From: Prosthecobacter dejongeii | GTDB lineage: Bacteria > Verrucomicrobiota > Verrucomicrobiia > Verrucomicrobiales > Verrucomicrobiaceae | Direction: 5' to 3' | Length of the DNA: 64,000 nucleotides | Assembly (NCBI RefSeq): GCF_014203045.1 | Contig: NZ_JACHIF010000010.1 | Coordinates: 1-64,000 of the forward strand | Part shown: positions 1 to 64,000 of the stretch, one piece after another | Layout of the letters: every line of letters starts with the position of its first letter | How positions within the stretch are numbered: the first letter of the stretch is position 1 | The notes under the pieces: generated by a model | Database searches by the model: none | What the model was told of the DNA's origin: nothing | Seen by the model: the letters and a program-made list of their open reading frames with translations, nothing else | Position numbers and translations under genes: made by a program

Positions 1-548
1 ATCGCGTCAGAGATCCACCAGTAGCCAGCACCGGAGGCGTAAGGGGAAACACCTTCGAGGAACTTGAAGGACATATCACCAATGAAAGGCTTGGTCGCAC
101 CGTCACCGCCACCGAAGGAGAGGCTGTAACCACAGGCCCACCAGAGGATGGTGACCAGACCGGCAATGCCCATGCACTGAGCGATGACGGAAAGGACGTT
201 CTTCTTGCGAACAAGGCCGCCGTAAAAGAGAGCTAGACCTGGGAGGGTCATGAAGATCACCAGTGCAGTGCTGGTCATCTGCCAAGCATTGTGACCTGGG
301 CCAGGGCCAGCGATGTTGGAGGTCCAAGTGGCATCCCCATCTTTTCCTGGCTGCACGTTCTGAACGTACTTCTCCAAATCAAAGATACGCTGTTCAACGG
401 TAGGTCCGGCCGGGGCCGCAGGAGCTTCAGCGGCTGGAGCAGCCGCAGGAGCCGCCGTCTCTTGGGCACTGAGAGTCCCTAAAGACAGAAAGGATGTGGC
501 GACTAAACCGCACGCAAGCGTGCGCCAACGATGGAGGGCTGCAATCAT
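1..548 (-). CDS. amt: Ammonium transporter, N-terminal part (runs off the left edge)
   Basis: Only the first 182 or so codons are present; the gene continues beyond the window. The start is the ATG at 548. It opens with a cleavable signal peptide (hydrophobic core, then SAQ), an Ala/Pro-rich stretch and a short coiled segment before the first membrane helices. The first helix region carries the Amt/Mep/Rh signature-like stretch PGLALFYGGLVRKKN, followed by a second helix and the glycine-rich FGGGDG. The family moves ammonium or ammonia across the inner membrane. The extended periplasmic N-terminus before helix 1 is longer than in E. coli AmtB. No GlnB-type partner gene is visible because the neighbouring side is outside the window. 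Confidence 0.9.
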   Translation of the reverse strand, partial: MIAALHRWRTLACGLVATSFLSLGTLSAQETAAPAAAPAAEAPAAPAGPTVEQRIFDLEKYVQNVQPGKDGDATWTSNIAGPGPGHNAWQMTSTALVIFMTLPGLALFYGGLVRKKNVLSVIAQCMGIAGLVTILWWACGYSLSFGGGDGATKPFIGDMSFKFLEGVSPYASGAGYWWISDA

Positions 549-671
549 GGATGAATGGTTGTGGATAGGCGTGAGATAGTGACCAGATTGGTTGGTTCAG
601 TTACCCCACGGAAAGCAATGAAGCATTCACCATGCCAAGTCTGATTTTAAAATTTATTTACCCATTCAATC

Positions 672-690
672 TCCATCTCTTGGAGATGGA
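672..690. promoter_or_regulatory. Short perfect dyad between amt and the exonuclease gene
   Basis: An 8-bp perfect inverted repeat (TCCATCTC / GAGATGGA) with a 3-base loop lies in the 190-bp divergent spacer. It has no T-run, so a terminator role is unlikely; it could be an operator for either divergent gene. Position and symmetry are seen directly; the role is a guess. Confidence 0.25.
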
Positions 691-738
691 TCACACATCA
701 CCTTGATCAGGGTCCCGTGACGCATAATCTCAGATAAA

Positions 739-1260
739 ATGATGAGTTATATCATGGTTGACATCGAGTCTGACGGCCCCATTCCTGGAGATTACTCCAT
801 GATCTGCTTTGGCGCTGTTTTGGTCGAGCCCGGTTTGGAACGAACCTTTTATGGTCAGCTCCGTCCGATCTCAGACAAATTCATTCCTGAAGCACTCGCG
901 GTTAGTGGTTTCAGTCGAGAGCAGACTCTGACCTTTCCAGAGCCCACGGAAGTGATGAATGCATTTGCCGACTGGATCTACCATCTCGACATAGATCGTC
1001 CTCATTTCATCTCCGATAATAACGGATTCGATTGGCAGTTTGTGAACTCGTATTTCCATCACTTCACAGGCCGAAATCCGTTCGGTTTTTCTTCGACCAA
1101 TCTTGGCAGCCTTTATAAAGGAATGGTCAAAGACACCTTTCAGACATTCAAGCACTTGCGCAAAACACGCCACACTCATCATCCCGTAGATGATGCCAAG
1201 GGCAATGCCGAAGCACTACTGACCATGAAACAGCAAATGGACCTCAAGATTCGTCTCTAG
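739..1260 (+). CDS. DEDDh-family 3'-5' exonuclease
   Basis: This 173-residue protein is a single RNase T/DnaQ-type exonuclease domain. The Exo I motif is VDIESDGP, with D8 and E10 as metal ligands. Exo II is NNGFDWQF with D98. Exo III is the HHPVDDAKG stretch, with H148 as the likely general base and D152 as the last metal ligand. All four acidic residues and the His are present, so it should be an active 3'-5' nuclease on DNA or RNA. Length fits a stand-alone exonuclease without accessory domains. Start choice between the ATGs at 739, 742 and 754 is uncertain. It is transcribed alone, divergently from amt. Confidence 0.85.
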   Translation: MMSYIMVDIESDGPIPGDYSMICFGAVLVEPGLERTFYGQLRPISDKFIPEALAVSGFSREQTLTFPEPTEVMNAFADWIYHLDIDRPHFISDNNGFDWQFVNSYFHHFTGRNPFGFSSTNLGSLYKGMVKDTFQTFKHLRKTRHTHHPVDDAKGNAEALLTMKQQMDLKIRL

Positions 1261-1349
1261 GGGGCTGAACGCCTAACAATCTTTGCAAAATTCAGATATC
1301 TCACTTAAATATTGAGGAGATGATTTAGAGGGATAAGAACTTGCTCCTT

Positions 1350-2216
1350 TCACTCAGGCAGGTGCCCCATTTCGCCCTTCTGAAATTCCTCAAAGGCATT
1401 CTGAATTTCGGCGCTGCTATTCATCACAAAGGGACCATGCCCAACGACAGGCTCGTTGAGCGGCTCGCCATCAAGAATGAGCAAATGAGCCTCTGACCGC
1501 GCATGAACGGTGATGTGCTCTCCCTGCCGCTGAAAGGTCACCAAATCCCCTTCCCTGGCCTGCCCCTCATCATTCACCAGCACCTCGCCTGCGAGCAAGA
1601 TAAAGGCGCTCGTGTGCCCAGATGGCAGGGGTAAGATCACCGTTTTACCAGCTTGAAGCCGAATATCCCAGAGATTGACAGGTGAAAAAGTCTGGGCTGC
1701 TCCTGTGGTTTCCTGGTATTGGCCCGCGATGACACGGAGGCTGCCAGCCTGATCTGGCAAGATGATTTCAGGAATGTCTTTTTGAAGCAATGTTTGGTAG
1801 CGGGCAGGATTGCTTTTATCTTTCGCCCGTAGATTCACCCACAGTTGCACCATTTGCAACGTTCCACCTTGGCGAGTGAATGCCTCCGAATGAAATTCCT
1901 CATGAATGATACCTTTTCCGGCCGTCATCCATTGCACATCCCCAGGACCAATTTTACCCCCACCACCGCTGGAGTCTCGATGCTCAAGCTCCCCTTGGTA
2001 AGCGATAGTGACGGTCTCAAATCCTTTGTGCGGGTGCGCCCCCACCCCGCGCTTTTCTCGACCTGGTAAAAACTTGGTCGGAGCGGCATAGTCCATAAGC
2101 AAAAAGGGGCTGAGTTCGCGCCCAAGCCCATTGTAATCAAAGACAGAGCGGACTGGAAAGCCATTGCCCACCCAATGCATGGCAGAACTGTGATGGATGC
2201 GTTGAATCGGTTTCAT
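1350..2216 (-). CDS. Pirin family protein
   Basis: This 288-residue bicupin has the full pirin signature in its N-terminal cupin: HPHKGFETVTIAYQGELEHRD followed within 40 residues by AGKGIIHEE. These His and Glu residues form the single metal site (usually iron) of the pirin family. The C-terminal half is the pirin C domain. Bacterial pirins of this type include quercetinase-like dioxygenases and redox regulators; which one applies cannot be told from sequence. The protein is cytoplasmic, with no signal peptide. The VOC gene lies 61 bases upstream in the same direction, so the two may be cotranscribed. Confidence 0.9.
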   Translation of the reverse strand: MKPIQRIHHSSAMHWVGNGFPVRSVFDYNGLGRELSPFLLMDYAAPTKFLPGREKRGVGAHPHKGFETVTIAYQGELEHRDSSGGGGKIGPGDVQWMTAGKGIIHEEFHSEAFTRQGGTLQMVQLWVNLRAKDKSNPARYQTLLQKDIPEIILPDQAGSLRVIAGQYQETTGAAQTFSPVNLWDIRLQAGKTVILPLPSGHTSAFILLAGEVLVNDEGQAREGDLVTFQRQGEHITVHARSEAHLLILDGEPLNEPVVGHGPFVMNSSAEIQNAFEEFQKGEMGHLPE

Positions 2217-2277
2217 GATGGTAAATCGTAGATATAAATGGACCTGGGTTCACCAAGCCCTTGATTGGATTTAAAAT

Positions 2278-2775
2278 TCAATCCTTTTGTTGAAGCAGGT
2301 CTTGAAGATGCAGCGCCTTCGTAAACATGGCCAAGCTGCCATCTGCATTGCGCGGCCATTCCCGCTCTGGCCGATCCCAATATAGCTCCACGCCATTGTG
2401 ATCCGGGTCATGCAGGTAGAGAGCTTCGCTGACGCCATGGTCTGCCGCACCGTCCAGCGAGATCCCCGCCTGCTGCAGGTGCCGCAGTGCATCCGCCAAA
2501 GCGGCGCGAGTGGGGTAAAGAATCGCCGTGTGATACAAGCCCGTGGTTCCTAGAGGCGGTGGTGATCCGCCTCGGCTCTCCCAGGTATTCAGGCCGATGT
2601 GGTGATGATAACCACCTGCAGAAATAAAAGCCGCCTCTTTGCCATATCGCTGCATGAGGGTGAAACCCAGAACGCCACAATAGAAGGCCAAAGAACGCTC
2701 CAAATCCGCCACCTTCAGGTGCACATGACCAATGCGAACTCCAGGATGGATGGGCCGAGTCGAGGGGTTGTTCAT
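2278..2775 (-). CDS. VOC (glyoxalase/bleomycin resistance/dioxygenase) superfamily protein
   Basis: A 165-residue protein with the paired beta-alpha-beta-beta-beta units of the vicinal oxygen chelate fold. The first unit starts IGHVHLKVADLERSLAFY, the second carries LYHTAILYP and ends in the metal-ligand-containing HNGVELYWD. Likely metal ligands are the His residues and the Glu of GVELYWD. The sequence resembles the catechol-2,3-dioxygenase-like branch of the superfamily, but the substrate cannot be predicted. It precedes pirin on the same strand by 61 bases, and both are metal-dependent small-molecule enzymes, so a joint detoxification role is possible but unproven. Confidence 0.85.
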   Translation of the reverse strand: MNNPSTRPIHPGVRIGHVHLKVADLERSLAFYCGVLGFTLMQRYGKEAAFISAGGYHHHIGLNTWESRGGSPPPLGTTGLYHTAILYPTRAALADALRHLQQAGISLDGAADHGVSEALYLHDPDHNGVELYWDRPEREWPRNADGSLAMFTKALHLQDLLQQKD

Positions 2776-2955
2776 GCCTTCATCTTCCGATACGAAGCAG
2801 GAAATGATAATGCCTGTTTCTTGGTCTGAGCATGCCTTTCTTGGATCTCTTATCAGTCAATGCGAGTTCGGCGCGGTTAACGAGGGCAGTCCGCCTGCAT
2901 GTGCGGCTGCGCTAGTTTTTGGAGTGAGACGTCTTTGCCTCGCGGATCATGAGAA

Positions 2956-3330
2956 TTAGTTTTCCAGGCCGAAAGGCAAACCATTGGGAAATTGGTATTC
3001 AATCAAACTCGCTTGTGCGGTCTTGCGTTCAGCATGGTAAACATTCAGCACGTGTTCCTGAGATGCTTTTAGATACTCCATGGCTCGAGCACAGGCCTCG
3101 GACACTGCGTAACCATGTTCAACAACTCCACCAGGAATGACCAGGGGCGCATGGATATCCCACAGGCCATCATTCCACACGAGATAAATCATGCCATCTA
3201 AAGCCACCATCTCTCCATGAGGTATCGTGCCTCTAGAAACAACAAGGGTCTGCCCCAGCGCCCAATCCCGTCGCTGGGCATAAAAACCATGCCGATGTAA
3301 AATCTCAAGTGCATCGTCAAAGCTGTCCAT
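2956..3330 (-). CDS. Hypothetical protein, 124 residues
   Basis: I do not recognise this family. The protein has no signal peptide or membrane segment. It starts with a short helix, then a beta-rich middle (TLVVSRGTIPHGEMVALDGM) and a helical C-terminal third with several Ala and Glu residues. Composition and codon use look like the surrounding genes, and an ATG at 3330 begins a clean reading frame. It sits just upstream, in transcription order after, the broken phosphodiesterase remnant at 3347-3722, so it may be the surviving downstream neighbour of a once intact gene. Confidence 0.5.
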   Translation of the reverse strand: MDSFDDALEILHRHGFYAQRRDWALGQTLVVSRGTIPHGEMVALDGMIYLVWNDGLWDIHAPLVIPGGVVEHGYAVSEACARAMEYLKASQEHVLNVYHAERKTAQASLIEYQFPNGLPFGLEN

Positions 3331-3346
3331 TTGTGTAGCATGATAC

Positions 3347-3722
3347 TCACATCATCACCTTTGTCAGCACTCTGCCGTCCACGTTTTTCATTTCCACACT
3401 GAGGAGCTGAGCTGCAGTGGGGGCGACATCCGTGTTCGAAATGAGTTCGATCTCCGTGCCAGGTTTAATGGAAGGACCGTGTATAACAAAACTAGCATCC
3501 ATGAACGGTTTTGCAGGAGAGTAACTATGCGCCCCTTTAGGGAGTCGCTTTGGCAATGAGGTTCTCGCCTGCGACATTGTTGCCGAAATAGTAGCCGACT
3601 TTGGCGGAGAGGACGAGGTCCGGCATACGAGGATCAAAAGGGCGATAAAAAGAAGATGAAAACCTAGGTCTCTGAATCCAAATCCTTACAACCGAGTAGC
3701 CATCGGTCCTTGGGTTCAGCAT
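3347..3722 (-). pseudogene. Frameshifted C-terminal remnant of an alkaline-phosphatase-superfamily phosphodiesterase
   Basis: Two overlapping minus-strand frames together give a recognisable C-terminal piece of a nucleotide pyrophosphatase/phosphodiesterase. The first frame holds FDPRMPDLVLSAKVGYYFG and ends at a TAA at 3537. The other frame carries on with KGAHSYSP, FVIHGPSIKPG and the family's final DVAPTAAQLL motif. Skipping one base at the TAA joins them smoothly, so a +1 frameshift is the simplest explanation. The N-terminal catalytic two thirds are absent from the neighbourhood. I call it a decayed, truncated gene. A sequencing error could explain the frameshift but not the missing N-terminus. 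Confidence 0.75.
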
Positions 3723-3833
3723 TCAGACTATGAGACAAGCGTGGCGCAGAGCTTCAGTTGCAAGAGACTGAGGCTTTCTCTATGAATTCTCCGTTACCAT
3801 CTTGAGCATCCCTCTCTTTTCCGTTTTCTCCTT

Positions 3834-4853
3834 ATGAAAGCCATCAGCTACTACCAGCCTCTGCCTAGCAGTGATCCCCAAAGCCTCGTGGAAGTCAACG
3901 TAACGGCTCCAGTGCCCGGTCCGCGTGATCTTCTGGTAGAAGTGAAAGCGATCTCGGTGAATCCGGTGGATACCAAGATCCGCTCTGGTGGCGGTCCCGT
4001 GGCCCCCGGGCAGACACTCAAGATCCTTGGCTGGGATGCCGCTGGTGTGGTGAAACAGGTGGGTGGTGAGGTGACTCTGTTTGCTCCCGGCGATGAGGTT
4101 TATTATGCAGGGGCTGTGGATAGCCCTGGCAGCTACGCTGAACTACAGTGTGTGGATGAGCGTCTTGTGGGTAGAAAGCCCAAGACCCTCAGCTTTGTCC
4201 AAGCTGCCGCCCTTCCCCTCACCACCATCACAGCGTGGGAGATGCTTTTTGATCGCATGCGCATAGATCCTGGCGAGCATGGCGCGGTTCTCATTGTCGG
4301 TGGGGCGGGTGGGGTAGGCTCCATCGCTATTCAGCTAGCCAGGCAACTAACGGGCCTAACCGTGATTGCAACCGCATCCCGACCTGAAACTCAAGACTGG
4401 TGCCGCCAGATGGGAGCCCACCATGTCATTGACCATGGGCAGCCCCTCGCAGCCCAAATCAAAGCCATTGTCCCGGAGGGGGTCAACCACGTGCTGGCCC
4501 TGACCCGCACAGAAGATCACTACGATGAAATCATCGAAGCGATGGCCCCACAGAGCGCCATTGCATTGATTGAAAATCCCGCGCGTCCGCTGGAGCTGAC
4601 AAAGCTCAAAGCTAAGAGCATTTCCCTGCATTGGGAATTCATGTTTACACGAGCTCGCTACCAAACCAAAGACATGCACAAGCAAGGAGAATTGCTCAAC
4701 CAAGTTTCACGCCTGACCGATGCTGGGCAAATCCGCACCACGCTCAAAACCGATTTGAGTCCCATCTGCGCAGCCCATCTCCGTCAAGCCCATGCATTGA
4801 TCGAAAGTGGCCGCAGCATCGGCAAAGTGGGCTTGGCTGGATTTGAAGCCTAG
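3834..4853 (+). CDS. MDR-superfamily zinc-less alcohol dehydrogenase / quinone oxidoreductase
   Basis: This 339-residue protein matches the alcohol-dehydrogenase-like family that lacks the usual zinc ligands. The N-terminal GroES-like half contains VKAISVNPVDTKIRSG and GWDAAGVV. The Rossmann half begins near residue 150 with the NADPH-binding glycine motif GGAGGVGS. The C-terminus ends with the typical GKVGL segment. It probably reduces quinones or activated alkenes with NAD(P)H in the cytoplasm. It is transcribed alone, divergently from the phosphodiesterase remnant, with about 110 bases between them. Confidence 0.88.
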   Translation: MKAISYYQPLPSSDPQSLVEVNVTAPVPGPRDLLVEVKAISVNPVDTKIRSGGGPVAPGQTLKILGWDAAGVVKQVGGEVTLFAPGDEVYYAGAVDSPGSYAELQCVDERLVGRKPKTLSFVQAAALPLTTITAWEMLFDRMRIDPGEHGAVLIVGGAGGVGSIAIQLARQLTGLTVIATASRPETQDWCRQMGAHHVIDHGQPLAAQIKAIVPEGVNHVLALTRTEDHYDEIIEAMAPQSAIALIENPARPLELTKLKAKSISLHWEFMFTRARYQTKDMHKQGELLNQVSRLTDAGQIRTTLKTDLSPICAAHLRQAHALIESGRSIGKVGLAGFEA

Positions 4854-5198
4854 CCAGTTAAAGCTGACTTCAAATTTACTCTCTCGCTATCATGCAGCTT
4901 GCATACCGCGAAGACTTTTGTCATGGCATTGTGCAACTTAAATGAGGATGGCAGAAAAAGCCACCATCGCTCAATACATTCATTACCAACGGATTAAAAC
5001 TATAACCCTTGAGTTGGCACTCCACCTGCACCTATATTATTCAGCCAGCTGAATTGGTGATCGAGTTGACCTTGTCCGTGAGCAAGATCAGCTCGGTTTA
5101 ACCCAGCAGCTGGCCTACTTTTGCCGCCTCGGTTCTGACTTTGACAAAGAGTGATCCTCGGGAGATTCCTCTCTCAAAAACAGACCGGGGCGGTTCCT
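4854..5198. other. Gene-poor spacer with a decayed reading frame
   Basis: This 345-base stretch holds no convincing intact gene. Its base composition is lower in GC than its neighbours at the left end. The only structure noticed is a plus-strand frame at 4942-5154 with one internal stop, listed separately. I saw no terminator with a clear T-run. Confidence 0.5.
4942..5154 (+). pseudogene. Possible remnant of a small gene, interrupted by an in-frame TGA
   Basis: From the ATG at 4942 a frame runs 36 codons to a TGA at 5050, then stays open in the same frame for 33 more codons to a TGA at 5152. The second part is charged and protein-like (RVDLVREQDQLGLTQQ). The family is not recognised. It may equally be chance; the evidence is only the unbroken frame and amino-acid composition. 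Confidence 0.25.
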
Positions 5199-6005
5199 TT
5201 AATTGCCTTGGCGAGCGTGCTGCTTGAAAAATTTCACCATGAGAGCTGGAGCGTCTTTATGAAATTTGTGGTCCCCAGGATGAATGGCCGTGACCACAGG
5301 CGTGCCTTTGCTGGAAGGGTAAATTGTGCAGTTTTCGTCTTGATCCCATGCTATTCCAGTCCCACACCCGTTCAGCTTAATCACGGCCTGGATCGTCGCC
5401 TGCTGCCAGGCGTATTTAACCAAAGGATCGTTCTCGCCTGCGACGTGCATGAGAGGCTTCGGCGTTAGCTTAGCAAGGAGCCGAGGTGCAGCAGCCGCAG
5501 AAGGAGCCATGGCCGCAAAAACATCCCCTCGGGCTGCCCATAGCAAGTAGGTGAAACCACCTCCATTGGAATGCCCTGTCGAATAAATGCGAGTGGCGTC
5601 CACTTGGTATTCAGCCTTTAGACTGGCCAGCACTGCATCGAAAAACTTTAGATCGCGATCGCCTTCCGCGCCCAGTCCGTGCTGCCAGCCTGGCTTTTTA
5701 CCTTTTGGGTCTGTGAGCTGGCCCGGTGTATTCAACCCCTGCATGTAAATCACCAGGGCCTCAGGCCAAAGCTCTGGAAAAGGAAACATGCGCGCCGCAT
5801 TATTCATCGTCCCTCCATGGCCATGGAAAGCGAAGACAATGGGGGTCGGTTTTGAACTTGCCTGAGGGGGAACATACATCACCGCGTGCCGGGTCACGCC
5901 ATCCACACTCCACTCTCGAGACTTTAGGGGCACAGCAGCCCACAGTGAAAGCAGAGGAAGAAACAAAAGCAGGGACAGGAGACGAAGCACATTCATGGCA
6001 GGCAT
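5199..6005 (-). CDS. Secreted PHB-depolymerase-like (LpqC-type) esterase
   Basis: This 268-residue alpha/beta hydrolase starts with a hydrophobic signal peptide ending near WAAVP. The oxyanion region is FAFHGHGGT, the nucleophile elbow is STGHSNGGGFT, the acid is probably the Asp of GENDPLV and the His lies near the C-terminus in HPGDHKF. Together they form a Ser-Asp-His triad of the polyhydroxybutyrate depolymerase/feruloyl esterase family. It probably hydrolyses polymer or plant-derived esters outside the inner membrane. I chose the ATG at 6005 because an AGGAG lies about 12 bases upstream and the signal peptide follows at once; a longer frame to 6062 would bury it. Confidence 0.82.
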   Translation of the reverse strand: MPAMNVLRLLSLLLFLPLLSLWAAVPLKSREWSVDGVTRHAVMYVPPQASSKPTPIVFAFHGHGGTMNNAARMFPFPELWPEALVIYMQGLNTPGQLTDPKGKKPGWQHGLGAEGDRDLKFFDAVLASLKAEYQVDATRIYSTGHSNGGGFTYLLWAARGDVFAAMAPSAAAAPRLLAKLTPKPLMHVAGENDPLVKYAWQQATIQAVIKLNGCGTGIAWDQDENCTIYPSSKGTPVVTAIHPGDHKFHKDAPALMVKFFKQHARQGN

Positions 6006-6110
6006 TGAACGCAGGATCTCCTGATAGGTTGTGAAGAAAAAACATGCCTTCCATTGTCCCACGAATGCAGTTTTATTGGCAGCGTAGCCTTTCCATTCAT
6101 CTCATGTCGC

Positions 6111-6545
6111 ATGAACTCTGAAATCGCCTACCAGATCGAACCTAACCTACCCGTCAGCGATTTCATCGGAGTTCTCCAAAGCTCCACCCTGGCGGAGCGA
6201 CGCCCCATCAACGATATCCCGCGTATGGATCGTATGCTGCGGCAGGCCGATCTTATCCTCACAGCCCGTTACCAGGGTGAGCTCGTTGGCATCGCCCGCA
6301 CGCTGACGGATGGCAGCTACAGCACGTATTTAGCGGACTTAGCCGTAGCTGCGCCATTTCAAGGGCGCGGCATCGGGCGTGAATTAATACGCCGCACGCA
6401 TGCAGAGGCAGGCTTGCAGACGAACCTCATCCTCATCGCGGCACCAGGAGCCCGCACATACTACCCCCACATCGGCATGGCTCATCATGACTCCTGCTGG
6501 ATGATTCGGGGGGAAGCTCCCACCCAATCTCCATCTCAGTCATGA
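6111..6545 (+). CDS. GNAT family N-acetyltransferase
   Basis: A 144-residue acetyl-CoA-dependent acyltransferase. Motif A of the fold is clear: LADLAVAAPFQGRGIGRELIRR, in which the Q-x-x-G-x-G stretch binds the CoA pyrophosphate. The late YYPHIGM motif is typical of small bacterial GNATs. The acceptor substrate is unknown. The ATG at 6111 is preferred over the upstream alternative at 6054, which would add 19 residues without family resemblance. Its stop overlaps the start of the YjbR gene (ATGA), so the two are translationally coupled. Confidence 0.85.
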   Translation: MNSEIAYQIEPNLPVSDFIGVLQSSTLAERRPINDIPRMDRMLRQADLILTARYQGELVGIARTLTDGSYSTYLADLAVAAPFQGRGIGRELIRRTHAEAGLQTNLILIAAPGARTYYPHIGMAHHDSCWMIRGEAPTQSPSQS

Positions 6546-6910
6546 CTCTCGCTGACTTCTGCGCTCACTGCCTCTCCCTCCCTCATGTGGAGGAGACCAC
6601 TCCCTTTGGCCCAGACATATTGGTCTATAAGGTTGCAGGTAAAATGTTTGCCCTCACCACCCCAGAGGATTTCCCAGCGACGGCCAATCTCAAGTGCGAC
6701 CCAGAACGTGCCATCGAACTGCGCGACCGCTATGAGGAGGTCCAACCAGGTTACCACATGAATAAACGCCACTGGAATACTCTGACGCTGGAAGGCAGCC
6801 TACCTAACAAACTGGTTCGCGAACTGATTGATCATTCTTACCAACTTGTGGTCGCCTCCCTCCCAAAAAAGGTGAGGGAAACGATCACACAGGGGGGCTG
6901 CCATAGCTAA
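6542..6910 (+). CDS. MmcQ/YjbR family protein
   Basis: This 122-residue protein carries the features of the YjbR fold: ETTPFGPDILVYKVAGKMFAL near the start, then CDPERAIELRDRY, and the conserved HMNKRHWNTL segment before a helical C-terminus. The family binds DNA in some members but its role is not established. Cytoplasmic. It overlaps the GNAT gene by four bases and its end overlaps the convergent glgB gene by four bases. Confidence 0.87.
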   Translation: MTLADFCAHCLSLPHVEETTPFGPDILVYKVAGKMFALTTPEDFPATANLKCDPERAIELRDRYEEVQPGYHMNKRHWNTLTLEGSLPNKLVRELIDHSYQLVVASLPKKVRETITQGGCHS

Positions 6911-9099
6911 CGCCCTAACCACACAGCACCGAGTGGAGGCAGGTCAATGATGATGCTCCATGGCTGCCCCTGCCACTCGGTATCACCCGCTGGCATAGGC
7001 AGAGGATTCACCATCCCACTGCCAGCATAACAAGGCGCATCGGTATTGATCAATTCACGATAGCTGCCCGCCTCAGCAACCCCCACGCGGTAGCCTTTCC
7101 GCGGCACGGGTGTGGCATTGATCACGCAGTAAACTTTATCCCCATCAGGAGCCTTACGCATGAAGGCGAAGATGCTATTTTCACCATCGCTCGCGTCCAG
7201 CCACTGAAAGCCCGCACCGTCATGATCCTGGGCGTACAAAGCCGGGCGTGTGGTATAAAGCCAGTTCATGTCTCGGATCAGCTTTTGCATGCTCGCATGC
7301 TCTTCACCCATGAAGAGGTGCCAATCCAGGCTGCGCTCATGGCTCCATTCCTGCCACTGGGCAAATTCGCAGCCCATGAAGAGTAATTTTTTGCCGGGGT
7401 GCGCCCACATCCAGCCGTAGAACATGCGTAGATTGGCAAACTTCTGCCAGCGGTCTCCTGGCATTTTATTGATCATGCTACCCTTGCCATGCACCACTTC
7501 ATCGTGGCTGATAACCAGGACGAAATTTTCATCGTAGGCATACAACAAAGAAAAAGTGGCCTCCCCATGATGATACTTCCGGTGGATGGGGTCTTCCTGC
7601 ATGTAGTGCAGGCTGTCATTCATCCAGCCCATGTTCCATTTGAAGCCAAAGCCCAACCCACCTGTATCTGTTGGGCGTGAGACGCCCGGCCACGCCGTGC
7701 TCTCTTCAGCAATGATCGTGGCACCAGGGTGTTTTTCATAACAGATGCGGTTGAGATCCCGCATGAAGTCAATGGCTTCTAGATTTTCTCTGCCACCGTA
7801 TTTGTTAGGCACCCAGGCCCAGGGTTTACGCGAGTAATCAAGGTAAAGCATGGAGGCCACAGCATCCACACGAAGACCATCAATGTGATAATACTCCAGC
7901 CAAAAGAGCGCATTGGCCACGAGGAAATTTTTCACCTCGGCACGGCCATAATTGAAGATCAGAGTACCCCAGTCTTGATGCTCCCCCTGACGTGGATCTG
8001 CATGTTCATAAAGAGCCGTGCCATCAAACTTAGCTAACCCGTGCGCATCTTTTGGGAAATGCCCTGGCACCCAGTCCAAGATCACCCCGATCCCAGCCTG
8101 GTGGCAGCGATCCACAAACTCGCGAAATTCATCAGGATTCCCAAAGCGGCTGGTCGGCGCAAAGTAGCCCGTGACCTGATAACCCCAGGAGCCATCGAAG
8201 GGATATTCCGACACCGGCATCAGCTCGATGTGGGTGAAATTCATGCTCTTCACGTAGGGGATCAAATCATCCGCCAACTCACGGTAGGATTTGGATCGAT
8301 TCCCATCCTCAGGCACTCGCTTCCAAGAGCCCAGGTGAACCTCATAGACACTCATCGGGCTCTGGTAAAGATCCTGCGCAGCCCGCTTTTGCATCCACTC
8401 CTGGTCACCCCAGGTGTAGCGGTCCAGATTGAAAACCAAACTTGCCGTCTGCTTCCCGTGCTGGCCAAAAAAAGCAAAAGGATCACTCTTGACCTGGACA
8501 TAACCTTCAGCAGAAAGCACTTCAAATTTGTAATGGGTCAGCTCCGTGATCCCAGGCAGGAAAATCTCCCAAACCCCCCCCTCAATCCGCAGACGCATCG
8601 GGTTGATCCGGCCGTCCCAGTCGTTGAAGTCCCCGATCACGGAAACTCGCTGCGCATTGGGCGCCCAGACTGCAAACTGCACGCCTGCAATGCCCTCCAC
8701 CGTGCGCATTCGCGCCCCAAGACAATCCCAGAGGCGCTGGTGCGAGCCCTCACAGAAGTAGTAGAGGTCCTGCTCGCCGAGTAAAAAACCAAAGGAATAA
8801 GGATCCGCCACGCGAATGGCCTGTCCATCATAAGTGGACAACTCCAGATCATAAGGCGTGTGCGCGGCTTCGGCAGGGAGCTCCACGGTGAAGAGACCAT
8901 GATGATGCTCCTTGGTCATCGGCCAAGCACCAGAGCCATCCCTAGCTACGACGGAAACACCGTGAGCCCGAGGCTGCAGCGTTCTCACAATGGCCCGCCC
9001 CCCTTCCAGCGGCTGCCTCCCTAAAAAGCCAAACGGGTTTCCGTGTCGGGCTTCCAAGATGGCGAGAATTTCGGCTGAAGGACTGGTTGGGTCGGTCAT
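6907..9099 (-). CDS. glgB: 1,4-alpha-glucan branching enzyme
   Basis: A 730-residue GH13 enzyme that introduces alpha-1,6 branches into glycogen. The N-terminal carbohydrate-binding modules include FAVWAPNAQRVSVIGDFNDW near residue 140. Catalytic signatures are HIDGLRVDAVASM (nucleophile Asp near 410), IIAEESTAWP (acid Glu near 464) and ISHDEVVHGKGSM (third Asp near 534). The length matches the long GlgB subfamily with two N-terminal modules. It lies 17 bases after the GT4 gene, so the two form an operon, consistent with alpha-glucan metabolism. Confidence 0.97.
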   Translation of the reverse strand: MTDPTSPSAEILAILEARHGNPFGFLGRQPLEGGRAIVRTLQPRAHGVSVVARDGSGAWPMTKEHHHGLFTVELPAEAAHTPYDLELSTYDGQAIRVADPYSFGFLLGEQDLYYFCEGSHQRLWDCLGARMRTVEGIAGVQFAVWAPNAQRVSVIGDFNDWDGRINPMRLRIEGGVWEIFLPGITELTHYKFEVLSAEGYVQVKSDPFAFFGQHGKQTASLVFNLDRYTWGDQEWMQKRAAQDLYQSPMSVYEVHLGSWKRVPEDGNRSKSYRELADDLIPYVKSMNFTHIELMPVSEYPFDGSWGYQVTGYFAPTSRFGNPDEFREFVDRCHQAGIGVILDWVPGHFPKDAHGLAKFDGTALYEHADPRQGEHQDWGTLIFNYGRAEVKNFLVANALFWLEYYHIDGLRVDAVASMLYLDYSRKPWAWVPNKYGGRENLEAIDFMRDLNRICYEKHPGATIIAEESTAWPGVSRPTDTGGLGFGFKWNMGWMNDSLHYMQEDPIHRKYHHGEATFSLLYAYDENFVLVISHDEVVHGKGSMINKMPGDRWQKFANLRMFYGWMWAHPGKKLLFMGCEFAQWQEWSHERSLDWHLFMGEEHASMQKLIRDMNWLYTTRPALYAQDHDGAGFQWLDASDGENSIFAFMRKAPDGDKVYCVINATPVPRKGYRVGVAEAGSYRELINTDAPCYAGSGMVNPLPMPAGDTEWQGQPWSIIIDLPPLGAVWLGR

Positions 9100-9116
9100 G
9101 GGGACTGGTTAGCGGT

Positions 9117-10163
9117 TCAGAGCACAGGCTCAAGATGTTCCTGACAGATTTTGACCATATCATGTCGCCTCCATAGGTGGCGTCGTTGGTGGGTCACAAT
9201 GGCTGTTTGATTCCATTGCACAATCTGTGCCGAGATTTCGTCGGCTTTTGACTGAGCACTAAAATACAGCCCACCATCACCCAGCACCTCACGATGCACA
9301 CTTAAATCAGAACAAAAAACAGTTAGACGATGCGCCACCGCCTCCAGCAGTGGCAGGCCAAAGCCCTCTCCGACACTCGGGAAAAATAAAGCATCCGCCG
9401 TTGCATAAAGGCTACGCACATCCTCATCTGACAAAGGCGACTCCTCTCCCAGAAAGAGCACGTGAGCAGCAAGATCCAGTTCAGCCACCAGAGCTTTCAA
9501 CTCCCGGTGGTAGATTTGTCCATCTCCTTGATGCGGATCAGGTGCACCCGTGATCGCATAGATCACATCACATCCACCGTCGCGCAAACAGGCCACTACA
9601 CGCAGGCCTAACTCGATATTTTTCCTCCGAATCAGCCGGGTAGGATGCACCAGGACCAACTCGCGCTGCCCCAGGCGTAGCCCTGCGATTCGGGGGGTAA
9701 GGCCCAGGATGGCAGCAATGTCGAGTCCATTGGGGATGACCCTCACCGCCTTTTCGGGCAGCCCTGTGGCTTTGAGATAATCCTGGCGTCGCGCTTCAGA
9801 CACCGTCACATTCAGGGCTCCTGGCACGGGCCAAGAGAGCTGTTCATGATCTTTTTGCACCCAAGGTAGATGGGCATAAAAAGGATTCACTGCGGCGACA
9901 TCATGAACCCAGTTGATCCATTTTACCTTTGGCATGTCCGCAGCCATCGCACGCAGTCGCTCCGTCCAGGGCAGGTCAAAGGGCATAGTGAAAACATTGT
10001 GCACGATGACGGTTTCAAACTCAGCCAAGTCACCCTGGGTCGTCTGGTTAAACATTTCCACCTCATGGCCCAGGATGCGCAAAGCTGCCGCTTGGTCACG
10101 AATCACTCGCTCCACCCCGCCAATGACAGGTGGCAACGTGTAATGCAGAAGAGCGATGCGCAT
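9117..10163 (-). CDS. GT4 family glycosyltransferase
   Basis: This 348-residue GT-B enzyme starts with the typical LLHYTLPPVIGGVERVI nucleotide-sugar transferase N-terminus. The C-terminal Rossmann domain contains VIPNGLDI, LVHPTRLIRRKNIELG and the E-x7-E-type motif SVGEGFGLPLLEAVA. It transfers a sugar from an activated donor with retention. It is not the GT5 glycogen synthase GlgA. Its place 17 bases upstream of glgB suggests a role in making or priming an alpha-glucan, although exopolysaccharide synthesis is also possible. Confidence 0.87.
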   Translation of the reverse strand: MRIALLHYTLPPVIGGVERVIRDQAAALRILGHEVEMFNQTTQGDLAEFETVIVHNVFTMPFDLPWTERLRAMAADMPKVKWINWVHDVAAVNPFYAHLPWVQKDHEQLSWPVPGALNVTVSEARRQDYLKATGLPEKAVRVIPNGLDIAAILGLTPRIAGLRLGQRELVLVHPTRLIRRKNIELGLRVVACLRDGGCDVIYAITGAPDPHQGDGQIYHRELKALVAELDLAAHVLFLGEESPLSDEDVRSLYATADALFFPSVGEGFGLPLLEAVAHRLTVFCSDLSVHREVLGDGGLYFSAQSKADEISAQIVQWNQTAIVTHQRRHLWRRHDMVKICQEHLEPVL

Positions 10164-10253
10164 CAGGCACGATGAAACGGGCTCTCCTACGCCGCAATAA
10201 GGAAGGTGTGCCTCTCCGCCTGCCCTCTCTTGCCCAACCCGCGAACCTGTGCC

Positions 10254-11507
10254 ATGGCAAATCCGCTAACCATGCCCACGCCCGACCCGAAGCAGCGAAC
10301 TTTCCGCAACGAACTGTGGCGGTCTCTGCCTGCGGGGGTGCTAGATACACTCACCTCCACCTTCGGCATGCTCATCGCGGTGCGGGTCTTTCATCTGGGA
10401 GACATGGCCAAGTCCATCTTCCTCAGTGCCACCAGCAGTGGTTTTATGGTGAGCCTCTTTGTGGTGCCTCTGCTGCTGCATGCCCGTAGCACCATCGCCC
10501 GCACTGCGGCGAAGGTGCAGATGCTGGGCGGTCTTTTCATGGCCTTGGCGGCCACCTTTCCGCATGAGCCGTGGATCTTCATCGGCGGCCTCAGCGTGGG
10601 GCTCTTTTGCTTCTCCATGCAGATCCCCCTGCTCACCCAGATCTATCGGCTCAATTATCCTGCGACCGAACGCGGGCGTCTCTTTGCCATCGCCGGCTCA
10701 CTACGTGCAGTAGCAGCGGTAGCCTTTGGTTTCTTTGGAGGCTGGCTCATCGGGCTAGACTTGGAAAATTATCGGGTATTGCTCTGGGCCTTTGCGGCCT
10801 CTGGCTTCCTCTCCGGTGTTTGGACCTATGGTCTGCCCGCCACCCGTTGGGATATTGATGAAGATGCCCCCTCCGGTCTGTGGTCCTCTCTGCGCTGGAT
10901 CAAAATAGACCGTGACTTCCGCACCTTGCTTATCTCTTGGATGATGATGGGCATCGGCAATCTGGTGGCCGCCTGCCTGTTTGTCGAATATTTGGCCAAT
11001 CCACGCCACGGCATCAATCTCCCTGGGCGTGATGTCGCCTGGATCACGGGAGTCATCCCGGTCATCTTCCGCGCCCTGTGCAGCTACCCCTGGGGTTTGA
11101 TTTATGACAAAGTGGGCCTCTTCACCGTTCGCACCATCCTCAATCTCATCTTCGCCGCCGGCATCCTGACTTTTTACCTAGGCCATGGCGTGATCGCTTG
11201 GAGTATCGGCATGGCGCTTTGGGGCATTGCCAATGCCGGAGGAAACGTCACCTGGGGACTCTGGGTAACGAAGCTCGCGCCCAAGCAGGCCGTGGCGGAA
11301 TACATGAGCGTGCACACCTTCCTCACGGGTTTGCGCGGCCTCGTCGCTCCTTACCTGGCTTTTGCAGCCATCGGAGTCATATCTTTTCAGACGCTCAGCA
11401 TCCTCTGTGGCATCGCCATCATCGCGGCCAGTGCCTTCATCACCGTCCGGGCACGGGGCAGCGATGATGAAACCCGACGCCGACTAGGCCCCCGGGAAAG
11501 ATTGTGA
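10254..11507 (+). CDS. MFS transporter
   Basis: A 417-residue inner-membrane protein with about 11-12 hydrophobic segments. The cytoplasmic loop 2-3 region and the six-plus-six arrangement with a short central loop (residues near 195-215) fit the major facilitator superfamily. The PATERGRLFAIAGSLRAV stretch is the kind of helix 4-5 segment seen in MFS proteins. The substrate cannot be predicted. I chose the ATG at 10254; a GTG 48 bases upstream would add a Cys/Pro-rich tail without family resemblance. The next gene, a phosphodiesterase, begins 47 bases downstream and is probably cotranscribed. Confidence 0.78.
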   Translation: MANPLTMPTPDPKQRTFRNELWRSLPAGVLDTLTSTFGMLIAVRVFHLGDMAKSIFLSATSSGFMVSLFVVPLLLHARSTIARTAAKVQMLGGLFMALAATFPHEPWIFIGGLSVGLFCFSMQIPLLTQIYRLNYPATERGRLFAIAGSLRAVAAVAFGFFGGWLIGLDLENYRVLLWAFAASGFLSGVWTYGLPATRWDIDEDAPSGLWSSLRWIKIDRDFRTLLISWMMMGIGNLVAACLFVEYLANPRHGINLPGRDVAWITGVIPVIFRALCSYPWGLIYDKVGLFTVRTILNLIFAAGILTFYLGHGVIAWSIGMALWGIANAGGNVTWGLWVTKLAPKQAVAEYMSVHTFLTGLRGLVAPYLAFAAIGVISFQTLSILCGIAIIAASAFITVRARGSDDETRRRLGPRERL

Positions 11508-11554
11508 ATCGCCTCCCGCCTTGACCTAGGCACCTCTTGCCCGTTACCTGCCCC

Positions 11555-12943
11555 ATGCCCCGCACCGCCATTCTCAACGTCGTCGGTCTGACCCGCCGCC
11601 TCATCGGCGAGCACACGCCGAACATACGTGCTTTTGTCGAGCGGAACCGATTAGCGTTGATTGAGCCCGTGCTGCCCGCCGTCACCTGCACCGCCCAGGC
11701 CACCTATGCCACGGGCAAAGCACCGCGTGACCATGGGGCCGTGGCAAACGGCTGGTATGACCGCGACTACGCCGAGCATCGTTTTTGGAAGCAGCCAGAA
11801 CAGCTCGTGCAGGGGGAAAAGCTATGGGATCTGCTGCGCAAGCAAGATCCCGACTTCACCTGCGCCAAGGTCTTCTGGTGGTATAACATGCACTCCAGCG
11901 CAGACTACACCGTGACTCCACGTCCCCTGTATCTCTCAGATGGGGGCAAGATCTTTGACATCCACACGCAGCCCATGGGCATGCGGGACCGCCTCAAAAA
12001 AGATCTGGGAGCCTTCCCTTTCATGAACTTCTGGGGCCCGGCCTCGGGCATCGAATCCACACGCTGGATCGCGGCCAGTGCCAAATGGATCGAAGAAAAA
12101 CACTGGCCCAGCCTCAGCCTCGTTTACCTTCCGCATCTCGACTACAATCTTCAGCGTGTTGGCCTCAACATGCCGCTGATTGCTGAAGATCTCCGCCAAG
12201 TGGATGAGGTGGTGGGAGATCTCATCAAGTTCTATGAGCGCCGCCAGATCCAGGTCATCTTACTTTCCGAATATGGCATCACAGACGTGGATCGCCCCGT
12301 GCATTTAAACCGCATTTTCCGTGAGCATCATTGGTTATCCCTCAAGGATGAGTTAGGCACGGAGACGCTAGACCTCGGCAGCAGCCGCGCGTTTGCCATC
12401 GCAGATCACCAGCTTGCCCACATTTATGTCAACGATCCCTCCATCCTGAATGAGGTGCGTGCGGTGCTGGAACAAACCCCCGGCGTGCAGCAGGTCCTCG
12501 GCAAGATGGAAAAACACTACGCCGGGCTTAATCACGAACGCAGCGGTGATCTCATTGCCGTGGCAGATGCCCGCAGTTGGTTCACCTACTACTACTGGAC
12601 GGAGGATGCCAAAGCCCCGGAATTTGCCCGCTGTGTGGATATTCACCGCAAATGTGGTTATGACCCAGTCGAGCTTTTTCTGGACCCCAAAATTCGCTAC
12701 CCCAAGCTCAAGATCGGCCTCAAGCTTGCCAAGAAGATGCTCGGCATGCGTATGAAAATGGATGTCATCCCCCTGGATGCTACCTTGGTCAAAGGCAGTC
12801 ATGGCCGCATTCCTGAAGATTTGGAAGATTGGCCGGTGCTCATTGGGGATCTGCCACAACTTCCTCGGGGCAACTCACTCCAGGCCACCCAAGTCTGCGC
12901 GCAGCTCTATGAAGCCTGCACGCGAGCGAGCACACCCGTTTAA
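11555..12943 (+). CDS. Alkaline-phosphatase-superfamily phosphodiesterase / nucleotide pyrophosphatase
   Basis: A 462-residue protein. The nucleophile region PAVTCTAQATYATGKAPRDHG with Thr44 is the NPP-type active-site motif, followed by VANGWYDRD. Later metal-site motifs are SEYGITDVDRPVHLNRIF and ADHQLAHIYV, and the C-terminus has KGSHGRIPED. The first metal-binding Asp usual before the early Gly is not obvious here (NVVGL), as in a bacterial subgroup of this family. It probably cleaves phosphodiester or pyrophosphate bonds. No signal peptide is seen. Start ATG at 11555; a TTG at 11537 is less likely. Confidence 0.86.
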   Translation: MPRTAILNVVGLTRRLIGEHTPNIRAFVERNRLALIEPVLPAVTCTAQATYATGKAPRDHGAVANGWYDRDYAEHRFWKQPEQLVQGEKLWDLLRKQDPDFTCAKVFWWYNMHSSADYTVTPRPLYLSDGGKIFDIHTQPMGMRDRLKKDLGAFPFMNFWGPASGIESTRWIAASAKWIEEKHWPSLSLVYLPHLDYNLQRVGLNMPLIAEDLRQVDEVVGDLIKFYERRQIQVILLSEYGITDVDRPVHLNRIFREHHWLSLKDELGTETLDLGSSRAFAIADHQLAHIYVNDPSILNEVRAVLEQTPGVQQVLGKMEKHYAGLNHERSGDLIAVADARSWFTYYYWTEDAKAPEFARCVDIHRKCGYDPVELFLDPKIRYPKLKIGLKLAKKMLGMRMKMDVIPLDATLVKGSHGRIPEDLEDWPVLIGDLPQLPRGNSLQATQVCAQLYEACTRASTPV

Positions 12944-12950
12944 AAAAAGG

Positions 12951-15245
12951 TTAGACCTTGGTCACACGTTTCCAGAAGAAGTCGAGTTCGCGGGCCAGCA
13001 CTGTCATGACTTGAGTCGGCTCTGCCTGCACGGCTCCGGTTTCAGCATCTTTGATGATGCGCTGCATGGCATACAGAGCTGCCACACTGGCGGTATCCAG
13101 ATGCACCGCATCTAAATTCGGCTTTAACGGTGCAGGCAAGGTATCCCCAGCATACAAAGCCTGCCAGGCAGGATGCTCACGATCCGCCTTAAAGGTCACC
13201 AATTTCAGCTTCACGGCCACAGCGCCATCGCGTTCAGCTTCAGCAGCCAAATCTGCCAACCTTCCCGCAGCAAATCCCGCCAGCACACGCCAGTAAGCAC
13301 TGTCCGAGAAGGCAGCTAGACCGAACAAAATCTCCACTCCCTGAATGGACCACACCATGGTCTGCCGCCCGGTGAGACCAGGTAGCTCATGCTCACTGAA
13401 ACGAACCAAAGGAAAACGACGCCCTGCCAGGCGGATCAATTCACCCAGCTTGCCATAGTCCAGGGGCTGCGCTTCAGCCTCGGCCGCCATTTGCAGGCGG
13501 AGCGCTTCAAAACGGCCTAACAAGGCATCTCCCGGTTTACTGGCAGGCATCGGCGTCGGAACAGGTGCCGTAACCGATGAAGGAGCAACCGAAGAGACGG
13601 GTTGGGCAGGCAGATTGATCCGCTCTGGAGGCATCTCAGCCAATTCATCCAGAATGCGGGTTTTACTTCCAGGCTGCCGCAGGTGATGCAGCATCTCACG
13701 CAGTTTCACAAAGGCATCAGCCGAAGGCGAAACCGAAGTCATCGCAGCAGGAGTTGCGGAACCACTGGGGGATGCCCCCTGAGGCCGCCAGTCATTGGCA
13801 GAGGGCGAAAGATTCGGAGACGATGATGGAAGGGCTGCTGGCGATTCCGGGGTCTCATCCATCGTCCCTCCTGCCGGTGAGGGAAGCGGTGGGGGGATGA
13901 GAGAGGGCAGATCATTCTGTGGCAATGCGGCCTGCGGCTCAGTTAAACTAGCGGCCATTTGCTGCACTTCCGCAGTAGTGGGCGCGTCAAAAAGAGAGGG
14001 CAATTCTTCAGCTTCACTGAGCGGCAGAGACTCCGTCATCAGCGGAACCGCTGGGGTTGCGTCTTCAGTCACTGCTGGCACGGCCAGATCCGCTTCCACC
14101 GACTGACCTGAGACGGAAAGCGGCACGGAGTTCTGAAAAATTTGCCACTGCCGCGCACAATGCCGCAAAAACACACGTGCAGAGACTGACCCAATCGGGC
14201 GTCCCAGAAAATGCTGTTTCACATCCACAAAGGCCTCAAACTCAGTCGCCTCTTCATCTGAAACTTTCCCCTGCTCCAACCGCAATCTTAAAAGGGCCAG
14301 AGCATCGGTCTCCCGAAGTCCCCGTAGCAAGACCTGGCTGGCCGTGAGACGATCTTCAAGAGCACTCGGCAAATGGTGGCCAAACGTCGCCTGCCACACA
14401 TCCTGATTCAGACTTAACAGGACGTGAAGGCCCTGGGTATCCACCAGATCCATCAACAACGCCGCGATGGTGACGCCTGCTGCAGGGTTTCGGTAGTAAC
14501 CGTCCAAGTGATCCACCAGCAAGATGACAGGACGCCAGAGCGCCAAAATGCGGAACCAAGTGGGCAGACCCGTTTCGTGATCCGTGCCAGCCAGATCCTG
14601 CATCACCGCAAGCCCTTCTCCCTCGCCTTCAAAAGCCTGGCCCATCATGGCCTCCAGCCAAGTGTCCGCCACATCCGTTCGCACGGGCAATTGCCGAGCG
14701 ACACGGCGTGCCAGGATAGGGCGCAAACCCGCTGAGTGTTTGCGCAACCAGTCACCGATGAGGTGAGCTGAGCCGTCTTTATTAAAGACATCTGAAACCG
14801 GACCTGAAAGCACTCTCAAGGCCTGATCGGGATTGGCACTCGGCACCAGCCCGTCTTTGATCAAATCATGCAACAAGTGCGCGACCAGACCGGCACACAC
14901 CTCACGCAGGCGTGACCACCCAGATTGATGCCCAAGTGCCAGGCTCAGTGCCTCCAGCCCACGCCGAGTGATGGTCGTCAAATTCAGCGAATCACCGGTG
15001 CGAAAGGCCAGTGGCACCATGACCACATCCGCCCCAGTGGCAGCAACGACACGCCCTAGCAAATGCGTTTTCCCATAGCCTGCTCGGGGTGCCGTCAGCA
15101 ACATAAGCGGCACACCCGAACGATTTTCCACCGATTCCAGCAACTGGTCTAAGACGTCCTCATTCAGCCCCCCCACAGAGTCTGACTCAACAATGGCCAT
15201 CGGGCCAGAACACACATCAGCCGCAAAAGGATTTCCATATTGCAT
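12951..15245 (-). CDS. Large P-loop ATPase with long Pro/Ala-rich linker and unknown C-terminal domain
   Basis: This 764-residue protein is not a family I can name. Residues 1-350 look like an AAA-type ATPase: Walker A APRAGYGKTH (52-61), a Walker B-like RPVILLVDHLDGY (238-250) where His replaces the usual Glu, and a sensor-1-like LLSLNQDVW around N280. Residues about 385-590 are low complexity, rich in Pro, Ala, Ser and Glu. The last 200 residues form a folded domain with RRFPLVRFSEHELPG and VWSIQGVEILFGLAAF. The ATG at 15245 is preferred; a TTG at 15317 would add 24 residues. Transcribed alone and convergent with the phosphodiesterase, whose stop is 7 bases away. Confidence 0.65.
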   Translation of the reverse strand: MQYGNPFAADVCSGPMAIVESDSVGGLNEDVLDQLLESVENRSGVPLMLLTAPRAGYGKTHLLGRVVAATGADVVMVPLAFRTGDSLNLTTITRRGLEALSLALGHQSGWSRLREVCAGLVAHLLHDLIKDGLVPSANPDQALRVLSGPVSDVFNKDGSAHLIGDWLRKHSAGLRPILARRVARQLPVRTDVADTWLEAMMGQAFEGEGEGLAVMQDLAGTDHETGLPTWFRILALWRPVILLVDHLDGYYRNPAAGVTIAALLMDLVDTQGLHVLLSLNQDVWQATFGHHLPSALEDRLTASQVLLRGLRETDALALLRLRLEQGKVSDEEATEFEAFVDVKQHFLGRPIGSVSARVFLRHCARQWQIFQNSVPLSVSGQSVEADLAVPAVTEDATPAVPLMTESLPLSEAEELPSLFDAPTTAEVQQMAASLTEPQAALPQNDLPSLIPPPLPSPAGGTMDETPESPAALPSSSPNLSPSANDWRPQGASPSGSATPAAMTSVSPSADAFVKLREMLHHLRQPGSKTRILDELAEMPPERINLPAQPVSSVAPSSVTAPVPTPMPASKPGDALLGRFEALRLQMAAEAEAQPLDYGKLGELIRLAGRRFPLVRFSEHELPGLTGRQTMVWSIQGVEILFGLAAFSDSAYWRVLAGFAAGRLADLAAEAERDGAVAVKLKLVTFKADREHPAWQALYAGDTLPAPLKPNLDAVHLDTASVAALYAMQRIIKDAETGAVQAEPTQVMTVLARELDFFWKRVTKV

Positions 15246-15390
15246 GGCTGGACCCGTTTTGCCGGTTGGAGAAGTGATGGAGGATTCAGAGCTACCCACA
15301 GGAAACACCAAGTTCAATTTTTCTGTTATCCAGTATTAACTATTGAAACTATTCCCCAACACAAAAAATTAAAGTAGAGACTTCGTTTAT

Positions 15391-15414
15391 TTGCGAAAAT
15401 TTGCACTTTCGCAA
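15391..15414. promoter_or_regulatory. Dyad TTGCGAAA-N8-TTTCGCAA upstream of the ATPase gene
   Basis: A perfect 8-bp inverted repeat with an 8-base spacer sits about 150 bases upstream of the ATPase start, in an AT-rich 258-base spacer. There is no T-run beside it on the minus strand, so it is more like an operator than a terminator of the SLC13 gene. Seen directly; the role is inference. Confidence 0.3.
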
Positions 15415-15503
15415 AGTTGCGACTCTCGTTTTTGATTGCCTCTGAGAGGAGAGGCATTCATGCCCATGAAACAGATAGCAGCTTGTGTGACTGTCTTTCT
15501 GCC

Positions 15504-17273
15504 TCAGCCATGCAATGGCCAAAACACAGGCACCAGCAGCAGGATCACGGCCAGCGTCACCACAGTCAGACCGCTGCCCACTTTGATAAAGTCACTGAAG
15601 CGATACTTGCCAGGCCCATAGACGAGGATGCAACTTGGCTCAAAAGGAGTCAGCACAGAGATGCTCGCACTGAGCATGATCGCGATGGCAAAAGACCTGG
15701 GATTAGCCCCCAATTTTTCTGCCGCTTGAATAGCGATAGGAAGCACCACCAGAGCAGCGGCCGCATTCGACATCGGCTGAGTCAACAGCACCGTCAGGAT
15801 GCAAAAACCTGCCATCACCGTGACTGCTCCATAAGGGCTCAACCAATGGGTCACGAAACCCGCCAACAACTCATCTGCCCCAGACTTGGCCATGGCTGTG
15901 CCAAAAGCGGTCATGCCTCCAATGAGGATCAAAAGCCGCCAGTCAATGTTTTCATAAGCCGTGTCTAGCGTGATGCAACGAGTGGCCAGAGCGATGAGTG
16001 CCGCGATCAAAAACGCGATGGAAGCAGGCAGCCATCCCAGGCTGCTCGCCGTGACTGCAAGGGCAAAAGCCAGGAGTGTGGCCAGGCCCCGCTTACGTGC
16101 AGTACTGGCATAAGTGTGCTCGGTAATGACCACCATCTCCGCCTCTTGCTCGAATTTTTGAAAACGATCGTAGGGCCCTTGCAGCAGCAAGAGATCCCCT
16201 GCATGCAGCACCACATCCGCCATGTGATCATTGAGGGTACGATCTCCGCGCAGCAGAGCCAAAACCGACAGCCCTGTCCTCCGCCTAAAGTTACTCCCTC
16301 GCAGAGTCTGGCCGACCAAGCTAGAGCGCGGAGTCAGCACCACCTCTGCCACACTCACTTCAGTGGTATCCACGCCAGAACGGCGCAGTTGCACGTCTTC
16401 CTGGATGTCGATGCCTTCGATCTTTTTGACCTTGATGAGATTCTGAACCTTGCCTGCCACTAGAACAACGTCGCCCGCCTCGAATTGCGTATGAGGGCCG
16501 ATAGGTAGCTCCATTTCATGGCGACGAAGTTTCACCACTTGAAATTCCAAAACAGAAAAGTCCGACTGAAAGGCCACCTGCCCGATCAAAGGCGAATCGG
16601 GTAAAATAACGACCTCGGACAAATACTCCCGCATGTGTGCCTCTGCCCCCAGATGCTCTGCCCGGTCCCGCTCCGGCACCCACTTCATGCCCACCAGCAC
16701 CAAGTAGAGAAGCCCTGCGGTAAAGATAACGAGGCCGATGGGGGTGATCTCAAACATCCCCACTTCCACCATCCCCCGGTGTTTCATCGCCCCACTCACG
16801 GCCACATTGGTGGAGGTGCCGATGAGGGTGCATGTGCCCCCTAAAATAGAGGCAAAAGAAAGCGGCATCAGCAGACGGGAGGGGGAGATTTTCAGCCGCC
16901 GAGCCATCCCGATAACGGGGCCCAGGAACATGGCCGTCACCGTCGTATTATTCATGAAGGCGGAGATGATGCCCACCCCGCTCATCATCCCTGTCACCAC
17001 CCGTTTGGGGTGGCCACCCGTGGCGCGGGCCAGAAGGCCCCCCAGACTATCCAGCACACCCGTCTCCCGCAGAGCCGCACCGATGATGAAGATGGCCCCC
17101 AGCATCACGATGACTTCATTGCCAAAGCCTGCAAAAGCCTCCTGCACGTTTAAAACCCCACCCATGACCAGCAGGCACAGCAAGCCCAGCGTCACTAGAT
17201 CCACCGAAATTTTCTCCGTGGCAAACAACACGACGGCTGCCAACAGCAGGCCAATAACAAGATAAGGTTCCAT
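15504..17273 (-). CDS. SLC13/DASS-type permease with two TrkA-C domains
   Basis: A 589-residue inner-membrane protein. Hydrophobic helices occur in residues 1-190 and 390-589, separated by a soluble middle of about 200 residues. That middle holds two RCK_C/TrkA-C modules, one with FEAGDVVLVAGKVQNL, the other with LHAGDLLLLQGPYDRF. The membrane halves have the SLC13 look, with FMNNTTVTAMFLGPV and TQPMSNAAAALVVLPIA as the two helical-hairpin substrate/sodium motifs. The family moves dicarboxylates, sulfate or related anions, usually with sodium. The TrkA-C modules may sense a ligand. The substrate is not predictable. It appears monocistronic. Confidence 0.88.
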   Translation of the reverse strand: MEPYLVIGLLLAAVVLFATEKISVDLVTLGLLCLLVMGGVLNVQEAFAGFGNEVIVMLGAIFIIGAALRETGVLDSLGGLLARATGGHPKRVVTGMMSGVGIISAFMNNTTVTAMFLGPVIGMARRLKISPSRLLMPLSFASILGGTCTLIGTSTNVAVSGAMKHRGMVEVGMFEITPIGLVIFTAGLLYLVLVGMKWVPERDRAEHLGAEAHMREYLSEVVILPDSPLIGQVAFQSDFSVLEFQVVKLRRHEMELPIGPHTQFEAGDVVLVAGKVQNLIKVKKIEGIDIQEDVQLRRSGVDTTEVSVAEVVLTPRSSLVGQTLRGSNFRRRTGLSVLALLRGDRTLNDHMADVVLHAGDLLLLQGPYDRFQKFEQEAEMVVITEHTYASTARKRGLATLLAFALAVTASSLGWLPASIAFLIAALIALATRCITLDTAYENIDWRLLILIGGMTAFGTAMAKSGADELLAGFVTHWLSPYGAVTVMAGFCILTVLLTQPMSNAAAALVVLPIAIQAAEKLGANPRSFAIAIMLSASISVLTPFEPSCILVYGPGKYRFSDFIKVGSGLTVVTLAVILLLVPVFWPLHG

Positions 17274-17352
17274 GAAAGCGGGGCCAAAAAATCGGCAGAA
17301 CGTGCCGAATGACGAGGGATTAAATCTTTAGGCGAGGCTCAAACTTTAGCCC

Positions 17353-17781
17353 TTATGGGGCCCGACCTTCTTCCACGTCCATGAGGTCAAAGAAGGTCAC
17401 GATGTCCTCCCGATGCCCCAGCCCTGCCTCGGCTCTTTGTTTGACTAGCCCTTCTGAAGCAGCATCTCGCCAGCCACGTTTCATCATAAAGCCATTGAAG
17501 ATTTCCACATGCTCCGTGTCGGGTTGGCGCCCTTTTTGGAAGCACCATTCCAACACCTCTTCATCCGTCCCCCCTTCCAGCGTGCGCTGGCTGAGATCGG
17601 CAAAATTGACTCCGAGAAGACAACAGACTCGGTCATCAAAAGTTCGGCTGCCAGGGATGACATCCAGGTGATACCCCGGAGGCAGCCCCTCCTGCGCATT
17701 CAGGCGGATTTTGTCTAAGATACGACCAAAGACCATGATGCCACCAACCATGTCACGGGGAGAACGAAGAGGAAATGCCAT
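17353..17781 (-). CDS. DUF5069 domain-containing protein
   Basis: A 142-residue soluble protein matching the DUF5069 pattern: it begins FPLRSPRDMVGGIMVFGRILDK, followed by a segment on processing of a small fold with LLGVNFADL and the helical GGTDEEVLEW. The family is known mainly from Verrucomicrobiota and Planctomycetota and has no assigned function. I use the ATG at 17781 because a GAAAGAGG ribosome-binding-like sequence sits just upstream and the family's usual N-terminus starts there; the frame itself extends to 17922. It is divergent from the outer-membrane barrel gene. Confidence 0.75.
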   Translation of the reverse strand: MAFPLRSPRDMVGGIMVFGRILDKIRLNAQEGLPPGYHLDVIPGSRTFDDRVCCLLGVNFADLSQRTLEGGTDEEVLEWCFQKGRQPDTEHVEIFNGFMMKRGWRDAASEGLVKQRAEAGLGHREDIVTFFDLMDVEEGRAP

Positions 17782-17920
17782 AGCCTCTTTCCATAGCGCA
17801 GGTTTGCAGACTTGGTCAACGCTGCCTGAAAAGGCAATTCCAACCAGCGTTCCTGAATCAAAATTTTGCAGGTGACAAGACCGTCGCTCAGGATTACCGC
17901 ACCCCCTCATTCTCCCGAGC

Positions 17921-19525
17921 ATGTTTAGTCAATCCACCCTAAATCAACGCACCCTCACCTTCGTTGGAGCGCTCTCCTTAGCCGCCACCTTTTTGCCCCT
18001 CAGCACTCAGGCTCAACTGGGCGTTTCCCCTTCCCAAAATGCCGCTTTTCTCACGGAACTGCGCGCCCGCGACCCTAAGCGCGCGGATGAAAACCGAGAT
18101 GTACTGGGAGATGCCCGTGAAAAACTGGAAACTGGCCGTGCCCTTTCCCGTCCAGAAGTGTTTAGCTCCAGCGTCACCAACCCTCGCCGGCTGAATGCTG
18201 ACCTCACAGGTTTCCCGAGCCAATACCAACTGGGCCGCTCCTACCTGAGCCCGTGGTATGATGGAGTCGTCGCCCCCGAAAACACGCTGCAAAATGCCTC
18301 AGGTATCAGCGCAGGTTTCGCCTTTGAACAGGGCTTCGAATACAACTCTGTGATCAAAAACGGCAAAGGCGGCGTGATCCTCTCTTCCACGCTTCTTTTT
18401 GATACCCAATATAAGCTCGCTGAAAACCAGCGCCTTACCCTGACGGGCGGCCTGGGCTTCAACTGGGTTTCTGGCAATGACCGCATTGACTGGAGCTTCT
18501 TCAGTGATGAGTTTGGTCTCGCTGTCCTTCCGGGTACATCCCTGGCCTACGATGCCCAGTTTGGCCCCATCTCCCTGACGATTTATGATCGCGTCAGCGT
18601 CCGCCCCTACCTCGGCGTGTTGCAAAACGATCTCGGGATTGCTGGCACCTGGCAGATCGCCCCTGCCCTGTCTTGGACACTGAATTATACCCACAGTACC
18701 ACCCATGATGTGGACGGTAATTATCTAGGGGCAGTACTCCCGGTGGCAGACTTGGACACCTTCTCTTCCGTCCTCAATTTCGATATCAATGGTGCCCTCA
18801 GCGTCGGCCTAGAAGGTGCGCTCAACTGGCTGGATCATGACAATGATGAAGTGGCCAATGATGGCACGCTTTGGAACCTCGGAGCTTACGTTGCCTGGAA
18901 GATCAATGACAAGAGCCGCCTGCGTGTGGCCGCAGGTTACCAGCACCAGGAGTATGACAACACCTCCTTGTTCGCAAATATCCCACCATTTTTCGTTGTG
19001 CCAAACGATAGCTCAGATCTCAGCGAGCCCTACTACTCCATCAGCTTCAGCCAGCGCCTCAGCGACCACCTGAGTCACGAATTCGCCGCGGGTTACGAGT
19101 CCAACCTTGATTTTGGCTCCAACTTCACCAGCTCCCACTACGTGAATTATGGCCTCACCACCGATACCTGGAAAGGGGGCCGCATCACTGCCAGCGGTTT
19201 TGTGGAACACAGCGACCAGTCGGCCGCTTTCAATTCTGGTCGGTTCACCAGCTTCGGTCTAGACCTGCATCTGGCTCAGCAGATCACCTCCAAACTCATT
19301 GCTGGTCTCGGTTACTCTTATGTCCGGATCGAAACCGACATCAGCAACCGCGTTAGCAACACCGGCACCAAATTCAACCAGCACATGTTTGGTCTGAATC
19401 TATCCTACGCACTGAATGCAAAAATGCAGGTCAACCTGGGCTACCAGTCTTTCCTTTTCACCCAAAGCGGCCTTGCCACACGTGACAATCACCGCGTCAT
19501 GCTAGGACTGCGCTATCAGTTCTAA
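17921..19525 (+). CDS. Outer-membrane beta-barrel protein of unknown function
   Basis: A 534-residue exported protein. A signal peptide ends near STQAQL. After about 85 residues of periplasmic N-terminus the chain becomes alternating amphipathic strands rich in Tyr, Thr, Ser and Gly, and it ends LGLRYQF, a C-terminal Phe signal typical of barrels inserted by BAM. I count enough strand-like segments for a barrel of 14-18 strands, but the number is a guess. It may be a porin or a surface protein. A strong terminator follows within 20 bases, so it is transcribed alone. Confidence 0.8.
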   Translation: MFSQSTLNQRTLTFVGALSLAATFLPLSTQAQLGVSPSQNAAFLTELRARDPKRADENRDVLGDAREKLETGRALSRPEVFSSSVTNPRRLNADLTGFPSQYQLGRSYLSPWYDGVVAPENTLQNASGISAGFAFEQGFEYNSVIKNGKGGVILSSTLLFDTQYKLAENQRLTLTGGLGFNWVSGNDRIDWSFFSDEFGLAVLPGTSLAYDAQFGPISLTIYDRVSVRPYLGVLQNDLGIAGTWQIAPALSWTLNYTHSTTHDVDGNYLGAVLPVADLDTFSSVLNFDINGALSVGLEGALNWLDHDNDEVANDGTLWNLGAYVAWKINDKSRLRVAAGYQHQEYDNTSLFANIPPFFVVPNDSSDLSEPYYSISFSQRLSDHLSHEFAAGYESNLDFGSNFTSSHYVNYGLTTDTWKGGRITASGFVEHSDQSAAFNSGRFTSFGLDLHLAQQITSKLIAGLGYSYVRIETDISNRVSNTGTKFNQHMFGLNLSYALNAKMQVNLGYQSFLFTQSGLATRDNHRVMLGLRYQF

Positions 19526-19541
19526 GAAGGCTTGTTAAATC

Positions 19542-19573
19542 AGCCCGGAGCCTTTGAGCTTCCGGGCTTTTTT
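19542..19573 (+). terminator. Rho-independent terminator after the outer-membrane barrel gene
   Basis: AGCCCGGA pairs with TCCGGGCT across a roughly 11-base loop, followed by a run of T. It lies 17 bases past the stop codon. Confidence 0.9.
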
Positions 19574-19592
19574 GTGTCTTCAACACACCCGA

Positions 19593-20219
19593 TTAGTAAA
19601 GATCATCGTCTCTCGCCATCACCTTTTCGGCAGGGGATTCCCCTGAGGCTAACCATGTGCCCGCATCTTCAAAACCAAAAGTGCGTGGGAGCTGGTGTTG
19701 CAGAGTGGTAAGCTGGCGTTCGATTTCGCGAATGAAGGCTTCGAGAGCCGGGCCATACTCTTCTTTTGCCAAAGAACCTGCGGCTGCATTCAGGCACACC
19801 TCCAGAGTCATCTCGGAGACAAAAGGCTCCAGCCCATACCCGATTATGGTCACCGCCCGCTGGCTGCTTGTATCTATCAACAACAGAACACCATGATTAT
19901 CCCCTCCACGCTCCACCGCGCTGAAAAGGCTGCCTCGGTTGAACAACCAAAAGGCATGCAGAGCCAAAGGAATCTCCGGCAGCAGATCCGTCATCACCGC
20001 GGCTAAACTCACTTGAGGAAACCTTTGGTGCAGAGCCTGAATCGTTTTCAAAACCGATCTTCTCTGGCTCCCGGATAAGACTCTCGCCAGATCCACCAAA
20101 GGCCCGTTCAACATGGGCGGGATGCCCATCATCGGCCCCAGAGCTTCCAGAGAAAAGCCACACTGAGAGCATGCTTGATCATGCTCCAAAGCAGGCTGAC
20201 GGCAGGCGGGGCAACGCAT
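19593..20219 (-). CDS. TPM-domain protein with N-terminal zinc ribbon
   Basis: A 208-residue soluble protein. It opens with a zinc-ribbon CPACRQPALEHDQACSQCGF (two Cys pairs). The rest is a TPM-like domain: RFPQVSLAAVMTDLLPEIPLALHAFWLFN, then VLLLIDTSSQRAVTIIGYGLEP and a helical tail with KEEYGPALEAFIREIE. TPM domains are often membrane-linked and function is uncertain. It follows cstA by about 57 bases on the same strand and is probably cotranscribed. The start is uncertain: ATG at 20219 is used, but a GTG at 20264 and an ATG at 20246 are possible. Confidence 0.68.
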   Translation of the reverse strand: MRCPACRQPALEHDQACSQCGFSLEALGPMMGIPPMLNGPLVDLARVLSGSQRRSVLKTIQALHQRFPQVSLAAVMTDLLPEIPLALHAFWLFNRGSLFSAVERGGDNHGVLLLIDTSSQRAVTIIGYGLEPFVSEMTLEVCLNAAAGSLAKEEYGPALEAFIREIERQLTTLQHQLPRTFGFEDAGTWLASGESPAEKVMARDDDLY

Positions 20220-20276
20220 GATGGCAAGAGACGTAGCCCCGGGCATCTCGCAATGCCTTTTCACATCAGCTCAGGA

Positions 20277-22331
20277 TCACACCGCCTCACTCCCAGCAGG
20301 GATGTAAGGATCTTCATGCAGAACAGCCCGCTTGGTCCCACTCAAGAGTTTGATCCACTCCACCAAGCAACCGAAAAAGATGATCGCCACGGCGACCAAG
20401 AAGAAACCGGTGACCCATGCATCCACGAGCCCATTGAACTTGAGGTGGCCCCAGTCTGAGAGCTCTTTGGCCGTGCCCCCTGCGGCAATCTTCCCTGCAT
20501 AAAGATCTACCTGCGCGAGGAAGCCCATGCTCGGATTCTTGTCGAACAGCTTGATGTAACCCGCCGAAAAGGTGGCCGTGATAAGCAGCGCTAGCGGAGC
20601 CAAGGTCACAGCGATGTAGCGGGCCTTCCCCATCTTGATAAGAATCGTCGTGCCCAGGCAAAAGGCGATCACCGCCAGAAGCTGATTCGCGATGCCAAAC
20701 AGGGGCCAGAGGGTATTGATGCCCCCCAGTGGATCCACCACCCCCTGGTAAAGGAAATAACCCCACATGGCCACGAGCATGGCGCTGGCAAACACGTTTG
20801 CTGGCAGGCTCTGGGTATTGCCCAACGGCTTCCAGATATTACCCATGAAATCCTGAAGAATGAAACGTCCCACACGCGTTCCAGCATCAATCGTCGTCAG
20901 GATGAAAAGCGCCTCGAACATGATGGCGAAATGGTACCAAAAGGCCATCCACTGGGCACCAAAAGCACGGGCAAAAAGCTGCGCCATCCCCACCGCAAAG
21001 GTAGGTGCCCCACCCGCACGGCCAAACATGGTCTTTTCACCGATGTCTGTCGCCAATTGGTTCATTCCAGCTACCGTCACAGGGTAAGCCCCATTTTCCA
21101 AGGCACTGATGGTGGCCACCACCTGTTCTGGAGGCATGGTTTTATTGATGCCTGCGTTAATCGCGAAGTATTCACCAGGCTGAAGAGCGCAGGCTGCCAC
21201 CAAGGCCATCAAAGCCACGAGCATCTCTGTGATCATGGCTCCATACGCCACGCTGCGGATGCTGCCTTCACGATCCAAAAGCTTTGGTGTGGTGCCGCTG
21301 GAGATGAGAGCATGGAAACCAGAGATGGCTCCGCAGGCGATGGTAATAAAGACGAAAGGAAATACCGCACCGAGAAACACCGGCCCCGTGCCATCAATGA
21401 ACTTGGTGATCTTCGGCATGTGCAACTCTGGAGCCACAAAGATGACTGCAATCGCCAGCACTGCGACCGTGCCGATTTTCATGAAGGTGCTGAGGTAATC
21501 ACGCGGAGCCAAAAGCATCCAGACCGGCAGGACCGAGGCAGCAAAGCCATAAATCATGATGGCCCAGGCCATCCATTCGCCGCGCTGTTCAAAGTAGTGC
21601 TCAATGCCCCAAGCGCCCAATTTGCTGCCAGCCCAAACGCCCACCAGCAAGCCCACAATCCCAAAGATCGTCACGGCTTTGACGCTGATTTTGAAAATGG
21701 TATGACCCACGCCCATGAAAAACGCCAGGGGAATGGTCATGGCGATGGTAAACAGGCCCCACGGGCTCTCGGCCAATGCTTTGACAACCACCAATCCCAG
21801 CACAGCCAGCAAGATGGTCATGATGGCCAACACTGAAATCATGGCCACGAAACCGACTAACGGATTCACCTCTTCCTTGAGCATTTGCCCCACAGATTTC
21901 CCCCCGCGGCGGATGGAAGCAAACATGACAATCGCATCATGCACCCCACCGCCTAGGGTCGCACCAATCAGAATCCAGAGCATCCCAGGCAAGTAGCCAA
22001 ACTGGGCGGCCAAGACCGGGCCAACAAGTGGACCTGGGCCGGCAATCGCCGCAAAGTGGTGACCGAAAACCACCCACTTATTCGTCGGGACAAAGTCCTT
22101 ACCGTCCTTTTTGGTGTGAGCTGGCGTGGAGCGTTCATCATCCAGCACCAGAACTTTGGTGATGAGCCACTTGCTGTAAAAGCGATAGGCCACGGCAAAA
22201 GAACACAGGCCAGCCACCACAATCCACAATGCATTGATCGTCTCCCCTTTATGGAAGGCCGAAAAAGCCACCGAACCTGCGCCAAGGGCAGAAATGGCGA
22301 TCCAAAGAAGAATGCGGAGGAATTTGGGCAT
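20277..22331 (-). CDS. cstA: Carbon starvation protein CstA
   Basis: A 684-residue polytopic inner-membrane protein with more than 15 hydrophobic helices. CstA hallmarks are the N-terminal DERSTPAHTKKDGKDFVPT segment, the GHHFAAIAGPGPLVGPVLAAQFGYLPG motif and the central ISGFHALISSGTTPKLL. The family takes up peptides or pyruvate. Length matches the usual 680-710 residues. It heads a two-gene unit with the TPM protein downstream. A hairpin without a T-run lies upstream at 22447-22467. Confidence 0.95.
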   Translation of the reverse strand: MPKFLRILLWIAISALGAGSVAFSAFHKGETINALWIVVAGLCSFAVAYRFYSKWLITKVLVLDDERSTPAHTKKDGKDFVPTNKWVVFGHHFAAIAGPGPLVGPVLAAQFGYLPGMLWILIGATLGGGVHDAIVMFASIRRGGKSVGQMLKEEVNPLVGFVAMISVLAIMTILLAVLGLVVVKALAESPWGLFTIAMTIPLAFFMGVGHTIFKISVKAVTIFGIVGLLVGVWAGSKLGAWGIEHYFEQRGEWMAWAIMIYGFAASVLPVWMLLAPRDYLSTFMKIGTVAVLAIAVIFVAPELHMPKITKFIDGTGPVFLGAVFPFVFITIACGAISGFHALISSGTTPKLLDREGSIRSVAYGAMITEMLVALMALVAACALQPGEYFAINAGINKTMPPEQVVATISALENGAYPVTVAGMNQLATDIGEKTMFGRAGGAPTFAVGMAQLFARAFGAQWMAFWYHFAIMFEALFILTTIDAGTRVGRFILQDFMGNIWKPLGNTQSLPANVFASAMLVAMWGYFLYQGVVDPLGGINTLWPLFGIANQLLAVIAFCLGTTILIKMGKARYIAVTLAPLALLITATFSAGYIKLFDKNPSMGFLAQVDLYAGKIAAGGTAKELSDWGHLKFNGLVDAWVTGFFLVAVAIIFFGCLVEWIKLLSGTKRAVLHEDPYIPAGSEAV

Positions 22332-22446
22332 AACTGGGGAGGCAGATTAAAAGGGAGAGACTGAATGAGCAAGAACGAAGGCAGCCAGGAAACGACCTTG
22401 AACAGTGATTTTCACCAACCGAGTGAATAGAAATCTCTCAACACAG

Positions 22447-22467
22447 GCAGAAAGCCCGGCTTTCTGC
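22447..22467 (-). terminator. Perfect hairpin between the LbetaH gene and cstA
   Basis: GCAGAAAGC pairs with GCTTTCTGC around a CCG loop. On the minus strand it follows the LbetaH stop by about 25 bases, but no T-run is present, so it is at best a weak terminator or an mRNA stabiliser. Confidence 0.4.
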
Positions 22468-22490
22468 TCACTTCATGCGAATTGGAGAAC

Positions 22491-23168
22491 CTAAACGGTG
22501 CGTTTTACCACCACTTGCTGCTGGCGGGTCTTGAGGATGCTGTCGCTGGGTAAAATTCCGGTAAAACTGCTCAATGGGTAAACAATGCTCCGGCGCCCGA
22601 TGAGGCTACCTGGATTGATGACACTATTACAGCCGATCTCGGCATGATCTCCAATGACAGCGCCGAATTTCCGCAGCCCAGTTGGGATCGGTTTTTTGGC
22701 ATCGGAAATCGTCACTTCACCACGATCCAGCCGCACATTGGAAAGCACTACCCCAGCTCCAAGATGGGCTTTGTATCCCAGGATGGAATCGCCCACATAG
22801 TTGTAATGGGGCACTTCACAGTGGTCAAAAATGACGCAGTTTTTAAACTCGCAGGAGTTGCCCAGCACACAGGCATTCCCCACAATGACATTTTCACGGA
22901 TGTAGCACCCCGCACGGATCATGCAGTTCTTGCCGATCCACGCAGGACCTTTGATCACGGCTCCAGGCTCGATCGTGGTGCCTTCGTCTATGAAGACATC
23001 TTCCCCGATGAAAGCCCCTTGAGGGACCGGGCAGCGAAGCTCCCGCTGAAGCCGGAAGTCCAGGTAGGACTCAATCTTGGCCAGGGCAGACCACACGGGA
23101 TCGGTGGGGGTAAAAAGGATGCTGTGCTGCGTATGCGCCAGGTCGAGAAATTCGGCGGGGAAAAACAT
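22491..23168 (-). CDS. Left-handed beta-helix (hexapeptide repeat) nucleotidyl- or acyltransferase-like protein
   Basis: A 225-residue protein built mostly of hexapeptide repeats: from about residue 55 on, turns such as IGEDVFIDEGTTI, ENVIVGNACVLGNSC and GAGVVLSNV repeat every six residues. This is the left-handed parallel beta-helix found in the C-terminal half of GlmU and in many acyltransferases. There is no N-terminal nucleotidyltransferase domain. It probably makes a trimer and transfers an acyl group to a sugar nucleotide, or binds such a ligand. The ATG at 23168 is chosen over a longer frame to 23249. It lies about 100 bases after frr on the same strand. Confidence 0.78.
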   Translation of the reverse strand: MFFPAEFLDLAHTQHSILFTPTDPVWSALAKIESYLDFRLQRELRCPVPQGAFIGEDVFIDEGTTIEPGAVIKGPAWIGKNCMIRAGCYIRENVIVGNACVLGNSCEFKNCVIFDHCEVPHYNYVGDSILGYKAHLGAGVVLSNVRLDRGEVTISDAKKPIPTGLRKFGAVIGDHAEIGCNSVINPGSLIGRRSIVYPLSSFTGILPSDSILKTRQQQVVVKRTV

Positions 23169-23270
23169 GACTGAGATCCGAGGTGGGAGGTTCCGGGTAT
23201 CTTGCCTAATGAGTGAGATAAGGCCGTGGGCCGAGACGATGCCCTCCACACCTATCTAGGATCCAGGCGC

Positions 23271-23843
23271 TTACACCGTCATCACTTCCTTCTCTTTAGA
23301 GGCCATGTGCTGATCCAGCTCAGCGATCTTCTTGTCCGTCAAGGTCTGAACTTCTTTCTCCAAGCGGTGCAGATCATCTTCCGTGATGATGCTGTCCTTT
23401 TCGCCTTTTTTCAGCTCTTCAATGGCTGAGCGGCGGGCCGCACGAACGCGCACCTTCGCCTCTTCGCCCATCTGTTTGACGAGCTTCACCATCTGCTCAC
23501 GCCGCTCCTGAGAAAGCGCAGGAATGGGCAGGCGGATAACTTTACCTTCAATGCTGCCATTCAATCCCAGGCGGGATTCACGAATGGCGCGGTCAATGTC
23601 ATGAAGAGTCGCAGAATCAAAGGGCTCAATGCGGATCAGACGCGAATCCGGCGTGGTGATCATGGCCAGTTGCTTCAGCTTCATATGGGAGCCGTAGCTG
23701 TGCACATGCACATCCAGCCCTTCCACCAGTCCAGGGGAGGCCTTGCCTGTGCGCACGGCGGCGAATTCGTGAATCGCAAACTCGACCGCCTTGGTCATTG
23801 AGTCTTCACACTCCAGCATCGTCATTTCAGGGTCCATGGACAT
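23271..23843 (-). CDS. frr: Ribosome recycling factor
   Basis: A 190-residue protein with the RRF signature: TVMSMDPEMTM leads into a helix with EFAAVRTGKASPGLVEGL, then LKQLAMITTPDSRLI, IEPFDSATLHDIDRAI and RLPIPALSQERREQMVKLVK. It frees ribosomes from mRNA after termination together with EF-G. Start ATG at 23843; the frame extends to 23939 but the upstream residues do not belong to the family. It follows pyrH as in most bacteria, but a strong terminator-like hairpin separates them. Confidence 0.95.
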   Translation of the reverse strand: MSMDPEMTMLECEDSMTKAVEFAIHEFAAVRTGKASPGLVEGLDVHVHSYGSHMKLKQLAMITTPDSRLIRIEPFDSATLHDIDRAIRESRLGLNGSIEGKVIRLPIPALSQERREQMVKLVKQMGEEAKVRVRAARRSAIEELKKGEKDSIITEDDLHRLEKEVQTLTDKKIAELDQHMASKEKEVMTV

Positions 23844-23950
23844 AACAGTATCGGGTAAAAAATTGCAGAAAAGAGGCGTATAGGATGCCCGCCAGTGTGG
23901 CACGTGTCCACTGCGGAGTTTACCCAGGTTTGCCACCAAAGCCCCCTGCC

Positions 23951-24002
23951 AAGAACAAAAGCCTCATTTCAAGCCAAGACTGAAGTCTCGCTTGAATGAG
24001 GC
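23951..24002 (-). terminator. Terminator-like hairpin between pyrH and frr
   Basis: On the minus strand GCCTCATTCAAGC pairs with GCTTGAAATGAGGC (one bulge) and an inner GAC-TTCA-GTC helix; the 3' side runs into TTTTGTTCTT. It lies just after the pyrH stop, so it should end or attenuate pyrH transcription before frr. Confidence 0.8.
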
Positions 24003-24019
24003 CACTGAAAAACAAAGGC

Positions 24020-24787
24020 TTAAACCTTGCCGTTCGCATTCACCAGCGTCCCCATCGGCTCGCCAATGAGGGCGCGGCGGATGTTGTCCTGCTCGTTCAT
24101 GCTAAAGACGATGATGGGCATGTTATTTTCCATGCACAGCGAAAAAGCCGTCGCATCCATCACCTTGAGCTGTTTCGTCAAGCAATCATGGAAGCTGATG
24201 TTGTCATAACGCACCGCATCCGGATTTTTGTTTGGGTCTGAGCAGTAGATGCCATCCACCTTTGTCGCCTTGAAGACACAGTCGGCTCCAATTTCGCTCG
24301 CACGCAATGCGGCTGTGGTATCAGTGGAGAAGAAAGGGTTTCCTGTGCCTGCGGCAAAGATCACCACGCGGCCCAGTTCCAGATGGCGCATGGCCACACG
24401 GCGGATGAAAGGCTCCGCCACGTTTTTCATTTCAATGGCGCTCTGTACACGAGTTGGCACATCCATGGCCTCGAGCATCGACTGCACAGCGAGCGAATTC
24501 ATCACCGTAGCCAGCATGCCCATGTAGTCAGCCGTGGCGCGCTCCATGCCTTTATTGCTGGCACTGACGCCACGCCAGAAGTTGCCGCCGCCGACGACGA
24601 GGGCAATCTCCAGCCCCGTCTGGTGAGCGGCTTTGATTTGGGCCGCGATGTCCTCCACGATCGGAGGTGAAATGTTATCGGTGCTGCCTGGCTCTCGGAG
24701 AGCCTCACCGCTGAGTTTAAGGAGTACGCGCCTGAATTTCCGGTTGCCTGTGTGATCGCCCATGTAGGTGTTGATTTGGCCCGTCAT
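24020..24787 (-). CDS. pyrH: UMP kinase
   Basis: A 255-residue amino-acid-kinase-fold protein that phosphorylates UMP to UDP. Diagnostic stretches are [14 protein letters not shown] near the N-terminus, [41 protein letters not shown] and [12 protein letters not shown]. Length is slightly above the usual 235-245 because of the extra N-terminus; the ATG at 24763 (MGDHTG) is an alternative. Family members form hexamers regulated by GTP and UTP. Its downstream partner is frr, the usual arrangement. Confidence 0.95.
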
Positions 24788-24874
24788 ACATGAAGTGCAA
24801 GTGGATGCAAAGATATTTCCAGAGAGAACAAAGATGTTTGGGCAAATTCAGCGCCCCAATCGCCCCTGCCACAA

Positions 24875-25222
24875 TTAAGAAATCTCAATCGCCTCACACT
24901 TTTCACGCCACCCAGGAAAGCTCCAGACATTTGGAAATCCTGAGCATTGCAGCGGCTTTACCGACTGAATCCGGCACGTGTTAAGGCCCTCTAAAAACAG
25001 GCATTCACCATTTGGCTTATCAATGATGGAAAGCCCTGTTCGATTGGCATTCAGACGGGTGCAATCACGGATAAATGCGTCCTCATCCATGCCGATGTAA
25101 GCGGCAATGGCGGTCGCCTCTTCAGACGTCACATTGACATCTCCAGGCCATCGGCAGCAATTGCCACAGCGCTGGCATTGGTAGTAGGGCTTGGATTTGT
25201 CAAGAAAGGGCTGTGTGCTCAT
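24875..25222 (-). CDS. YkgJ family cysteine cluster protein
   Basis: A 115-residue protein with the zinc/iron-chelating cluster of the YkgJ/YhhN-like CxxCxxCC family: YQCQRCGNCCRWPGDV near residue 15-30, then DC, GECLFLEG, TCRI and PLQCSGFP. Eight or nine Cys residues could bind a metal cluster. Function is not known. I chose the ATG at 25222; the frame reaches further to 25363 but upstream sequence would overlap the divergent gene. The two start codons overlap in the palindrome CATG if the plus-strand gene uses 25221. Confidence 0.8.
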   Translation of the reverse strand: MSTQPFLDKSKPYYQCQRCGNCCRWPGDVNVTSEEATAIAAYIGMDEDAFIRDCTRLNANRTGLSIIDKPNGECLFLEGLNTCRIQSVKPLQCSGFPNVWSFPGWREKCEAIEIS

Positions 25223-25271
25223 GAAAACTTTAGCATTCGCACGTTTCGTGCGGCGTTTCATAGTACATCGA

Positions 25272-26069
25272 ATGATCCGTCTCTTGCAACGCATGGATGA
25301 TGCCCAGCCTCGGCACGCTGAGGGTGGCGCATCAGCCCCCCTCCCTGCCCTGCGCCCAGTCACCTTGCTGGCCGATGCCGATGAGTCTGCTGAAACCGCC
25401 CTGGAGGACTGGTCGCGCGGTCTGGACTGGGTTCATTGGCTCTTTTCCAGCATTCGCCAAAGGCTCCCAGGCATCCACTTTCACGCGCTCCATCTGCCGC
25501 AGCCCTCCTTGTATCCTCGCGCCCCCATCACCCAGCAAGCCCTGGCTGCGCGTTGGGAAAACTTCACCCAGCAGGACCTGCGAGGCTCTCTGGGGCAGGG
25601 TCTCATCCAGGCCTGGCAGGCAACCCAGGCGCAGGATCTCCCACGCTTGCTTGAGCTGGATGCACAGTTTTCCATCACCCTTTCACCTGCCAGTCGTGAA
25701 ACCAGCGCTGAGGCAGGCGCGCGCCTTTTGCAAGGCACCCGAGGAGCCCGTTACCAGGGCATTCTGGGACGTTACCGCACACTTCAAGAAGAAGGCCAGA
25801 CGGCGGGACACTTCCTCATCGTTTGGGCAGCCGTGGCCCATTTTTTCCAGCTCAGCCTCGCCAGCGTCATTGCCGAATACATTCGCTTGGAATGGGACCT
25901 TGCCACCCGGCATTTGCCGACTCCCATCGCACCCATCCGGGACGAGTCCATCGCAACCCTGACCAGCCAGCTCATGCACACGCCGAGGATCGGCCTGCAA
26001 TTGTTGGGCACCGAAGCAGATCAAATCAATGGATCAGCGGCAGAGCCCGTTTCCCAACAGGCTCCCTGA
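25272..26069 (+). CDS. Hypothetical helical protein (weak UreF-like resemblance)
   Basis: A protein of about 265 residues, depending on start, rich in Ala, Leu, Gln and helical throughout, with no signal peptide. The second half (LLELDAQFSITLSPASRE, TAGHFLIVWAAVAHFF, VIAEYIRLEWDLA) reminds me of the urease accessory protein UreF in spacing and character, but the N-terminus does not, and no urease gene is near. I therefore leave it unnamed. Possible starts are 25221, 25272 and 25293; I use 25272 because 25221 collides with the divergent YkgJ start. It is convergent with the dehydrogenase gene, touching at 26069/26070. Confidence 0.55.
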   Translation: MIRLLQRMDDAQPRHAEGGASAPLPALRPVTLLADADESAETALEDWSRGLDWVHWLFSSIRQRLPGIHFHALHLPQPSLYPRAPITQQALAARWENFTQQDLRGSLGQGLIQAWQATQAQDLPRLLELDAQFSITLSPASRETSAEAGARLLQGTRGARYQGILGRYRTLQEEGQTAGHFLIVWAAVAHFFQLSLASVIAEYIRLEWDLATRHLPTPIAPIRDESIATLTSQLMHTPRIGLQLLGTEADQINGSAAEPVSQQAP

Positions 26070-27599
26070 TTACTCGATCGGGATGCGATTCAGCGTGTAA
26101 GCAGAAAGCCGATGCCAAAGTGGGGTGCCGTCCTTGGCATTGACCTCCGGCAGCTCGAATTCGTGGACAAACCCCACGCGGAGATTGGCGCATTTCACCG
26201 TCAAACTCAGCCCGTCCTTAGAAAGCTGCCAGTCACTCAGTTTCAGCGCCGCAGCATCCACTTCAGGACTCCCATACTTGGCGGTAAAAAGGTAAGTGTA
26301 GCTTTGAGCCTTCGTCTCGGTCCAGTTGGCAGGCTTGATGGGGCGCGTGAAGGTAAAACGAAAACCATCTTTCAGAGCCTGCAACTTCTGCACTTCCAGA
26401 GGTTTTTTTCCCGTGGGCACCAGACGCTGGATTCCAAAAGGCCGATTCCCATAACTGTTCCATCCACGATTGGACTGGCCCACCACCATGGAACCATCCT
26501 GGAGAAAATTCAGCGTCAATACCGCGCTTTGCAGTCCATTGATGAAGGGGAAACAGGCCCCCTGATACTCGCCACCCACCTTTTCCAAAGCCACGCGGTT
26601 CACACCAGACAGCACGAACTCCCCCACAAAAAGCTGCTTTTCAAAAGGGCCGAATTTGCCCCCCGTCTCATCGCAACGCAAACCCGTGGGACTCTGGCCT
26701 AACTTCACGTATGGAAACCAGACCGCCGGCGGGGTGTAATAGGGCAACTGCTTCATCGCCTCCGCCACGGTGATGCCATCCGGCTGTTTGCCTTCCGGCG
26801 GCGGGATCGGTGAATCCGCCCGCTTCATATCCACGAGAGAATCCGCGTGGCTAAAGTACGCTCCTTTGCGGATGTGGACCAACGGGTTGGTCGGCATCCA
26901 GTTGCCCTGCTGATCGGTGGCAAAGATGTCTCCTTCCGCATTCAAGCCGATGCCGCACGGGCTGCGGAATCCTGCACTAAATCCCGTCGCTTGAGTGCTG
27001 CCTTTCGGCGTAATGACCGACCAGCCACGCCAGAGTGGATGCACACCTTCCTCCCCTGCCCCAGCCCACTTTTTGCCCATGGAGCAGTTCAGCGTGTTGT
27101 GCATGTTTCCCTCACGATCAAAGACAGGACCGTAAGCATACTCGTGGTAAGCACCCGAAACACCCCAGCCCTGACCCACGGTCTGGTATTCATCAGCCAG
27201 CCCATCCCCATCCGTATCACGCAGACGCGTCACCTCAGATCTTTGGGTCACATACAGCGCCCCCTCATACCAGGCTAGGCCTAGGATCTCATGCATGCCA
27301 GAGGCAAAGAGCTTGTACCCCAAGTTCTCCACCGTCGCAGGTTCAGCCTGCGGGTTCTGGATGATCCACACCTCGCCTTTACGGATGGCTACCGCCAGCT
27401 TCCCATCTGGCAAAACAGCGAGGCCACTCGCCTCCAGATTCGTGCCTTTAGGCACCGCGTACGTGACGATGCGATAGTAGGGGTTCGGCTCTTCAGCGGG
27501 CAGCAACGGTGCCACCAGCAGGGTTAAAAACGGGATCATTCCAGCCCACTGATTTTTCAGCTTCGCTGGAATCCATCGGCTCACTCGTTGGAAAGACAT
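26070..27599 (-). CDS. Secreted beta-propeller (sorbosone-dehydrogenase-like) protein
   Basis: A 509-residue exported protein; an N-terminal hydrophobic segment ending near LPAEEP looks like a signal peptide. The body is a six-bladed beta-propeller of the soluble glucose/L-sorbosone dehydrogenase type: EASGLAVLPDGKLAVAIRKGEVW, RLRDTDGDGLADEYQTV, AGFRSPCGIGLNAEGDIFATD, NRVALEKVGGEYQG. Cys-containing motif SPCGIG occurs in many of these PVC-group proteins. It probably oxidises a sugar or polyol, or binds a quinone cofactor. Its ATG overlaps the stop of the penta-heme cytochrome (TAATG), so electrons may pass to that cytochrome. Confidence 0.8.
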   Translation of the reverse strand: MSFQRVSRWIPAKLKNQWAGMIPFLTLLVAPLLPAEEPNPYYRIVTYAVPKGTNLEASGLAVLPDGKLAVAIRKGEVWIIQNPQAEPATVENLGYKLFASGMHEILGLAWYEGALYVTQRSEVTRLRDTDGDGLADEYQTVGQGWGVSGAYHEYAYGPVFDREGNMHNTLNCSMGKKWAGAGEEGVHPLWRGWSVITPKGSTQATGFSAGFRSPCGIGLNAEGDIFATDQQGNWMPTNPLVHIRKGAYFSHADSLVDMKRADSPIPPPEGKQPDGITVAEAMKQLPYYTPPAVWFPYVKLGQSPTGLRCDETGGKFGPFEKQLFVGEFVLSGVNRVALEKVGGEYQGACFPFINGLQSAVLTLNFLQDGSMVVGQSNRGWNSYGNRPFGIQRLVPTGKKPLEVQKLQALKDGFRFTFTRPIKPANWTETKAQSYTYLFTAKYGSPEVDAAALKLSDWQLSKDGLSLTVKCANLRVGFVHEFELPEVNAKDGTPLWHRLSAYTLNRIPIE

Positions 27600-29710
27600 T
27601 ACCATGACAGCACCTCCCTAATCACCTTGCCATTGATCTTGATTTCGTGGTCGAATCCTTTGCCATCGGGAGCTGGTTTTAAGGTATCCTCCACCGATTG
27701 ACCATCTTGCTGATACAGGAAGGTGGGCACACCGACCTTATCCAGGCGGTAACCTGAAAACACTCGCTTCCCTGTCGCCTGAGGTAACGCTTTGAGGTCT
27801 GTGCCCAACGGCTTGATCGGCAGCATCTCGCGGCTTTGCCAGTTGCTCATCGCATCTAGAAAACGCCCCCGCCACACCTGCGTCCAGCGCACCTGTACGG
27901 CATCAAAGGTGGCATGCAATCCCTGAGGAAAACCGACGGCGATGGCATGACTGCCCGCACCTTCAATAAAGCTACGAAAAACGATGGGACGCCCCGCCTT
28001 TTCAGGCTTCAGTTCAAAGTCCTCCGTGGACAAAAGCCCCTCTGGCAGAGGCTGCCCATCCAATTCCTTGAGATAGATCCAAATGGACTCGATCTCTTGA
28101 TCCGCCTTCTTTCTTCCCATGAACATCGGTGGCATCATGGTGCCAGGCTGCGTGGCCTGAGGATTGAGCAACAGCTCTTTAAAATACTCTGGCTGGAGCC
28201 GCTCCACCGTGTGGGTCAGACGGATCACCGGAGGCCCCAGCGATTTACGCTCCTTCAAACCATGGCAAGCCACGCACGCGAGACCAGTCGCACCCATGAG
28301 CTGCCGCCCACTTTCCGCACGGTGATGTTTTGCCAGCCCACTGATGTCAATGGCCACGGGCTGTTCCCGCTTATCCGCCTCGGGCAAAAGGTCTAACAAC
28401 ATCTCTGTCTGCGCCTGACCAAAATTTGGCATTCGCGTGTCCATGTAGGGCCTCACACTCCCCCCTTCTCCCCATAGCACTTTTGTAAGCCAACCCTTCG
28501 TCAGTTTACGACCCACGTGGTCTAGATTCGGTGGTAAGTGCGCCAGTTCGCCGAGCGATTCAGCACTGCCATCATTGGAGCCGAAATACTGAGCCCGTGG
28601 GTCTTCTGGGCCGCCTTTGCCATCGCGATCATGGCAGGCATAGCAGTTCAGTCGTGTCATTTGCCAGTCCACCTTTTGCTCTGCCGTCATGGCTGGAGCC
28701 TCTTGTTTCTGAATCGCCGTAATGGCGAGACGAAGGGCACGTTTCTGCAGCTCATTCAGGTCAAAGCGAGGGATGCCACTAGGCTGGATGGCAGCTAGAC
28801 AACCGGCGTCCACTTTCAGCCCAGCTAGCGCTTTGGGTTTTGATGCTGAGACTTTTGTGTCCCCCGTAGGCAAGACATCGGTATGGCAGGCCACACAATT
28901 CATCTGAGCGAAAACCTCACGGCCCTTCTCCACTCCCTGTTTAGGCAGCTTCAGTGCCGCACGTTCCGCCGCCACTTCCACCTCGCGCCCCAGGTGCATG
29001 TAGGCGGCAATGTCTGCGGCCTCTTGCAGGCTTAGCCTCATGTTTGGCATGCGACCTGAAGGACGATGGGAAAGAGGATCAAAAAGAAACTCGGTAAGTG
29101 CATCCGCCGAATAAGCCTCGGCCAAGATCAAAGGCACCGAACCCAAACCTGGTTTTTCGATCTCGGCATCTGCGGCAGCCTTGGCTGGTCGGTAGTCTGT
29201 GGCGGGTTCATGGCAGGCCACACAGCCCACTTTATGATAGAGATCCTTTCCACGTGCCATGTCTCCAACCGGCATTTTCGGGGTGGCCGGATTCAGCGAA
29301 CTGAGAAACTCCGTCAAAGCTTCCACCTTCTCAGCATCCCCCTCTTCACCAGCAAAGAGCCCCGGCATTTGAGTACCTTTTTTGCGATGCTGCGGACTAC
29401 GAATCATCATCCACAAATTGTCGGCATCCAGCCGAGCCCCCACTTTAGATAGGTTTGGCGCAGGCTTTGGAGCCAAACGTTCCTGCCAGGATTTCGGCGG
29501 CACATGACAAGCCGTGCAATTCAGTTCCCCTAACAATAAGTATCCACCTTCCACCACATGCTCATCAGGATCTTGCGGCAGGTTAAACTGGTCAAAGTTA
29601 AAAACATAAGCATGGTTGATCGGCTCTGCCTGCAAAGGATGCGCATGGGCAGAGCCGCCGAAAAACGCCAAGGGCGCCAAAACGGCCATGAGCTTGGTGG
29701 TGCGGGTCAT
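27599..29710 (-). CDS. Exported penta-heme c-type cytochrome
   Basis: A 703-residue protein with a signal peptide (MAVLAPLAFFGGSAHA). It has five CxxCH heme c motifs: NCTACH near residue 64, GCVACH near 165, NCVACH near 272, NCYACH near 358 and ACVACH near 480. Distal Met candidates occur in stretches such as GTQMPG, GRMPNM, DTRMPN and TMMPPMF. The last 150 residues are beta-rich and heme-free. It should carry electrons in the periplasm from the propeller protein encoded next in the operon. Start ATG at 29710; the longer frame to 29788 overlaps the PfpI gene and lacks a signal peptide. Confidence 0.9.
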   Translation of the reverse strand: MTRTTKLMAVLAPLAFFGGSAHAHPLQAEPINHAYVFNFDQFNLPQDPDEHVVEGGYLLLGELNCTACHVPPKSWQERLAPKPAPNLSKVGARLDADNLWMMIRSPQHRKKGTQMPGLFAGEEGDAEKVEALTEFLSSLNPATPKMPVGDMARGKDLYHKVGCVACHEPATDYRPAKAAADAEIEKPGLGSVPLILAEAYSADALTEFLFDPLSHRPSGRMPNMRLSLQEAADIAAYMHLGREVEVAAERAALKLPKQGVEKGREVFAQMNCVACHTDVLPTGDTKVSASKPKALAGLKVDAGCLAAIQPSGIPRFDLNELQKRALRLAITAIQKQEAPAMTAEQKVDWQMTRLNCYACHDRDGKGGPEDPRAQYFGSNDGSAESLGELAHLPPNLDHVGRKLTKGWLTKVLWGEGGSVRPYMDTRMPNFGQAQTEMLLDLLPEADKREQPVAIDISGLAKHHRAESGRQLMGATGLACVACHGLKERKSLGPPVIRLTHTVERLQPEYFKELLLNPQATQPGTMMPPMFMGRKKADQEIESIWIYLKELDGQPLPEGLLSTEDFELKPEKAGRPIVFRSFIEGAGSHAIAVGFPQGLHATFDAVQVRWTQVWRGRFLDAMSNWQSREMLPIKPLGTDLKALPQATGKRVFSGYRLDKVGVPTFLYQQDGQSVEDTLKPAPDGKGFDHEIKINGKVIREVLSW

Positions 29711-29742
29711 AGTGGGTGACTTGGCGTTTTCTCGATCATCTG

Positions 29743-30318
29743 CTAGATGCCCATTTTCGCGCGCTCGGCGTCCAGCGCCTGGATCCATGGGCCGATGAAG
29801 TGGCCACTGTCATGATAAGTGCGGCCAGAATACATGTGCTGATCAATCACGCAGGGCTCATTCACGTAAATACCGCCGCAGATTTCCAGGTCGAATTTGC
29901 ACTTGGCCACCGTGGCCATACGCAGCCCTTTCACGATGTCTGCACGAGCAGGAATCTCGACACCGTGACACACACTCGCACAGGGTTTTTTCTGTTCCCA
30001 GAACCACTTGGTGATACGCAGCAGGTCTGCGTCTTCACGGATGTACTCAGGGGCACGACCACCGCTGAAAAAGATGCCCACATAGTCTTCAGGATTGATG
30101 TCTTTGAAGGCGATATCGGCATCAATGCTGTAACCTTCCCACTCTTTCGTGATGGTCCAGCCAGGTTTCACCTCATGCAGCACCATCTGGTACTTCCGTT
30201 TTTCCGGCGCAGCGACGATGGGCTTATAACCACCTTCAATCAGTCGGTAAAAAGGATAAAGGGTATCAACAGTCTCGGTGGCATCACCGACGATCAGGAG
30301 GACTTTGGCTTCGGACAT
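29743..30318 (-). CDS. DJ-1/PfpI family protein
   Basis: A 191-residue protein of the class I glutamine-amidotransferase-like fold. The nucleophile elbow is SVCHGV with Cys117 and the following His118; the oxyanion Gly lies in FFSGGRAPEYI. The family includes proteases, glyoxalases and deglycases. Its length and the ...EYIREDADLL segment match the PfpI/YhbO branch. It is predicted cytoplasmic. It sits between an exported isomerase and an exported cytochrome in one operon (gaps of 49 and 32 bases), so a role with reactive sugar-derived aldehydes is possible. Confidence 0.87.
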   Translation of the reverse strand: MSEAKVLLIVGDATETVDTLYPFYRLIEGGYKPIVAAPEKRKYQMVLHEVKPGWTITKEWEGYSIDADIAFKDINPEDYVGIFFSGGRAPEYIREDADLLRITKWFWEQKKPCASVCHGVEIPARADIVKGLRMATVAKCKFDLEICGGIYVNEPCVIDQHMYSGRTYHDSGHFIGPWIQALDAERAKMGI

Positions 30319-30367
30319 AGAGGGATGGGACAGGGTCTTTTACAGGGTTGGGGGAGGTGACAGAAAG

Positions 30368-31261
30368 TTAAATCAAACTGTCGAGATGGTTTTTAGCTCG
30401 CACGATTTCAGCGGTGGTTTCCGCAGCCGTGGGCAAAATGGGAATGCCTCGAGGAGTGGGGTGCATGAAGATCTCGGTAGGGCCGGTGAAATTCACTTCG
30501 CGGAGCGCCTGCAAAAGGGGCTTCCAGTCCAGCTTGCCGCGACCAGGCATCTGTTGGATCTCTTCCTCTTTCGGCATCGGCTTCATGCAGCCAAGGCCGT
30601 GTTCCCAGGCATAAAACAACGTCATTTTTTGATCAATGTGGCGGATCAAATCTGAAAGCAGTTGGGTGTCTTGAGGTAAATGGTAGGGCGCCAGTGCAAT
30701 GCCGATGCCCGGCAAGTCACGGATATCATCAGCCAGCCAGCGCAGGGAGTCCGGCGTATCAATCAAGTTATTGATGTGGTTCTCGATGCCGATCTCCACA
30801 CCGTTCTCGGCAGCCAAAGCGGCATGGGGTTTCATCTTCTCGACAAAGGCCTTCACATTTAGGCGCAGTTGCTCCGGGGTCACCTTATACTCGCCCGTGC
30901 CGCCGGTGACGATGAACGTGCCACCTAGTTTTTTCACTAGCTTAATCTCTTCCGTCAATTTGAGGGGTCCCAGATCATACCGCGTGCTTCCGCCAAAGCT
31001 GACGCCGTTTTGCTTCAACAAATCGGCAAACTTATCATGCCCCATGGCATCCAATTCCTCACGCTGTGTACCATGCTTTTTTGGCCAGAGTTCGATGCCT
31101 GTGGAACCCGTCTTTTTGACTTCAGGCAGGATTTCCGTCAGCGAAAGATTACCATACATGGCGGAGGCCAGCATGTAGTTCAACTTCCACGGAGTGGGGG
31201 CAGCCCAGGCAGGTGCAGCCGTCAGCGCGGCTAGGGATTGGAGGAAATGACGGCGATTCAT
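30368..31261 (-). CDS. Exported sugar phosphate isomerase/epimerase-like TIM barrel
   Basis: A 297-residue protein with an N-terminal Tat-type signal (NRRHFLQSLAALTAAPAWAA). The rest is a TIM barrel of the AP-endonuclease-2/xylose-isomerase-like family: GSTGIELWPKK, GGTFIVTGGTGEYK, GVEIGIENHINNL, and TLFYAWEHGLG. These Glu and His residues fit the divalent-metal site of sugar isomerases/epimerases. It is probably a periplasmic sugar-converting enzyme and the first gene of a four-gene operon with the DJ-1 protein, cytochrome and propeller. Its substrate is unknown. Confidence 0.84.
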   Translation of the reverse strand: MNRRHFLQSLAALTAAPAWAAPTPWKLNYMLASAMYGNLSLTEILPEVKKTGSTGIELWPKKHGTQREELDAMGHDKFADLLKQNGVSFGGSTRYDLGPLKLTEEIKLVKKLGGTFIVTGGTGEYKVTPEQLRLNVKAFVEKMKPHAALAAENGVEIGIENHINNLIDTPDSLRWLADDIRDLPGIGIALAPYHLPQDTQLLSDLIRHIDQKMTLFYAWEHGLGCMKPMPKEEEIQQMPGRGKLDWKPLLQALREVNFTGPTEIFMHPTPRGIPILPTAAETTAEIVRAKNHLDSLI

Positions 31262-31417
31262 GGTTGTGCGCTATTGAACGAGGGGAAATGACAGGATTCA
31301 TTCAGACTTTAAAGCACCTTCTTCAGATTTTGCGGCGCGGCTAAACGTTCATCATGGCCACACAGATGTCGCCTCATTCCTTTTGCACCACCTTCCGGTC
31401 CCGCCTAGGGTCAGACC

Positions 31418-32434
31418 ATGAATCGTACTGTCTATGGCTGTCTTTTAGCCGCCCTCGCCGTTTTCTTGCTCGTTAGCCTCAGTCTCAATGCTGTGCAGTT
31501 TATGGCCCTTGTGGGTGAGCAGTTTGCAGGCATGCCCCTGCCAAAAGAAAACCTCACCGAAAAAGTCGAGGTGGAAGGCAAGGCGAATGTGTCCGACAAA
31601 ATCGTCCACCTGGACCTGGAAGGCATCATCAGCTCCATGAGCACTGGAGGTTTCTTGGAAAACGCCCTGCCTAGCGTGGAGATCATCAAACGCAGCTTGG
31701 AACAAGCTTTGGCAGATTCAGAAGTGAAAGCCATCGTCCTGCGAATCAATTCCCCGGGAGGTGAAGTAACGGCCTCAGATATCATCTATGCGGCTGTGAA
31801 AAAGGCCGCCGCGCAAAAGCCAGTGATCGTTTACATGGACTCCGTGGCTGCCAGTGGTGGTTATTATGTGGCCTGCGGCGCGACTAAAGTCATCGCTAGC
31901 GAGACCACTCTCACCGCTAGTATCGGCGTCATCATGGAGTCCATCAATTACCATGAACTGTTTGGCAAAGTCGGCCTAGGTTCACAAACTTTCACCAGCG
32001 GTGCTTTCAAGGATACCCTGAGTGGCGCCCGCCCGATGCGCGATGATGAAAAATTGTATATTCAGGGTCTGGTGGACACAATGTATGACCGCTTTTTAAG
32101 CATTGTGTCTGAAGCCCGCAAAGTTCCCAAAGATGTACTCAAAAACACCGTCGCCGATGGCCGCGTCGTGACAGGTCGCCAAGCCTTGGACGCAAAGCTG
32201 GTGGACCAGATTGGTTACATCGAAGATGCCTACGCTTTAGCGAAACAACTGGCCGATGCGCCCGATGCAGCCGTGGTAAAATACCAATCCATCCCCAGCC
32301 TCTTCAGCGTTCTCGGAATGGCATCAGCCAAAGCTCAGGCTCCCACTAAAGTCGAACTCGACCTCACGGGCGGTGTCTTCCCCAAGCTGCAAGCCGGACT
32401 CATGTATTACCTCCCTGGTTCCTACCTCCGCTAA
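31418..32434 (+). CDS. sppA: Signal peptide peptidase SppA, short form
   Basis: A 338-residue S49 peptidase with one N-terminal membrane segment. The serine nucleophile lies in SVAASGGYYVACGA near residue 145 and the general-base lysine in SGAFKDTLSGARPM near 198, as in the short Gram-positive-type SppA. Earlier motif AIVLRINSPGGEVTASD is also characteristic. It cleaves leftover signal peptides in the inner membrane. It is divergent from the isomerase gene; the CPBP protease starts 19 bases after its stop, so sppA may head the operon through tsaB. Confidence 0.93.
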   Translation: MNRTVYGCLLAALAVFLLVSLSLNAVQFMALVGEQFAGMPLPKENLTEKVEVEGKANVSDKIVHLDLEGIISSMSTGGFLENALPSVEIIKRSLEQALADSEVKAIVLRINSPGGEVTASDIIYAAVKKAAAQKPVIVYMDSVAASGGYYVACGATKVIASETTLTASIGVIMESINYHELFGKVGLGSQTFTSGAFKDTLSGARPMRDDEKLYIQGLVDTMYDRFLSIVSEARKVPKDVLKNTVADGRVVTGRQALDAKLVDQIGYIEDAYALAKQLADAPDAAVVKYQSIPSLFSVLGMASAKAQAPTKVELDLTGGVFPKLQAGLMYYLPGSYLR

Positions 32435-32453
32435 GTTTACGCACGCTTTTTTT

Positions 32454-33305
32454 ATGGATGCTCCCACCATCGGCGTTTTACGCGATGTCACCCTTTTGGT
32501 TTGGCTAGCGCTGCTTATCGGAGTGGCTGCCTATAAATGGATCCGCCAGACCCGGCCGACTGCCGCCTGGAACTGGGAGGGTCGTGTGGATGCACGCCCC
32601 TACCAGATCTCAGATGCCGTCATCGTTGGGGCACTTTCTTTGATGGTTCTCATAGGTCTTCAGCGCGCCACGCCAAAGCCGATGGAAACAGCCGATGAAC
32701 TCAACGCCGTCAGCATGTTCATGAGCATCGTGCTGCAACTTCTCGTCTGTGCAGTCCTGCTGTTTTACATCCGTGCCGTTCGCAACCTGAATCCGCTGGA
32801 AATTTTTGGGCTCAGTCGCTTGCCGCTGCATCACATTGGCGCTTACGCCCTGGTCTTGATGATTCCCACTTTCATGATCGTCATGGCGACATCCGCAGGC
32901 GTGACTACCTGGATGGAGGGCTTTTGGCCAGAGCTTCAACAACAAGCCTCCGTGGAGGCTTTTCGAACCTCCAAGGATCCCATGGCCAAAATCATGCTCG
33001 TCATTGCGGCAGTCATCGTAGCACCCATCGTCGAAGAAACCGTTTTCCGAGGTTTCATTTATGGTGTGATCAAACGATTTACCGACAGTTACTTTGCCGC
33101 GCTTTGCTCCGCACTGCTTTTTGCCGCCATCCATCTTCACATCGGCAGCCTCATTCCATTGAGCGTACTGGCCCTGATTTTCTGCTTCGCTTATGAACGC
33201 ACAGGCAGCCTCGCTGTGCCTATGACCATGCATGCCATATTTAACGGCAGCAGTCTCCTGCTCATGATCCTTTCCCCCAACTTGAATGATGCAAACCCTG
33301 GCTGA
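32454..33305 (+). CDS. CPBP family intramembrane glutamic endopeptidase
   Basis: A 283-residue protein with about eight hydrophobic helices. The CPBP/Abi motifs are IVEETVFRGFIYG (EExxxR, Glu near 194), FAAIHLHIG and MHAIFNGSS. These residues form the intramembrane active site of type II CAAX prenyl endopeptidase-like proteins. In bacteria many members are linked with bacteriocin immunity or membrane stress. I chose the ATG at 32454; an alternative frame extends into sppA. Its end overlaps thiL by 20 bases. Confidence 0.9.
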   Translation: MDAPTIGVLRDVTLLVWLALLIGVAAYKWIRQTRPTAAWNWEGRVDARPYQISDAVIVGALSLMVLIGLQRATPKPMETADELNAVSMFMSIVLQLLVCAVLLFYIRAVRNLNPLEIFGLSRLPLHHIGAYALVLMIPTFMIVMATSAGVTTWMEGFWPELQQQASVEAFRTSKDPMAKIMLVIAAVIVAPIVEETVFRGFIYGVIKRFTDSYFAALCSALLFAAIHLHIGSLIPLSVLALIFCFAYERTGSLAVPMTMHAIFNGSSLLLMILSPNLNDANPG

Positions 33306-34173
33306 CATCGGCGAGGACGAACTCATTCGCCAATTTGTTCGGGGGCTCAAACAAGATGCCAGTGTCATCGCTGGTCCGGGGGATGATTGTGCCGTGGTTC
33401 AGGGCAGTCGTGAGGCCCTAGTTCTCAAAACAGACACCGTCGTCGAAGGCGTGCATTTCACGGAGGCCACTCCTGCCCGGCTCATTGGCCGCAAGGCTAT
33501 GGCACGCGTGATCAGTGACTTCGCCGCTATGGCCGCCACTCCGCGCCATGCCCTCATCACCTTCATCGCACCGCCTCATATCCCGGTGAAACGGGCCCTA
33601 GAAGTGTACGCAGGCCTGCGCTCCATGGCGGAGTCTTTCGGGATCAACATCGTCGGCGGTGAAACGTCCCGAGGAAATCAACTCATCCTCACCGTGAGCA
33701 TGACTGGCACCGCGCCTAACCATCAATGGATTTCCAGAAACCAGGCCCGCGTGGGCGATGACCTCTATGTGACGGGCCGCCTAGGTGGCTCCATCCAGGG
33801 TAAACACCTGAAATTTACCCCACGCATGGCCGAGGCTCATTGGCTGGCCAAAAACCTCAAAGTGCATGCGATGATGGATATCAGCGATGGCCTTGCTCAA
33901 GACCTACCCCGCCTCGCCAACGCTTGTGGGCTGGGGTTTGAGGTGGACTTAGCAGCCCTGCCTCGCACCCCAGGATGCACACCACAGCAGGCCTGGGGTG
34001 ATGGAGAAGATTACGAACTCCTGCTGGCCATTTCGCCCAAAACCTCAGCCCAAAAACTTGAGACGTGGAAAAAAACTTTCCCCAAACTGAAGCTCACCCG
34101 CATCGGTCATTTGGTAGAAAAACAAGACGCCCCACTTGCCCCTAGCGGCGGCTGGCAGCATTTTCGTTCCTGA
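33286..34173 (+). CDS. thiL: Thiamine-monophosphate kinase
   Basis: A 295-residue ATP-dependent kinase that phosphorylates thiamine monophosphate to thiamine diphosphate. It has GPGDDCAVVQGS at the N-terminus, KTDTVVEGVHFTEATPARLIGRKAMARVISDFAAM and MMDISDGLAQDL, all ThiL/PurM-type motifs, plus NIVGGETSRG. Start ATG at 33286 overlaps the CPBP gene; the ATG at 33289 is equally possible. tsaE begins 4 bases after the stop. Confidence 0.94.
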   Translation: MMQTLADIGEDELIRQFVRGLKQDASVIAGPGDDCAVVQGSREALVLKTDTVVEGVHFTEATPARLIGRKAMARVISDFAAMAATPRHALITFIAPPHIPVKRALEVYAGLRSMAESFGINIVGGETSRGNQLILTVSMTGTAPNHQWISRNQARVGDDLYVTGRLGGSIQGKHLKFTPRMAEAHWLAKNLKVHAMMDISDGLAQDLPRLANACGLGFEVDLAALPRTPGCTPQQAWGDGEDYELLLAISPKTSAQKLETWKKTFPKLKLTRIGHLVEKQDAPLAPSGGWQHFRS

Positions 34174-34177
34174 TTGC

Positions 34178-34612
34178 ATGATGGATTCCGAAGTCACCTT
34201 GTCCACGCCTGAGGCCACCCTGGAATGGGGTGCCGAGTTGGCCCGCACCCTGCAACCCGGAACCGTCATTGCCCTGTGCGGTCATCTAGGAGCGGGCAAA
34301 ACCCAGGCTACGAAGGGCATCGTCAGCGGATTCAGTTCCCGGGCGGATGTCACCAGCCCTACTTTTACCCTGGTGCATGAATACCTGGACGGTCGCGTGC
34401 CCATTTTCCATTTCGACTTTTATCGCATGGATACGGCCCAGCAGGTCCTCACCGTCGGCTGGGATGACTTCCTTGATGAACCTGGCGTGGTCATCGTGGA
34501 GTGGGCCGATTTATTTCCTGAGCTCCTGCCAGATCACACCCGCTGGTTTCATTTCACCTCCTTGCCCACGGGCGAAAGACGGGTGAAGGAAAGCGATTCC
34601 GCCCCCGCATGA
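34178..34612 (+). CDS. tsaE: tRNA threonylcarbamoyladenosine biosynthesis ATPase
   Basis: A 144-residue P-loop ATPase. Walker A is GHLGAGKTQATKGIV and the TsaE signature SPTFTLVHEYLDGRVPIFHFDFYR follows. It helps TsaB-TsaD-TsaC make the t6A modification of ANN-decoding tRNAs. It overlaps tsaB by four bases, so the two partners of one complex are translationally coupled. Confidence 0.95.
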   Translation: MMDSEVTLSTPEATLEWGAELARTLQPGTVIALCGHLGAGKTQATKGIVSGFSSRADVTSPTFTLVHEYLDGRVPIFHFDFYRMDTAQQVLTVGWDDFLDEPGVVIVEWADLFPELLPDHTRWFHFTSLPTGERRVKESDSAPA

Positions 34613-35265
34613 TCTCCCCTCGCACCATCCTCGCTCTCGACCTCTCTTCCACTCGCGGAGTCATTGCTGTGCTGCGGGGCACTGAGATTCTTTTTGAGGC
34701 GGCCTTTACTGCTGAGCGCTCTCACAATGCCCAGGTCTTTGCCCCGCTCGGACAGGCCTTGGACGCCATCGGCGCAGAGTCTGCCATCATGGTCATTGGC
34801 ACAGGACCAGGTTCCTACACCGGCGTGCGCATCGCCATCGCCGCAGCCCAGGGCATCGCTCTTTCACGCGGATGGCCCGTCTTTGGCTGGCCCTCCATCA
34901 CCAGTGGCCCTCTGGCCGATTACCATGTGATCGGCGATGCCCGGCGCGGCATGTTTTATCTCACCTCCGTGAAGCAATCCACGTTAGGCCCCATCGAGAT
35001 CGTGGATGCCGCTGCGGCTCAAGCCGCTGTCGAAGCAGGCGGCGATTGGTTTAGCTTCGATGCGAAGCCCCCCCTCGCTTTGCCGCAGGTCCAACTGTGT
35101 CCCCCCGACGCTGGCAAGTTGGCCCTGATTGCCTCAACGCTCCCCGATGAAGTGATCAAAACCTTAGCAGCTCAGTCACTGGAGCCTGTTTATTTGCAAG
35201 AGGCCTTCATCACCACGGCCAAAAAGGCAGGCAAAAAAGTCCCCTGCGTGGCCCAGCCGATCTGA
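34609..35265 (+). CDS. tsaB: tRNA threonylcarbamoyladenosine biosynthesis protein TsaB
   Basis: A 218-residue ASKHA-fold protein. The signature GTGPGSYTGVRIAIAAAQGIA near residue 64-85 is the TsaB hallmark; it begins LALDLSSTRGVIAVL. It pairs with TsaD in the t6A complex. tsaD is not in the window. The start ATG at 34609 overlaps the tsaE stop. It is shorter than E. coli TsaB by about 10 residues and ends without the usual terminator. Confidence 0.93.
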   Translation: MISPRTILALDLSSTRGVIAVLRGTEILFEAAFTAERSHNAQVFAPLGQALDAIGAESAIMVIGTGPGSYTGVRIAIAAAQGIALSRGWPVFGWPSITSGPLADYHVIGDARRGMFYLTSVKQSTLGPIEIVDAAAAQAAVEAGGDWFSFDAKPPLALPQVQLCPPDAGKLALIASTLPDEVIKTLAAQSLEPVYLQEAFITTAKKAGKKVPCVAQPI

Positions 35266-35340
35266 TTCCTTCGTGGCAGAGAAGACGGGGGTAGAAAAAA
35301 TCTTGTCCAAAGAGTGCCCGCAGCAGACTCTTGGCTTCGC

Positions 35341-36585
35341 ATGAACCGCCGCCACTTCCTTACCACAGCCCTTGCCGCCACGCTAGCCCCCATCGCCGCC
35401 CAGCAAGGTCGTGCTCCGCGCATCATCCTACGCTCCTCCTGGCAGACGGTAAACATTGGCGACATCGCCCACACCCCCGGCGTCCTCGCCCTCCTGGAAA
35501 AACATCTTCCTCATGTCGAGGTGCGTCTGTGGCCCAGCAAGGTGGACAATGGCGTGGACGAAATGCTGATGAAGCGTTTCCCAAAATTGGTTATTCTCAA
35601 GAAAGAAGACCTCAAGCAGGCCTTCGAAGAATGCGATTTCCTCCTGCACGGTTCCGGTCCCTCATTGGTCGCCCAAAATGATGTGGTGAAATGGAAAGAA
35701 GCCACCGGCAAACCTTACGGCGTCTATGGCATCACCGTCGCAGCCCAGGGCTCCACCTCCACCAAACCCGCCTCCGAAAGCTCCATCGCCAAGACCATCT
35801 CAGTTCTCAGTGGAGCCCAGTTCGCCTTCTTCCGCGACACCGTTTCTCTAGGCCTTGTCAAGAAGCTCGGGTGCACCTGCCCCATCCTTGAGTTCGGCCC
35901 AGATGGAGCTTTCGCCACCGATCTGCGCGATGATGAAAAGGCCCTCGCCTTCCTGAAAGAGCATGGCTTGGAAGAAGGCAAATTCCTCTGCTGCATCGGC
36001 CGCCTGCGCTTCACGCCCTATTGGAAAATGAAGCCCGGCGTGAAATTCGATGAAACAAAACAGAAACGCAATGACGCCATGAAAGAGCACGACCTGGGTC
36101 CCCTGCGCCAGGCCATCATTGAGGTGGTCAAACAGACCGACATGAAGGTCCTGCTCTGCCCTGAAGACTCCAGCCAAATGGAGGTCAACAAAGAGAACTT
36201 CTACGACAAGCTGCCCGAGGATGTGAAAGCCAAGGTCGTCTGGCGGTCCACGTATTGGCTCACGGGTGAAGCCCTGAGCACCTACGTGAGAAGTGCCGGC
36301 CTTTTCGGTGCCGAAATGCACAGCCCCATCATGTGCATCGGCAATGGCATCCCGGCCATCGTCTGCCGCTGGACGGAGCAAACCAGCAAGGGCCTCATGT
36401 GGCGTGACTTTGGCCTAGGCGAATGGCTCTTCAACATGGACGAAGAATCTGAAATCCCCGGCATCGTCCCCGCAGTCGTCGCCATGGCCAAAGATCCCGC
36501 TGCCGCCAAAGCCAAAGCCCTCAAAGGCCAAGCCATCGTTCACGAACGCCAGCGCCTAACCATGGAGATCGTCGGCAAAATGTAA
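35341..36585 (+). CDS. Tat-exported polysaccharide pyruvyl transferase family protein
   Basis: A 414-residue protein with a Tat-like signal: NRRHFLTTALAATLAPIAAQ. The body has the polysaccharide pyruvyl transferase fold: TVNIGDIAHTPGVLALLE near residue 40, FLLHGSGPSLV (the conserved region with Gly residues), YGVYGITVAAQG, LRFTPYWKM, and the C-terminal YVRSAGLFGAEMHSPIM motif. Family members attach pyruvate from phosphoenolpyruvate to a sugar. A Tat signal would place this protein outside the cytoplasm, where PEP is absent, which is odd. A frame beginning further upstream (35314) is less likely. Confidence 0.75.
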   Translation: MNRRHFLTTALAATLAPIAAQQGRAPRIILRSSWQTVNIGDIAHTPGVLALLEKHLPHVEVRLWPSKVDNGVDEMLMKRFPKLVILKKEDLKQAFEECDFLLHGSGPSLVAQNDVVKWKEATGKPYGVYGITVAAQGSTSTKPASESSIAKTISVLSGAQFAFFRDTVSLGLVKKLGCTCPILEFGPDGAFATDLRDDEKALAFLKEHGLEEGKFLCCIGRLRFTPYWKMKPGVKFDETKQKRNDAMKEHDLGPLRQAIIEVVKQTDMKVLLCPEDSSQMEVNKENFYDKLPEDVKAKVVWRSTYWLTGEALSTYVRSAGLFGAEMHSPIMCIGNGIPAIVCRWTEQTSKGLMWRDFGLGEWLFNMDEESEIPGIVPAVVAMAKDPAAAKAKALKGQAIVHERQRLTMEIVGKM

Positions 36586-37004
36586 AGTGAGGCGGGCACT
36601 CCTGCCTGCCCCATTTAAACTGACGGGGATTCATCTCAAAACCTTAGCTTACGCAGGTCCTACGGCTAGATTTAAAATCACTCCATCATTCGCTTTATGC
36701 ATCTCTAGGAGCACCCTCGGAACATGAAGAAAATAGCTATCCCAGCTAGAAGCAGATAGAGCAACCACTTCCCCAGCCGCGCGCAGCCAGCCATTCGGTT
36801 GATCTGCGTTTCGCTCGCCTCATCCAATGTGGGTTCCGAAACGGGAGGCTGTTCGATGTCGTCCTCTTCCATTTCAGCGTTGTATTCAATACGCCATCGC
36901 CTGTCGAGACAATCCTCGGCAGCCGCCAGTCATTCTAGCCCTTGAAGGAAAGCGTCTGCTCGCAACGATTGCTTACTTGCCCATCCAACCCCGTCCCTGT
37001 GACA
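36586..37004. other. 419-base spacer containing one small minus-strand membrane gene
   Basis: Between the pyruvyl-transferase-like gene and the glucuronoyl-esterase-like gene. The only feature supported is a 55-residue frame at 36705-36872. Near 36585 an imperfect GC hairpin without a T-run follows the stop codon. Nothing else is recognised. Confidence 0.5.
36705..36872 (-). CDS. Small single-span membrane protein, 55 residues
   Basis: Read from the ATG at 36872, the frame gives an acidic N-terminal half (MEEDDIEQPPVSEPTLDEAS) and a C-terminal hydrophobic span KWLLYLLLAGIAIFFMF ending with RGCS. This charge pattern (acidic head, one helix, short basic-Cys tail) is like a genuine small membrane protein and unlike random translation. 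No ribosome-binding sequence is obvious. The frame stays open upstream of the ATG for 19 more codons to a TGA, so a non-ATG start is possible. No family recognised. Confidence 0.5.
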   Translation of the reverse strand: MEEDDIEQPPVSEPTLDEASETQINRMAGCARLGKWLLYLLLAGIAIFFMFRGCS

Positions 37005-38300
37005 ATGAATTTCCCCATGCGCAAAAGCATCCTTTTCTCCCTCATGATCCTCATCGGTGAAGACTGGGCCAACGCCCAGCAAAAGACGGCCAACTACGAC
37101 GAGTCCAAGATCCCGCCCTACACCCTGCCCGCCCTGCTGACCGCGCAGGATGGCAGCAAGATCTCTTCCGCCGAAGGCTGGACAAACACCCGGCGCCCCG
37201 AAGTGCTGGCTCTTTTCCAGGAGCACGTGTTTGGCCGCACCCCGGCAAACTGGGGCAGGGTGAGCTTTGAAACCCGCGAGGTCAAAAAAGACGCCCTTGG
37301 AGGAAAGGCCACGCGCAAGCTCATCCACATCGCCCTGCCAGAGCATCCCACTTGGGCCGGCATGGAGGTGATGCTTTACATCCCCAATGGCCTTTCCCAG
37401 CCCGCCCCTTGTTTCGTCGGCCCCAGTTTCGGTGGCAACCATGCCGTCAGCACAGAAACAGACGTTCCTCTTTCCACACGCTGGATGCGCCCCAGCAAGG
37501 ACAAGCACATCGTGGACAATCGTGCCACCGAAGCCAGCCGTGGCAATGAAAGCAGCCGCTGGCCCCTGGAAATGATCATTGGCCAAGGCTTCGCTGTTGC
37601 CACCTACTACTATGGGGACATCGAGCCAGACCACGCCGACGGCTGGAAGGAAGGCCTACGCGCCATCCTGAGCAAAGACGGGGCGAACACCGAATGGAAA
37701 AATGGCGACTGGGGTGCCATCGGCGCTTGGTCCTGGGGCCTTAGTCGCATCGCCGACTACCTGGAAACCGACGATAGCATTGACGCCAAAAAGCTCGCCG
37801 TCATCGGCCATTCGCGCCTGGGTAAGACCTCTCTCTGGACTGGAGCGCAGGACCAGCGTTTCGGCGTCGTCATATCTAACAATTCAGGCGAAGGCGGCGC
37901 AGCCCTCATGCGCCGGAATATTGGTGAAACCACCGCCATCATCACCAAAGCCTTCCCTCATTGGTTCACCAAAACATACACCAGCTACGCCAATAACGAA
38001 GCCGCCTGCCCCATTGACAAACACATGCTCATCGCCCTGGCCGCACCCCGTCCCATCTACATCGCCAGCGCGGTGGAGGATACCTGGGCAGACCCCAAAG
38101 GCGAGTTCCTCTCCGGCCTGAATGCAGAGCCTGTGTATGCCCTTTTTGGCCAAAAAGGCTACGGGGTCAACGAACAACCCGGGATTGATAGCCCCGTGGG
38201 TGATGCCATTGCCTATCACATCCGCACAGGGAAGCATGATGTCACCAGCTATGACTGGGAGCAGTATCTGCGATTTGCCAAAAGACACTTCAACAAGTGA
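37005..38300 (+). CDS. CE15-like glucuronoyl esterase
   Basis: A 431-residue exported protein with a signal peptide (MRKSILFSLMILIGEDWANAQ). The mature protein looks like a glucuronoyl methylesterase: PTWAGMEVMLYIPNGL, FVGPSFGGNHAVS, GAWSWGLSRIADYLE, then the serine elbow VIGHSRLGKTS with Ser near residue 270 and the His in GKHDVTSYDWEQYLRFA near 411. These are CE15 motifs; the family cleaves ester bonds between lignin and 4-O-methylglucuronoyl xylan, or bacterial relatives of it. Start ATG at 37005 chosen because the signal peptide begins there. Neighbours give no further hint. Confidence 0.82.
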   Translation: MNFPMRKSILFSLMILIGEDWANAQQKTANYDESKIPPYTLPALLTAQDGSKISSAEGWTNTRRPEVLALFQEHVFGRTPANWGRVSFETREVKKDALGGKATRKLIHIALPEHPTWAGMEVMLYIPNGLSQPAPCFVGPSFGGNHAVSTETDVPLSTRWMRPSKDKHIVDNRATEASRGNESSRWPLEMIIGQGFAVATYYYGDIEPDHADGWKEGLRAILSKDGANTEWKNGDWGAIGAWSWGLSRIADYLETDDSIDAKKLAVIGHSRLGKTSLWTGAQDQRFGVVISNNSGEGGAALMRRNIGETTAIITKAFPHWFTKTYTSYANNEAACPIDKHMLIALAAPRPIYIASAVEDTWADPKGEFLSGLNAEPVYALFGQKGYGVNEQPGIDSPVGDAIAYHIRTGKHDVTSYDWEQYLRFAKRHFNK

Positions 38301-38384
38301 CTGCCGGGAAAATGCAGCCTGAAAAATAAGTCTTTCAGATACGATTAATTTGCCGATCTTTCGGAATCGTTTATAATTATTGGA

Positions 38385-38816
38385 ATGAAGGCCAGTTTTC
38401 AGGCAGCCGAACCCCAACCCCTCGTCCGCTCAAAGACACGCAGGGCTCGTCATCATCCACGCCCAGGACGGCTGGTCAGTGTCTCCCTTTTACTGTTCCT
38501 TTCCTGGCTTGGCATCGGGATTTTCATCGCCTCTGCCATCGCCATGTGGCGCACTGGAGACAGCCTGGCGGGCTGGTCCGCGCTAGGAGGACTGGTTCTT
38601 TTCACCCTGGGACGCATCTCCAGCTTCGTCCTCGGACGGCATGTCAATTGCACCCTTTGTCATGGCCCCGTGCTGCATGAAAAACGCTGCCACAAGCACG
38701 CAGAAGCTTTTAAAATCACCCCACTTTCCTACCGCTCTTCGACCGTTGCGGCCATCCTCAGCACGGGCGGATTTCGCTGCATGTACTGCGGCACGCCCTA
38801 TCGGCTGAAGAAGTAA
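38385..38816 (+). CDS. Two-helix membrane protein with C-terminal CxxC pair
   Basis: A 143-residue protein of no family I recognise. A basic N-terminus (residues 1-30) is followed by two hydrophobic segments (about 33-53 and 64-82), then a soluble tail with CTLCHGP and CMYCGTPY. The two CxxC pairs look like a zinc ribbon. It is transcribed ahead of ftsH, 103 bases away, with no strong terminator between, so cotranscription is possible. Confidence 0.55.
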   Translation: MKASFQAAEPQPLVRSKTRRARHHPRPGRLVSVSLLLFLSWLGIGIFIASAIAMWRTGDSLAGWSALGGLVLFTLGRISSFVLGRHVNCTLCHGPVLHEKRCHKHAEAFKITPLSYRSSTVAAILSTGGFRCMYCGTPYRLKK

Positions 38817-38919
38817 GCCTGCTAAATCGCTTAAAAATCCCCGACGAATCGGTTTTTGCAAAAGATGACGTGACGTGTATGCTCGTCATTCGTAATTCTT
38901 TTCGTTCCCCCTCCAATTC

Positions 38920-41007
38920 ATGTCAGAAGACCCCACACCCAAAAACGAAGGCCCAAATAGGCGCAATCAAGAGCCCCAGTTTAACTGGAGGGGCTTTCTT
39001 TTGCTGGCCATGGCTGTCTTGTTGATGGCCACCGCGTACGTCACCAGCAATCCAAGCTCCCGCTCCAAAGAGATTTCTTACAAGGCTTTCAAGGAAATGG
39101 TCGAAAAGGACCAGATTGATAGCAGCAAGGATCTTCACCTGATCCAGCAGGATACCACCACCGCCGAGTTCATCGAAGGTTTTGCCTTTATCTCTGCCGT
39201 GGATGCTGCTGCGAAGCCTGCCACAGTGCCACCGGTCACCCCTGAAGCGAAGCCAGCTACGCCTGCGACTTCGGTGCAGTTTAAAGTGCCTGTGAGCATT
39301 CAATATCAGAAGGAAGAGTTGCAGGCTCTCATGAAATCTAAAGGACTGGTCCTCATCCCCAAATATGAGAACAATCAGTGGGGATCGGTGCTGGTCTCAA
39401 TGCTGCCCATTTTGCTTCTTTTGTTCCTTTTGTATTTCTTGGTCCGCCAGCAGATCAAAAGTGCAGGTCGGGGTGCATTGAGCTTTGGCAAAAGCAAAGC
39501 CAAGATGCTTTCCCAAGATCGTAACAAGGTCACCTTCAAAGATGTGGCCGGTGTCGAAGAAGCCAAAGAAGAAGTGCAGGAGCTAGTTGAGTTCCTCAAA
39601 GATCCCAAGCGCTTCCAGCGTCTGGGGGGGAAGATCCCCAAGGGCGTTCTCATGGTGGGTTCCCCCGGCACTGGCAAGACTCTGCTGGCCAAAGCCATCG
39701 CAGGTGAGGCGGATGTGCCTTTCTTCAGCATCAGCGGTTCTGACTTCGTCGAAATGTTCGTCGGTGTCGGTGCCAGCCGTGTGCGTGACATGTTCGAACA
39801 GGGCAAAAAGAATGCGCCTTGCCTCATCTTCATTGACGAAATCGATGCCGTCGGTCGTCATCGCGGCCATGGCATGGGGGGTGGTCACGACGAACGTGAG
39901 CAGACCCTGAACGCCCTCCTGGTGGAAATGGATGGCTTTGATACCCAAGAAGGCATCATCATCATCGCAGCCACAAACCGTCCAGACGTTCTTGACCCAG
40001 CCCTGCTTCGTCCAGGTCGTTTCGACCGCCAGGTCACCGTCAGTCTGCCCGACGTGAAAGGGCGTGAGGAAATCCTCAACGTCCATGCCAAGCGCGTGAA
40101 ACTCAGCGAAAACGCTGACTTATCCAAGGTGGCTCGCGGAACTCCTGGTTTCTCCGGGGCCGAGCTTGCCAACGTCATCAACGAAGCCGCCCTCTTGGCA
40201 GCCCGCAAAAACCTCAAGTCCATCGGTACGCCTGAGCTGGAAGAGGCCCGTGACAAAGTCCGTTGGGGCCGTGAACGCCGCAGCCTGGCTCTGAGTGAGA
40301 AAGAAAAGGAAAACACCGCCTACCATGAAGCTGGCCACGCCATCCTCATCGAAGTGCTGGAGCATACCGATCCCCTCCACAAGGTCACCATCATCCCTCG
40401 TGGTCCATCCCTAGGTTCCACCATGTGGCTGCCTGAAGAAGACAAATTCACCCACCGCAAAAGTGAGCTGCTGGATGACCTCGTCGTCGCCATGGGCGGC
40501 CGTGTGGCTGAAGAGATCCAATTTGGCGACGTGACCAACGGAGCCATGGGAGACATCCGTCAGGCCACGGCCATCGCTCGCAACATGGTTTGCGCTTGGG
40601 GCATGAGCGATAAAATGGGCATGGTTGAATACGGTGAAGGTGAACAGGCTATTTTCCTGGCACGTGACCTTGCTCGTAACCGCAACTACAGTGGTGCCAC
40701 CGCTCAGAAGATTGATGAAGAAGTGAAAAACTTCATTGATAGCGCTTACGCCAAGGCCAAAGAAATCCTCCTTCACCACAAAGATAAGCTGGATGCCATC
40801 TCTGCGGCTCTGTTGGAGTATGAAACTCTGGATGGATCCCAGATCAAAGAAATCATGCAGCATGGCTACATGATCAATCCACCCAAGGACAAACCGAAGC
40901 CACCCACACCACCACCACTTCCGAAAGCTGCCGACACACGTCCCGTGTCTCAGGATGAAGAAGACCTCGGTGGCCTTCCTGGCGGTCTCGCTGGCGTCCC
41001 CGCCTGA
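38920..41007 (+). CDS. ftsH: ATP-dependent zinc metalloprotease FtsH
   Basis: A 695-residue membrane-anchored AAA+ protease. Two N-terminal membrane helices (residues about 26-44 and 150-175) flank a periplasmic segment of about 105 residues. Walker A is [13 protein letters not shown] near 249, Walker [18 protein letters not shown], then the second region of homology [21 protein letters not shown]. The zinc motif is HEAGH near 470. The C-terminus is unusually Pro-rich (about residues 655-680). It degrades unassembled membrane proteins and some cytoplasmic regulators. It ends with its own terminator, so it is the end of its transcription unit. Confidence 0.98.
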
Positions 41008-41040
41008 TCCATTCTTGAGGAAGATTTTTCTCTCCTTTGA

Positions 41041-41078
41041 GCGGTGACGTGTGAAGCGCGTCACCGCTTTTTTGTTTT
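41041..41078 (+). terminator. Rho-independent terminator after ftsH
   Basis: GCGGTGACG pairs with CGTCACCGC across a 9-base loop, followed by a T-rich run. Lies 33 bases past the ftsH stop. Confidence 0.92.
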
Positions 41079-41224
41079 ATCTACAAGGCTTCTGAACATC
41101 CTCATGATCTCAGTCGCCATCGTTTCAAAGCCCTCATTCTCCCGTGGCGATTCCCCGGATTCCATGCCAGGATAATGATCCCTTTCAAGGCTCTGCACCT
41201 TTCGATTTCCGCCCCTGCCCCCTC

Positions 41225-42490
41225 ATGATTGATTCTGACATCCAAGCTGCCATCCACGACATGGGCCGCCGCGCCCGCGCCGCATCACGCGAACTGGTGA
41301 AGCTAAGCACGGAACAAAAAAACGCCATTTTGCTGGCCATGGCCGATGAGATCCAGGCCCGGGAAGCTACCATCCTCACAGAGAATGCCAAAGACCTTGC
41401 CCGAGCCGAAGAAAACGGCTTGTCCAAGGCCATGTTAGACCGCCTCACTCTGGATCCCAAGCGCCTCACTGCCATTGCTGAGGCGGTGCGTGAAGTAGCC
41501 ACCCTGCCCGATCCCGTCGGCGAAATACTCACAGATTGGACCCGCCCCAACGGCCTCCACATCACCAAAAAGCGCGTCCCCATCGGTGTCATCGGCATCA
41601 TCTTTGAATCTCGGCCTAACGTCACTACCGACGCGGCCAGCCTCTGCTTCAAGACTGGCAATGCTACCCTTCTACGTGGTGGCAGTGAAGCCATCCATTC
41701 CAATGTGGCCCTCGCCGCAGCCCTCCAGGCAGGCGGAGAGCGCGCCGGCCTGCCTGCGGATAGCATCCAGCTCATCCCATTCACCGACCGCGCCAGCGTG
41801 GAGCACATGGCCCGCATGGATCAATACCTGGACCTCATTATCCCACGTGGCGGCAAAGGCTTGATCGAAAAAGTCGTCGCCACCGCTCGCATGCCCGTCA
41901 TCAAGCACTACGATGGTGTCTGCCACGTGTACGTTCACTCCGATGCGGATCAAGAGATGGCCGCCAGCATCATCCTGAATGCTAAGACACAGAAGCCCGG
42001 TGTCTGCAATGCCCTGGAAACCATCCTGGTCCATCGCGATATCGCCACCAACTTCTACCCTTTGGTAGGCCAAAAACTGGCCGCCGCACAGGTGGAAGTC
42101 CATGCGGATTCCGAAGCCCAAAGTTTGTTAGGCATCGCAAACATCCCTGCGACTGAGCAAGACTGGAGCACCGAGTGGTTGGATCTCATTCTCTCTGCCA
42201 AGACGGTCTCAGGTCTGGATGAAGCCATCAACCACATCAATCAATACGGCAGCCACCACACAGACAGCATCGTCACAAATGATCGTGCTGTGGCTGAACG
42301 TTTCCAGCATGAAGTGGACAGTGCCGTGGTTCTCCACAATGCCAGCACACGCTTCAATGACGGCGGTGAATTCGGCTTTGGCGCAGAGATCGGCATCAGC
42401 ACGGACAAGCTCCATGCCCGTGGCCCCATGGGCCTCGCCGAACTCTGCAGCTATAAGTACCTCGTGGATGGCAGCGGTCAGGTGAGGTAG
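41225..42490 (+). CDS. proA: Gamma-glutamyl phosphate reductase
   Basis: A 421-residue aldehyde-dehydrogenase-fold enzyme that reduces gamma-glutamyl phosphate to glutamate semialdehyde in proline synthesis. Key motifs are VPIGVIGIIFESRPNVTTDAA, NATLLRGGSEAIHSN, LIIPRGGKGLI, the catalytic Cys in TQKPGVCNALET, and the C-terminal RFNDGGEFGFGAEIGIST. Start ATG at 41225; a longer upstream frame has no family resemblance. proB is not in the window, so the two steps are not in one operon here. Confidence 0.97.
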   Translation: MIDSDIQAAIHDMGRRARAASRELVKLSTEQKNAILLAMADEIQAREATILTENAKDLARAEENGLSKAMLDRLTLDPKRLTAIAEAVREVATLPDPVGEILTDWTRPNGLHITKKRVPIGVIGIIFESRPNVTTDAASLCFKTGNATLLRGGSEAIHSNVALAAALQAGGERAGLPADSIQLIPFTDRASVEHMARMDQYLDLIIPRGGKGLIEKVVATARMPVIKHYDGVCHVYVHSDADQEMAASIILNAKTQKPGVCNALETILVHRDIATNFYPLVGQKLAAAQVEVHADSEAQSLLGIANIPATEQDWSTEWLDLILSAKTVSGLDEAINHINQYGSHHTDSIVTNDRAVAERFQHEVDSAVVLHNASTRFNDGGEFGFGAEIGISTDKLHARGPMGLAELCSYKYLVDGSGQVR

Positions 42491-42518
42491 TAAAGGCATG
42501 CAGACGGAGGGAGGCTCT

Positions 42519-42694
42519 GGAGCGCGGACCTCCGAGTCCGCAGCAGGTCGCTGCGGGCGTGATTATGAACTGCTCATCAAGACCGCCCTAACGCCAGATC
42601 AGTGCGGCTGAGCATCCATTTCGGTAATATCAGCAGACCGCTCGAACGTCAGTTCACATATCAGCCCATCTGCGGGTTTGGAAATCCGCGCTCC
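42519..42694. repeat. Intergenic element bounded by a 10-bp inverted repeat
   Basis: GGAGCGCGGA (42519-42528) and its exact reverse complement TCCGCGCTCC (42685-42694) enclose about 156 bases with no reading frame. Next to the left arm lie smaller GC dyads such as TCCGAGTCCGCAGC and GTCGCTGCGGGC. The look, GC-rich arms in an intergenic spot, is that of a dispersed intergenic repeat or a non-autonomous miniature element. Whether other copies exist in the genome cannot be seen here. Confidence 0.5.
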
Positions 42695-42723
42695 GCTGGA
42701 CTTCGGTGCATCGCCAACTTGTA

Positions 42724-42756
42724 ACAAAAAACGGCAGTCAGTTTCCTGACTGCCGT
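42724..42756 (-). terminator. Rho-independent terminator of pnp
   Basis: On the minus strand ACGGCAGTCAG pairs perfectly with CTGACTGCCGT around a GAAA tetraloop and is followed by TTTTTTGTT. Lies about 40 bases past the pnp stop. Confidence 0.95.
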
Positions 42757-42794
42757 TGATAAGTTGTCGCTAGTTTTAAAACCAGCAGCCTAGA

Positions 42795-44951
42795 TTAACC
42801 CAGGTCTTCCGCTTCAGCGGCAGTACCGGATTCAGCCTTGGCGGCATCGTCCTTCTCCTTCATCGCGGCCTTGCGGCTCATCTTCACGCGGCCTTTTTCG
42901 TCAATACCGAGGCACTTGGCAGTGACGATGTCACCCACCTTGACGACGTCTTCCACACGGTTCACACGGAAGTCGGCCAATTCGCTCACGTGAATCAGGC
43001 CGTCCTTCTTGCCACCGAGGTTCATGAAGGCACCAAAGTTCGTCGTGCTGACGATCTTGCCGGTGTAAATCTTGCCGGGTTCGATCTCCTGAGAGACACC
43101 GCCGATCATCTCGATCGCACGCTCAAGGCCTTCCTTGCGCGTCGCATAAACGTAGATGGTGCCGTCGTCTTCGATGCTGATTTCAGCGCCAGACTCAGCC
43201 TGGATACCCTTGATGTTCTTACCGCCAGGACCGATGAGTTCACCGATCTTGTCTGGGTTGATTTTCAGGATCTCAATGCGAGGAGCATGTGGGCTCAGCG
43301 GACGAACTTCGCTGATGGCATCTGCCATGGCGCGAAGGACTTCACTACGGCCATTCTTGGCCTTAGCGATGGCTTCTTCCAAGATGCTCAGAGGAATGCC
43401 AGGAAGCTTGAGGTCGAGCTGGTAACCCGTCACACCCACGTCTGTGCCGCAAAGCTTGAAGTCCATGTCGCCGAAGTGATCTTCGGAGCCCAGGATGTCC
43501 ATCATGGTTAAGTAGCGCTTCATGTTGTCGCCTTCGAACTCAGTGACGAGACCGACGGAGATACCTGCCACAGGGCGGATGAGCGGTACGCCTGCGTCAA
43601 GGAGAGCCATGACGCCCGAACAAACCGAAGCCATGGAAGTGGAGCCGTTGGAGGCCATCACTTCGCTGCTCACACGGATCGCGTAAGGGAACTTGGACTT
43701 CGGCGGAATGACGGCATCAATGGAGCGCTCAGCAAGTGCACCGTGGCCGATTTCACGACGATTCTGACCCCCAAAGCGGCCACACTCACCTACGGAGAAC
43801 GGAGGGAAGTTGTAGTGAAGGATGAAACGTTTGCTGTCTGGGCCACCTGCGTAGGTATCCATTTCCTGCGCTTCGTCAGCCGGGGCCAGCGTAGCAATGG
43901 AGAGAGCCTGAGTTTCGCCACGCGCAAACAGGGCAGAACCATGCGTGCGGGGGAGGACAGAGACTTCGCCAGAAAGGTTGCGGATCTGGTCGATCGCACG
44001 GCCGTCGCAACGGCTCATTTTGTCCAGGATGGAGATGCGGAATGCTTTCTTCTGGAGGTAGTCGAAAGCTTGGCTGATTTCAAAGCCCGAGGCTTCAGGG
44101 AAACGGCTCTTGATGGCAGCTTCCACTTCATCTTTGAGTGCACCAACAGCCTTGCTGCGGGCAATCTTGCTCGGCTGATAAAGAGCGCCTTCGATGCGGT
44201 CACCGGCGATTTCATAAGCCACTTCCAGAAGCTCGTCTTTGACGAGCATCAGAGGCACCACACGCTTCACCTTGCCAGCCAGGGCAGCCAGTTCTTCCTG
44301 AGCCTTCACGAGGCCCTGGATGCTGTCCTGCGCAAAGCGGAGGGCGGCGATGAAGTCGCTTTCTGGCATTTCCAGAGCAGCACCTTCGATCATGATCACA
44401 TCCGTCTTATTGCCGACGTACACCAGATCCAGATCGCTGTCTTCGCGCTGGTTGTGGGTCGGGTTAGCGATGAACTGACCATTCACCCGGCCCACGCGCA
44501 CGGCACCGATCGGGCCTGCGAAAGGAATGTCGGAAACGCAAAGAGCAGCCGAAGCGCCGTTGATGGCGAGGATGTCTGAATCGTTTTGGCCATCTGCACT
44601 GAGCAAAAGAGCAACGATCTGAGTTTCGTAGAAGTAACCTTTCGGGAACAACGGGCGCAATGGGCGGTCCGTCATGCGGCAAGTGAGGATTTCCTTCTCT
44701 GTTGGGCGGCCTTCGCGCTTGAAGTAGCCACCAGGGAACTTCCCAGCAGCCGAGGCTTTTTCTTTGTATTCCACGGACAACGGGAAGAAGTCGAGACCTT
44801 CTTTGATCTTCGTGGCGGAGACGGCAGTGACGATGACGATGGTGTCACCCAGGCGGACGGTCACGGCACCATCAGCGAGGTGAGCGAGCTTGCCTGTTTC
44901 GATTTCAATGATCCCTGAACCGCAGGGTGTAGTTACTTTATGGATAGCCAT
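42795..44951 (-). CDS. pnp: Polyribonucleotide nucleotidyltransferase (PNPase)
   Basis: A 718-residue exoribonuclease that degrades RNA phosphorolytically from the 3' end. The two RNase PH-like domains include FFPLSVEYKEKASAAGKFPGGYFKREGRPT and the second-core RRSEGECGRFGGQNRREIGHGALAERS-like region (read here as the stretch CGRFGGQNRREIGHGALAER), then SMASVCSGVMALLDAGVP. The KH domain has GKIGELIGPGGKNIKGI and the S1 domain GKIVSTTNFGAFMNLGGKKDGLIHVSEL. The C-terminal tail is acidic and Ala-rich. It follows rpsO, the classic order, although a terminator separates them. Confidence 0.96.
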   Translation of the reverse strand: MAIHKVTTPCGSGIIEIETGKLAHLADGAVTVRLGDTIVIVTAVSATKIKEGLDFFPLSVEYKEKASAAGKFPGGYFKREGRPTEKEILTCRMTDRPLRPLFPKGYFYETQIVALLLSADGQNDSDILAINGASAALCVSDIPFAGPIGAVRVGRVNGQFIANPTHNQREDSDLDLVYVGNKTDVIMIEGAALEMPESDFIAALRFAQDSIQGLVKAQEELAALAGKVKRVVPLMLVKDELLEVAYEIAGDRIEGALYQPSKIARSKAVGALKDEVEAAIKSRFPEASGFEISQAFDYLQKKAFRISILDKMSRCDGRAIDQIRNLSGEVSVLPRTHGSALFARGETQALSIATLAPADEAQEMDTYAGGPDSKRFILHYNFPPFSVGECGRFGGQNRREIGHGALAERSIDAVIPPKSKFPYAIRVSSEVMASNGSTSMASVCSGVMALLDAGVPLIRPVAGISVGLVTEFEGDNMKRYLTMMDILGSEDHFGDMDFKLCGTDVGVTGYQLDLKLPGIPLSILEEAIAKAKNGRSEVLRAMADAISEVRPLSPHAPRIEILKINPDKIGELIGPGGKNIKGIQAESGAEISIEDDGTIYVYATRKEGLERAIEMIGGVSQEIEPGKIYTGKIVSTTNFGAFMNLGGKKDGLIHVSELADFRVNRVEDVVKVGDIVTAKCLGIDEKGRVKMSRKAAMKEKDDAAKAESGTAAEAEDLG

Positions 44952-45177
44952 GGTGGCGATGTTCTATGCTTTGTTTGTTTTGGGGAAAGTTTGCGAGCGC
45001 GTTTGGTTCAAACGCAGCCCATGAGTATCAAAGGCTCAGCCAGCAAAAATCCGTGCCTTGTCTTGTGGCACACGTCTTCTCGAATGGGAGACGGCAGGTG
45101 GGAAAACGTTTCCGTGAAAATCACGTGAAATCGCACACCTCACACTATCTAGGCAATTGCGCGCTGAAACCCCTAAC

Positions 45178-45210
45178 ACAAAACAAGGGGTGATGGTTCT
45201 CATCACCCCT
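45178..45210 (-). terminator. Terminator/attenuator between rpsO and pnp
   Basis: On the minus strand AGGGGTGATG pairs with CATCACCCCT around a 5-base loop, followed by TTGTTTTGT. It sits 19 bases past the rpsO stop, about 235 bases before pnp. Confidence 0.8.
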
Positions 45211-45228
45211 CGTCTGGAAAAAAGGCTA

Positions 45229-45486
45229 TTAGCGGCGCAGGCTGAGGCTCTTCAGAAGCTTCAGATAACGCTCATTGGCGGTCAGCTTCAGGTAGTCGAG
45301 CAGTTTGCGGCGGCGAGCGACCATCTTTAGAAGGCCGCGGCGCGTGGAGTGGTCTTTGGAATGAACCGTAAGGTGCTCCGTCAGTTCATTGATACGGGCC
45401 GTCAAGATTGCGACCTGCACGTCGGCACTGCCAGTGTCTTTTTCGTGCAGTTTGAATTCTTGGGGGCTTGTGGTAGCTTCGCTCAT
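45229..45486 (-). CDS. rpsO: 30S ribosomal protein S15
   Basis: An 85-residue protein with the S15 signature: [48 protein letters not shown]. It binds 16S rRNA in the central domain. Slightly shorter than the usual 88-89 residues but complete. rpsO-pnp is the standard pair. The stop is followed by a terminator hairpin. Confidence 0.97.
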
Positions 45487-45843
45487 GGTCAGTTGTGAAA
45501 CCCGACACCTTGTCAGGCGGGTTGTGTTTGAAGTTGAAAGGGCCGGAAAGAAATCACGAAAGCGAGGATTGGCAAGGGAAAATTCGTGTGAATACGAGCC
45601 TTAAACTGTTTCCAAAAAAGATTATCCCATAGGAAAGGCGAGCGCAGTGGGATGAGTGGCAAAGCAAGAGCGATGACTGCTATCTTTACAATAGCAACTA
45701 AGCGAAAAAGACGCCAATCGTCCCACCCCGTTGCCGCTTTTCGGACAAGATTTTTGAAAATCGGTCTGAAATGGGCTGCACTCGGTCGTAAAACGAAAAA
45801 GCTCTGCGTCGGGTAACGCAGAGCTTTATCAAAGTTCGTCCTT
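45487..45843. other. 357-base spacer before rpsO, with a terminator
   Basis: The end of the toroid-protein transcription unit. Its only supported feature is the terminator at 45791-45825. A minus-strand frame here (45513-45881) has a hydrophobic stretch but overlaps the end of the upstream gene and its composition is unlike its neighbours; I do not call it a gene. The rpsO promoter should lie here, but no clear element is seen. Confidence 0.5.
45791..45825 (-). terminator. Rho-independent terminator closing the ExbB/ExbD/TPR cluster
   Basis: AGCTCTGCGT pairs perfectly with ACGCAGAGCT around a 6-base loop. On the minus strand the tail is TTTTCGTTTTA. It lies 19 bases past the stop of the toroid protein. 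Confidence 0.88.
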
Positions 45844-47736
45844 TTATTGACGATCAAAAAAACTTTCTTCGTCGCGATCACCGACTTTTAAATAACGGTA
45901 ATACACTTCCAATTGGAGTGTGCAGAGCACTTGGCGGTAAACAGGATCTGCAGCATCACCGCCTGGCCAGTTGGGCCGACCTTTTTTGAAGCTGCCATCG
46001 GGCTGTTGAGCGGCCAGGATCTGCGGCAAAAACTGTTCGTTGTAAAACTTCCAGTCATCGCCGCCTGCTTGGAAGAAGGTCTGAGTGTAATAGTACCAGC
46101 AGTAGAGATTACAGTTTTTATTCCAATCCAGAGGCTCTGCGGTGATGAACTCACGCAGGAATTTGATCCCCTTCTTGATGGAGGCTGTGCGACCTTTCCC
46201 CAGCGTCTGTAGCCCCAAGGACCCGACCCCGGTAAGGCTCCACTGATTGTAGTGGGCATCCCGGTTAGCGCCACCATAACCGCCATCCTTCGTTTGCTTC
46301 CGCTCGATGTAATCACAGGTGCGATCAATCGCGCTTTGAAGACCCGCGATTTTCAAACCTGTGTATTTGGCGGCTTTCAAGGCCTGATATTGCCAACCTG
46401 CCACCGATAGATCTTCACGAGAGGAGGTGGGTTTGCCTTCGGAGATGTTTTTGGTGTAATAATCCCAAGAACCTTCGCCGTTTTTCGCATCCGCTTTGTT
46501 CTGGGTTTTGATGATGAGCTGAACACCTTTTTCGAAGGCTTCACGCATGCCAGGAAGTTGCTTGCTGCCCAGACGTGCGAGAGTGTACATCTCCCCTAGA
46601 GCATAGGTGGCGATGCCATGCTCATACGCACCGGCGTTGCTTTTAAAGTCATCTGTGATGGCTCCGTGCTCATTGGTCTTGGACATCTCGATGAGGAAGA
46701 GAATGCCGCGCATGACATTGTCTCCATAAAAGGGAGAGTCTGGCGTTTCACAGCGCCCAAGGAAACACAGCAGAGCAAGGCCTGTCATTGCAGCCTTATT
46801 GCGTTTACCCCCGCCTTGTCCCCAAGATCCATCAGGGTTCTGCTGGCTTTTCAGCCACTCTAAAGAAGCTGATACTGCACGTTCACACTCAGGATTGCCA
46901 CCATTCTGGCGAAGTTTTTCTAAACGTTCCTGCGGAGAGCAACGCTGCTGCATGGAAGGCGGCAGACTGACAAAACCCTGCATCCCGCCCATGCCCATCC
47001 CAGTGCCAAAGCCACCACCAGCTCCTGCTTTGCCAAAGCCTCCACTGCCCAGGCTTCCGCCTCCCAGCATTGAGCTCACATCCGGCACATCCAGCAGATC
47101 TGGCGGCGCATCCGGCAGCGTCACGGCCGAGTTCTGGCTCGTGCTCACGATCTTCTTCATCGGCATCGTCTTGTTCAGCGATGTCCGCTTCTTCTGCTGC
47201 ACCTTGTGCTGCATCTCTGCAGAGGCCTGCGCTCCCTGCTGCGTGCCGCCACCAGGCAGGAAGTCCACCTGCTTCTGAATCATCTGCGTGCTGACCACGA
47301 TAGCACCGCCCACGATGAGGATACCTGCGTGAATAGCCAAGCTGAGGGTCAAAGAACCACCGCCTACCTTGCGCCAGGCTTTCACCAGCGCATTGGGTGG
47401 TTTCACGGTTTCAAAATGGTTGAGCGCCGGCGGGTGATACATTTCACCTGGGGCTGCATGGAGGGCCACGGCTTGCTCTTCTTCCACAGCGGCCACAGGC
47501 ACGGGGCCTGAGGTGGCCGAAGGCGCGGGGTATCCCGCAGGTGGCGGCGGCATCATGCCGGGCTGGACGGGGTAGCCAAGATTTGGCTGAACGGGATAAC
47601 CCAAGTTGTTTCCCTGCACGGGATACCCCAGATTGCCCGGCTGCGGGTAACCCGGTGGGTAAACCATGGGCTGCGTGGCACCTGGGTCCGAGGGCGGAGG
47701 GGGGCCACCCGGATTCGGAGGAGGGGTATCAGACAT
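45844..47736 (-). CDS. TonB-like membrane anchor fused to a squalene-cyclase/prenyltransferase-type toroid
   Basis: A 630-residue protein, last gene of the cluster. Residues 1-100 are Pro/Gly-rich with three copies of NLGYPVQ. A single membrane span (about 128-150) contains SLAIH (S132, H136), the SxxxH pattern that TonB and TolA use to couple to ExbB/ExbD. Then comes a Gly-rich periplasmic linker (residues 160-260). From about 283 on, repeats such as SLEWLKSQQNPDGSWG, RTCDYIERKQTKDGGYGG and IKFLREFITAEPLDWNKN are of the squalene-cyclase/prenyltransferase alpha/alpha-toroid type. No DxDD or other terpene-cyclase catalytic motif is seen. I infer a structural or binding toroid driven by the neighbouring proton channel, not an enzyme of terpene synthesis. 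Confidence 0.8.
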   Translation of the reverse strand: MSDTPPPNPGGPPPPSDPGATQPMVYPPGYPQPGNLGYPVQGNNLGYPVQPNLGYPVQPGMMPPPPAGYPAPSATSGPVPVAAVEEEQAVALHAAPGEMYHPPALNHFETVKPPNALVKAWRKVGGGSLTLSLAIHAGILIVGGAIVVSTQMIQKQVDFLPGGGTQQGAQASAEMQHKVQQKKRTSLNKTMPMKKIVSTSQNSAVTLPDAPPDLLDVPDVSSMLGGGSLGSGGFGKAGAGGGFGTGMGMGGMQGFVSLPPSMQQRCSPQERLEKLRQNGGNPECERAVSASLEWLKSQQNPDGSWGQGGGKRNKAAMTGLALLCFLGRCETPDSPFYGDNVMRGILFLIEMSKTNEHGAITDDFKSNAGAYEHGIATYALGEMYTLARLGSKQLPGMREAFEKGVQLIIKTQNKADAKNGEGSWDYYTKNISEGKPTSSREDLSVAGWQYQALKAAKYTGLKIAGLQSAIDRTCDYIERKQTKDGGYGGANRDAHYNQWSLTGVGSLGLQTLGKGRTASIKKGIKFLREFITAEPLDWNKNCNLYCWYYYTQTFFQAGGDDWKFYNEQFLPQILAAQQPDGSFKKGRPNWPGGDAADPVYRQVLCTLQLEVYYRYLKVGDRDEESFFDRQ

Positions 47737-47816
47737 AACAGAAAAAGAACGAAGGTGGGGCCGCGCAGGGTTGCGGCCACTGAAAGTTGGGGAGGAATTA
47801 AGACAGCAGGTGTGGA

Positions 47817-48284
47817 TTAAAAATCCTCACCACCCACCGTAAAGGTCACATTGCCAATTTTAGCCTTGGCCATGGAGTTGAGTACATCAATGACACGCTC
47901 GTAGCGGGCTTGCTCCTCCGCTTGGATGGTCACCATCACCTTGGCATTGCGAAGGTCGGCTTCCTGCTTCAGGCGGAATAGTGTGTTGGTGAAATTGGGC
48001 AGCGCCTTGTCAGTGGGGGAATCGAATTCCTCTTCATTCAAAGTCACCACTCCTGATTCCTCCACCGTCACCATGATCTCGTCCGGTGGGGTGGTTTCAT
48101 CACTGAGCGCCGGGGTTCCCAGGCCAGGAAGTTGTGTCTTCAGTTCACGCTCCACTTTCACAGCACCAGCCATGACCATGAAAAAGAGCATGATGACGAA
48201 GACGACGTCAATCATGGGGGCGATCTGGAAGCCCATGGTGGCTTGGTCTGCCTCCAGGGCGCGATGTTTTTTACCGTGAGCCAT
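47817..48284 (-). CDS. ExbD/TolR family biopolymer transport protein, second copy
   Basis: A 155-residue protein with one N-terminal membrane helix and a periplasmic domain. The helix has FQIAPMIDVVFVIMLFFMV with the conserved proton-path Asp26. The periplasmic part ends RYERVIDVLNSMAKAKIGNVTF, the ExbD/TolR fold. It starts 4 bases after the stop of the first ExbD, so both are cotranslated. Start ATG at 48284; the frame extends to 48344. Unlike the first copy, it has an insert with LPGLGTPALSDETTPPDE. Confidence 0.92.
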   Translation of the reverse strand: MAHGKKHRALEADQATMGFQIAPMIDVVFVIMLFFMVMAGAVKVERELKTQLPGLGTPALSDETTPPDEIMVTVEESGVVTLNEEEFDSPTDKALPNFTNTLFRLKQEADLRNAKVMVTIQAEEQARYERVIDVLNSMAKAKIGNVTFTVGGEDF

Positions 48285-48288
48285 GCGA

Positions 48289-48726
48289 TCAGGAATCTTT
48301 GTTGAGGGCTGAAAAGGAAATGTCGTCAATGCCCGACTGGGCAATCAGCGCCATGACTTTCTGAATCTCCACCGCAGGCACATCGCGATCTCCGCGAATG
48401 ACGACCCGGTAGGTAGGATTGCTGTTTTTGCGTTGAGTGAGCGTGTTCACGATCTCCTCATTCTCCATCTCACGGTCGTCGAGCTTGATTTTAGACTCCT
48501 GCCGAGCAGCGATCCAGCGAACGTTGATGGCGGCCTCGAACATGGTGTTCTTGTCCTCCTTCTTCTTCGCATCGGCCGCCACAGGCAGCTTGATGTCTTT
48601 GTCAATTCTCAAGACCTGCGCCGAGGTGATGCTCATAAAGAAAATGAGCAGCACCAACAGCACGTCAATCATCGGAGCAATTTGGAACTCCGGTTCACCG
48701 TCTCCACCGCCTCCTCCTCCAGCCAT
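48289..48726 (-). CDS. ExbD/TolR family biopolymer transport protein, first copy
   Basis: A 145-residue protein. It opens with a Gly-rich run, then the membrane helix FQIAPMIDVLLVLLIFFMS with the conserved Asp21 and a periplasmic ExbD/TolR domain that ends ALIAQSGIDDISFSAL. It is a different sequence from the second copy (about 30-35% alike by eye outside the helix), so the two probably form a heteromeric pair in the motor. Located 43 bases after the ExbB gene. Confidence 0.93.
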   Translation of the reverse strand: MAGGGGGGDGEPEFQIAPMIDVLLVLLIFFMSITSAQVLRIDKDIKLPVAADAKKKEDKNTMFEAAINVRWIAARQESKIKLDDREMENEEIVNTLTQRKNSNPTYRVVIRGDRDVPAVEIQKVMALIAQSGIDDISFSALNKDS

Positions 48727-48769
48727 AAGAGTATCAGGTTAAGGTTAACCAACAGAATGAAAAATCCGA

Positions 48770-49630
48770 TTACACAGCCACAGCGACGGCTGCGCCATCG
48801 TTGCCACCAGCCACCCAGTTTGGCAGCGCAGCGTAGAACTCTTCTTCACCCACGTGAGCGTCTTTGAGATGCTCGTAAGGCATCTTACGGAACAGAGAGC
48901 TGATGATTTCCTGCAGACCGTGCATGGAGCCCTGAAGGCGATTGCGCAGAATGTAGAACACCATGAAAGCAGGCACAGCCACAGCCAGACCCGAAGCCGT
49001 AGCCACAAGCACCTCACCGATAGCGCCAGAGAGCTTGGAAGGATCACCCACACCACTGGTGCCCAGCGTTGCGAAGGCGCTCATCATCCCCGTCACGGTG
49101 CCGACCAGACCGATCATCGGAGTGCAAACACCCAACACCGAAAGGTAGTTGATGCGAGTCTGGATGGTGGCGTTGGTCTTGTTCAGTTCAGAGAACAATG
49201 CTTCTTCGACAGCGTTCTGACCTTCCCCCACGAAGCTCAGGCCCACACGGGTCACATCGGCAAAGTAGGAATTGTTGTTTTTAGCAAACTGGTAAGCACC
49301 GACGTAATCACCCGCACGGAAAAGATCCTGCACCTGACCTACCTGGGCAGGAGGGGCCATGCTTTTGAGTGCGGTACGCATCCAAAGGTCCACCGTCAGC
49401 CACACGAGTGCGACGGAGCAAAGGGTCAGCGGATACATCACCCAGCCACCTTCGCGGAAGCGGTCCATGAGGGTGTGCTGATGCACTTCAGGAGCGGCGG
49501 CAGCGGCTTCTCCAGCAGGGGCAGCAGCAGGCTCTTGGCCGTGCATGGGAGCTACCACCATCAGGTTGCCGGCGAGCAGCATGGCGCAGGCGCTAAGACG
49601 GACGAAGCCACGGAAAAAGGTCTGGATCAT
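48770..49630 (-). CDS. MotA/TolQ/ExbB proton channel family protein
   Basis: A 286-residue inner-membrane protein. It has an N-terminal signal-like hydrophobic segment, an Ala-rich periplasmic stretch, then three core helices: GGWVMYPLTLCSVALVWLTVD, SVLGVCTPMIGLVGTVTGMM and VLVATASGLAVAVPAFMVFY. The GLVGTVTGMMSAF segment, with its conserved Thr, is the ExbB/TolQ hallmark for the proton path. It should form a pentamer around the ExbD pair. The ATG at 49654 would add 8 residues; a still longer frame into the TPR gene is rejected. Confidence 0.93.
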   Translation of the reverse strand: MIQTFFRGFVRLSACAMLLAGNLMVVAPMHGQEPAAAPAGEAAAAAPEVHQHTLMDRFREGGWVMYPLTLCSVALVWLTVDLWMRTALKSMAPPAQVGQVQDLFRAGDYVGAYQFAKNNNSYFADVTRVGLSFVGEGQNAVEEALFSELNKTNATIQTRINYLSVLGVCTPMIGLVGTVTGMMSAFATLGTSGVGDPSKLSGAIGEVLVATASGLAVAVPAFMVFYILRNRLQGSMHGLQEIISSLFRKMPYEHLKDAHVGEEEFYAALPNWVAGGNDGAAVAVAV

Positions 49631-49697
49631 AGAGGGGTTATTGCGGGTGTGCATGGGAGGCAGTGGGTAGGTTGGGATTCGTTTAAAGAAAGGGTAA

Positions 49698-50588
49698 TTA
49701 CTGAGCGGCTTTTTCGGTTTTTTCGCCTTCGGCAGATTCTTCAGCTTCCTCTTCGGGCTCATTTTTCATGCCGTTGATGGCAGCCTTTTCTTTGGCTGCT
49801 ATATCAGCAATGGCAGAGCCTTTGTAGGAATCGGAAATACGGGTGAAGAGAGCCTGGGCGTCTTCATAACGTTTCATCTTGGCTAGCATTTGACCCGCTT
49901 TGAGTTCTGCATCTGGGACACGCTGCATTTGGGTGCCGTAAAAAACTGGAATGCGCAGATAAGCCATCAAAGCCTTTTCCCATTCCTTCTTTTTGGCGTG
50001 GATGTCGGCAATGATCATCCAGATGGAAGCTCCGACACCTGAGTCATTGGTATCCGAGAGGATGCTTTCGGCTTCATCGAGAATCGAGGTGTATTCGGAG
50101 GAAGTTTGGCGATCAATATCCAACTGAATAATGCGCAGAGACATCTTCTGTTCTGCCGTCAGAGGCAGCGTCTTGAGCAAGGGAATCAGCTTGATGGTCT
50201 CTTCGAACTTGCCCGCTTGGCTCAAGGTTTCCACGTAAGCGAAGAAAACAGGTTGGTACCAGTTACCTTCCACCTTTTCGAACTTTTGGAAGAAATCGAG
50301 CGACTTCTTCAAAAGGGCCAAAGCCTCTTCGGACTTGGCTTGAGCCATGAGGTTTTTGGCCTCAAGTAATTCCACTGGCTCAGGCCAATCTAGATAAGCG
50401 ATATTCTGCCACGGCAAAACGGTGGTCGCAGACTTATCACCGATCTTAATCGTGCGAACGATCTTGTCACCATCCATGGTGAATTCGGTATCAGGAATGC
50501 GTGTGCCATCTTTGAGCACGATGGCTTGGCCGAACGCTGCGCCTGAGAGCAGCACTGTCGCCAGAAGAATGAGGGTATGACGAAACAT
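49698..50588 (-). CDS. Exported TPR-type protein, 296 residues
   Basis: A signal peptide (MFRHTLILLATVLLSGAAFGQ) leads to a beta-strand domain of about 45 residues (AIVLKDGTRIPDTEFTMDGD...), then repeated helical pairs of TPR type such as LLEAKNLMAQAKSEEALALLKKS and ALMAYLRIPVF. The C-terminus is acidic and Glu-rich (EEEAEESAEGEK). It is probably periplasmic, between the giant TPR gene (38 bases upstream) and the proton channel (67 bases downstream). I expect it to link the motor to an envelope partner. Start ATG at 50588; the longer frame to 50630 overlaps the upstream gene. Confidence 0.85.
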   Translation of the reverse strand: MFRHTLILLATVLLSGAAFGQAIVLKDGTRIPDTEFTMDGDKIVRTIKIGDKSATTVLPWQNIAYLDWPEPVELLEAKNLMAQAKSEEALALLKKSLDFFQKFEKVEGNWYQPVFFAYVETLSQAGKFEETIKLIPLLKTLPLTAEQKMSLRIIQLDIDRQTSSEYTSILDEAESILSDTNDSGVGASIWMIIADIHAKKKEWEKALMAYLRIPVFYGTQMQRVPDAELKAGQMLAKMKRYEDAQALFTRISDSYKGSAIADIAAKEKAAINGMKNEPEEEAEESAEGEKTEKAAQ

Positions 50589-50626
50589 GGAAATGTGAGG
50601 AGAATAAGAGTTCACAAGGACAGGGA

Positions 50627-53521
50627 TCAAAGCTTGGAAAGTTCTTGTTCGGCCTGCTTCATTTCTGGCAGATCCTTCAGGTCCTGACGCTTGGTCATCT
50701 CGATGAGCAGCAGTTTAGCAGCTTCACGATCTGAATACTGACGCGGCGGCGTTTCAGTCGGAGCTGCCGGGCGGTTGAACTTGATGAAAGCCCGCGCACA
50801 CTGCACGTAGGACTGAGCCATCACACTCTTCCACTTTTGATGAGCAATGAAAACGCGCTGATAGAAGGGAATAGCTTCACCCCACTTCTGGTTAGCGAAC
50901 TCAATCTCTCCCTGCATGAAAAGGGAGGTCGCATGCGCCTCACCGCGCCACTCTTTCGTGTTGAGGATCTGCACATACAATTTCTTGGCATCGTCATACT
51001 TCTTCAGTTTGAAGAGCGTCTTCGCCTTCCCCAGAGTTGCATCAAGCAAGCGTGAGCTCGCAGCATAACCTTCGATAGCCGAAGTGAACAACTCCAAAGC
51101 TTTATCGAACTCACCCTTGGCGTATGCGATCTCTGCCAGACCCACAGCAGCACCATCGGCATACTCAGTCTCTTTATAGAATTCGTTCAGGCGATTGTAG
51201 CAGCCAGCTGCCTTGTCTAGATCACCCTTTGTGCGCGCATTGTCACCCACCGTGGCCAATAACATTGGGCTTAGGTCTTCAGGCTTAGCAACCTCAATAA
51301 TGACGGCAAAAAGCTTCTCCGCTTTGACGGGTTCACGCATCACTTTGGCGAGCCAGGCTTTGGCAAAAAGAATGCGCATTTGGGCAGTGCCATTCATGCC
51401 TGCCTGAGGTGGAGTAATCAGTTCTTCGAGTTGCTTTTCCACCTGTTCGTGAGTCAACTCCGCAGGTGCTGCTGGGGCACCTTCCACAGGCGCAGCTGGA
51501 CGGCGGCGCTTCGGCGCGACTAAGCTAACCAACTGCTGAATGAGACCTTCCACTTGCTCATTCGCAGGGTTTCCAATTTTAGGTTTGATGGCGGTCGCGA
51601 GAAGTTGTTTGGCCTCATCAATCTTATTTTCCTTCACTCGAGCACGGGAGATCCACAGCACAGCCTTGAGCTCCTGCTCTTCGTTGTCCTTGTGCGTATT
51701 GAGGTATTTTTGCCACATGTCCCCCAGCTCTTTCCACTTGCCCGTGCCCGCGTAGAGATCCGTAGCTTGGTCCATGGCGTAGGTCAGCACATCTTCAGAC
51801 TTGGCCTTATCCACGCCTGCGGCGAAATTGGCCAAGGCTTTGTCATAATCCCCTTTTTGGTTGTAGGCATCGCCTAACAAACTGTGCACTTGGCCGATGT
51901 TCTGGTCATTCGGGGCATCCTTGATGATGCTTTCCAAGTCTGCCATCGCATTGTCCACGTCGCGACTTTGAAATTTGATGAAAGCCAGACGATAACGAGC
52001 ATCCACGACATACTGCCCTTTCGGGTTTTCCTTCATGTAGTTATTCAGTGCCTTCGTGGTATTGATCGAGTCATTCTGATAGAAGTAAATGAGAGCGATG
52101 CGATACAGGCCGTCATCCTTGTAAGCGGAGTCTGGAAACTCATTCAGCAGAAGTTCAAAAGTGGTCCGCGCATCGTCAAAACGCTGCATTTCAAACAGCA
52201 CGTTTCCACGCAGAAAGCGCAGGCGCTCCTTGTCGGCTTTGGGAAAACCTTCAGCTTTGTTAAAGGCATCCGCGGCCTCTTGCAGCTTACCATTTTCATA
52301 AGCAAGCATGCCGAACATTTCCGATACCGTGCCTAAATCTGCACCATCCGGAAAATCATTGATGTAGCGTTCGCAAAGTTTGCGGGCTGACTTCACACGC
52401 TTGAGCTGGGCATTGGCAATGATCATGCCGAAGACGCAGCGGTCACGCTGAGGGAATTCCTTGAACTCCTTCACGATGACATCAAACGCCAAAAGAGACT
52501 CCCAGAAACGCCCCATTTCAAAGTAACAGCGGCCCAAGCGGTAATAAAGAGAAGCATCGTAGTCGGTGCGTTTTTCGATCTCTTCCAGCAATCCATTGTT
52601 GGTTTTGAGCTTCTCATCGAGCTCTTCCTTGGTGCCCTTGATCGGCCCTTTGCCTGGCGTTTTCAGACTCTGTTCGATTTTAGCAATCACGTCTTTTTGG
52701 AGACGGGTGATCTCGCTTTTACGGCGCACAAACTGGTAAGCCCCGAGAGCTTCGCGGAAGCTTTTTTTCTCCAGCATCTGGTCACCTAAACGCAGATAAA
52801 TGTTGTTCATCTGGGCCACATTATCCCCACCCGTGGCGAAGCCTTTGACCTTCTCCATGAGCTCACCTGCGGCATCCAGGTCACCTTTGGCGACATGTAG
52901 GTCCGCTGCCATCATGGCCGCCTGGATAGCTTCGGAGCTACGAATACCACCTTCAAGAACCGACTTTAAGACAGCGAGCGCCTCATCCACCTTATCTTGT
53001 TTTTTCAAAGCTTCTGCCACGAAAAGACCTGCTTCGGATTTGAGGTCGGGAGACTGCGCGACGACCTCCTTGAGGATGGTGATGCCTTTGTCAGCATCCC
53101 CTTTATTGATGTAACTGCGCCCGAGCGCCATCTTCACCGCGCTGAGCTGTTCACCTTCTGGGAAAGACTTGATGTATTCCTCCAAGGCAGCGATAGCCTT
53201 GTCATACTCATTGAGATTGAAGTACGCGGCCCCTTCGATGAAGAGCACCTGGGCAAAGGGCTTGTTATTCAGGTTTTTCTTCACCTGATCAATCTTCGAA
53301 AGCGCCTCAGGATATTTTGCCTCTTGGAAAAGACGCATGGCCTCAGACATGAGGGCCTCCGTCTCCTGCTGAATATTCAAAGCACCCGTAGGTGCAGCTG
53401 GTGCCCCGGGGGCAGCTGGGGCTGCAGGCGGTGGGGCCTGGGCGATCAATTGAGGCCCAGAAACAAGGACAAGAGCAAAGCAAAGTGCGTTTCGCATGGC
53501 AGACAAAGACGAGTAAATCAT
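50627..53521 (-). CDS. Giant exported TPR protein, 964 residues
   Basis: A signal peptide (MRNALCFALVLVSGPQLIAQ) is followed by a Pro/Ala spacer and then about 20 helical repeats of TPR/Tol-Pal (YbgF-like) type from residue 40 to the end, for example AMRLFQEAKYPEALSKIDQV, AAYFNLNEYDKAIAALEEYI and EIAYAKGEFDKALELFTSAI. A Pro/Ala-rich break near residue 665-685 (RRRPAAPVEGAPAAPAE) splits the array into two parts. It is the first gene of the cluster. TPR arrays of this size usually scaffold multiprotein complexes; here the partner would be periplasmic. Start choice between ATGs at 53521 and 53497 is open. Confidence 0.85.
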   Translation of the reverse strand: MIYSSLSAMRNALCFALVLVSGPQLIAQAPPPAAPAAPGAPAAPTGALNIQQETEALMSEAMRLFQEAKYPEALSKIDQVKKNLNNKPFAQVLFIEGAAYFNLNEYDKAIAALEEYIKSFPEGEQLSAVKMALGRSYINKGDADKGITILKEVVAQSPDLKSEAGLFVAEALKKQDKVDEALAVLKSVLEGGIRSSEAIQAAMMAADLHVAKGDLDAAGELMEKVKGFATGGDNVAQMNNIYLRLGDQMLEKKSFREALGAYQFVRRKSEITRLQKDVIAKIEQSLKTPGKGPIKGTKEELDEKLKTNNGLLEEIEKRTDYDASLYYRLGRCYFEMGRFWESLLAFDVIVKEFKEFPQRDRCVFGMIIANAQLKRVKSARKLCERYINDFPDGADLGTVSEMFGMLAYENGKLQEAADAFNKAEGFPKADKERLRFLRGNVLFEMQRFDDARTTFELLLNEFPDSAYKDDGLYRIALIYFYQNDSINTTKALNNYMKENPKGQYVVDARYRLAFIKFQSRDVDNAMADLESIIKDAPNDQNIGQVHSLLGDAYNQKGDYDKALANFAAGVDKAKSEDVLTYAMDQATDLYAGTGKWKELGDMWQKYLNTHKDNEEQELKAVLWISRARVKENKIDEAKQLLATAIKPKIGNPANEQVEGLIQQLVSLVAPKRRRPAAPVEGAPAAPAELTHEQVEKQLEELITPPQAGMNGTAQMRILFAKAWLAKVMREPVKAEKLFAVIIEVAKPEDLSPMLLATVGDNARTKGDLDKAAGCYNRLNEFYKETEYADGAAVGLAEIAYAKGEFDKALELFTSAIEGYAASSRLLDATLGKAKTLFKLKKYDDAKKLYVQILNTKEWRGEAHATSLFMQGEIEFANQKWGEAIPFYQRVFIAHQKWKSVMAQSYVQCARAFIKFNRPAAPTETPPRQYSDREAAKLLLIEMTKRQDLKDLPEMKQAEQELSKL

Positions 53522-53773
53522 GGTGGACCTGAACAGAACAATCACGTTTCTGACACGCACTCCGGGGAGGAATGATCAAAGATAATCCGAAGACGTTGAA
53601 TCACAGGGCAATAACCAGACATTTTTCGTGAAAAAGGAAGCCGAGATTACCAACAGCACTTTTTTTGTCACGAACGATCTGATTGATGACCCAGAAGAAA
53701 CACAGAAAATCCCCCGGTTTGCCTAATTTCGAGGGCCTGGAACGATTCAGAATCACCTTAACAGAAGCCGTTT

Positions 53774-54283
53774 TTAGTATCCTGGCGGATGTCGCGCCAC
53801 ATAGCCCTTCATCGGGCGCGATTTATTCGACCAACGAGGCCCTTTCCTTTCACCATTGTAGCCAGTGTCTAGGCGCAGCCCGGCCACCACAATAAAGGTG
53901 TGCCCATTGCGTGAATAGACGGTGATGTACTTGCCCTCGCCAGCTTTTCCATAACTGCGCAGACTGCTGGAAGTGCCAGGACTGTTCAGAAAACCCGCTC
54001 CATGCAACACATAAGAAACCGTGCCCGAACAGTCATAACCCGAGTCCACAAAGGAACGGTGGCCGCCGCCGAATTTATAAGGTAGCCCCGCAATGCGATT
54101 TCCCGCACTGATTGCCCGCATAACAGGAGCAGGCAGCCCTGCTGGAGGCACAGCCTTACCTCCCACCACCACAGCCGTCTTGCCACGGCTGTATTCATAA
54201 TCCCATACTTTTTTCCGCGAAGCGCAACTGCTGAGGCAGGATGTGAGCAAGATAAAAAAGAGAGGCCAAAAACGGGCGGGCAT
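53774..54283 (-). CDS. NlpC/P60 family lipoprotein (putative peptidoglycan endopeptidase)
   Basis: A 169-residue protein. The N-terminus is a lipoprotein signal, FFILLTSCLSSCAS; the acylated Cys is C16 or C20. The NlpC/P60 nucleophile is Cys85 in DSGYDCSGTVSYVL and the His is H128 in RNGHTFIVV. Members cleave peptide stems of peptidoglycan, often between D-Glu and diaminopimelate. The lipid anchor would place it at the outer or inner membrane. Start ATG at 54283; the longer frame to 54439 has no signal. It is divergent from queE with about 150 bases between. Confidence 0.83.
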   Translation of the reverse strand: MPARFWPLFFILLTSCLSSCASRKKVWDYEYSRGKTAVVVGGKAVPPAGLPAPVMRAISAGNRIAGLPYKFGGGHRSFVDSGYDCSGTVSYVLHGAGFLNSPGTSSSLRSYGKAGEGKYITVYSRNGHTFIVVAGLRLDTGYNGERKGPRWSNKSRPMKGYVARHPPGY

Positions 54284-54431
54284 GAAAGAAACTAGACGGC
54301 GTTTCTCATGTGGCAAGAGGGGGCCGCCTTTACGTTTTATCCTCTTAAAGGCGACTAACATCCCACGCCCCAAGATCCCGCTGATTGCGTCCCCCTTGTG
54401 CCAACTCGACTCCACGCTATTTTGAAGATTC

Positions 54432-55130
54432 ATGCGCATCTCAGAGATTTTTTATTCCGTGCAGGGAGAAGGTTCACTCACGGGGGTACCTTCGGTTTTT
54501 GTGCGCACTTCTGGCTGCAACCTGCGCTGCACCTGGTGCGATACGCCTTATGCATCTTGGTCACCGGAGGGACCTGACATGAGCCTCGCCGCTATCCTGA
54601 CGGAAGTCATGCTCCACCCCACCCGTTACGTTGTGGTGACCGGAGGGGAACCCATGGTGGCCAAAGAGATTCACACTTTTCTTCATCAGTTGAGGGATGC
54701 AGGCAAACACATCACCATTGAAACCGCCGGCACGGTGCAGCCCCCTGCCCTTCCCATTGATCTCGCCTCCCTTAGCCCGAAACTGGCAAACTCTGTCCCG
54801 AGCCTGGAAAAAGCAGGGGCAGCGTGGTTAGCGCGTCATCAGGAAACCCGCCTGCAACCAGCCATCCTTCGTCAATGGCTAGAGCATTCACGGGACTACC
54901 AGCTCAAGTTCGTCATTTCGAGTGAAGCGGATCTCTTTGAGGCGCAGGAGGTCATCAGGTCCATTGGCATTCCCATCCCGCCAGAAAAAATTCTGCTCAT
55001 GCCCGAAGGCACAAGCCTGGAGGCGATGCGCACGCGGTATGACCTGTTGGTGAAAGCCTGCCTCACCCACGGCTACCGCCTCAGCCCTCGGCTTCATATT
55101 GAGCTCTTTGGCAACACCCGAGGGACCTGA
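54432..55130 (+). CDS. queE: 7-carboxy-7-deazaguanine synthase
   Basis: A 232-residue radical SAM enzyme of the queuosine/7-deazaguanine pathway. The SAM cluster motif is CNLRCTWC (CxxxCxxC) and the N-terminus has IFYSVQGEGSLTGVPSVFVR, as in QueE. Further motifs are VVTGGEPMV and ITIETAGTV. It turns 6-carboxytetrahydropterin into 7-carboxy-7-deazaguanine. No queC, queD or queF neighbour lies here. Its end is convergent with the ATPase gene and nearly abuts it. Confidence 0.93.
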   Translation: MRISEIFYSVQGEGSLTGVPSVFVRTSGCNLRCTWCDTPYASWSPEGPDMSLAAILTEVMLHPTRYVVVTGGEPMVAKEIHTFLHQLRDAGKHITIETAGTVQPPALPIDLASLSPKLANSVPSLEKAGAAWLARHQETRLQPAILRQWLEHSRDYQLKFVISSEADLFEAQEVIRSIGIPIPPEKILLMPEGTSLEAMRTRYDLLVKACLTHGYRLSPRLHIELFGNTRGT

Positions 55131-55131
55131 T

Positions 55132-55887
55132 TCAACCCTTTAAGTTCAGCTCGTCAGGCGGGTCCAAAAGCCGCTGCATCATGCCGTGGGGATCCCGCAT
55201 GAATCGGCTGGTGATTTGATAATGCTCCGTGTCCTCATAGGCCACTCGCTTGATTCCGTCCTCACTGAACTCATAAATCCAAGCCTCTGGATAGGCCATG
55301 AGAATGGGGGAATGCGTCGCGATGATGAACTGCGAAAACTCCCCGATGAGATCATGCATCCGCACGAGCAGAGACATCTGCCGCTGAGGAGATAACGCCG
55401 CCTCAGGCTCATCAAAAAGGTAGATTCCATGACCGCCGAGCCGATGCGCGAGCGTGGCAAAAAAGGACTCTCCGTGCGACTGCTCATGCAGGCTTTTTCC
55501 TCCGTAAGACCAGTGACCCAGCTCATCCATCAACGTGGCAAAATTGTAATAACTCTCTGCCCTGAGAAAAAAGCCATCCATGGGGTGAAGGTGACTCCGG
55601 GAAAGTGTGATCTTCGAAGTCAGCTCCGAGCGATACTCGTGCATCATCAGGTTCGTGTTCTTCGTTCCTCCCTCCATGCTGAAGCCCAACTTCTCTGCGA
55701 TAGCCTCCAACAAAGTGGATTTTCCAGACCCATTTTCGCCTACAAAAAAGGTCACTTTGGGGTGCAATTCCAGAGACTCCAAATGACGAACGGCTGGAAT
55801 ATCAAAAGGGTAATTTTCAAAACCCGGCACTTCCTCACGTCGCAGCATGACAGTGTGCAGGTATTGAGAGGGTGCGGGGTTCACCAT
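55132..55887 (-). CDS. ABC-type AAA ATPase (AAA_21/SMC-like)
   Basis: A 251-residue soluble ATPase. Walker A is FFVGENGSGKSTLLEAIAE; the ABC signature-like SHGESFFATL precedes Walker B GIYLFDEPEAALSP and the switch His IIATHSPILMAYP. Similar stand-alone proteins are ABC-type ATPases of unknown role, some linked to nucleotide or DNA transactions. No partner protein is encoded alongside. The ATG at 55887 is preferred, with the frame continuing to 55923. It does not look like a transporter component. Confidence 0.8.
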   Translation of the reverse strand: MVNPAPSQYLHTVMLRREEVPGFENYPFDIPAVRHLESLELHPKVTFFVGENGSGKSTLLEAIAEKLGFSMEGGTKNTNLMMHEYRSELTSKITLSRSHLHPMDGFFLRAESYYNFATLMDELGHWSYGGKSLHEQSHGESFFATLAHRLGGHGIYLFDEPEAALSPQRQMSLLVRMHDLIGEFSQFIIATHSPILMAYPEAWIYEFSEDGIKRVAYEDTEHYQITSRFMRDPHGMMQRLLDPPDELNLKG

Positions 55888-55957
55888 GAGAACCGAACGT
55901 TCTCGTTCTGCGCAACGGTGCAAGCCTGACTTTAACCACTGCTTGAGCCCCCGCTTT

Positions 55958-56001
55958 AAACAATAAACCCCGGCTCAGCGAATGCACGCTAGGCCGAGGT
56001 T
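55958..56001 (-). terminator. Terminator after rpsF
   Basis: On the minus strand AACCTCGGC pairs with GCCGGGGTT (one G-T) enclosing a smaller AGCG/CGCT helix; the tail is TTTATTGTTTAAA. It lies about 35 bases past the rpsF stop and ends the prs-rplY-pth-rpsF unit. Confidence 0.75.
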
Positions 56002-56035
56002 CAATAGGGGAATTTAAAAGCGACTCAACCCGCGA

Positions 56036-56320
56036 TTAGCGGCGCTGATAATACTGCTGATAAACACTGTCATGCAGCTTCAACTTAGCGCGGATGCTGT
56101 CCAGACCGGCATTGTCAGCTTCGATCTGGTAGTTCACGAAATAGCCGCTCTCGACGTGGCGTGGGTTGAAGGGAAACTTGCGTTTGCCGAGCTTGTCAAT
56201 CTGCTCAAGCTTCACGCCGGACTTCTCCATCTCACGGCCGATGCCGCTGACGAGTTCTTCGACGGATTCTTCTTTGCCCTTCATGTCGAGGACGATCATG
56301 GCTTCGTATTTACGCTTCAT
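56036..56320 (-). CDS. rpsF: 30S ribosomal protein S6
   Basis: A 94-residue S6 protein: RKYEAMIVLDMKGKEESVEELV, then the conserved KLGKRKFPFNPRHVESGYFVNYQ. It binds S18 on the 30S platform. rpsR, ssb and rplI, its usual neighbours, do not follow; instead a terminator does. It is the last gene of the prs-rplY-pth unit, 23 bases after pth. Confidence 0.95.
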   Translation of the reverse strand: MKRKYEAMIVLDMKGKEESVEELVSGIGREMEKSGVKLEQIDKLGKRKFPFNPRHVESGYFVNYQIEADNAGLDSIRAKLKLHDSVYQQYYQRR

Positions 56321-56343
56321 CGGTGGTGTATTCTTGTTGAGGT

Positions 56344-56964
56344 TTAAGGTTGTTCTTCTTTGCGGTTGAAAAGATTCATTGCGGTCTCCAGCCCAGACTG
56401 ACAGGCGAGGCGGACGGCATCTGTAGCACGCTGAATCATGATGGCGAGTTCTGCACGCTCGTCTTCACGAAATTTTCCAAGCACATGACCCACGAGCCGT
56501 TCACCCGCTGGGCGGCCCGAAGGAGTTGCAATGCCTAACTTCAAACGAGGAAAGGCATCTGACCCCAAAGAGCGGATCATGGATTTGAGCCCGTTGTGAC
56601 CTCCGGCGGAACCTGCGAGGCGCATTCTCATGCGACCTAGCGGGAGATCCACATCATCGTAGATCACGAGGAGTTCCTGAACGGAGGTTTTGTAAAACTG
56701 GCTCACCAGTTGCACACTACGTCCGCTATCATTCATGAAGGTCGTTGGCTTCAGCAGGAGGGCCCCAGGAATCTTGGCGACCCAACCATGCCAGCGTTTT
56801 TCCTCCGTGAAGGAGACTCCCGAAAGCCGCGCTAACTCATCCACCACCATAAAACCAATGTTGTGACGAGTATCGCGGTAATCTATCCCAGGATTCCCAA
56901 GTCCAATGATGAGCCTGGGTTTCAGGCCGCCAGCGGAGCGGAGAGCTGTTTCATCACCGGGCAC
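56344..56964 (-). CDS. pth: Peptidyl-tRNA hydrolase
   Basis: A 206-residue enzyme that frees tRNA from stalled peptidyl-tRNA. Motif GLGNPGIDYRDTRHNIGFMVVDEL near the N-terminus carries the catalytic His; the conserved Asn lies in KPTTFMNDSGRSV, and GSAGGHNGLKSMI and FPRLKLGI complete the family pattern. The start is probably the GTG at 56964; there is no in-frame ATG before the conserved core. Placed between rplY and rpsF, as in many bacteria. Confidence 0.93.
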   Translation of the reverse strand: MPGDETALRSAGGLKPRLIIGLGNPGIDYRDTRHNIGFMVVDELARLSGVSFTEEKRWHGWVAKIPGALLLKPTTFMNDSGRSVQLVSQFYKTSVQELLVIYDDVDLPLGRMRMRLAGSAGGHNGLKSMIRSLGSDAFPRLKLGIATPSGRPAGERLVGHVLGKFREDERAELAIMIQRATDAVRLACQSGLETAMNLFNRKEEQP

Positions 56965-56997
56965 CGTAGGCGGCTGGAGTCAGACTCCGGACAGGGG

Positions 56998-57651
56998 TTA
57001 CTTCTTAGCGGCGGCTTTGGCGGCAGGAGCAGCCTTAGCAGCAGGAGCTTTACCCTTGGCAGCAGGGGCGGCAGCGGCAGGAGCTTCAGGCTCCACCTTT
57101 GGCTCTTCGCACATGATGACGACCACATCGTCAGCCAACTTAGCGCGGACGCCTTCTGGGAGCTTGATGTCACCCACGTGGATGGCTTTACCGACCTGGA
57201 GGTCAGAGATGTCCACCACGATGCCTTCAGGAAGGTCCTTTGGAAGGCAGCGCACTTCCAGATTGTGGTGGATGGCTTCGATGAGACCACCGGCCTTTGC
57301 GCCTGGGGATTCGCCGGTCAGGTTCAGAGGAACTTCAGCGTGGATTTCTTCGTCCATGGCGATGGCGTGGAAGTCCACGTGCAGGATGCCACCACGGAGG
57401 TGGTCGTGCTGCACTTCCTGGACGAGGGCCAACTGCTCAGCAGAATCAATCTTCAGGCTGACCAGGATGTTGTCAGAAGCGCTGCTTTCCAGCAGCTTAG
57501 TGAAGGTCTTGGCATTCACCTGCACATTGGCAGGAGGAGTCTTGCGACCATAAACCACCGCTGGGATGGAACCAGCCTTGCGCAGGCGGTTGACGGCAGC
57601 AGTGCCTTCACTGCTGCGGGGTTGTGCGATGATGTCGAGGATTTTAGCCAT
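56998..57651 (-). CDS. rplY: 50S ribosomal protein L25/general stress protein Ctc
   Basis: A 217-residue long-form L25 (CTC type). N-terminal L25 domain: LRKAGSIPAVVYGRKTPPANVQ, EQLALVQEVQHDHLRGGILHVDFHAI; then the C-terminal TL5-like domain with VPLNLTGESPGAKAGGLIEAI. The last 40 residues are an Ala/Lys/Pro tail. It binds 5S rRNA. The ATG at 57651 is chosen over the longer frame because it precedes the domain. prs lies 64 bases upstream and pth 33 bases downstream. Confidence 0.93.
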   Translation of the reverse strand: MAKILDIIAQPRSSEGTAAVNRLRKAGSIPAVVYGRKTPPANVQVNAKTFTKLLESSASDNILVSLKIDSAEQLALVQEVQHDHLRGGILHVDFHAIAMDEEIHAEVPLNLTGESPGAKAGGLIEAIHHNLEVRCLPKDLPEGIVVDISDLQVGKAIHVGDIKLPEGVRAKLADDVVVIMCEEPKVEPEAPAAAAPAAKGKAPAAKAAPAAKAAAKK

Positions 57652-57715
57652 GTCCGTAAGTTCTTCTGAACAGTATGTTAGAGGGGAAAAGGGCCGTGAG
57701 GATACACGGCGATTT

Positions 57716-58648
57716 TCAGATGTCAAAGAGAGATGTGACGGACTCGTTGTCGTGAATGCGTCGAATCGCCTGCGCAAGCAACGGCGCGATGTCCAAAGTC
57801 GTCACTTTTTCCCCCTGAGCCTGGGGGGTTGAGTTGGTGGAAAAAAGCTCCAAAATCGGCGATTTGGAGATGCGGTTATGGCCCTTTTCTCCAAGCACCG
57901 CGTGTGAAACGCCTGCGTAGATGGCCTTGGCCCCGTGTTTCAACAGCAGTTCGGCGGCAGCCGTCAATGTCCCTGCGGTTTCCGTGAGGTCATCCACCAG
58001 AAGCACATTTTTTCCATTCACGTCACCGATGACATTGAGAGCCTCCACTTCTTCAGCGCTCACGCGATTTTTTGCCACGATGGCCATGGGAGCTTTCAGC
58101 GCTTTGGCATAGGCGTGGGTCATTTTGATACCGCCAACATCCGGCGAAACGACAACGAGGTCCTCAATTTGACGTTCCTTGATGGCCTTCATCAGCACAG
58201 GCCCGGCATACAGATGATCCACCGGGATATCGAAGAAACCCTGGATCTGACCAGCATGGAGATCCACCGTCAGCACACGGTTCACACCGCTGGCCACGAG
58301 TAGGTTAGCCACCAATTTGGCCGTGATGGGCACACGTGGACGGTCTTTGCGATCCTGCCTAGCATAACCAAAAAAGGGCAACACGGCCGTGATGCGGTGG
58401 GCACTGGCACGGCGAACGGCATCCACCATGATGAGAAGCTCCATCAAATTCTGGTTGGTGGGTGGACAGGTGGGCTGGACGATAAAAAGATCGCTGCCAC
58501 GGATGTTCTCATGGATCTGCACAAAGGTTTCACCATCTGGGAAGGTCGTGAGGGTGGCCTCGCAAAGTTTGGTGCCCAAATTTTCACAAATCAGGCGCGC
58601 CAGTTCCGGGTGTGCTGATCCACTTAAAATCTTCAAGTTATCCGTCAT
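57716..58648 (-). CDS. prs: Ribose-phosphate pyrophosphokinase
   Basis: A 310-residue enzyme making PRPP from ribose 5-phosphate and ATP. Motifs: FPDGETFVQIHENIRGSDL, CPPTNQNLMELLIMVDAVRRASAHRITAV-type segment (split here as CPPTNQNLMELL and RRASAHRITAVLPFFGYARQD), VVSPDVGGIKMTHAYA, and the PRPP loop LLVDDLTETAGTLTAAA. It starts the prs-rplY-pth-rpsF unit. Confidence 0.96.
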   Translation of the reverse strand: MTDNLKILSGSAHPELARLICENLGTKLCEATLTTFPDGETFVQIHENIRGSDLFIVQPTCPPTNQNLMELLIMVDAVRRASAHRITAVLPFFGYARQDRKDRPRVPITAKLVANLLVASGVNRVLTVDLHAGQIQGFFDIPVDHLYAGPVLMKAIKERQIEDLVVVSPDVGGIKMTHAYAKALKAPMAIVAKNRVSAEEVEALNVIGDVNGKNVLLVDDLTETAGTLTAAAELLLKHGAKAIYAGVSHAVLGEKGHNRISKSPILELFSTNSTPQAQGEKVTTLDIAPLLAQAIRRIHDNESVTSLFDI

Positions 58649-58793
58649 CGGGCGGAACTAGACGCGCTCGCCATGGAAATCAACTGCCGTTCAAAGGTTC
58701 ATGCATCCGAATGACAAGTTCCACAGGGGAAGCATGGATGATTGCGTCTCTGATTGCATCCCCTGACCGGCTTCCTAAGTATCCCTTCATCTT

Positions 58794-60104
58794 ATGTCTG
58801 GCATTTTGACTGAACTTCTCATCCTCTTGGGTCTGCTGCTGCTCAATGGCGTTTTTGCCATGGCTGAGACAGCCCTCATCTCCGCAAGGCGCACTCGACT
58901 GGAAATGATGGCGCAGGAAGGCCAGAAGAGTGCCCTCCGGGCTCTGGAGTTGCAGGCGGACCCAGGCATTTTTCTTTCCACGGTACAGGTAGGTATCACG
59001 TTAGTCGGCATCATCGCAGGTGCCGCCAGCGGCGCAGGCCTTGCACGTGAGCTCGAACCTCTTTTGGCCGTGGTCCCCTGGCTAGGCCAGTGGGCTCCTA
59101 CTCTGAGCATGGTCATTGTCGTTTCCATCATCACCTTCCTCAGCGTGGTGGTGGGAGAGTTGCTGCCGAAACGTCTGGCCATTCATGCCCCTGAGCAATG
59201 GGCAGCGGCCCTGGCTGGGCCCATGACACGACTTTCTTCACTGGCATCCCCGATCGTCCGACTGTTGGACTTTTCCAGCGATGCCCTTGTGCGCCTGTTT
59301 GGCGTCAAGCCTGGGGAGGAAGCCGTGATGTCAGAGGAGGAGGTGCGCGCATCCATCATCCAAGGCCACCGAACAGGGGCCTTAAAAAGCCACGAAAAGG
59401 ACATGCTGGAAAGTGTATTGGAACTGGATGAACTGACAGCGGCGGATCTGATGACGCCAAAGCCCCAGATTGTCTGGATCAACCTGGCCGACAGCCCTGA
59501 AGAAAATCGCCGGCGCATGATCGAAAGCGGCCACTCTTATTTCCCTGTCTATCAAGGCACCCGCGATGATGTTCTTGGCATGATCTCGGTGAAAACGCTG
59601 TGGAAAGCTGGAGAAAATCTCTCAGCCAACGATTTGCAGTCCCTCCTCGTGATGCCGCTCTTCGTCCCCGAGTCCATGCCCGCAGCGCGGATCATTGAGC
59701 AGTTCCGCAAAAACAACCGCCATCAAGCTCTCGTCATTGATGAATTTGGTGCCATGCAAGGCCTCATCACCCTCAATGACATGATGGAGGCCATCCTTGG
59801 CACCATGCCGAATGAACCCAGCCCTAATGCCCCCGGTGGCCGACAACTGGACGATGGATCATGGCTGGTGGACGGCCAGATGGAAATGGAAGAAGCCGCC
59901 AGCATTACCGGCATCCCCCTTCCCGCCTCTTTCGATGACGATGACTACCGCACAGTGGCTGGATTTGTGATGCACATCCTCGGCCACGTGCCTGCTGAGG
60001 GGGAATCTTTCGACTGGCAAGGACGCAAGATCGAGGTCGCTGACATGGATCGTCAGCGCATTGACAAAGTGCGCGTCTGCCCGGCCGCTACTGAGCGGTC
60101 ATGA
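58794..60104 (+). CDS. Hemolysin/CNNM family membrane protein with CBS pair
   Basis: A 436-residue protein. The DUF21/CNNM membrane part (residues 1-150) includes LLLNGVFAMAETALISARRTRLE and QVGITLVGIIAGAASG. A linker with EEEVRASIIQGHRTGAL leads to two CBS domains (LMTPKPQIVWINLADS, FVPESMPAARIIEQFR). The C-terminus is a CorC_HlyC domain with TVAGFVMHILGHVPAEGE. The family includes Mg/Co efflux or sensing proteins. It is divergent from prs. Confidence 0.9.
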   Translation: MSGILTELLILLGLLLLNGVFAMAETALISARRTRLEMMAQEGQKSALRALELQADPGIFLSTVQVGITLVGIIAGAASGAGLARELEPLLAVVPWLGQWAPTLSMVIVVSIITFLSVVVGELLPKRLAIHAPEQWAAALAGPMTRLSSLASPIVRLLDFSSDALVRLFGVKPGEEAVMSEEEVRASIIQGHRTGALKSHEKDMLESVLELDELTAADLMTPKPQIVWINLADSPEENRRRMIESGHSYFPVYQGTRDDVLGMISVKTLWKAGENLSANDLQSLLVMPLFVPESMPAARIIEQFRKNNRHQALVIDEFGAMQGLITLNDMMEAILGTMPNEPSPNAPGGRQLDDGSWLVDGQMEMEEAASITGIPLPASFDDDDYRTVAGFVMHILGHVPAEGESFDWQGRKIEVADMDRQRIDKVRVCPAATERS

Positions 60105-60253
60105 TCATTTGGAAGTGCTGATTTTCATGCGTGGAAACACAGAATCCACACACACATCGCTGATTTGCTCCGCGTTACAGATTTGACACATTCCATCGGC
60201 TCTGCTCCATCTTGGGGGACCCGTTCATCGCAACGGACTCCCCGACCTTACCC

Positions 60254-60883
60254 ATGATCTCCCTGCAGAAGCTTTTTGGCAAAAACGACATCTTCTACGA
60301 CCTGCTGGAAGCCAGCGCCGCAGAGGCCCTGCACAGTGTCCAGGCCTTGGGGAAACTTCTCGCCCAGCCCGTCGCCACCCAAAACCTGGATGAACTGATC
60401 CTCACGCGCCGGAAGGACAAAAAGATCACCGAGCAGATCAACGAAGAACTCTGCCGCACCTTCGTCACTGAACTGGAGCGCGAAGACATCGAAGCCCTTT
60501 CCAACGTTCTCTACAAAATCCCCAAAACGGTCGAGAAAATTGCCGAGCGCGTCATCATCACCGGGGGTCGCCTTCAAGATGTGGACTTCAGCCGCCACCT
60601 TCAGATGATGGAAGAGGCCACCACCACGGTGCTGAACATCGTTAAAGAACTGCGAAAAAAACTGCACCTGGAACGTGTGAAGGACATGAACGCCAAGCTG
60701 CAGCACATTGAGGGTGAGGCGGATAAACTCATGATGGGCCTGCTGAAGGAACTCTACGCCGGCCAGCGCGACCCCATCCAAACCATCATGCTCAAGGATC
60801 TCTATGAGCTCATGGAAAAGGTGTATGACCGCTGCCGCGACGCTGGCAATGTGGTGTCCCACATCGTGCTGAAGTATTCCTGA
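60254..60883 (+). CDS. DUF47 family PhoU-like protein
   Basis: A 209-residue all-helical protein. Motifs: LFGKNDIFYDLLEASAAEALHS, RRKDKKITEQINEELCRTF, and DLYELMEKVYDRCRDAGNVV with charged residues of the PhoU-like metal sites. DUF47 proteins usually sit directly before a Pit-family phosphate transporter and are thought to modulate it. Here pit starts 14 bases downstream. Start ATG at 60254. Confidence 0.9.
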   Translation: MISLQKLFGKNDIFYDLLEASAAEALHSVQALGKLLAQPVATQNLDELILTRRKDKKITEQINEELCRTFVTELEREDIEALSNVLYKIPKTVEKIAERVIITGGRLQDVDFSRHLQMMEEATTTVLNIVKELRKKLHLERVKDMNAKLQHIEGEADKLMMGLLKELYAGQRDPIQTIMLKDLYELMEKVYDRCRDAGNVVSHIVLKYS

Positions 60884-60897
60884 TCCGCCCCCCGCGC

Positions 60898-61977
60898 ATG
60901 ACTTCTGCTCTCATCCTGCTCCTGGTGGTGCTGCTGGTGGTGCTGGCCTTTGAATACATCAATGGCTTTCACGACACTGCCAATGCCATCGCCACCGTGG
61001 TCTCCACCAAGGTACTCACTCCACGTCAGGCACTCGCCCTAGCAGCCACGGCCAATTTGATCGGCGCTTTTTGGGGCACTGCCGTGGCTAAGACCATCGG
61101 CGCTGGCCTGGTGGATATCGCCCACGTCACCACCATGACCATCCTCTGCGCCATGCTCGGGGGCATCATCTGGAATCTCCTCACCTGGTATTTCGGCCTC
61201 CCTAGCAGCAGCAGCCACGCCCTCATCGGCGGGCTCTGCGGTGCCACCCTGGCTTCGGCCAATGGAAACTGGCATGTTCTCATTTGGTCTAAGGCGAAGG
61301 TGGATGCCAAGACAGGCGCTGTGACCATGGACGGCATTTTCCACAAAGTGGTCATCCCCATGATCACCTCTCCAGTGCTGGGTTTTGTGGTCGGCTTCAT
61401 TGTGATGGGGCTGCTTTTTTGGCTCATCCGCAACTGGCGTCCACACACCATCAACACCGTGTTTGCTAAGCTCCAGATTGTCTCTGCCGCCTACATGGGC
61501 TTTGGCCACGGCTTTGCGGATGCCCAGAAAACCATGGGTATCATCGCGCTCACCCTCTTCACGGCTACCACAGCAGGCACGCTGGATAATGTGCCTAGCA
61601 TTTTGGGCTTTCTCCGCACCCCCGAGTTTGAAGTGGCGAGCTGGGTAAAAATCACCTGCGCCCTCGTCATGGCCGCAGGCACCTGGGCGGGTGGCTGGCG
61701 CATCATCAAGACCCTGGGCCATAAGATGGTGAAGATGAAGCCCGTTCACGGCTTTGCTGCCGAGACCACAGCGGCCACGATCCTGGCCGTCACAGGGCAC
61801 TTAGGCATGCCCGTTTCCACCACGCATACGATCACCACCTCCATCATGGGTGTGGGCGCAGCCAAGCGCTGGAACTCCATCCGCTGGAGCCTCGTCGAGC
61901 GAATCGTCTGGGCCTGGGTGCTCACCATTCCCGTCACTTCCGCCCTCTCTTACGTTATCTACAAAGTGCTGACCTAG
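60898..61977 (+). CDS. pit: Pit-family inorganic phosphate transporter
   Basis: A 359-residue inner-membrane protein with about ten helices. Pit/PiT signatures are GFHDTANAIATVVSTKVLTPRQALALAA in the first half and GHLGMPVSTTHTITTSIMGVGAAKRW in the second; the paired GSFWGTAVAK-like region completes the inverted repeat. It takes up phosphate with protons or divalent metal. The upstream DUF47 gene is the usual partner. Confidence 0.95.
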   Translation: MTSALILLLVVLLVVLAFEYINGFHDTANAIATVVSTKVLTPRQALALAATANLIGAFWGTAVAKTIGAGLVDIAHVTTMTILCAMLGGIIWNLLTWYFGLPSSSSHALIGGLCGATLASANGNWHVLIWSKAKVDAKTGAVTMDGIFHKVVIPMITSPVLGFVVGFIVMGLLFWLIRNWRPHTINTVFAKLQIVSAAYMGFGHGFADAQKTMGIIALTLFTATTAGTLDNVPSILGFLRTPEFEVASWVKITCALVMAAGTWAGGWRIIKTLGHKMVKMKPVHGFAAETTAATILAVTGHLGMPVSTTHTITTSIMGVGAAKRWNSIRWSLVERIVWAWVLTIPVTSALSYVIYKVLT

Positions 61978-62013
61978 GGTGGCGAGGGACTTTGTGGACA
62001 AGACAACCCTTGG

Positions 62014-62472
62014 TCAATATCCATCATACCAGACGCACCAGCGGCGGTGGTCCTGATCTGTGATCAAGTATAGGGGGCCAAAGGGCCCCTGAGTTGCCTC
62101 TTTATCGGCCTCCCAACACCAGAATTCCGCAGGCACCCAGTTGGGGGAATCGTTCACGTGGACAAGCCGCCAAGGGAAACCTCGCGAGACGATATCCCAT
62201 CGTAAATCGTCCTCTTCGATGCGCGGCCAGTTCCCACGCTGAAGAAATGCATCGAAGGCTGAAGGCTCACTCTCGAAAAACCAAAAGCGCTTGGAATTGG
62301 CGAGTAAAAACGTGTGCCCGCTCGCCAACAGACGAGCGTTGGCAGGCCACTTCCTACCCGTGCTTCTTTCAAAAAACGTCGGTTGAAGTGAAGGAACCGT
62401 GAACAGGGAAACCAGGCACAAGCACAAACCGATCATGAACCAGCAGGGCAGGCCCATCCACAGCCAGGCCAT
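62014..62472 (-). CDS. Hypothetical protein with one membrane span, 152 residues
   Basis: A protein of no family I recognise. It starts with a hydrophobic stretch (WMGLPCWFMIGLCLCLVSLF) and then a soluble part rich in Trp and Phe (FWFFESEPSAFDAFL, WDIVSRGFPWRLVHV, WVPAEFWCW). Trp abundance is notable. Its start overlaps the next upstream frame by 40 bases in another frame, so the pair is probably cotranslated. A longer frame to 62703 exists but would duplicate the neighbouring membrane region. Confidence 0.5.
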   Translation of the reverse strand: MAWLWMGLPCWFMIGLCLCLVSLFTVPSLQPTFFERSTGRKWPANARLLASGHTFLLANSKRFWFFESEPSAFDAFLQRGNWPRIEEDDLRWDIVSRGFPWRLVHVNDSPNWVPAEFWCWEADKEATQGPFGPLYLITDQDHRRWCVWYDGY

Positions 62473-62735
62473 TCTGACGCTTCCCTTGCCTGAGCGACGG
62501 CACAGCCAGGCATTCCAAGGAATATCCAAACCCCCGCCACGGCCAACCCCAAAGTGCCCGCCACAATCCCGACGATTGAAGCCGCTAGCAAACGCCCTTG
62601 CCAAGGCAATAGCATGTTCCCACTCCACATCAGAGTTCCAAAGGCAAAAACCAAAACCAACCACAAAAAGACCAGGAAGCGGGTCATGCGGTAGCGCTGC
62701 CAAGGTGCCAACAAGGATGTCACAGCCTCATTCAT
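62433..62735 (-). CDS. Hypothetical membrane protein, 100 residues
   Basis: About two or three hydrophobic helices (FLVFLWLVLVFAFGTLMW, LLAASIVGIVAGTLGLAVAGVWIFLG) followed by a short soluble tail. Its ATG overlaps the stop of the pseudopilin-like gene upstream by four bases (ATGA), and its end overlaps the Trp-rich gene. Not recognised; the position suggests an accessory to the exported proteins encoded upstream. Confidence 0.5.
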   Translation of the reverse strand: MNEAVTSLLAPWQRYRMTRFLVFLWLVLVFAFGTLMWSGNMLLPWQGRLLAASIVGIVAGTLGLAVAGVWIFLGMPGCAVAQAREASEWPGCGWACPAGS

Positions 62736-63295
62736 CGCCAGCTTGTGATGTTATCCGCCCAGGTTGTTGGATCCCGATCTGGACCGGAGGAGTAGATGGC
62801 AGAAGAAGCATTTAAAATGGCAGGAGGAAGAGGCACCTTCACCCACGGAAACCATTTCGAGGGCACTTGCTGGGCCGGGTTGACCAATCGGTTATCATAG
62901 TTGGTGTCCAGTGAGATATAAAACATCTCGCCCCAGCGGTCCACCAAACGCCACTGATCTGCTTCTTGGATTAGGCCGGAGCGCTCAGGTTTGGCAAAGG
63001 GCAGATCCACAAATTGGATCCCTCTCGGATTGAGGGATTTATCGTTTCCCATCAAAGCCGCTAGAAGTGGCCCGCCGGATCGAAGGCTGACATCTTTGTC
63101 CTCAGATTTCGATGAAATAGGAAAGGTGTTGTATTCAGTCCTAAAATGCCCAATCGCGACACTGGTGACCTTCATCATTCCCTTTGTTTGGAGGATGGAC
63201 TGCTCCGCATCACGATATAGAAAAATCACAAAAAGAGGTGACGAAATCACCAGGACAAGCATCAACCATCCCAAGCAATTTCTGCTCGGTAGCAT
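62732..63295 (-). CDS. Exported GspG-like (type II pseudopilin head) protein without a prepilin leader
   Basis: A 187-residue protein with one N-terminal membrane helix (LGWLMLVLVISSPLFVIFLY) and a C-terminal region that resembles GspG heads: RWGEMFYISLDTNYDNRLV and the final AIYSSGPDRDPTTWADNITSW, with Gly-Pro-Asp and Asp residues that could bind calcium. The FTxxE-type prepilin cleavage motif is absent. The ATG at 63295 follows a strong GGGAAGGGAAG ribosome-binding site; one at 63322 is also possible. It is a paralogue of the next gene upstream. Confidence 0.75.
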   Translation of the reverse strand: MLPSRNCLGWLMLVLVISSPLFVIFLYRDAEQSILQTKGMMKVTSVAIGHFRTEYNTFPISSKSEDKDVSLRSGGPLLAALMGNDKSLNPRGIQFVDLPFAKPERSGLIQEADQWRLVDRWGEMFYISLDTNYDNRLVNPAQQVPSKWFPWVKVPLPPAILNASSAIYSSGPDRDPTTWADNITSWR

Positions 63296-63398
63296 AGATG
63301 TCTTCCCTTCCCATTGAGGCATAAAGTGAGATTACCGAAACGAGTTCGCCCGAGTCGAGAAAAACCGGTTCGGGCACCCACCCCGCTCTTACTCAAAA

Positions 63399-63995
63399 TC
63401 ACTCCCAACTGGTAATGTTATCCTCCCACGTCTTTGGATCATTGTCTGCGCCGGAGGAATAGATGGCGATGGTTGTCTCCAGGTAGATTGGGTTGTCTGT
63501 TCCCCTTGATTGAGGATCTACAAGCCTGCCATCCCTGTCTAAGTCCAGAAGCACATAATACCTTTCGCCAAACGCATCGAGCACGCTCAAGTCCGCAGGA
63601 TCGTCCGAGGTGCCACCGGACAAATCTTGAAGACCATTCATGGAATTTTTTGCCAGTGAGGGTTTGTAAAAAGGCAGGCCTTTAGGATTGAGCGATTTAG
63701 AACGCCCTAACAGAGCTGCGACAAAGACTCCGTCAGATCGCAATTCCAGATCGAGCGTCTGGCTGTGGCCCAACACTGGAAAACGATCGTACTCTCGTCG
63801 AAAGCGCTCAACGGACTCCTTCAGGTCCAGCATGCGTTTGCTCACCCACTTAGGACTTTCAGGACGTTCATGGCCCGTCGGAGCCGAACGGGGCACGAAA
63901 AGGCTGATCACGAACAAGCAACCGAGAACAGCAGCGCCCCATTTGAATGCCCTCCACGTCTTCGACTTCTTCGGATCTGCGGGCACTGAATTCAC
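63399..63995 (-). CDS. Exported GspG-like protein, paralogue (start may lie outside the window)
   Basis: A protein of about 198 residues if it starts at the GTG at 63995; no stop intervenes to the window edge, so a longer start is possible. A membrane helix (WGAAVLGCLFVISLFV) leads to a soluble domain with KSLNPKGLPFYKP and a C-terminus AIYSSGADNDPKTWEDNITSWE, closely matching the other paralogue. Both lack a prepilin leader. It is 103 bases upstream of the next gene. Confidence 0.72.
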   Translation of the reverse strand: MNSVPADPKKSKTWRAFKWGAAVLGCLFVISLFVPRSAPTGHERPESPKWVSKRMLDLKESVERFRREYDRFPVLGHSQTLDLELRSDGVFVAALLGRSKSLNPKGLPFYKPSLAKNSMNGLQDLSGGTSDDPADLSVLDAFGERYYVLLDLDRDGRLVDPQSRGTDNPIYLETTIAIYSSGADNDPKTWEDNITSWE

Positions 63996-64000
63996 CTCGA

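Follow-up and report, generated by a model that had tools for sequence, protein, structure and literature searches.

The 64,000-nucleotide stretch of the 6 Mb Prosthecobacter dejongeii genome analysed here, hereafter the window, carries six genes that appear to encode an ExbB/ExbD-type motor and a membrane-anchored arm, in the position of TonB or TolA, ending in a squalene-cyclase-type toroid. Our comparisons make it very likely that the toroid protein is coupled to the motor, and we lean towards the broader reading that the whole is a machine, driven by proton motive force, for taking hold of polymeric cargo (probably glycans) and transporting it within the envelope or across it. On motors of this type only the TonB and TolA arms are well studied; the vWA class, to which no function was assigned, joined them as late as 2025; toroid and PA14 arms, together with the exchange of arms on related motors, would imply that the motor is a general engine fitted with swappable tools.

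As called from open reading frames and Pfam matches, all six genes lie on the minus strand in the order TPR, TPR, ExbB, ExbD, ExbD, toroid. The first (50627..53560; 977-residue open reading frame, 964 residues from the ATG at 53521) encodes a large exported protein matching TPR families, and the second (49698..50630; 310-residue open reading frame, 296 residues from the ATG at 50588) a smaller exported protein that also matches TPR families. They are followed by the ExbB/TolQ proton-channel subunit (48770..49762, Pfam MotA_ExbB 1.6e-23), whose N-terminus forms a signal-peptide-like extension, and by two ExbD/TolR proteins (48289..48726, Pfam ExbD 1.4e-19; and 47817..48344, Pfam ExbD 6.7e-19, probable ATG at 48281), both of which retain the transmembrane Asp in a PMIDV motif. 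The toroid protein, the putative force-transducing arm (45844..47736, 630 residues, Pfam SQHop_cyclase_C 2.8e-7), ends the row, and an intrinsic terminator-like hairpin on the same strand (45798..45827; 13-pair stem, 4-base loop, T-rich tail), starting 17 bases past this last gene, closes the set. The preliminary description of this DNA had reported six co-directional genes with a terminator and TPR proteins of 964 and 296 residues; the reading frames, Pfam matches and hairpin agree with that account, and both lengths hold when counted from the first ATG codons. ExbB could be aligned with the TolQ/ExbB proteins of solved structures through its GLxGTVxGxM and ATAxGL motifs, with conserved Thr and Pro positions, and ExbD 1 with TolR across the Asp. 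With a MotA_ExbB channel carrying the Thr and a transmembrane Asp in each ExbD, these subunits are predicted to form a motor of the ExbB-ExbD or TolQ-TolR kind. Among the flanking genes at the locus, no TBDT, glycosidase or SusD-like gene adjoins the cluster.

Gene order was read by profile searches of about 40 loci. The arrangement TPR-TPR-ExbB-ExbD-ExbD-toroid on one strand recurs in 20 genomes besides the window's, from 11 families (G033, G018, G266, G115, RYN_635, G300, G228, G263, G317, G087, G188, G144, G084, G276, G102, G212, G132, G128, G227 and G173), in a few of which the profiles failed to pick up the second TPR gene or one of the ExbDs. The large TPR protein has strong same-position homologs in cluster-bearing genomes, and in G033 the proteins are 94-100% identical, one by one, to those of the window. 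Such conservation of gene order and content is far beyond chance. The preliminary description had taken an absence of synteny in related genomes to count against a system; that objection fails, since the synteny extends across the phylum. The toroid family is present in 160 of the 289 Verrucomicrobiota genomes sampled, and five genomes (G283, G037, G053, G050 and G024) hold the motor cluster without a toroid, which is encoded elsewhere in the genome. In many drafts of the window's genus (L025, L027, L037, L041-L046, L051-L064), contigs stop inside the toroid gene, probably because assembly fails between near-identical copies within a genome; a draft that lacks the cluster should therefore be interpreted with caution. 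The single plasmid match, in Planctomyces, is to a toroid protein unaccompanied by the cluster.

The N-terminus of the arm (residues 1-118) is Pro-rich and predicted to be cytoplasmic. It leads into a transmembrane helix that bears S132-L-A-I-H136 (placed by hydropathy and motif at approximately 47281..47349, minus strand, residues 130-152), then into the conserved motif VDFLPGGG and a linker rich in Gly. In a full-length model, whose confidence is low beyond the toroid, residues 128-148 are helical, residues 1-114 disordered and the linker mostly so, apart from one more helix at 166-186 and with no predicted strand; the toroid occupies about residues 268-618 of this model. Because about 118 residues precede the span, we read it as an anchor, in line with the preliminary description; these residues and the conserved Ser-x3-His motif (SxxxH) rule out a cleaved signal peptide.

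Cryo-EM structures show that the Ser and His of TonB and TolA contact ExbB and TolQ, and neither the Ton nor the Tol system functions without the His (PMC12215075, PMC10666116). The window arm appears to share the three-part layout of these proteins (anchor, linker, C-terminal domain), and its surroundings share with TonB-ExbB-ExbD and TolA-TolQ-TolR the ExbB/TolQ channel, the ExbD/TolR with its transmembrane Asp and the arm anchored through Ser-x3-His. By contrast, the window has two different ExbDs, TPR partners and a toroid, and its arm lacks a TonB/TolA C-terminal domain: Pfam reports SQHop/prenyltransferase domains only, and the model is a toroid. SxxxH occurs in 23 of the 30 arms that sit with a motor cluster, and the His is in place in 27 of them, the three linked toroids without it making up the rest. 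As a control, single-span open reading frames of the same loci carry the motif in 5 of 287 cases (Fisher p 3e-24, to be taken as a guide only, as rows share descent and the control frames include spurious ones), or in 1 of 211 when neighbours of ExbB genes are left out. Within the window's genus, every full-length arm examined has SxxxH while the N-terminus varies. VDFLPGGG is strictly conserved. SxxxH, which the preliminary description had not mentioned, is the strongest support for coupling to the motor. Two standalone toroids also carry it, missed by a script that chose an Ala/Pro-rich stretch. It is not universal in standalone toroids, being absent from those of Akkermansia, G326, G286 and some others. 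Nor do we claim a clean correlation between SxxxH and a canonical motor: G159 and G194 lack the motif although the motor is present.

The toroid spans about residues 265-618 of the 630, and AlphaFold2 predicts an (alpha/alpha)6 fold (pLDDT 82, pTM 0.85). A search with the predicted toroid returned squalene-hopene cyclase 2sqc as the closest solved structure (Z 26.8, 290 residues, 2.9 A), so that the C-terminal alpha/alpha toroid of squalene-cyclase type, first proposed from the letters alone, is now backed by a model and a structural match. Its neighbours also include (alpha/alpha)6 enzymes that act on sugars, among them cellobiose 2-epimerases and GH76, and since the neighbours span both squalene-hopene cyclase and sugar-acting enzymes, the fold by itself gives no function. 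The window protein shares the fold and QW-like repeats with squalene-hopene cyclase and other (alpha/alpha)6 toroids, but differs from the cyclase in being a membrane-anchored arm with a single toroid instead of two. It has no DxDD acid motif, and full-length cyclase models score far below their cut-offs (TIGR01507, 19.5 bits vs 431), for which reason a terpene cyclase was dropped as the default reading. Conserved residues of the toroid (M317, T318, Y371, H373, D442, S444, Y545, Y548 and Y600) would lie mostly at the starts of inner helices, where ligands bind in this fold, as placed from predicted helix positions and not from coordinates.

The anchor and linker proved to be common to arms with other C-terminal domains. 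A search with the toroid protein also retrieves proteins that match residues 86-258 only, the anchor and linker, and the window's genome has four arms, each at its own locus and all with a common transmembrane helix and linker: two end in a toroid, one is PA14-like (L066) and one vWA-like (L067, assigned from a DVSTSM motif and layout alone, with no Pfam vWA match). The second toroid arm is 83% identical to the first, with the same anchor and linker, and lies on the same contig (G000:C10:220942-222768; L065 7916-9772). It has no motor gene nearby, its neighbours being a DUF4175 protein, a pyridine nucleotide oxidoreductase, an Alginate_exp outer-membrane protein and a Na/H exchanger. This genome is rich in such motors, with ten matches each to the ExbB and ExbD families, and none of its eight ExbB genes placed in the tree, other than the window's own, belongs to the window's clade.

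Across genomes, a single ExbB clade (100/99) holds motors that adjoin a toroid (G263), a vWA arm (G303), a PA14 arm (G292) or a toroid plus PA14 (G300, G228), and in G105, G194 and G159 a vWA-type arm takes the toroid position. Two assignments clear the Pfam cut-off, that of the G300 arm as PA14 (2.5e-5) and that of the G303 arm as vWA (8.6e-7); the remaining vWA and PA14 assignments are weaker (vWA E 0.005 to 0.02) and made partly by similarity to these two arms. As read from these sequences, toroid, vWA, PA14 and toroid+PA14 arms have been exchanged on closely related motors. PA14 is a carbohydrate-binding domain in several proteins. Taken together, the swapped domains on one arm suggest a general engine that handles large molecules, probably glycans.

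A related class of arms has been published. A 2025 Mol Biol Evol study described, in PVC bacteria, vWA-ended transducers with an SHLS motif and a motor box, of unknown function, which adjoin a TPR gene, tolQ and two tolR (PMC12204202). Both these transducers and the window arm have a single transmembrane helix (bearing SHLS in the vWA arms), a linker that is disordered or, in the window arm, predicted to be largely so, and a globular C-terminal domain, and both sit downstream of TPR, tolQ and two tolR; the window arm, however, ends in a squalene-cyclase-type toroid and not in a vWA domain. Given published vWA arms beside a like gene set, the window cluster is therefore a variant with a different, widespread C-terminal domain. 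The text of that study mentions neither squalene, toroid nor PA14 (PMC12204202), and a literature search returned no paper on ExbB together with squalene from Planctomycetes. Toroid or PA14 arms, arm exchange and a genome with one motor of this type for four arms appear to be new. The preliminary description had proposed an undescribed energised trans-envelope system with a toroid in the TonB/TolA position, and knew of no described system with this combination. Synteny, the anchor and SxxxH support the energised system and the place of the toroid in it; the claim of novelty holds only in part, given the vWA transducers (PMC12204202) and kinship with the Akkermansia mucin utilization locus, MUL1.

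That kinship emerged from small genomes of the same order (g2), in which genes for ExbB, two ExbDs, a TPR protein some 1100 residues long and a protein of 347 residues stand in a row. The 347-residue protein scores 292 bits against the NCBIfam Mul1B model (cut-off 75), and this row is therefore the Akkermansia locus, MUL1 being identified here through that model and secondary papers. In the ExbB tree, the MUL1 ExbB joins the window's clade with support of 98/93; its branch is long, and a second sample lowers the joining node to 85/89. The three remaining Akkermansia ExbBs cluster instead with other ExbB paralogs encoded by the window's genome. We thus regard it as probable that the window and MUL1 motors share a common descent that excludes the other ExbBs. 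The family of the second TPR protein is remotely similar to Mul1B (profile-profile probability 95.8, E 7e-9); the Mul1B model NF052542 has no match in the window's genome (G000) and a weak one to the second TPR homolog of G115 (E 4e-6). Both loci combine an ExbB of a related clade, two ExbDs, a large TPR protein, that of MUL1 (1101 residues) being the positional counterpart of the window's, and a Mul1B-like protein, but MUL1 differs in its gene order, in having no arm gene in the locus and in its large sequence divergence.

Published work states that the build-up of mucin products in internal compartments depends on MUL genes (PMC12418764, PMC13174399), and the link to MUL1 provides a first experimental handle on function. 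This function may not carry over to the window cluster. Akkermansia-type genomes (L078-L081) have two or three tandem toroid genes away from MUL1 and without SxxxH, so a toroid arm is not known for MUL1. In one of them (L080), a GH95-type glycosidase gene lies close to the tandem toroids on the opposite strand. Published work found no MUL1 synteny in aquatic Akkermansiaceae (PMC13174399), yet a MUL1-like order (Mul1B-like, TPR, ExbD, ExbD, ExbB) is present in L149 (G286:C44), from a genus of the same family other than Akkermansia. Amuc_0546, listed as a biopolymer transporter gene in a transcriptome paper (PMC11480725), fits an ExbD of the MUL1 locus.

We propose that the ExbB-ExbD-ExbD proton channel in the inner membrane would drive the toroid protein as a TonB/TolA-like arm. 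The arm would bind the motor through its membrane helix, by way of Ser132 and His136, and VDFLPGGG, just past the membrane, would probably contact ExbD. The flexible Gly-rich linker would then pass force to the periplasmic toroid, and the two exported TPR proteins may serve as a periplasmic scaffold, as is thought for Mul1A and Mul1B in Akkermansia. With its conserved pocket, the toroid would most likely bind or process the cargo, for which a glycan or other polymer has about an even chance, and in relatives a toroid, PA14 or vWA domain is found on the same anchor and motor, so that arms are exchangeable. More tentatively, one class of Verrucomicrobiota motor with exchangeable TonB-like arms might be a general engine that pulls polymeric substrates into the periplasm, of which MUL1 would be one specialised descendant. 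If true, this engine would provide a mechanism for selfish polysaccharide uptake in Verrucomicrobiota, a testable proposal for how these bacteria take up large glycans, a trait of importance in the gut and for ocean carbon cycling.

An arm devoted to envelope upkeep, pulling on the outer membrane or peptidoglycan as Tol-Pal does, or with a toroid that handles lipids such as hopanoids, is an unlikely alternative but the one that survives best. The best profile matches of ExbB and ExbD in NCBIfam and the PDB are indeed TolQ and TolR, the first TPR protein resembles the repeats of YbgF/CpoB and BamD in profile searches (a partly generic similarity, which limits the weight of TPR matches), and the toroid has the squalene-cyclase fold; the cluster nevertheless lacks TolB and Pal, the toroid family has no match in 129 of the 289 Verrucomicrobiota genomes, which would be odd for housekeeping, and MUL1, the nearest relative studied experimentally, serves mucin use. 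Less likely still is a machine for surface motility or adhesion with swappable adhesive domains. The myxobacterial Agl motor, with which the preliminary description compared this set, likewise combines a single TolQ-like subunit with two of TolR type and with TPR partners, but no Agl-specific partner is seen at the window cluster, and none of our results supports the comparison. A gliding role was proposed for the vWA arms by the authors who described them (PMC12204202), and vWA and PA14 are adhesion-type domains, yet the arms are anchored in the inner membrane and end in the periplasm, and the relation to MUL1 also argues against this explanation. Finally, an enzyme tethered to the membrane, transducing no force and only sharing its operon with an unrelated ExbB/ExbD pump, as the conserved pocket residues Y371 to Y600 at inner-helix starts, the many sugar-acting structural neighbours and the Akkermansia toroids apart from the motor and lacking SxxxH might suggest, is improbable in view of the SxxxH enrichment, the strict conservation of anchor and linker across arms with differing C-terminal domains and the exchange of arms on closely related motors.

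The putative motor-coupled arm may also have a further counterpart in the window's genome: a single-span protein with an SVAIH motif (L074 8712-9713, G000:C6) adjoins an ExbB of a different clade and is a candidate for another TonB-like arm.

Follow-up and report, generated by a model that had tools for sequence, protein, structure and literature searches.

A squalene-cyclase-fold toroid on a Ser-His membrane span, a candidate TonB-like transducer encoded beside an ExbB-ExbD-ExbD motor in Verrucomicrobiota

The toroid protein and its operon

The window, a 64,000-nucleotide stretch of the Prosthecobacter dejongeii genome, contains a same-strand operon of six genes on the minus strand, in the order TPR-TPR-ExbB-ExbD-ExbD-toroid, with the toroid gene last. 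It opens with two TPR proteins of up to 977 aa (50627..53560) and up to 310 aa (49698..50630), both with a probable signal peptide and an uncertain start codon. These are followed by ExbB (48770..49654), which carries an N-terminal signal-peptide-like segment and whose start codon is likewise uncertain, a first ExbD (48289..48726) and a second ExbD (47817..48284), its start codon taken at MAHGKKH. The intergenic gaps are -4, 10, 43, 4 and 80 bp. The ExbB and the two ExbD genes, directly upstream of the toroid gene, were absent from the initial annotation. Aligned to a solved TolQ, the ExbB retains both pore threonines, and both ExbDs retain the aspartate of the PMID motif. A Trp of ExbB contacts the His of TonB; read from the sequence, the Trp in TM1 of the window's ExbB is not at the spacing of that residue. 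Other ExbB/ExbD loci in the same genome, which was surveyed as sampled stretches, hold a TonB-like gene with SVAIH (L051) and one with a TonB_C domain (PF03544, L049).

The last gene (45844..47736, minus strand) encodes a 630-aa protein in which the ORF list, Pfam and AlphaFold2 delineate a Pro-rich cytoplasmic tail, one span, a Gly-rich linker and a toroid. The only strong span in the sequence comprises residues 128-152 (47281..47355). Within it, S132 (47341-47343) and H136 (47329-47331) stand in the SxxxH arrangement exactly where the initial annotation had placed them. The periplasmic linker, residues 153-260 (46957..47280; QVDFLPGGG..., LPDAP..., Gly-rich), was delimited by module comparison, and the squalene-cyclase-fold toroid, residues 265-616 (45889..46944), by Pfam, profile matching, AlphaFold2 and a structure search.

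PF13243, the squalene-hopene cyclase C-terminal domain, scored above the Pfam cut-off, and a squalene-hopene cyclase profile matched the toroid with an E value of 8.8e-13. The AlphaFold2 model, calculated for residues 110-630 with 36 sequences, has a helix over residues 128-152, then a linker of low confidence and, from about residue 260 onwards, a confidently predicted (alpha/alpha)6-type toroid with pLDDT mostly above 80. A structure search with this model retrieved squalene-hopene cyclase 2sqc (Z 25.6, rmsd 3.1 over 290 residues), with sugar epimerases and GH76 enzymes matching nearly as well. The predicted fold is of the (alpha/alpha)6 type and singles out no function among cyclase, epimerase and hydrolase; since the fold search does not separate these toroids, we claim no enzyme function. 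The motif check found DxDD neither in the protein nor in 35 toroids from relatives, in agreement with the earlier description of a squalene-cyclase-type repeat domain lacking this motif. The thioester (TED-like) CxEQ motif was also absent from the protein, Pfam gave no match to the TonB C-terminal domain PF03544, and by Pfam, AlphaFold2 and structure search the C-terminus holds the toroid instead of a vWA fold. Polar residues conserved in the toroid include E330, E382, D442, Y548, Y549 and others, in an alignment of members picked for having the span His, where the invariance of the His is not counted as evidence.

Three copies of NLGYPVQ, starting at residues 35, 44 and 52, occupy residues 35-58 of the Pro-rich cytoplasmic tail (47563..47634, minus strand), confirming an earlier observation. 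Among the tails checked, exact NLGYPVQ occurs only in the two toroid paralogues of this genome. Different GYP-rich tracts occur in relatives from the family, and tails in other families are mostly 20-60 residues long with no repeats. The repeats are lineage-specific and the tail is not conserved, so that a conserved partner-binding element is unlikely; the initial annotation had suggested that this tail could bind a partner.

Conservation of the span Ser-His pair

The best 80 matches of a contig scan all belong to Verrucomicrobiota, the phylum covered by our conservation survey, and the nearest named relatives among them are Verrucomicrobiaceae, including Prosthecobacter. Of 288 Verrucomicrobiota genomes, 159 contain toroid homologues, and the order TPR-ExbB-ExbD-ExbD-toroid recurs in many families (60 loci of the phylum). 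In six loci (L284, L285, L286, L288, L290 and L134) the next genes downstream of the toroid are a second ExbB-ExbD pair, after which a TPR protein of about 800 aa is often encoded.

The combination of span and toroid recurs in 118 proteins of the phylum with a clear span, 101 of which have the span His; among the toroid proteins adjoining ExbB and ExbD the proportion is 46/49. The residue four positions before the His is Ser in 84 of the 101 His-bearing proteins, Ala in 16 and Thr in one. These counts, and the frequencies that follow, take in every member, with or without the His. After weighting over 35 clusters, H136 has the highest single-residue frequency in the span core (0.74), followed by S132 (0.65; 0.94 for Ser, Ala or Thr). 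The two residues singled out in the initial annotation are thus the most conserved positions of the span, rather than varying freely among homologues. Because SxxxH is found in only 2 of 57 other one- or two-span ORFs of the same loci, both of them vWA-type and beside ExbB-ExbD-ExbD, its presence in the toroid span exceeds chance. From these alignments the His appears to be the key residue, as in TonB, with the position of S132 often being Ala elsewhere. The published span motif of transducers is Ser-x3-His-x6-Leu-x3-Ser (SHLS; PMC12215075). At position 143 (His+7), Leu has a frequency of 0.61 across the family but the window protein has Gly, and at position 147 (His+11) no Ser occurs across the family, the window protein having Val (35 weighted clusters).

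In a 115-toroid tree the span His changes state only five times. The losses fall in an Akkermansia-like group, in a set that includes L122, L125, L111, L133 and L101, and in two L123 copies. The association between span His and motor adjacency (Fisher p 0.035, 118 proteins) is unsupported once the tree is used, which leaves few informative pairs, and many His-bearing toroid proteins have no motor gene beside them.

L122 and L125 are real exceptions, adjoining ExbB-ExbD-ExbD yet lacking the span His, and they may couple to the motor differently. Toroid proteins without the His are encoded at L122:5290-8893, L125:5828-7369, L111:5969-7492 and L133:5674-7296, and those of L122 and L133 have a cytoplasmic N-terminus (HGLRQPPDSGEYKWAR-like) in common. 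The Akkermansia-like group (L068, L070 and L139, from genomes G035, G031 and G060) has no motor gene beside its toroids. Its three loci, as well as L171 and L172, encode two or three tandem toroid proteins that have lost the span His, and the same genomes have an ExbB-ExbD-ExbD operon elsewhere with no toroid beside it. In the toroid protein at L123:1260-2780 the span contains SLIVN, Asn replacing the His (SxxxN); Asn is described as fully replacing His20 of TonB (Swayne and Postle 2011, as cited in PMC8928145). Toroids on other anchors also lack the His. At L073:6316-9111 a Ser/Thr kinase is fused to the same kind of toroid through a span without His, an architecture which suggests that such a toroid may also work as a sensor in the periplasm, and the signal-peptide (secreted) toroids of L044 and L062 have no His span.

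A span-linker module shared by different output domains

Residues ~108-262, comprising the span and the linker with its QVDFLPGGG..., LPDAP... and Gly-rich stretches, form a module that recurs with other C-termini. The 31 non-toroid module proteins examined comprise 13 with a PA14-like domain and 18 with a vWA domain, and the span His is kept in all 27 that were aligned. The gene after ExbD-ExbD encodes a toroid protein in most loci and a vWA protein in L176, L180, L185 and L188; L135 and L140 have a toroid there, with a PA14-like protein next to it downstream. The module bears PA14-like outputs at L042:6146-7462, L135:5366-6718, L140:4897-6240, L191, L195, L205 and L208, with L191 and L195 having tandem PA14-vWA-PA14 on it. 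The numbers of modules and motors are unequal: in 26 genomes we counted 127 module proteins against 28 ExbB genes close to that of the window.

Each of five genomes has two toroid paralogues whose modules share 93.8-100% nucleotide identity, compared with 69.8-84.5% for their toroids and with only 66-78% for the same modules between genomes. In the genome studied here, window positions 46957-47590 and L041:8060-8690 are about 97-98% identical between the two toroid paralogues, and this identity ends at the toroid boundary. Such near-identical stretches may be a reason why many draft contigs break inside the toroid gene. These identities look like the outcome of repeated gene conversion that is confined to the docking half and holds the module near-identical while the toroids diverge. 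This would be expected if both paralogues must fit the same motor, although conversion can also arise from mere similarity, with no functional need. We consider it about an even chance that a single ExbB-ExbD-ExbD acts as a hub motor, driving interchangeable toroid, PA14-like and vWA transducers with a gene-converted docking module, throughout the phylum.

Proposed coupling to the motor and comparison with known systems

In TonB and TolA, the Ser-His pair contacts ExbB/TolQ and the strand after the span contacts ExbD (PMC12215075, PMC10907165). By analogy, we infer that the span of the window protein would dock outside the ExbB pentamer via S132 and H136, and that the stretch just after it would probably engage the periplasmic domains of ExbD. 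The candidate ExbD-binding strand, which we compared by sequence as D-box-like, is VDFLP in the window protein and an alternating hydrophobic segment (e.g. AAIQVQIMEP) in other families. Protons flowing through the motor would then move or pull the flexible linker, and the toroid at its end would pass this movement to a partner in the periplasm or outer membrane, perhaps via the co-encoded TPR proteins. With span and linker acting as a standard plug, the same motor would probably also drive the second-toroid, PA14-like and vWA paralogues.

We accordingly weigh four readings of the protein, and place a probability of roughly three in four on its being a transducer of the TonB/TolA kind, served by a dedicated ExbB-ExbD-ExbD proton motor, with the toroid as its output. 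The operon found across the phylum, the counts of the span His, the intact motor residues, the shared module and the His-less toroids on other anchors all argue for such coupling, as do the 127 module proteins per 28 close ExbBs, the homogenisation of the module within genomes and the docking of the same His in published AF3 models of the sister vWA proteins. Counted against it are the His-less L122 and L125, the His-bearing proteins with no adjacent motor, the Trp spacing in TM1 of ExbB and the possibility of conversion without functional need. The toroid might instead be a sensor or brake that, on binding a ligand in the periplasm, turns the motor on or off via the span, rather than being pulled. 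The kinase-span-toroid fusion of L073 has a typical sensor layout, and the usual ligands of toroid folds are small molecules or glycans; we nevertheless regard this as unlikely, as the same span-linker module bears unrelated outputs, including vWA, as expected of effectors, and the long flexible linker resembles that of TonB.

Still less probable is a toroid enzyme or binding protein anchored in the membrane and facing the periplasm, for which the His would serve span packing and the motor genes would be incidental neighbours. The conserved polar residues of the toroid, its structural match to sugar epimerases and GH76 hydrolases, nearly as good as that to the cyclase, and the three motor-adjacent toroid proteins without His are in favour of this reading, against which stand the phylum-wide operon with ExbB-ExbD-ExbD, a Ser-His pair spaced and positioned as in the TonB/TolA motif, and the lack of this pair in toroids with other anchors. 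A terpene (squalene) cyclase, as the PF13243 and profile matches might imply, is close to refuted by the missing DxDD motif; moreover, the protein has one toroid only, predicted to be periplasmic, and scores 28.5 bits where the NCBIfam cyclase cut-off is 322.7 bits. The coupling to ExbB/ExbD proposed in the initial annotation has withstood the comparison of homologous sequences, and gains from the operon, the shared docking module and the negative controls.

Ideas on how energy from the inner membrane reaches the outer membrane have been modelled on TonB and TolA. If toroid, PA14-like and vWA proteins indeed use the same motor plug, 5:2 motors would be general-purpose drives, and one proton motor would handle several mechanical jobs in the cell envelope of Verrucomicrobiota. 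The shared span-linker makes this one-motor, many-arms idea directly testable, and the conserved operon provides a concrete gene set, in a large and little-studied phylum, for finding what else such motors pull.

The closest precedent comes from the PVC group, where Williams-Jones et al. 2025 (PMC12204202) described vWA force transducers with the same span motif, encoded with TPR, TolQ-like and twin TolR-like genes, whose AF3 models dock through the same His. Squalene, prenyltransferase and PA14 are not mentioned there. In the open-licence literature, preprints aside, we found no description of a toroid or PA14 output on such transducers, and nothing linking squalene or SxxxH with ExbB/ExbD or TonB. 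The new TonB-like class suggested by the initial annotation is therefore partly pre-empted by the vWA transducers; what is new are the toroid and PA14-like outputs and a set of modular proteins that apparently have one motor in common.

The window protein resembles the PVC vWA transducers in its Ser-His span, flexible linker, globular end and gene position, with TPR, TolQ-like and twin TolR-like genes upstream, and some of the vWA proteins found here bear its own span-linker module, but its output is a squalene-cyclase-fold toroid (or, in relatives, a PA14-like domain) and not vWA. With squalene-hopene cyclases and other (alpha/alpha)6 toroids it shares the fold and QW-like repeats, whereas, unlike the cyclases, it has no DxDD and a single toroid, which a periplasmic linker carries at its end. 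Like TonB and TolA, it combines a single N-terminal Ser-x3-His span and a long flexible periplasmic part with encoded ExbB/ExbD (TolQ/TolR) partners; unlike them, it lacks TonB_C and the Leu and Ser of SHLS (G143 and V147), and has a long cytoplasmic Pro-rich tail and a toroid output. It is thus neither a TonB nor a vWA transducer, and appears to work like both.
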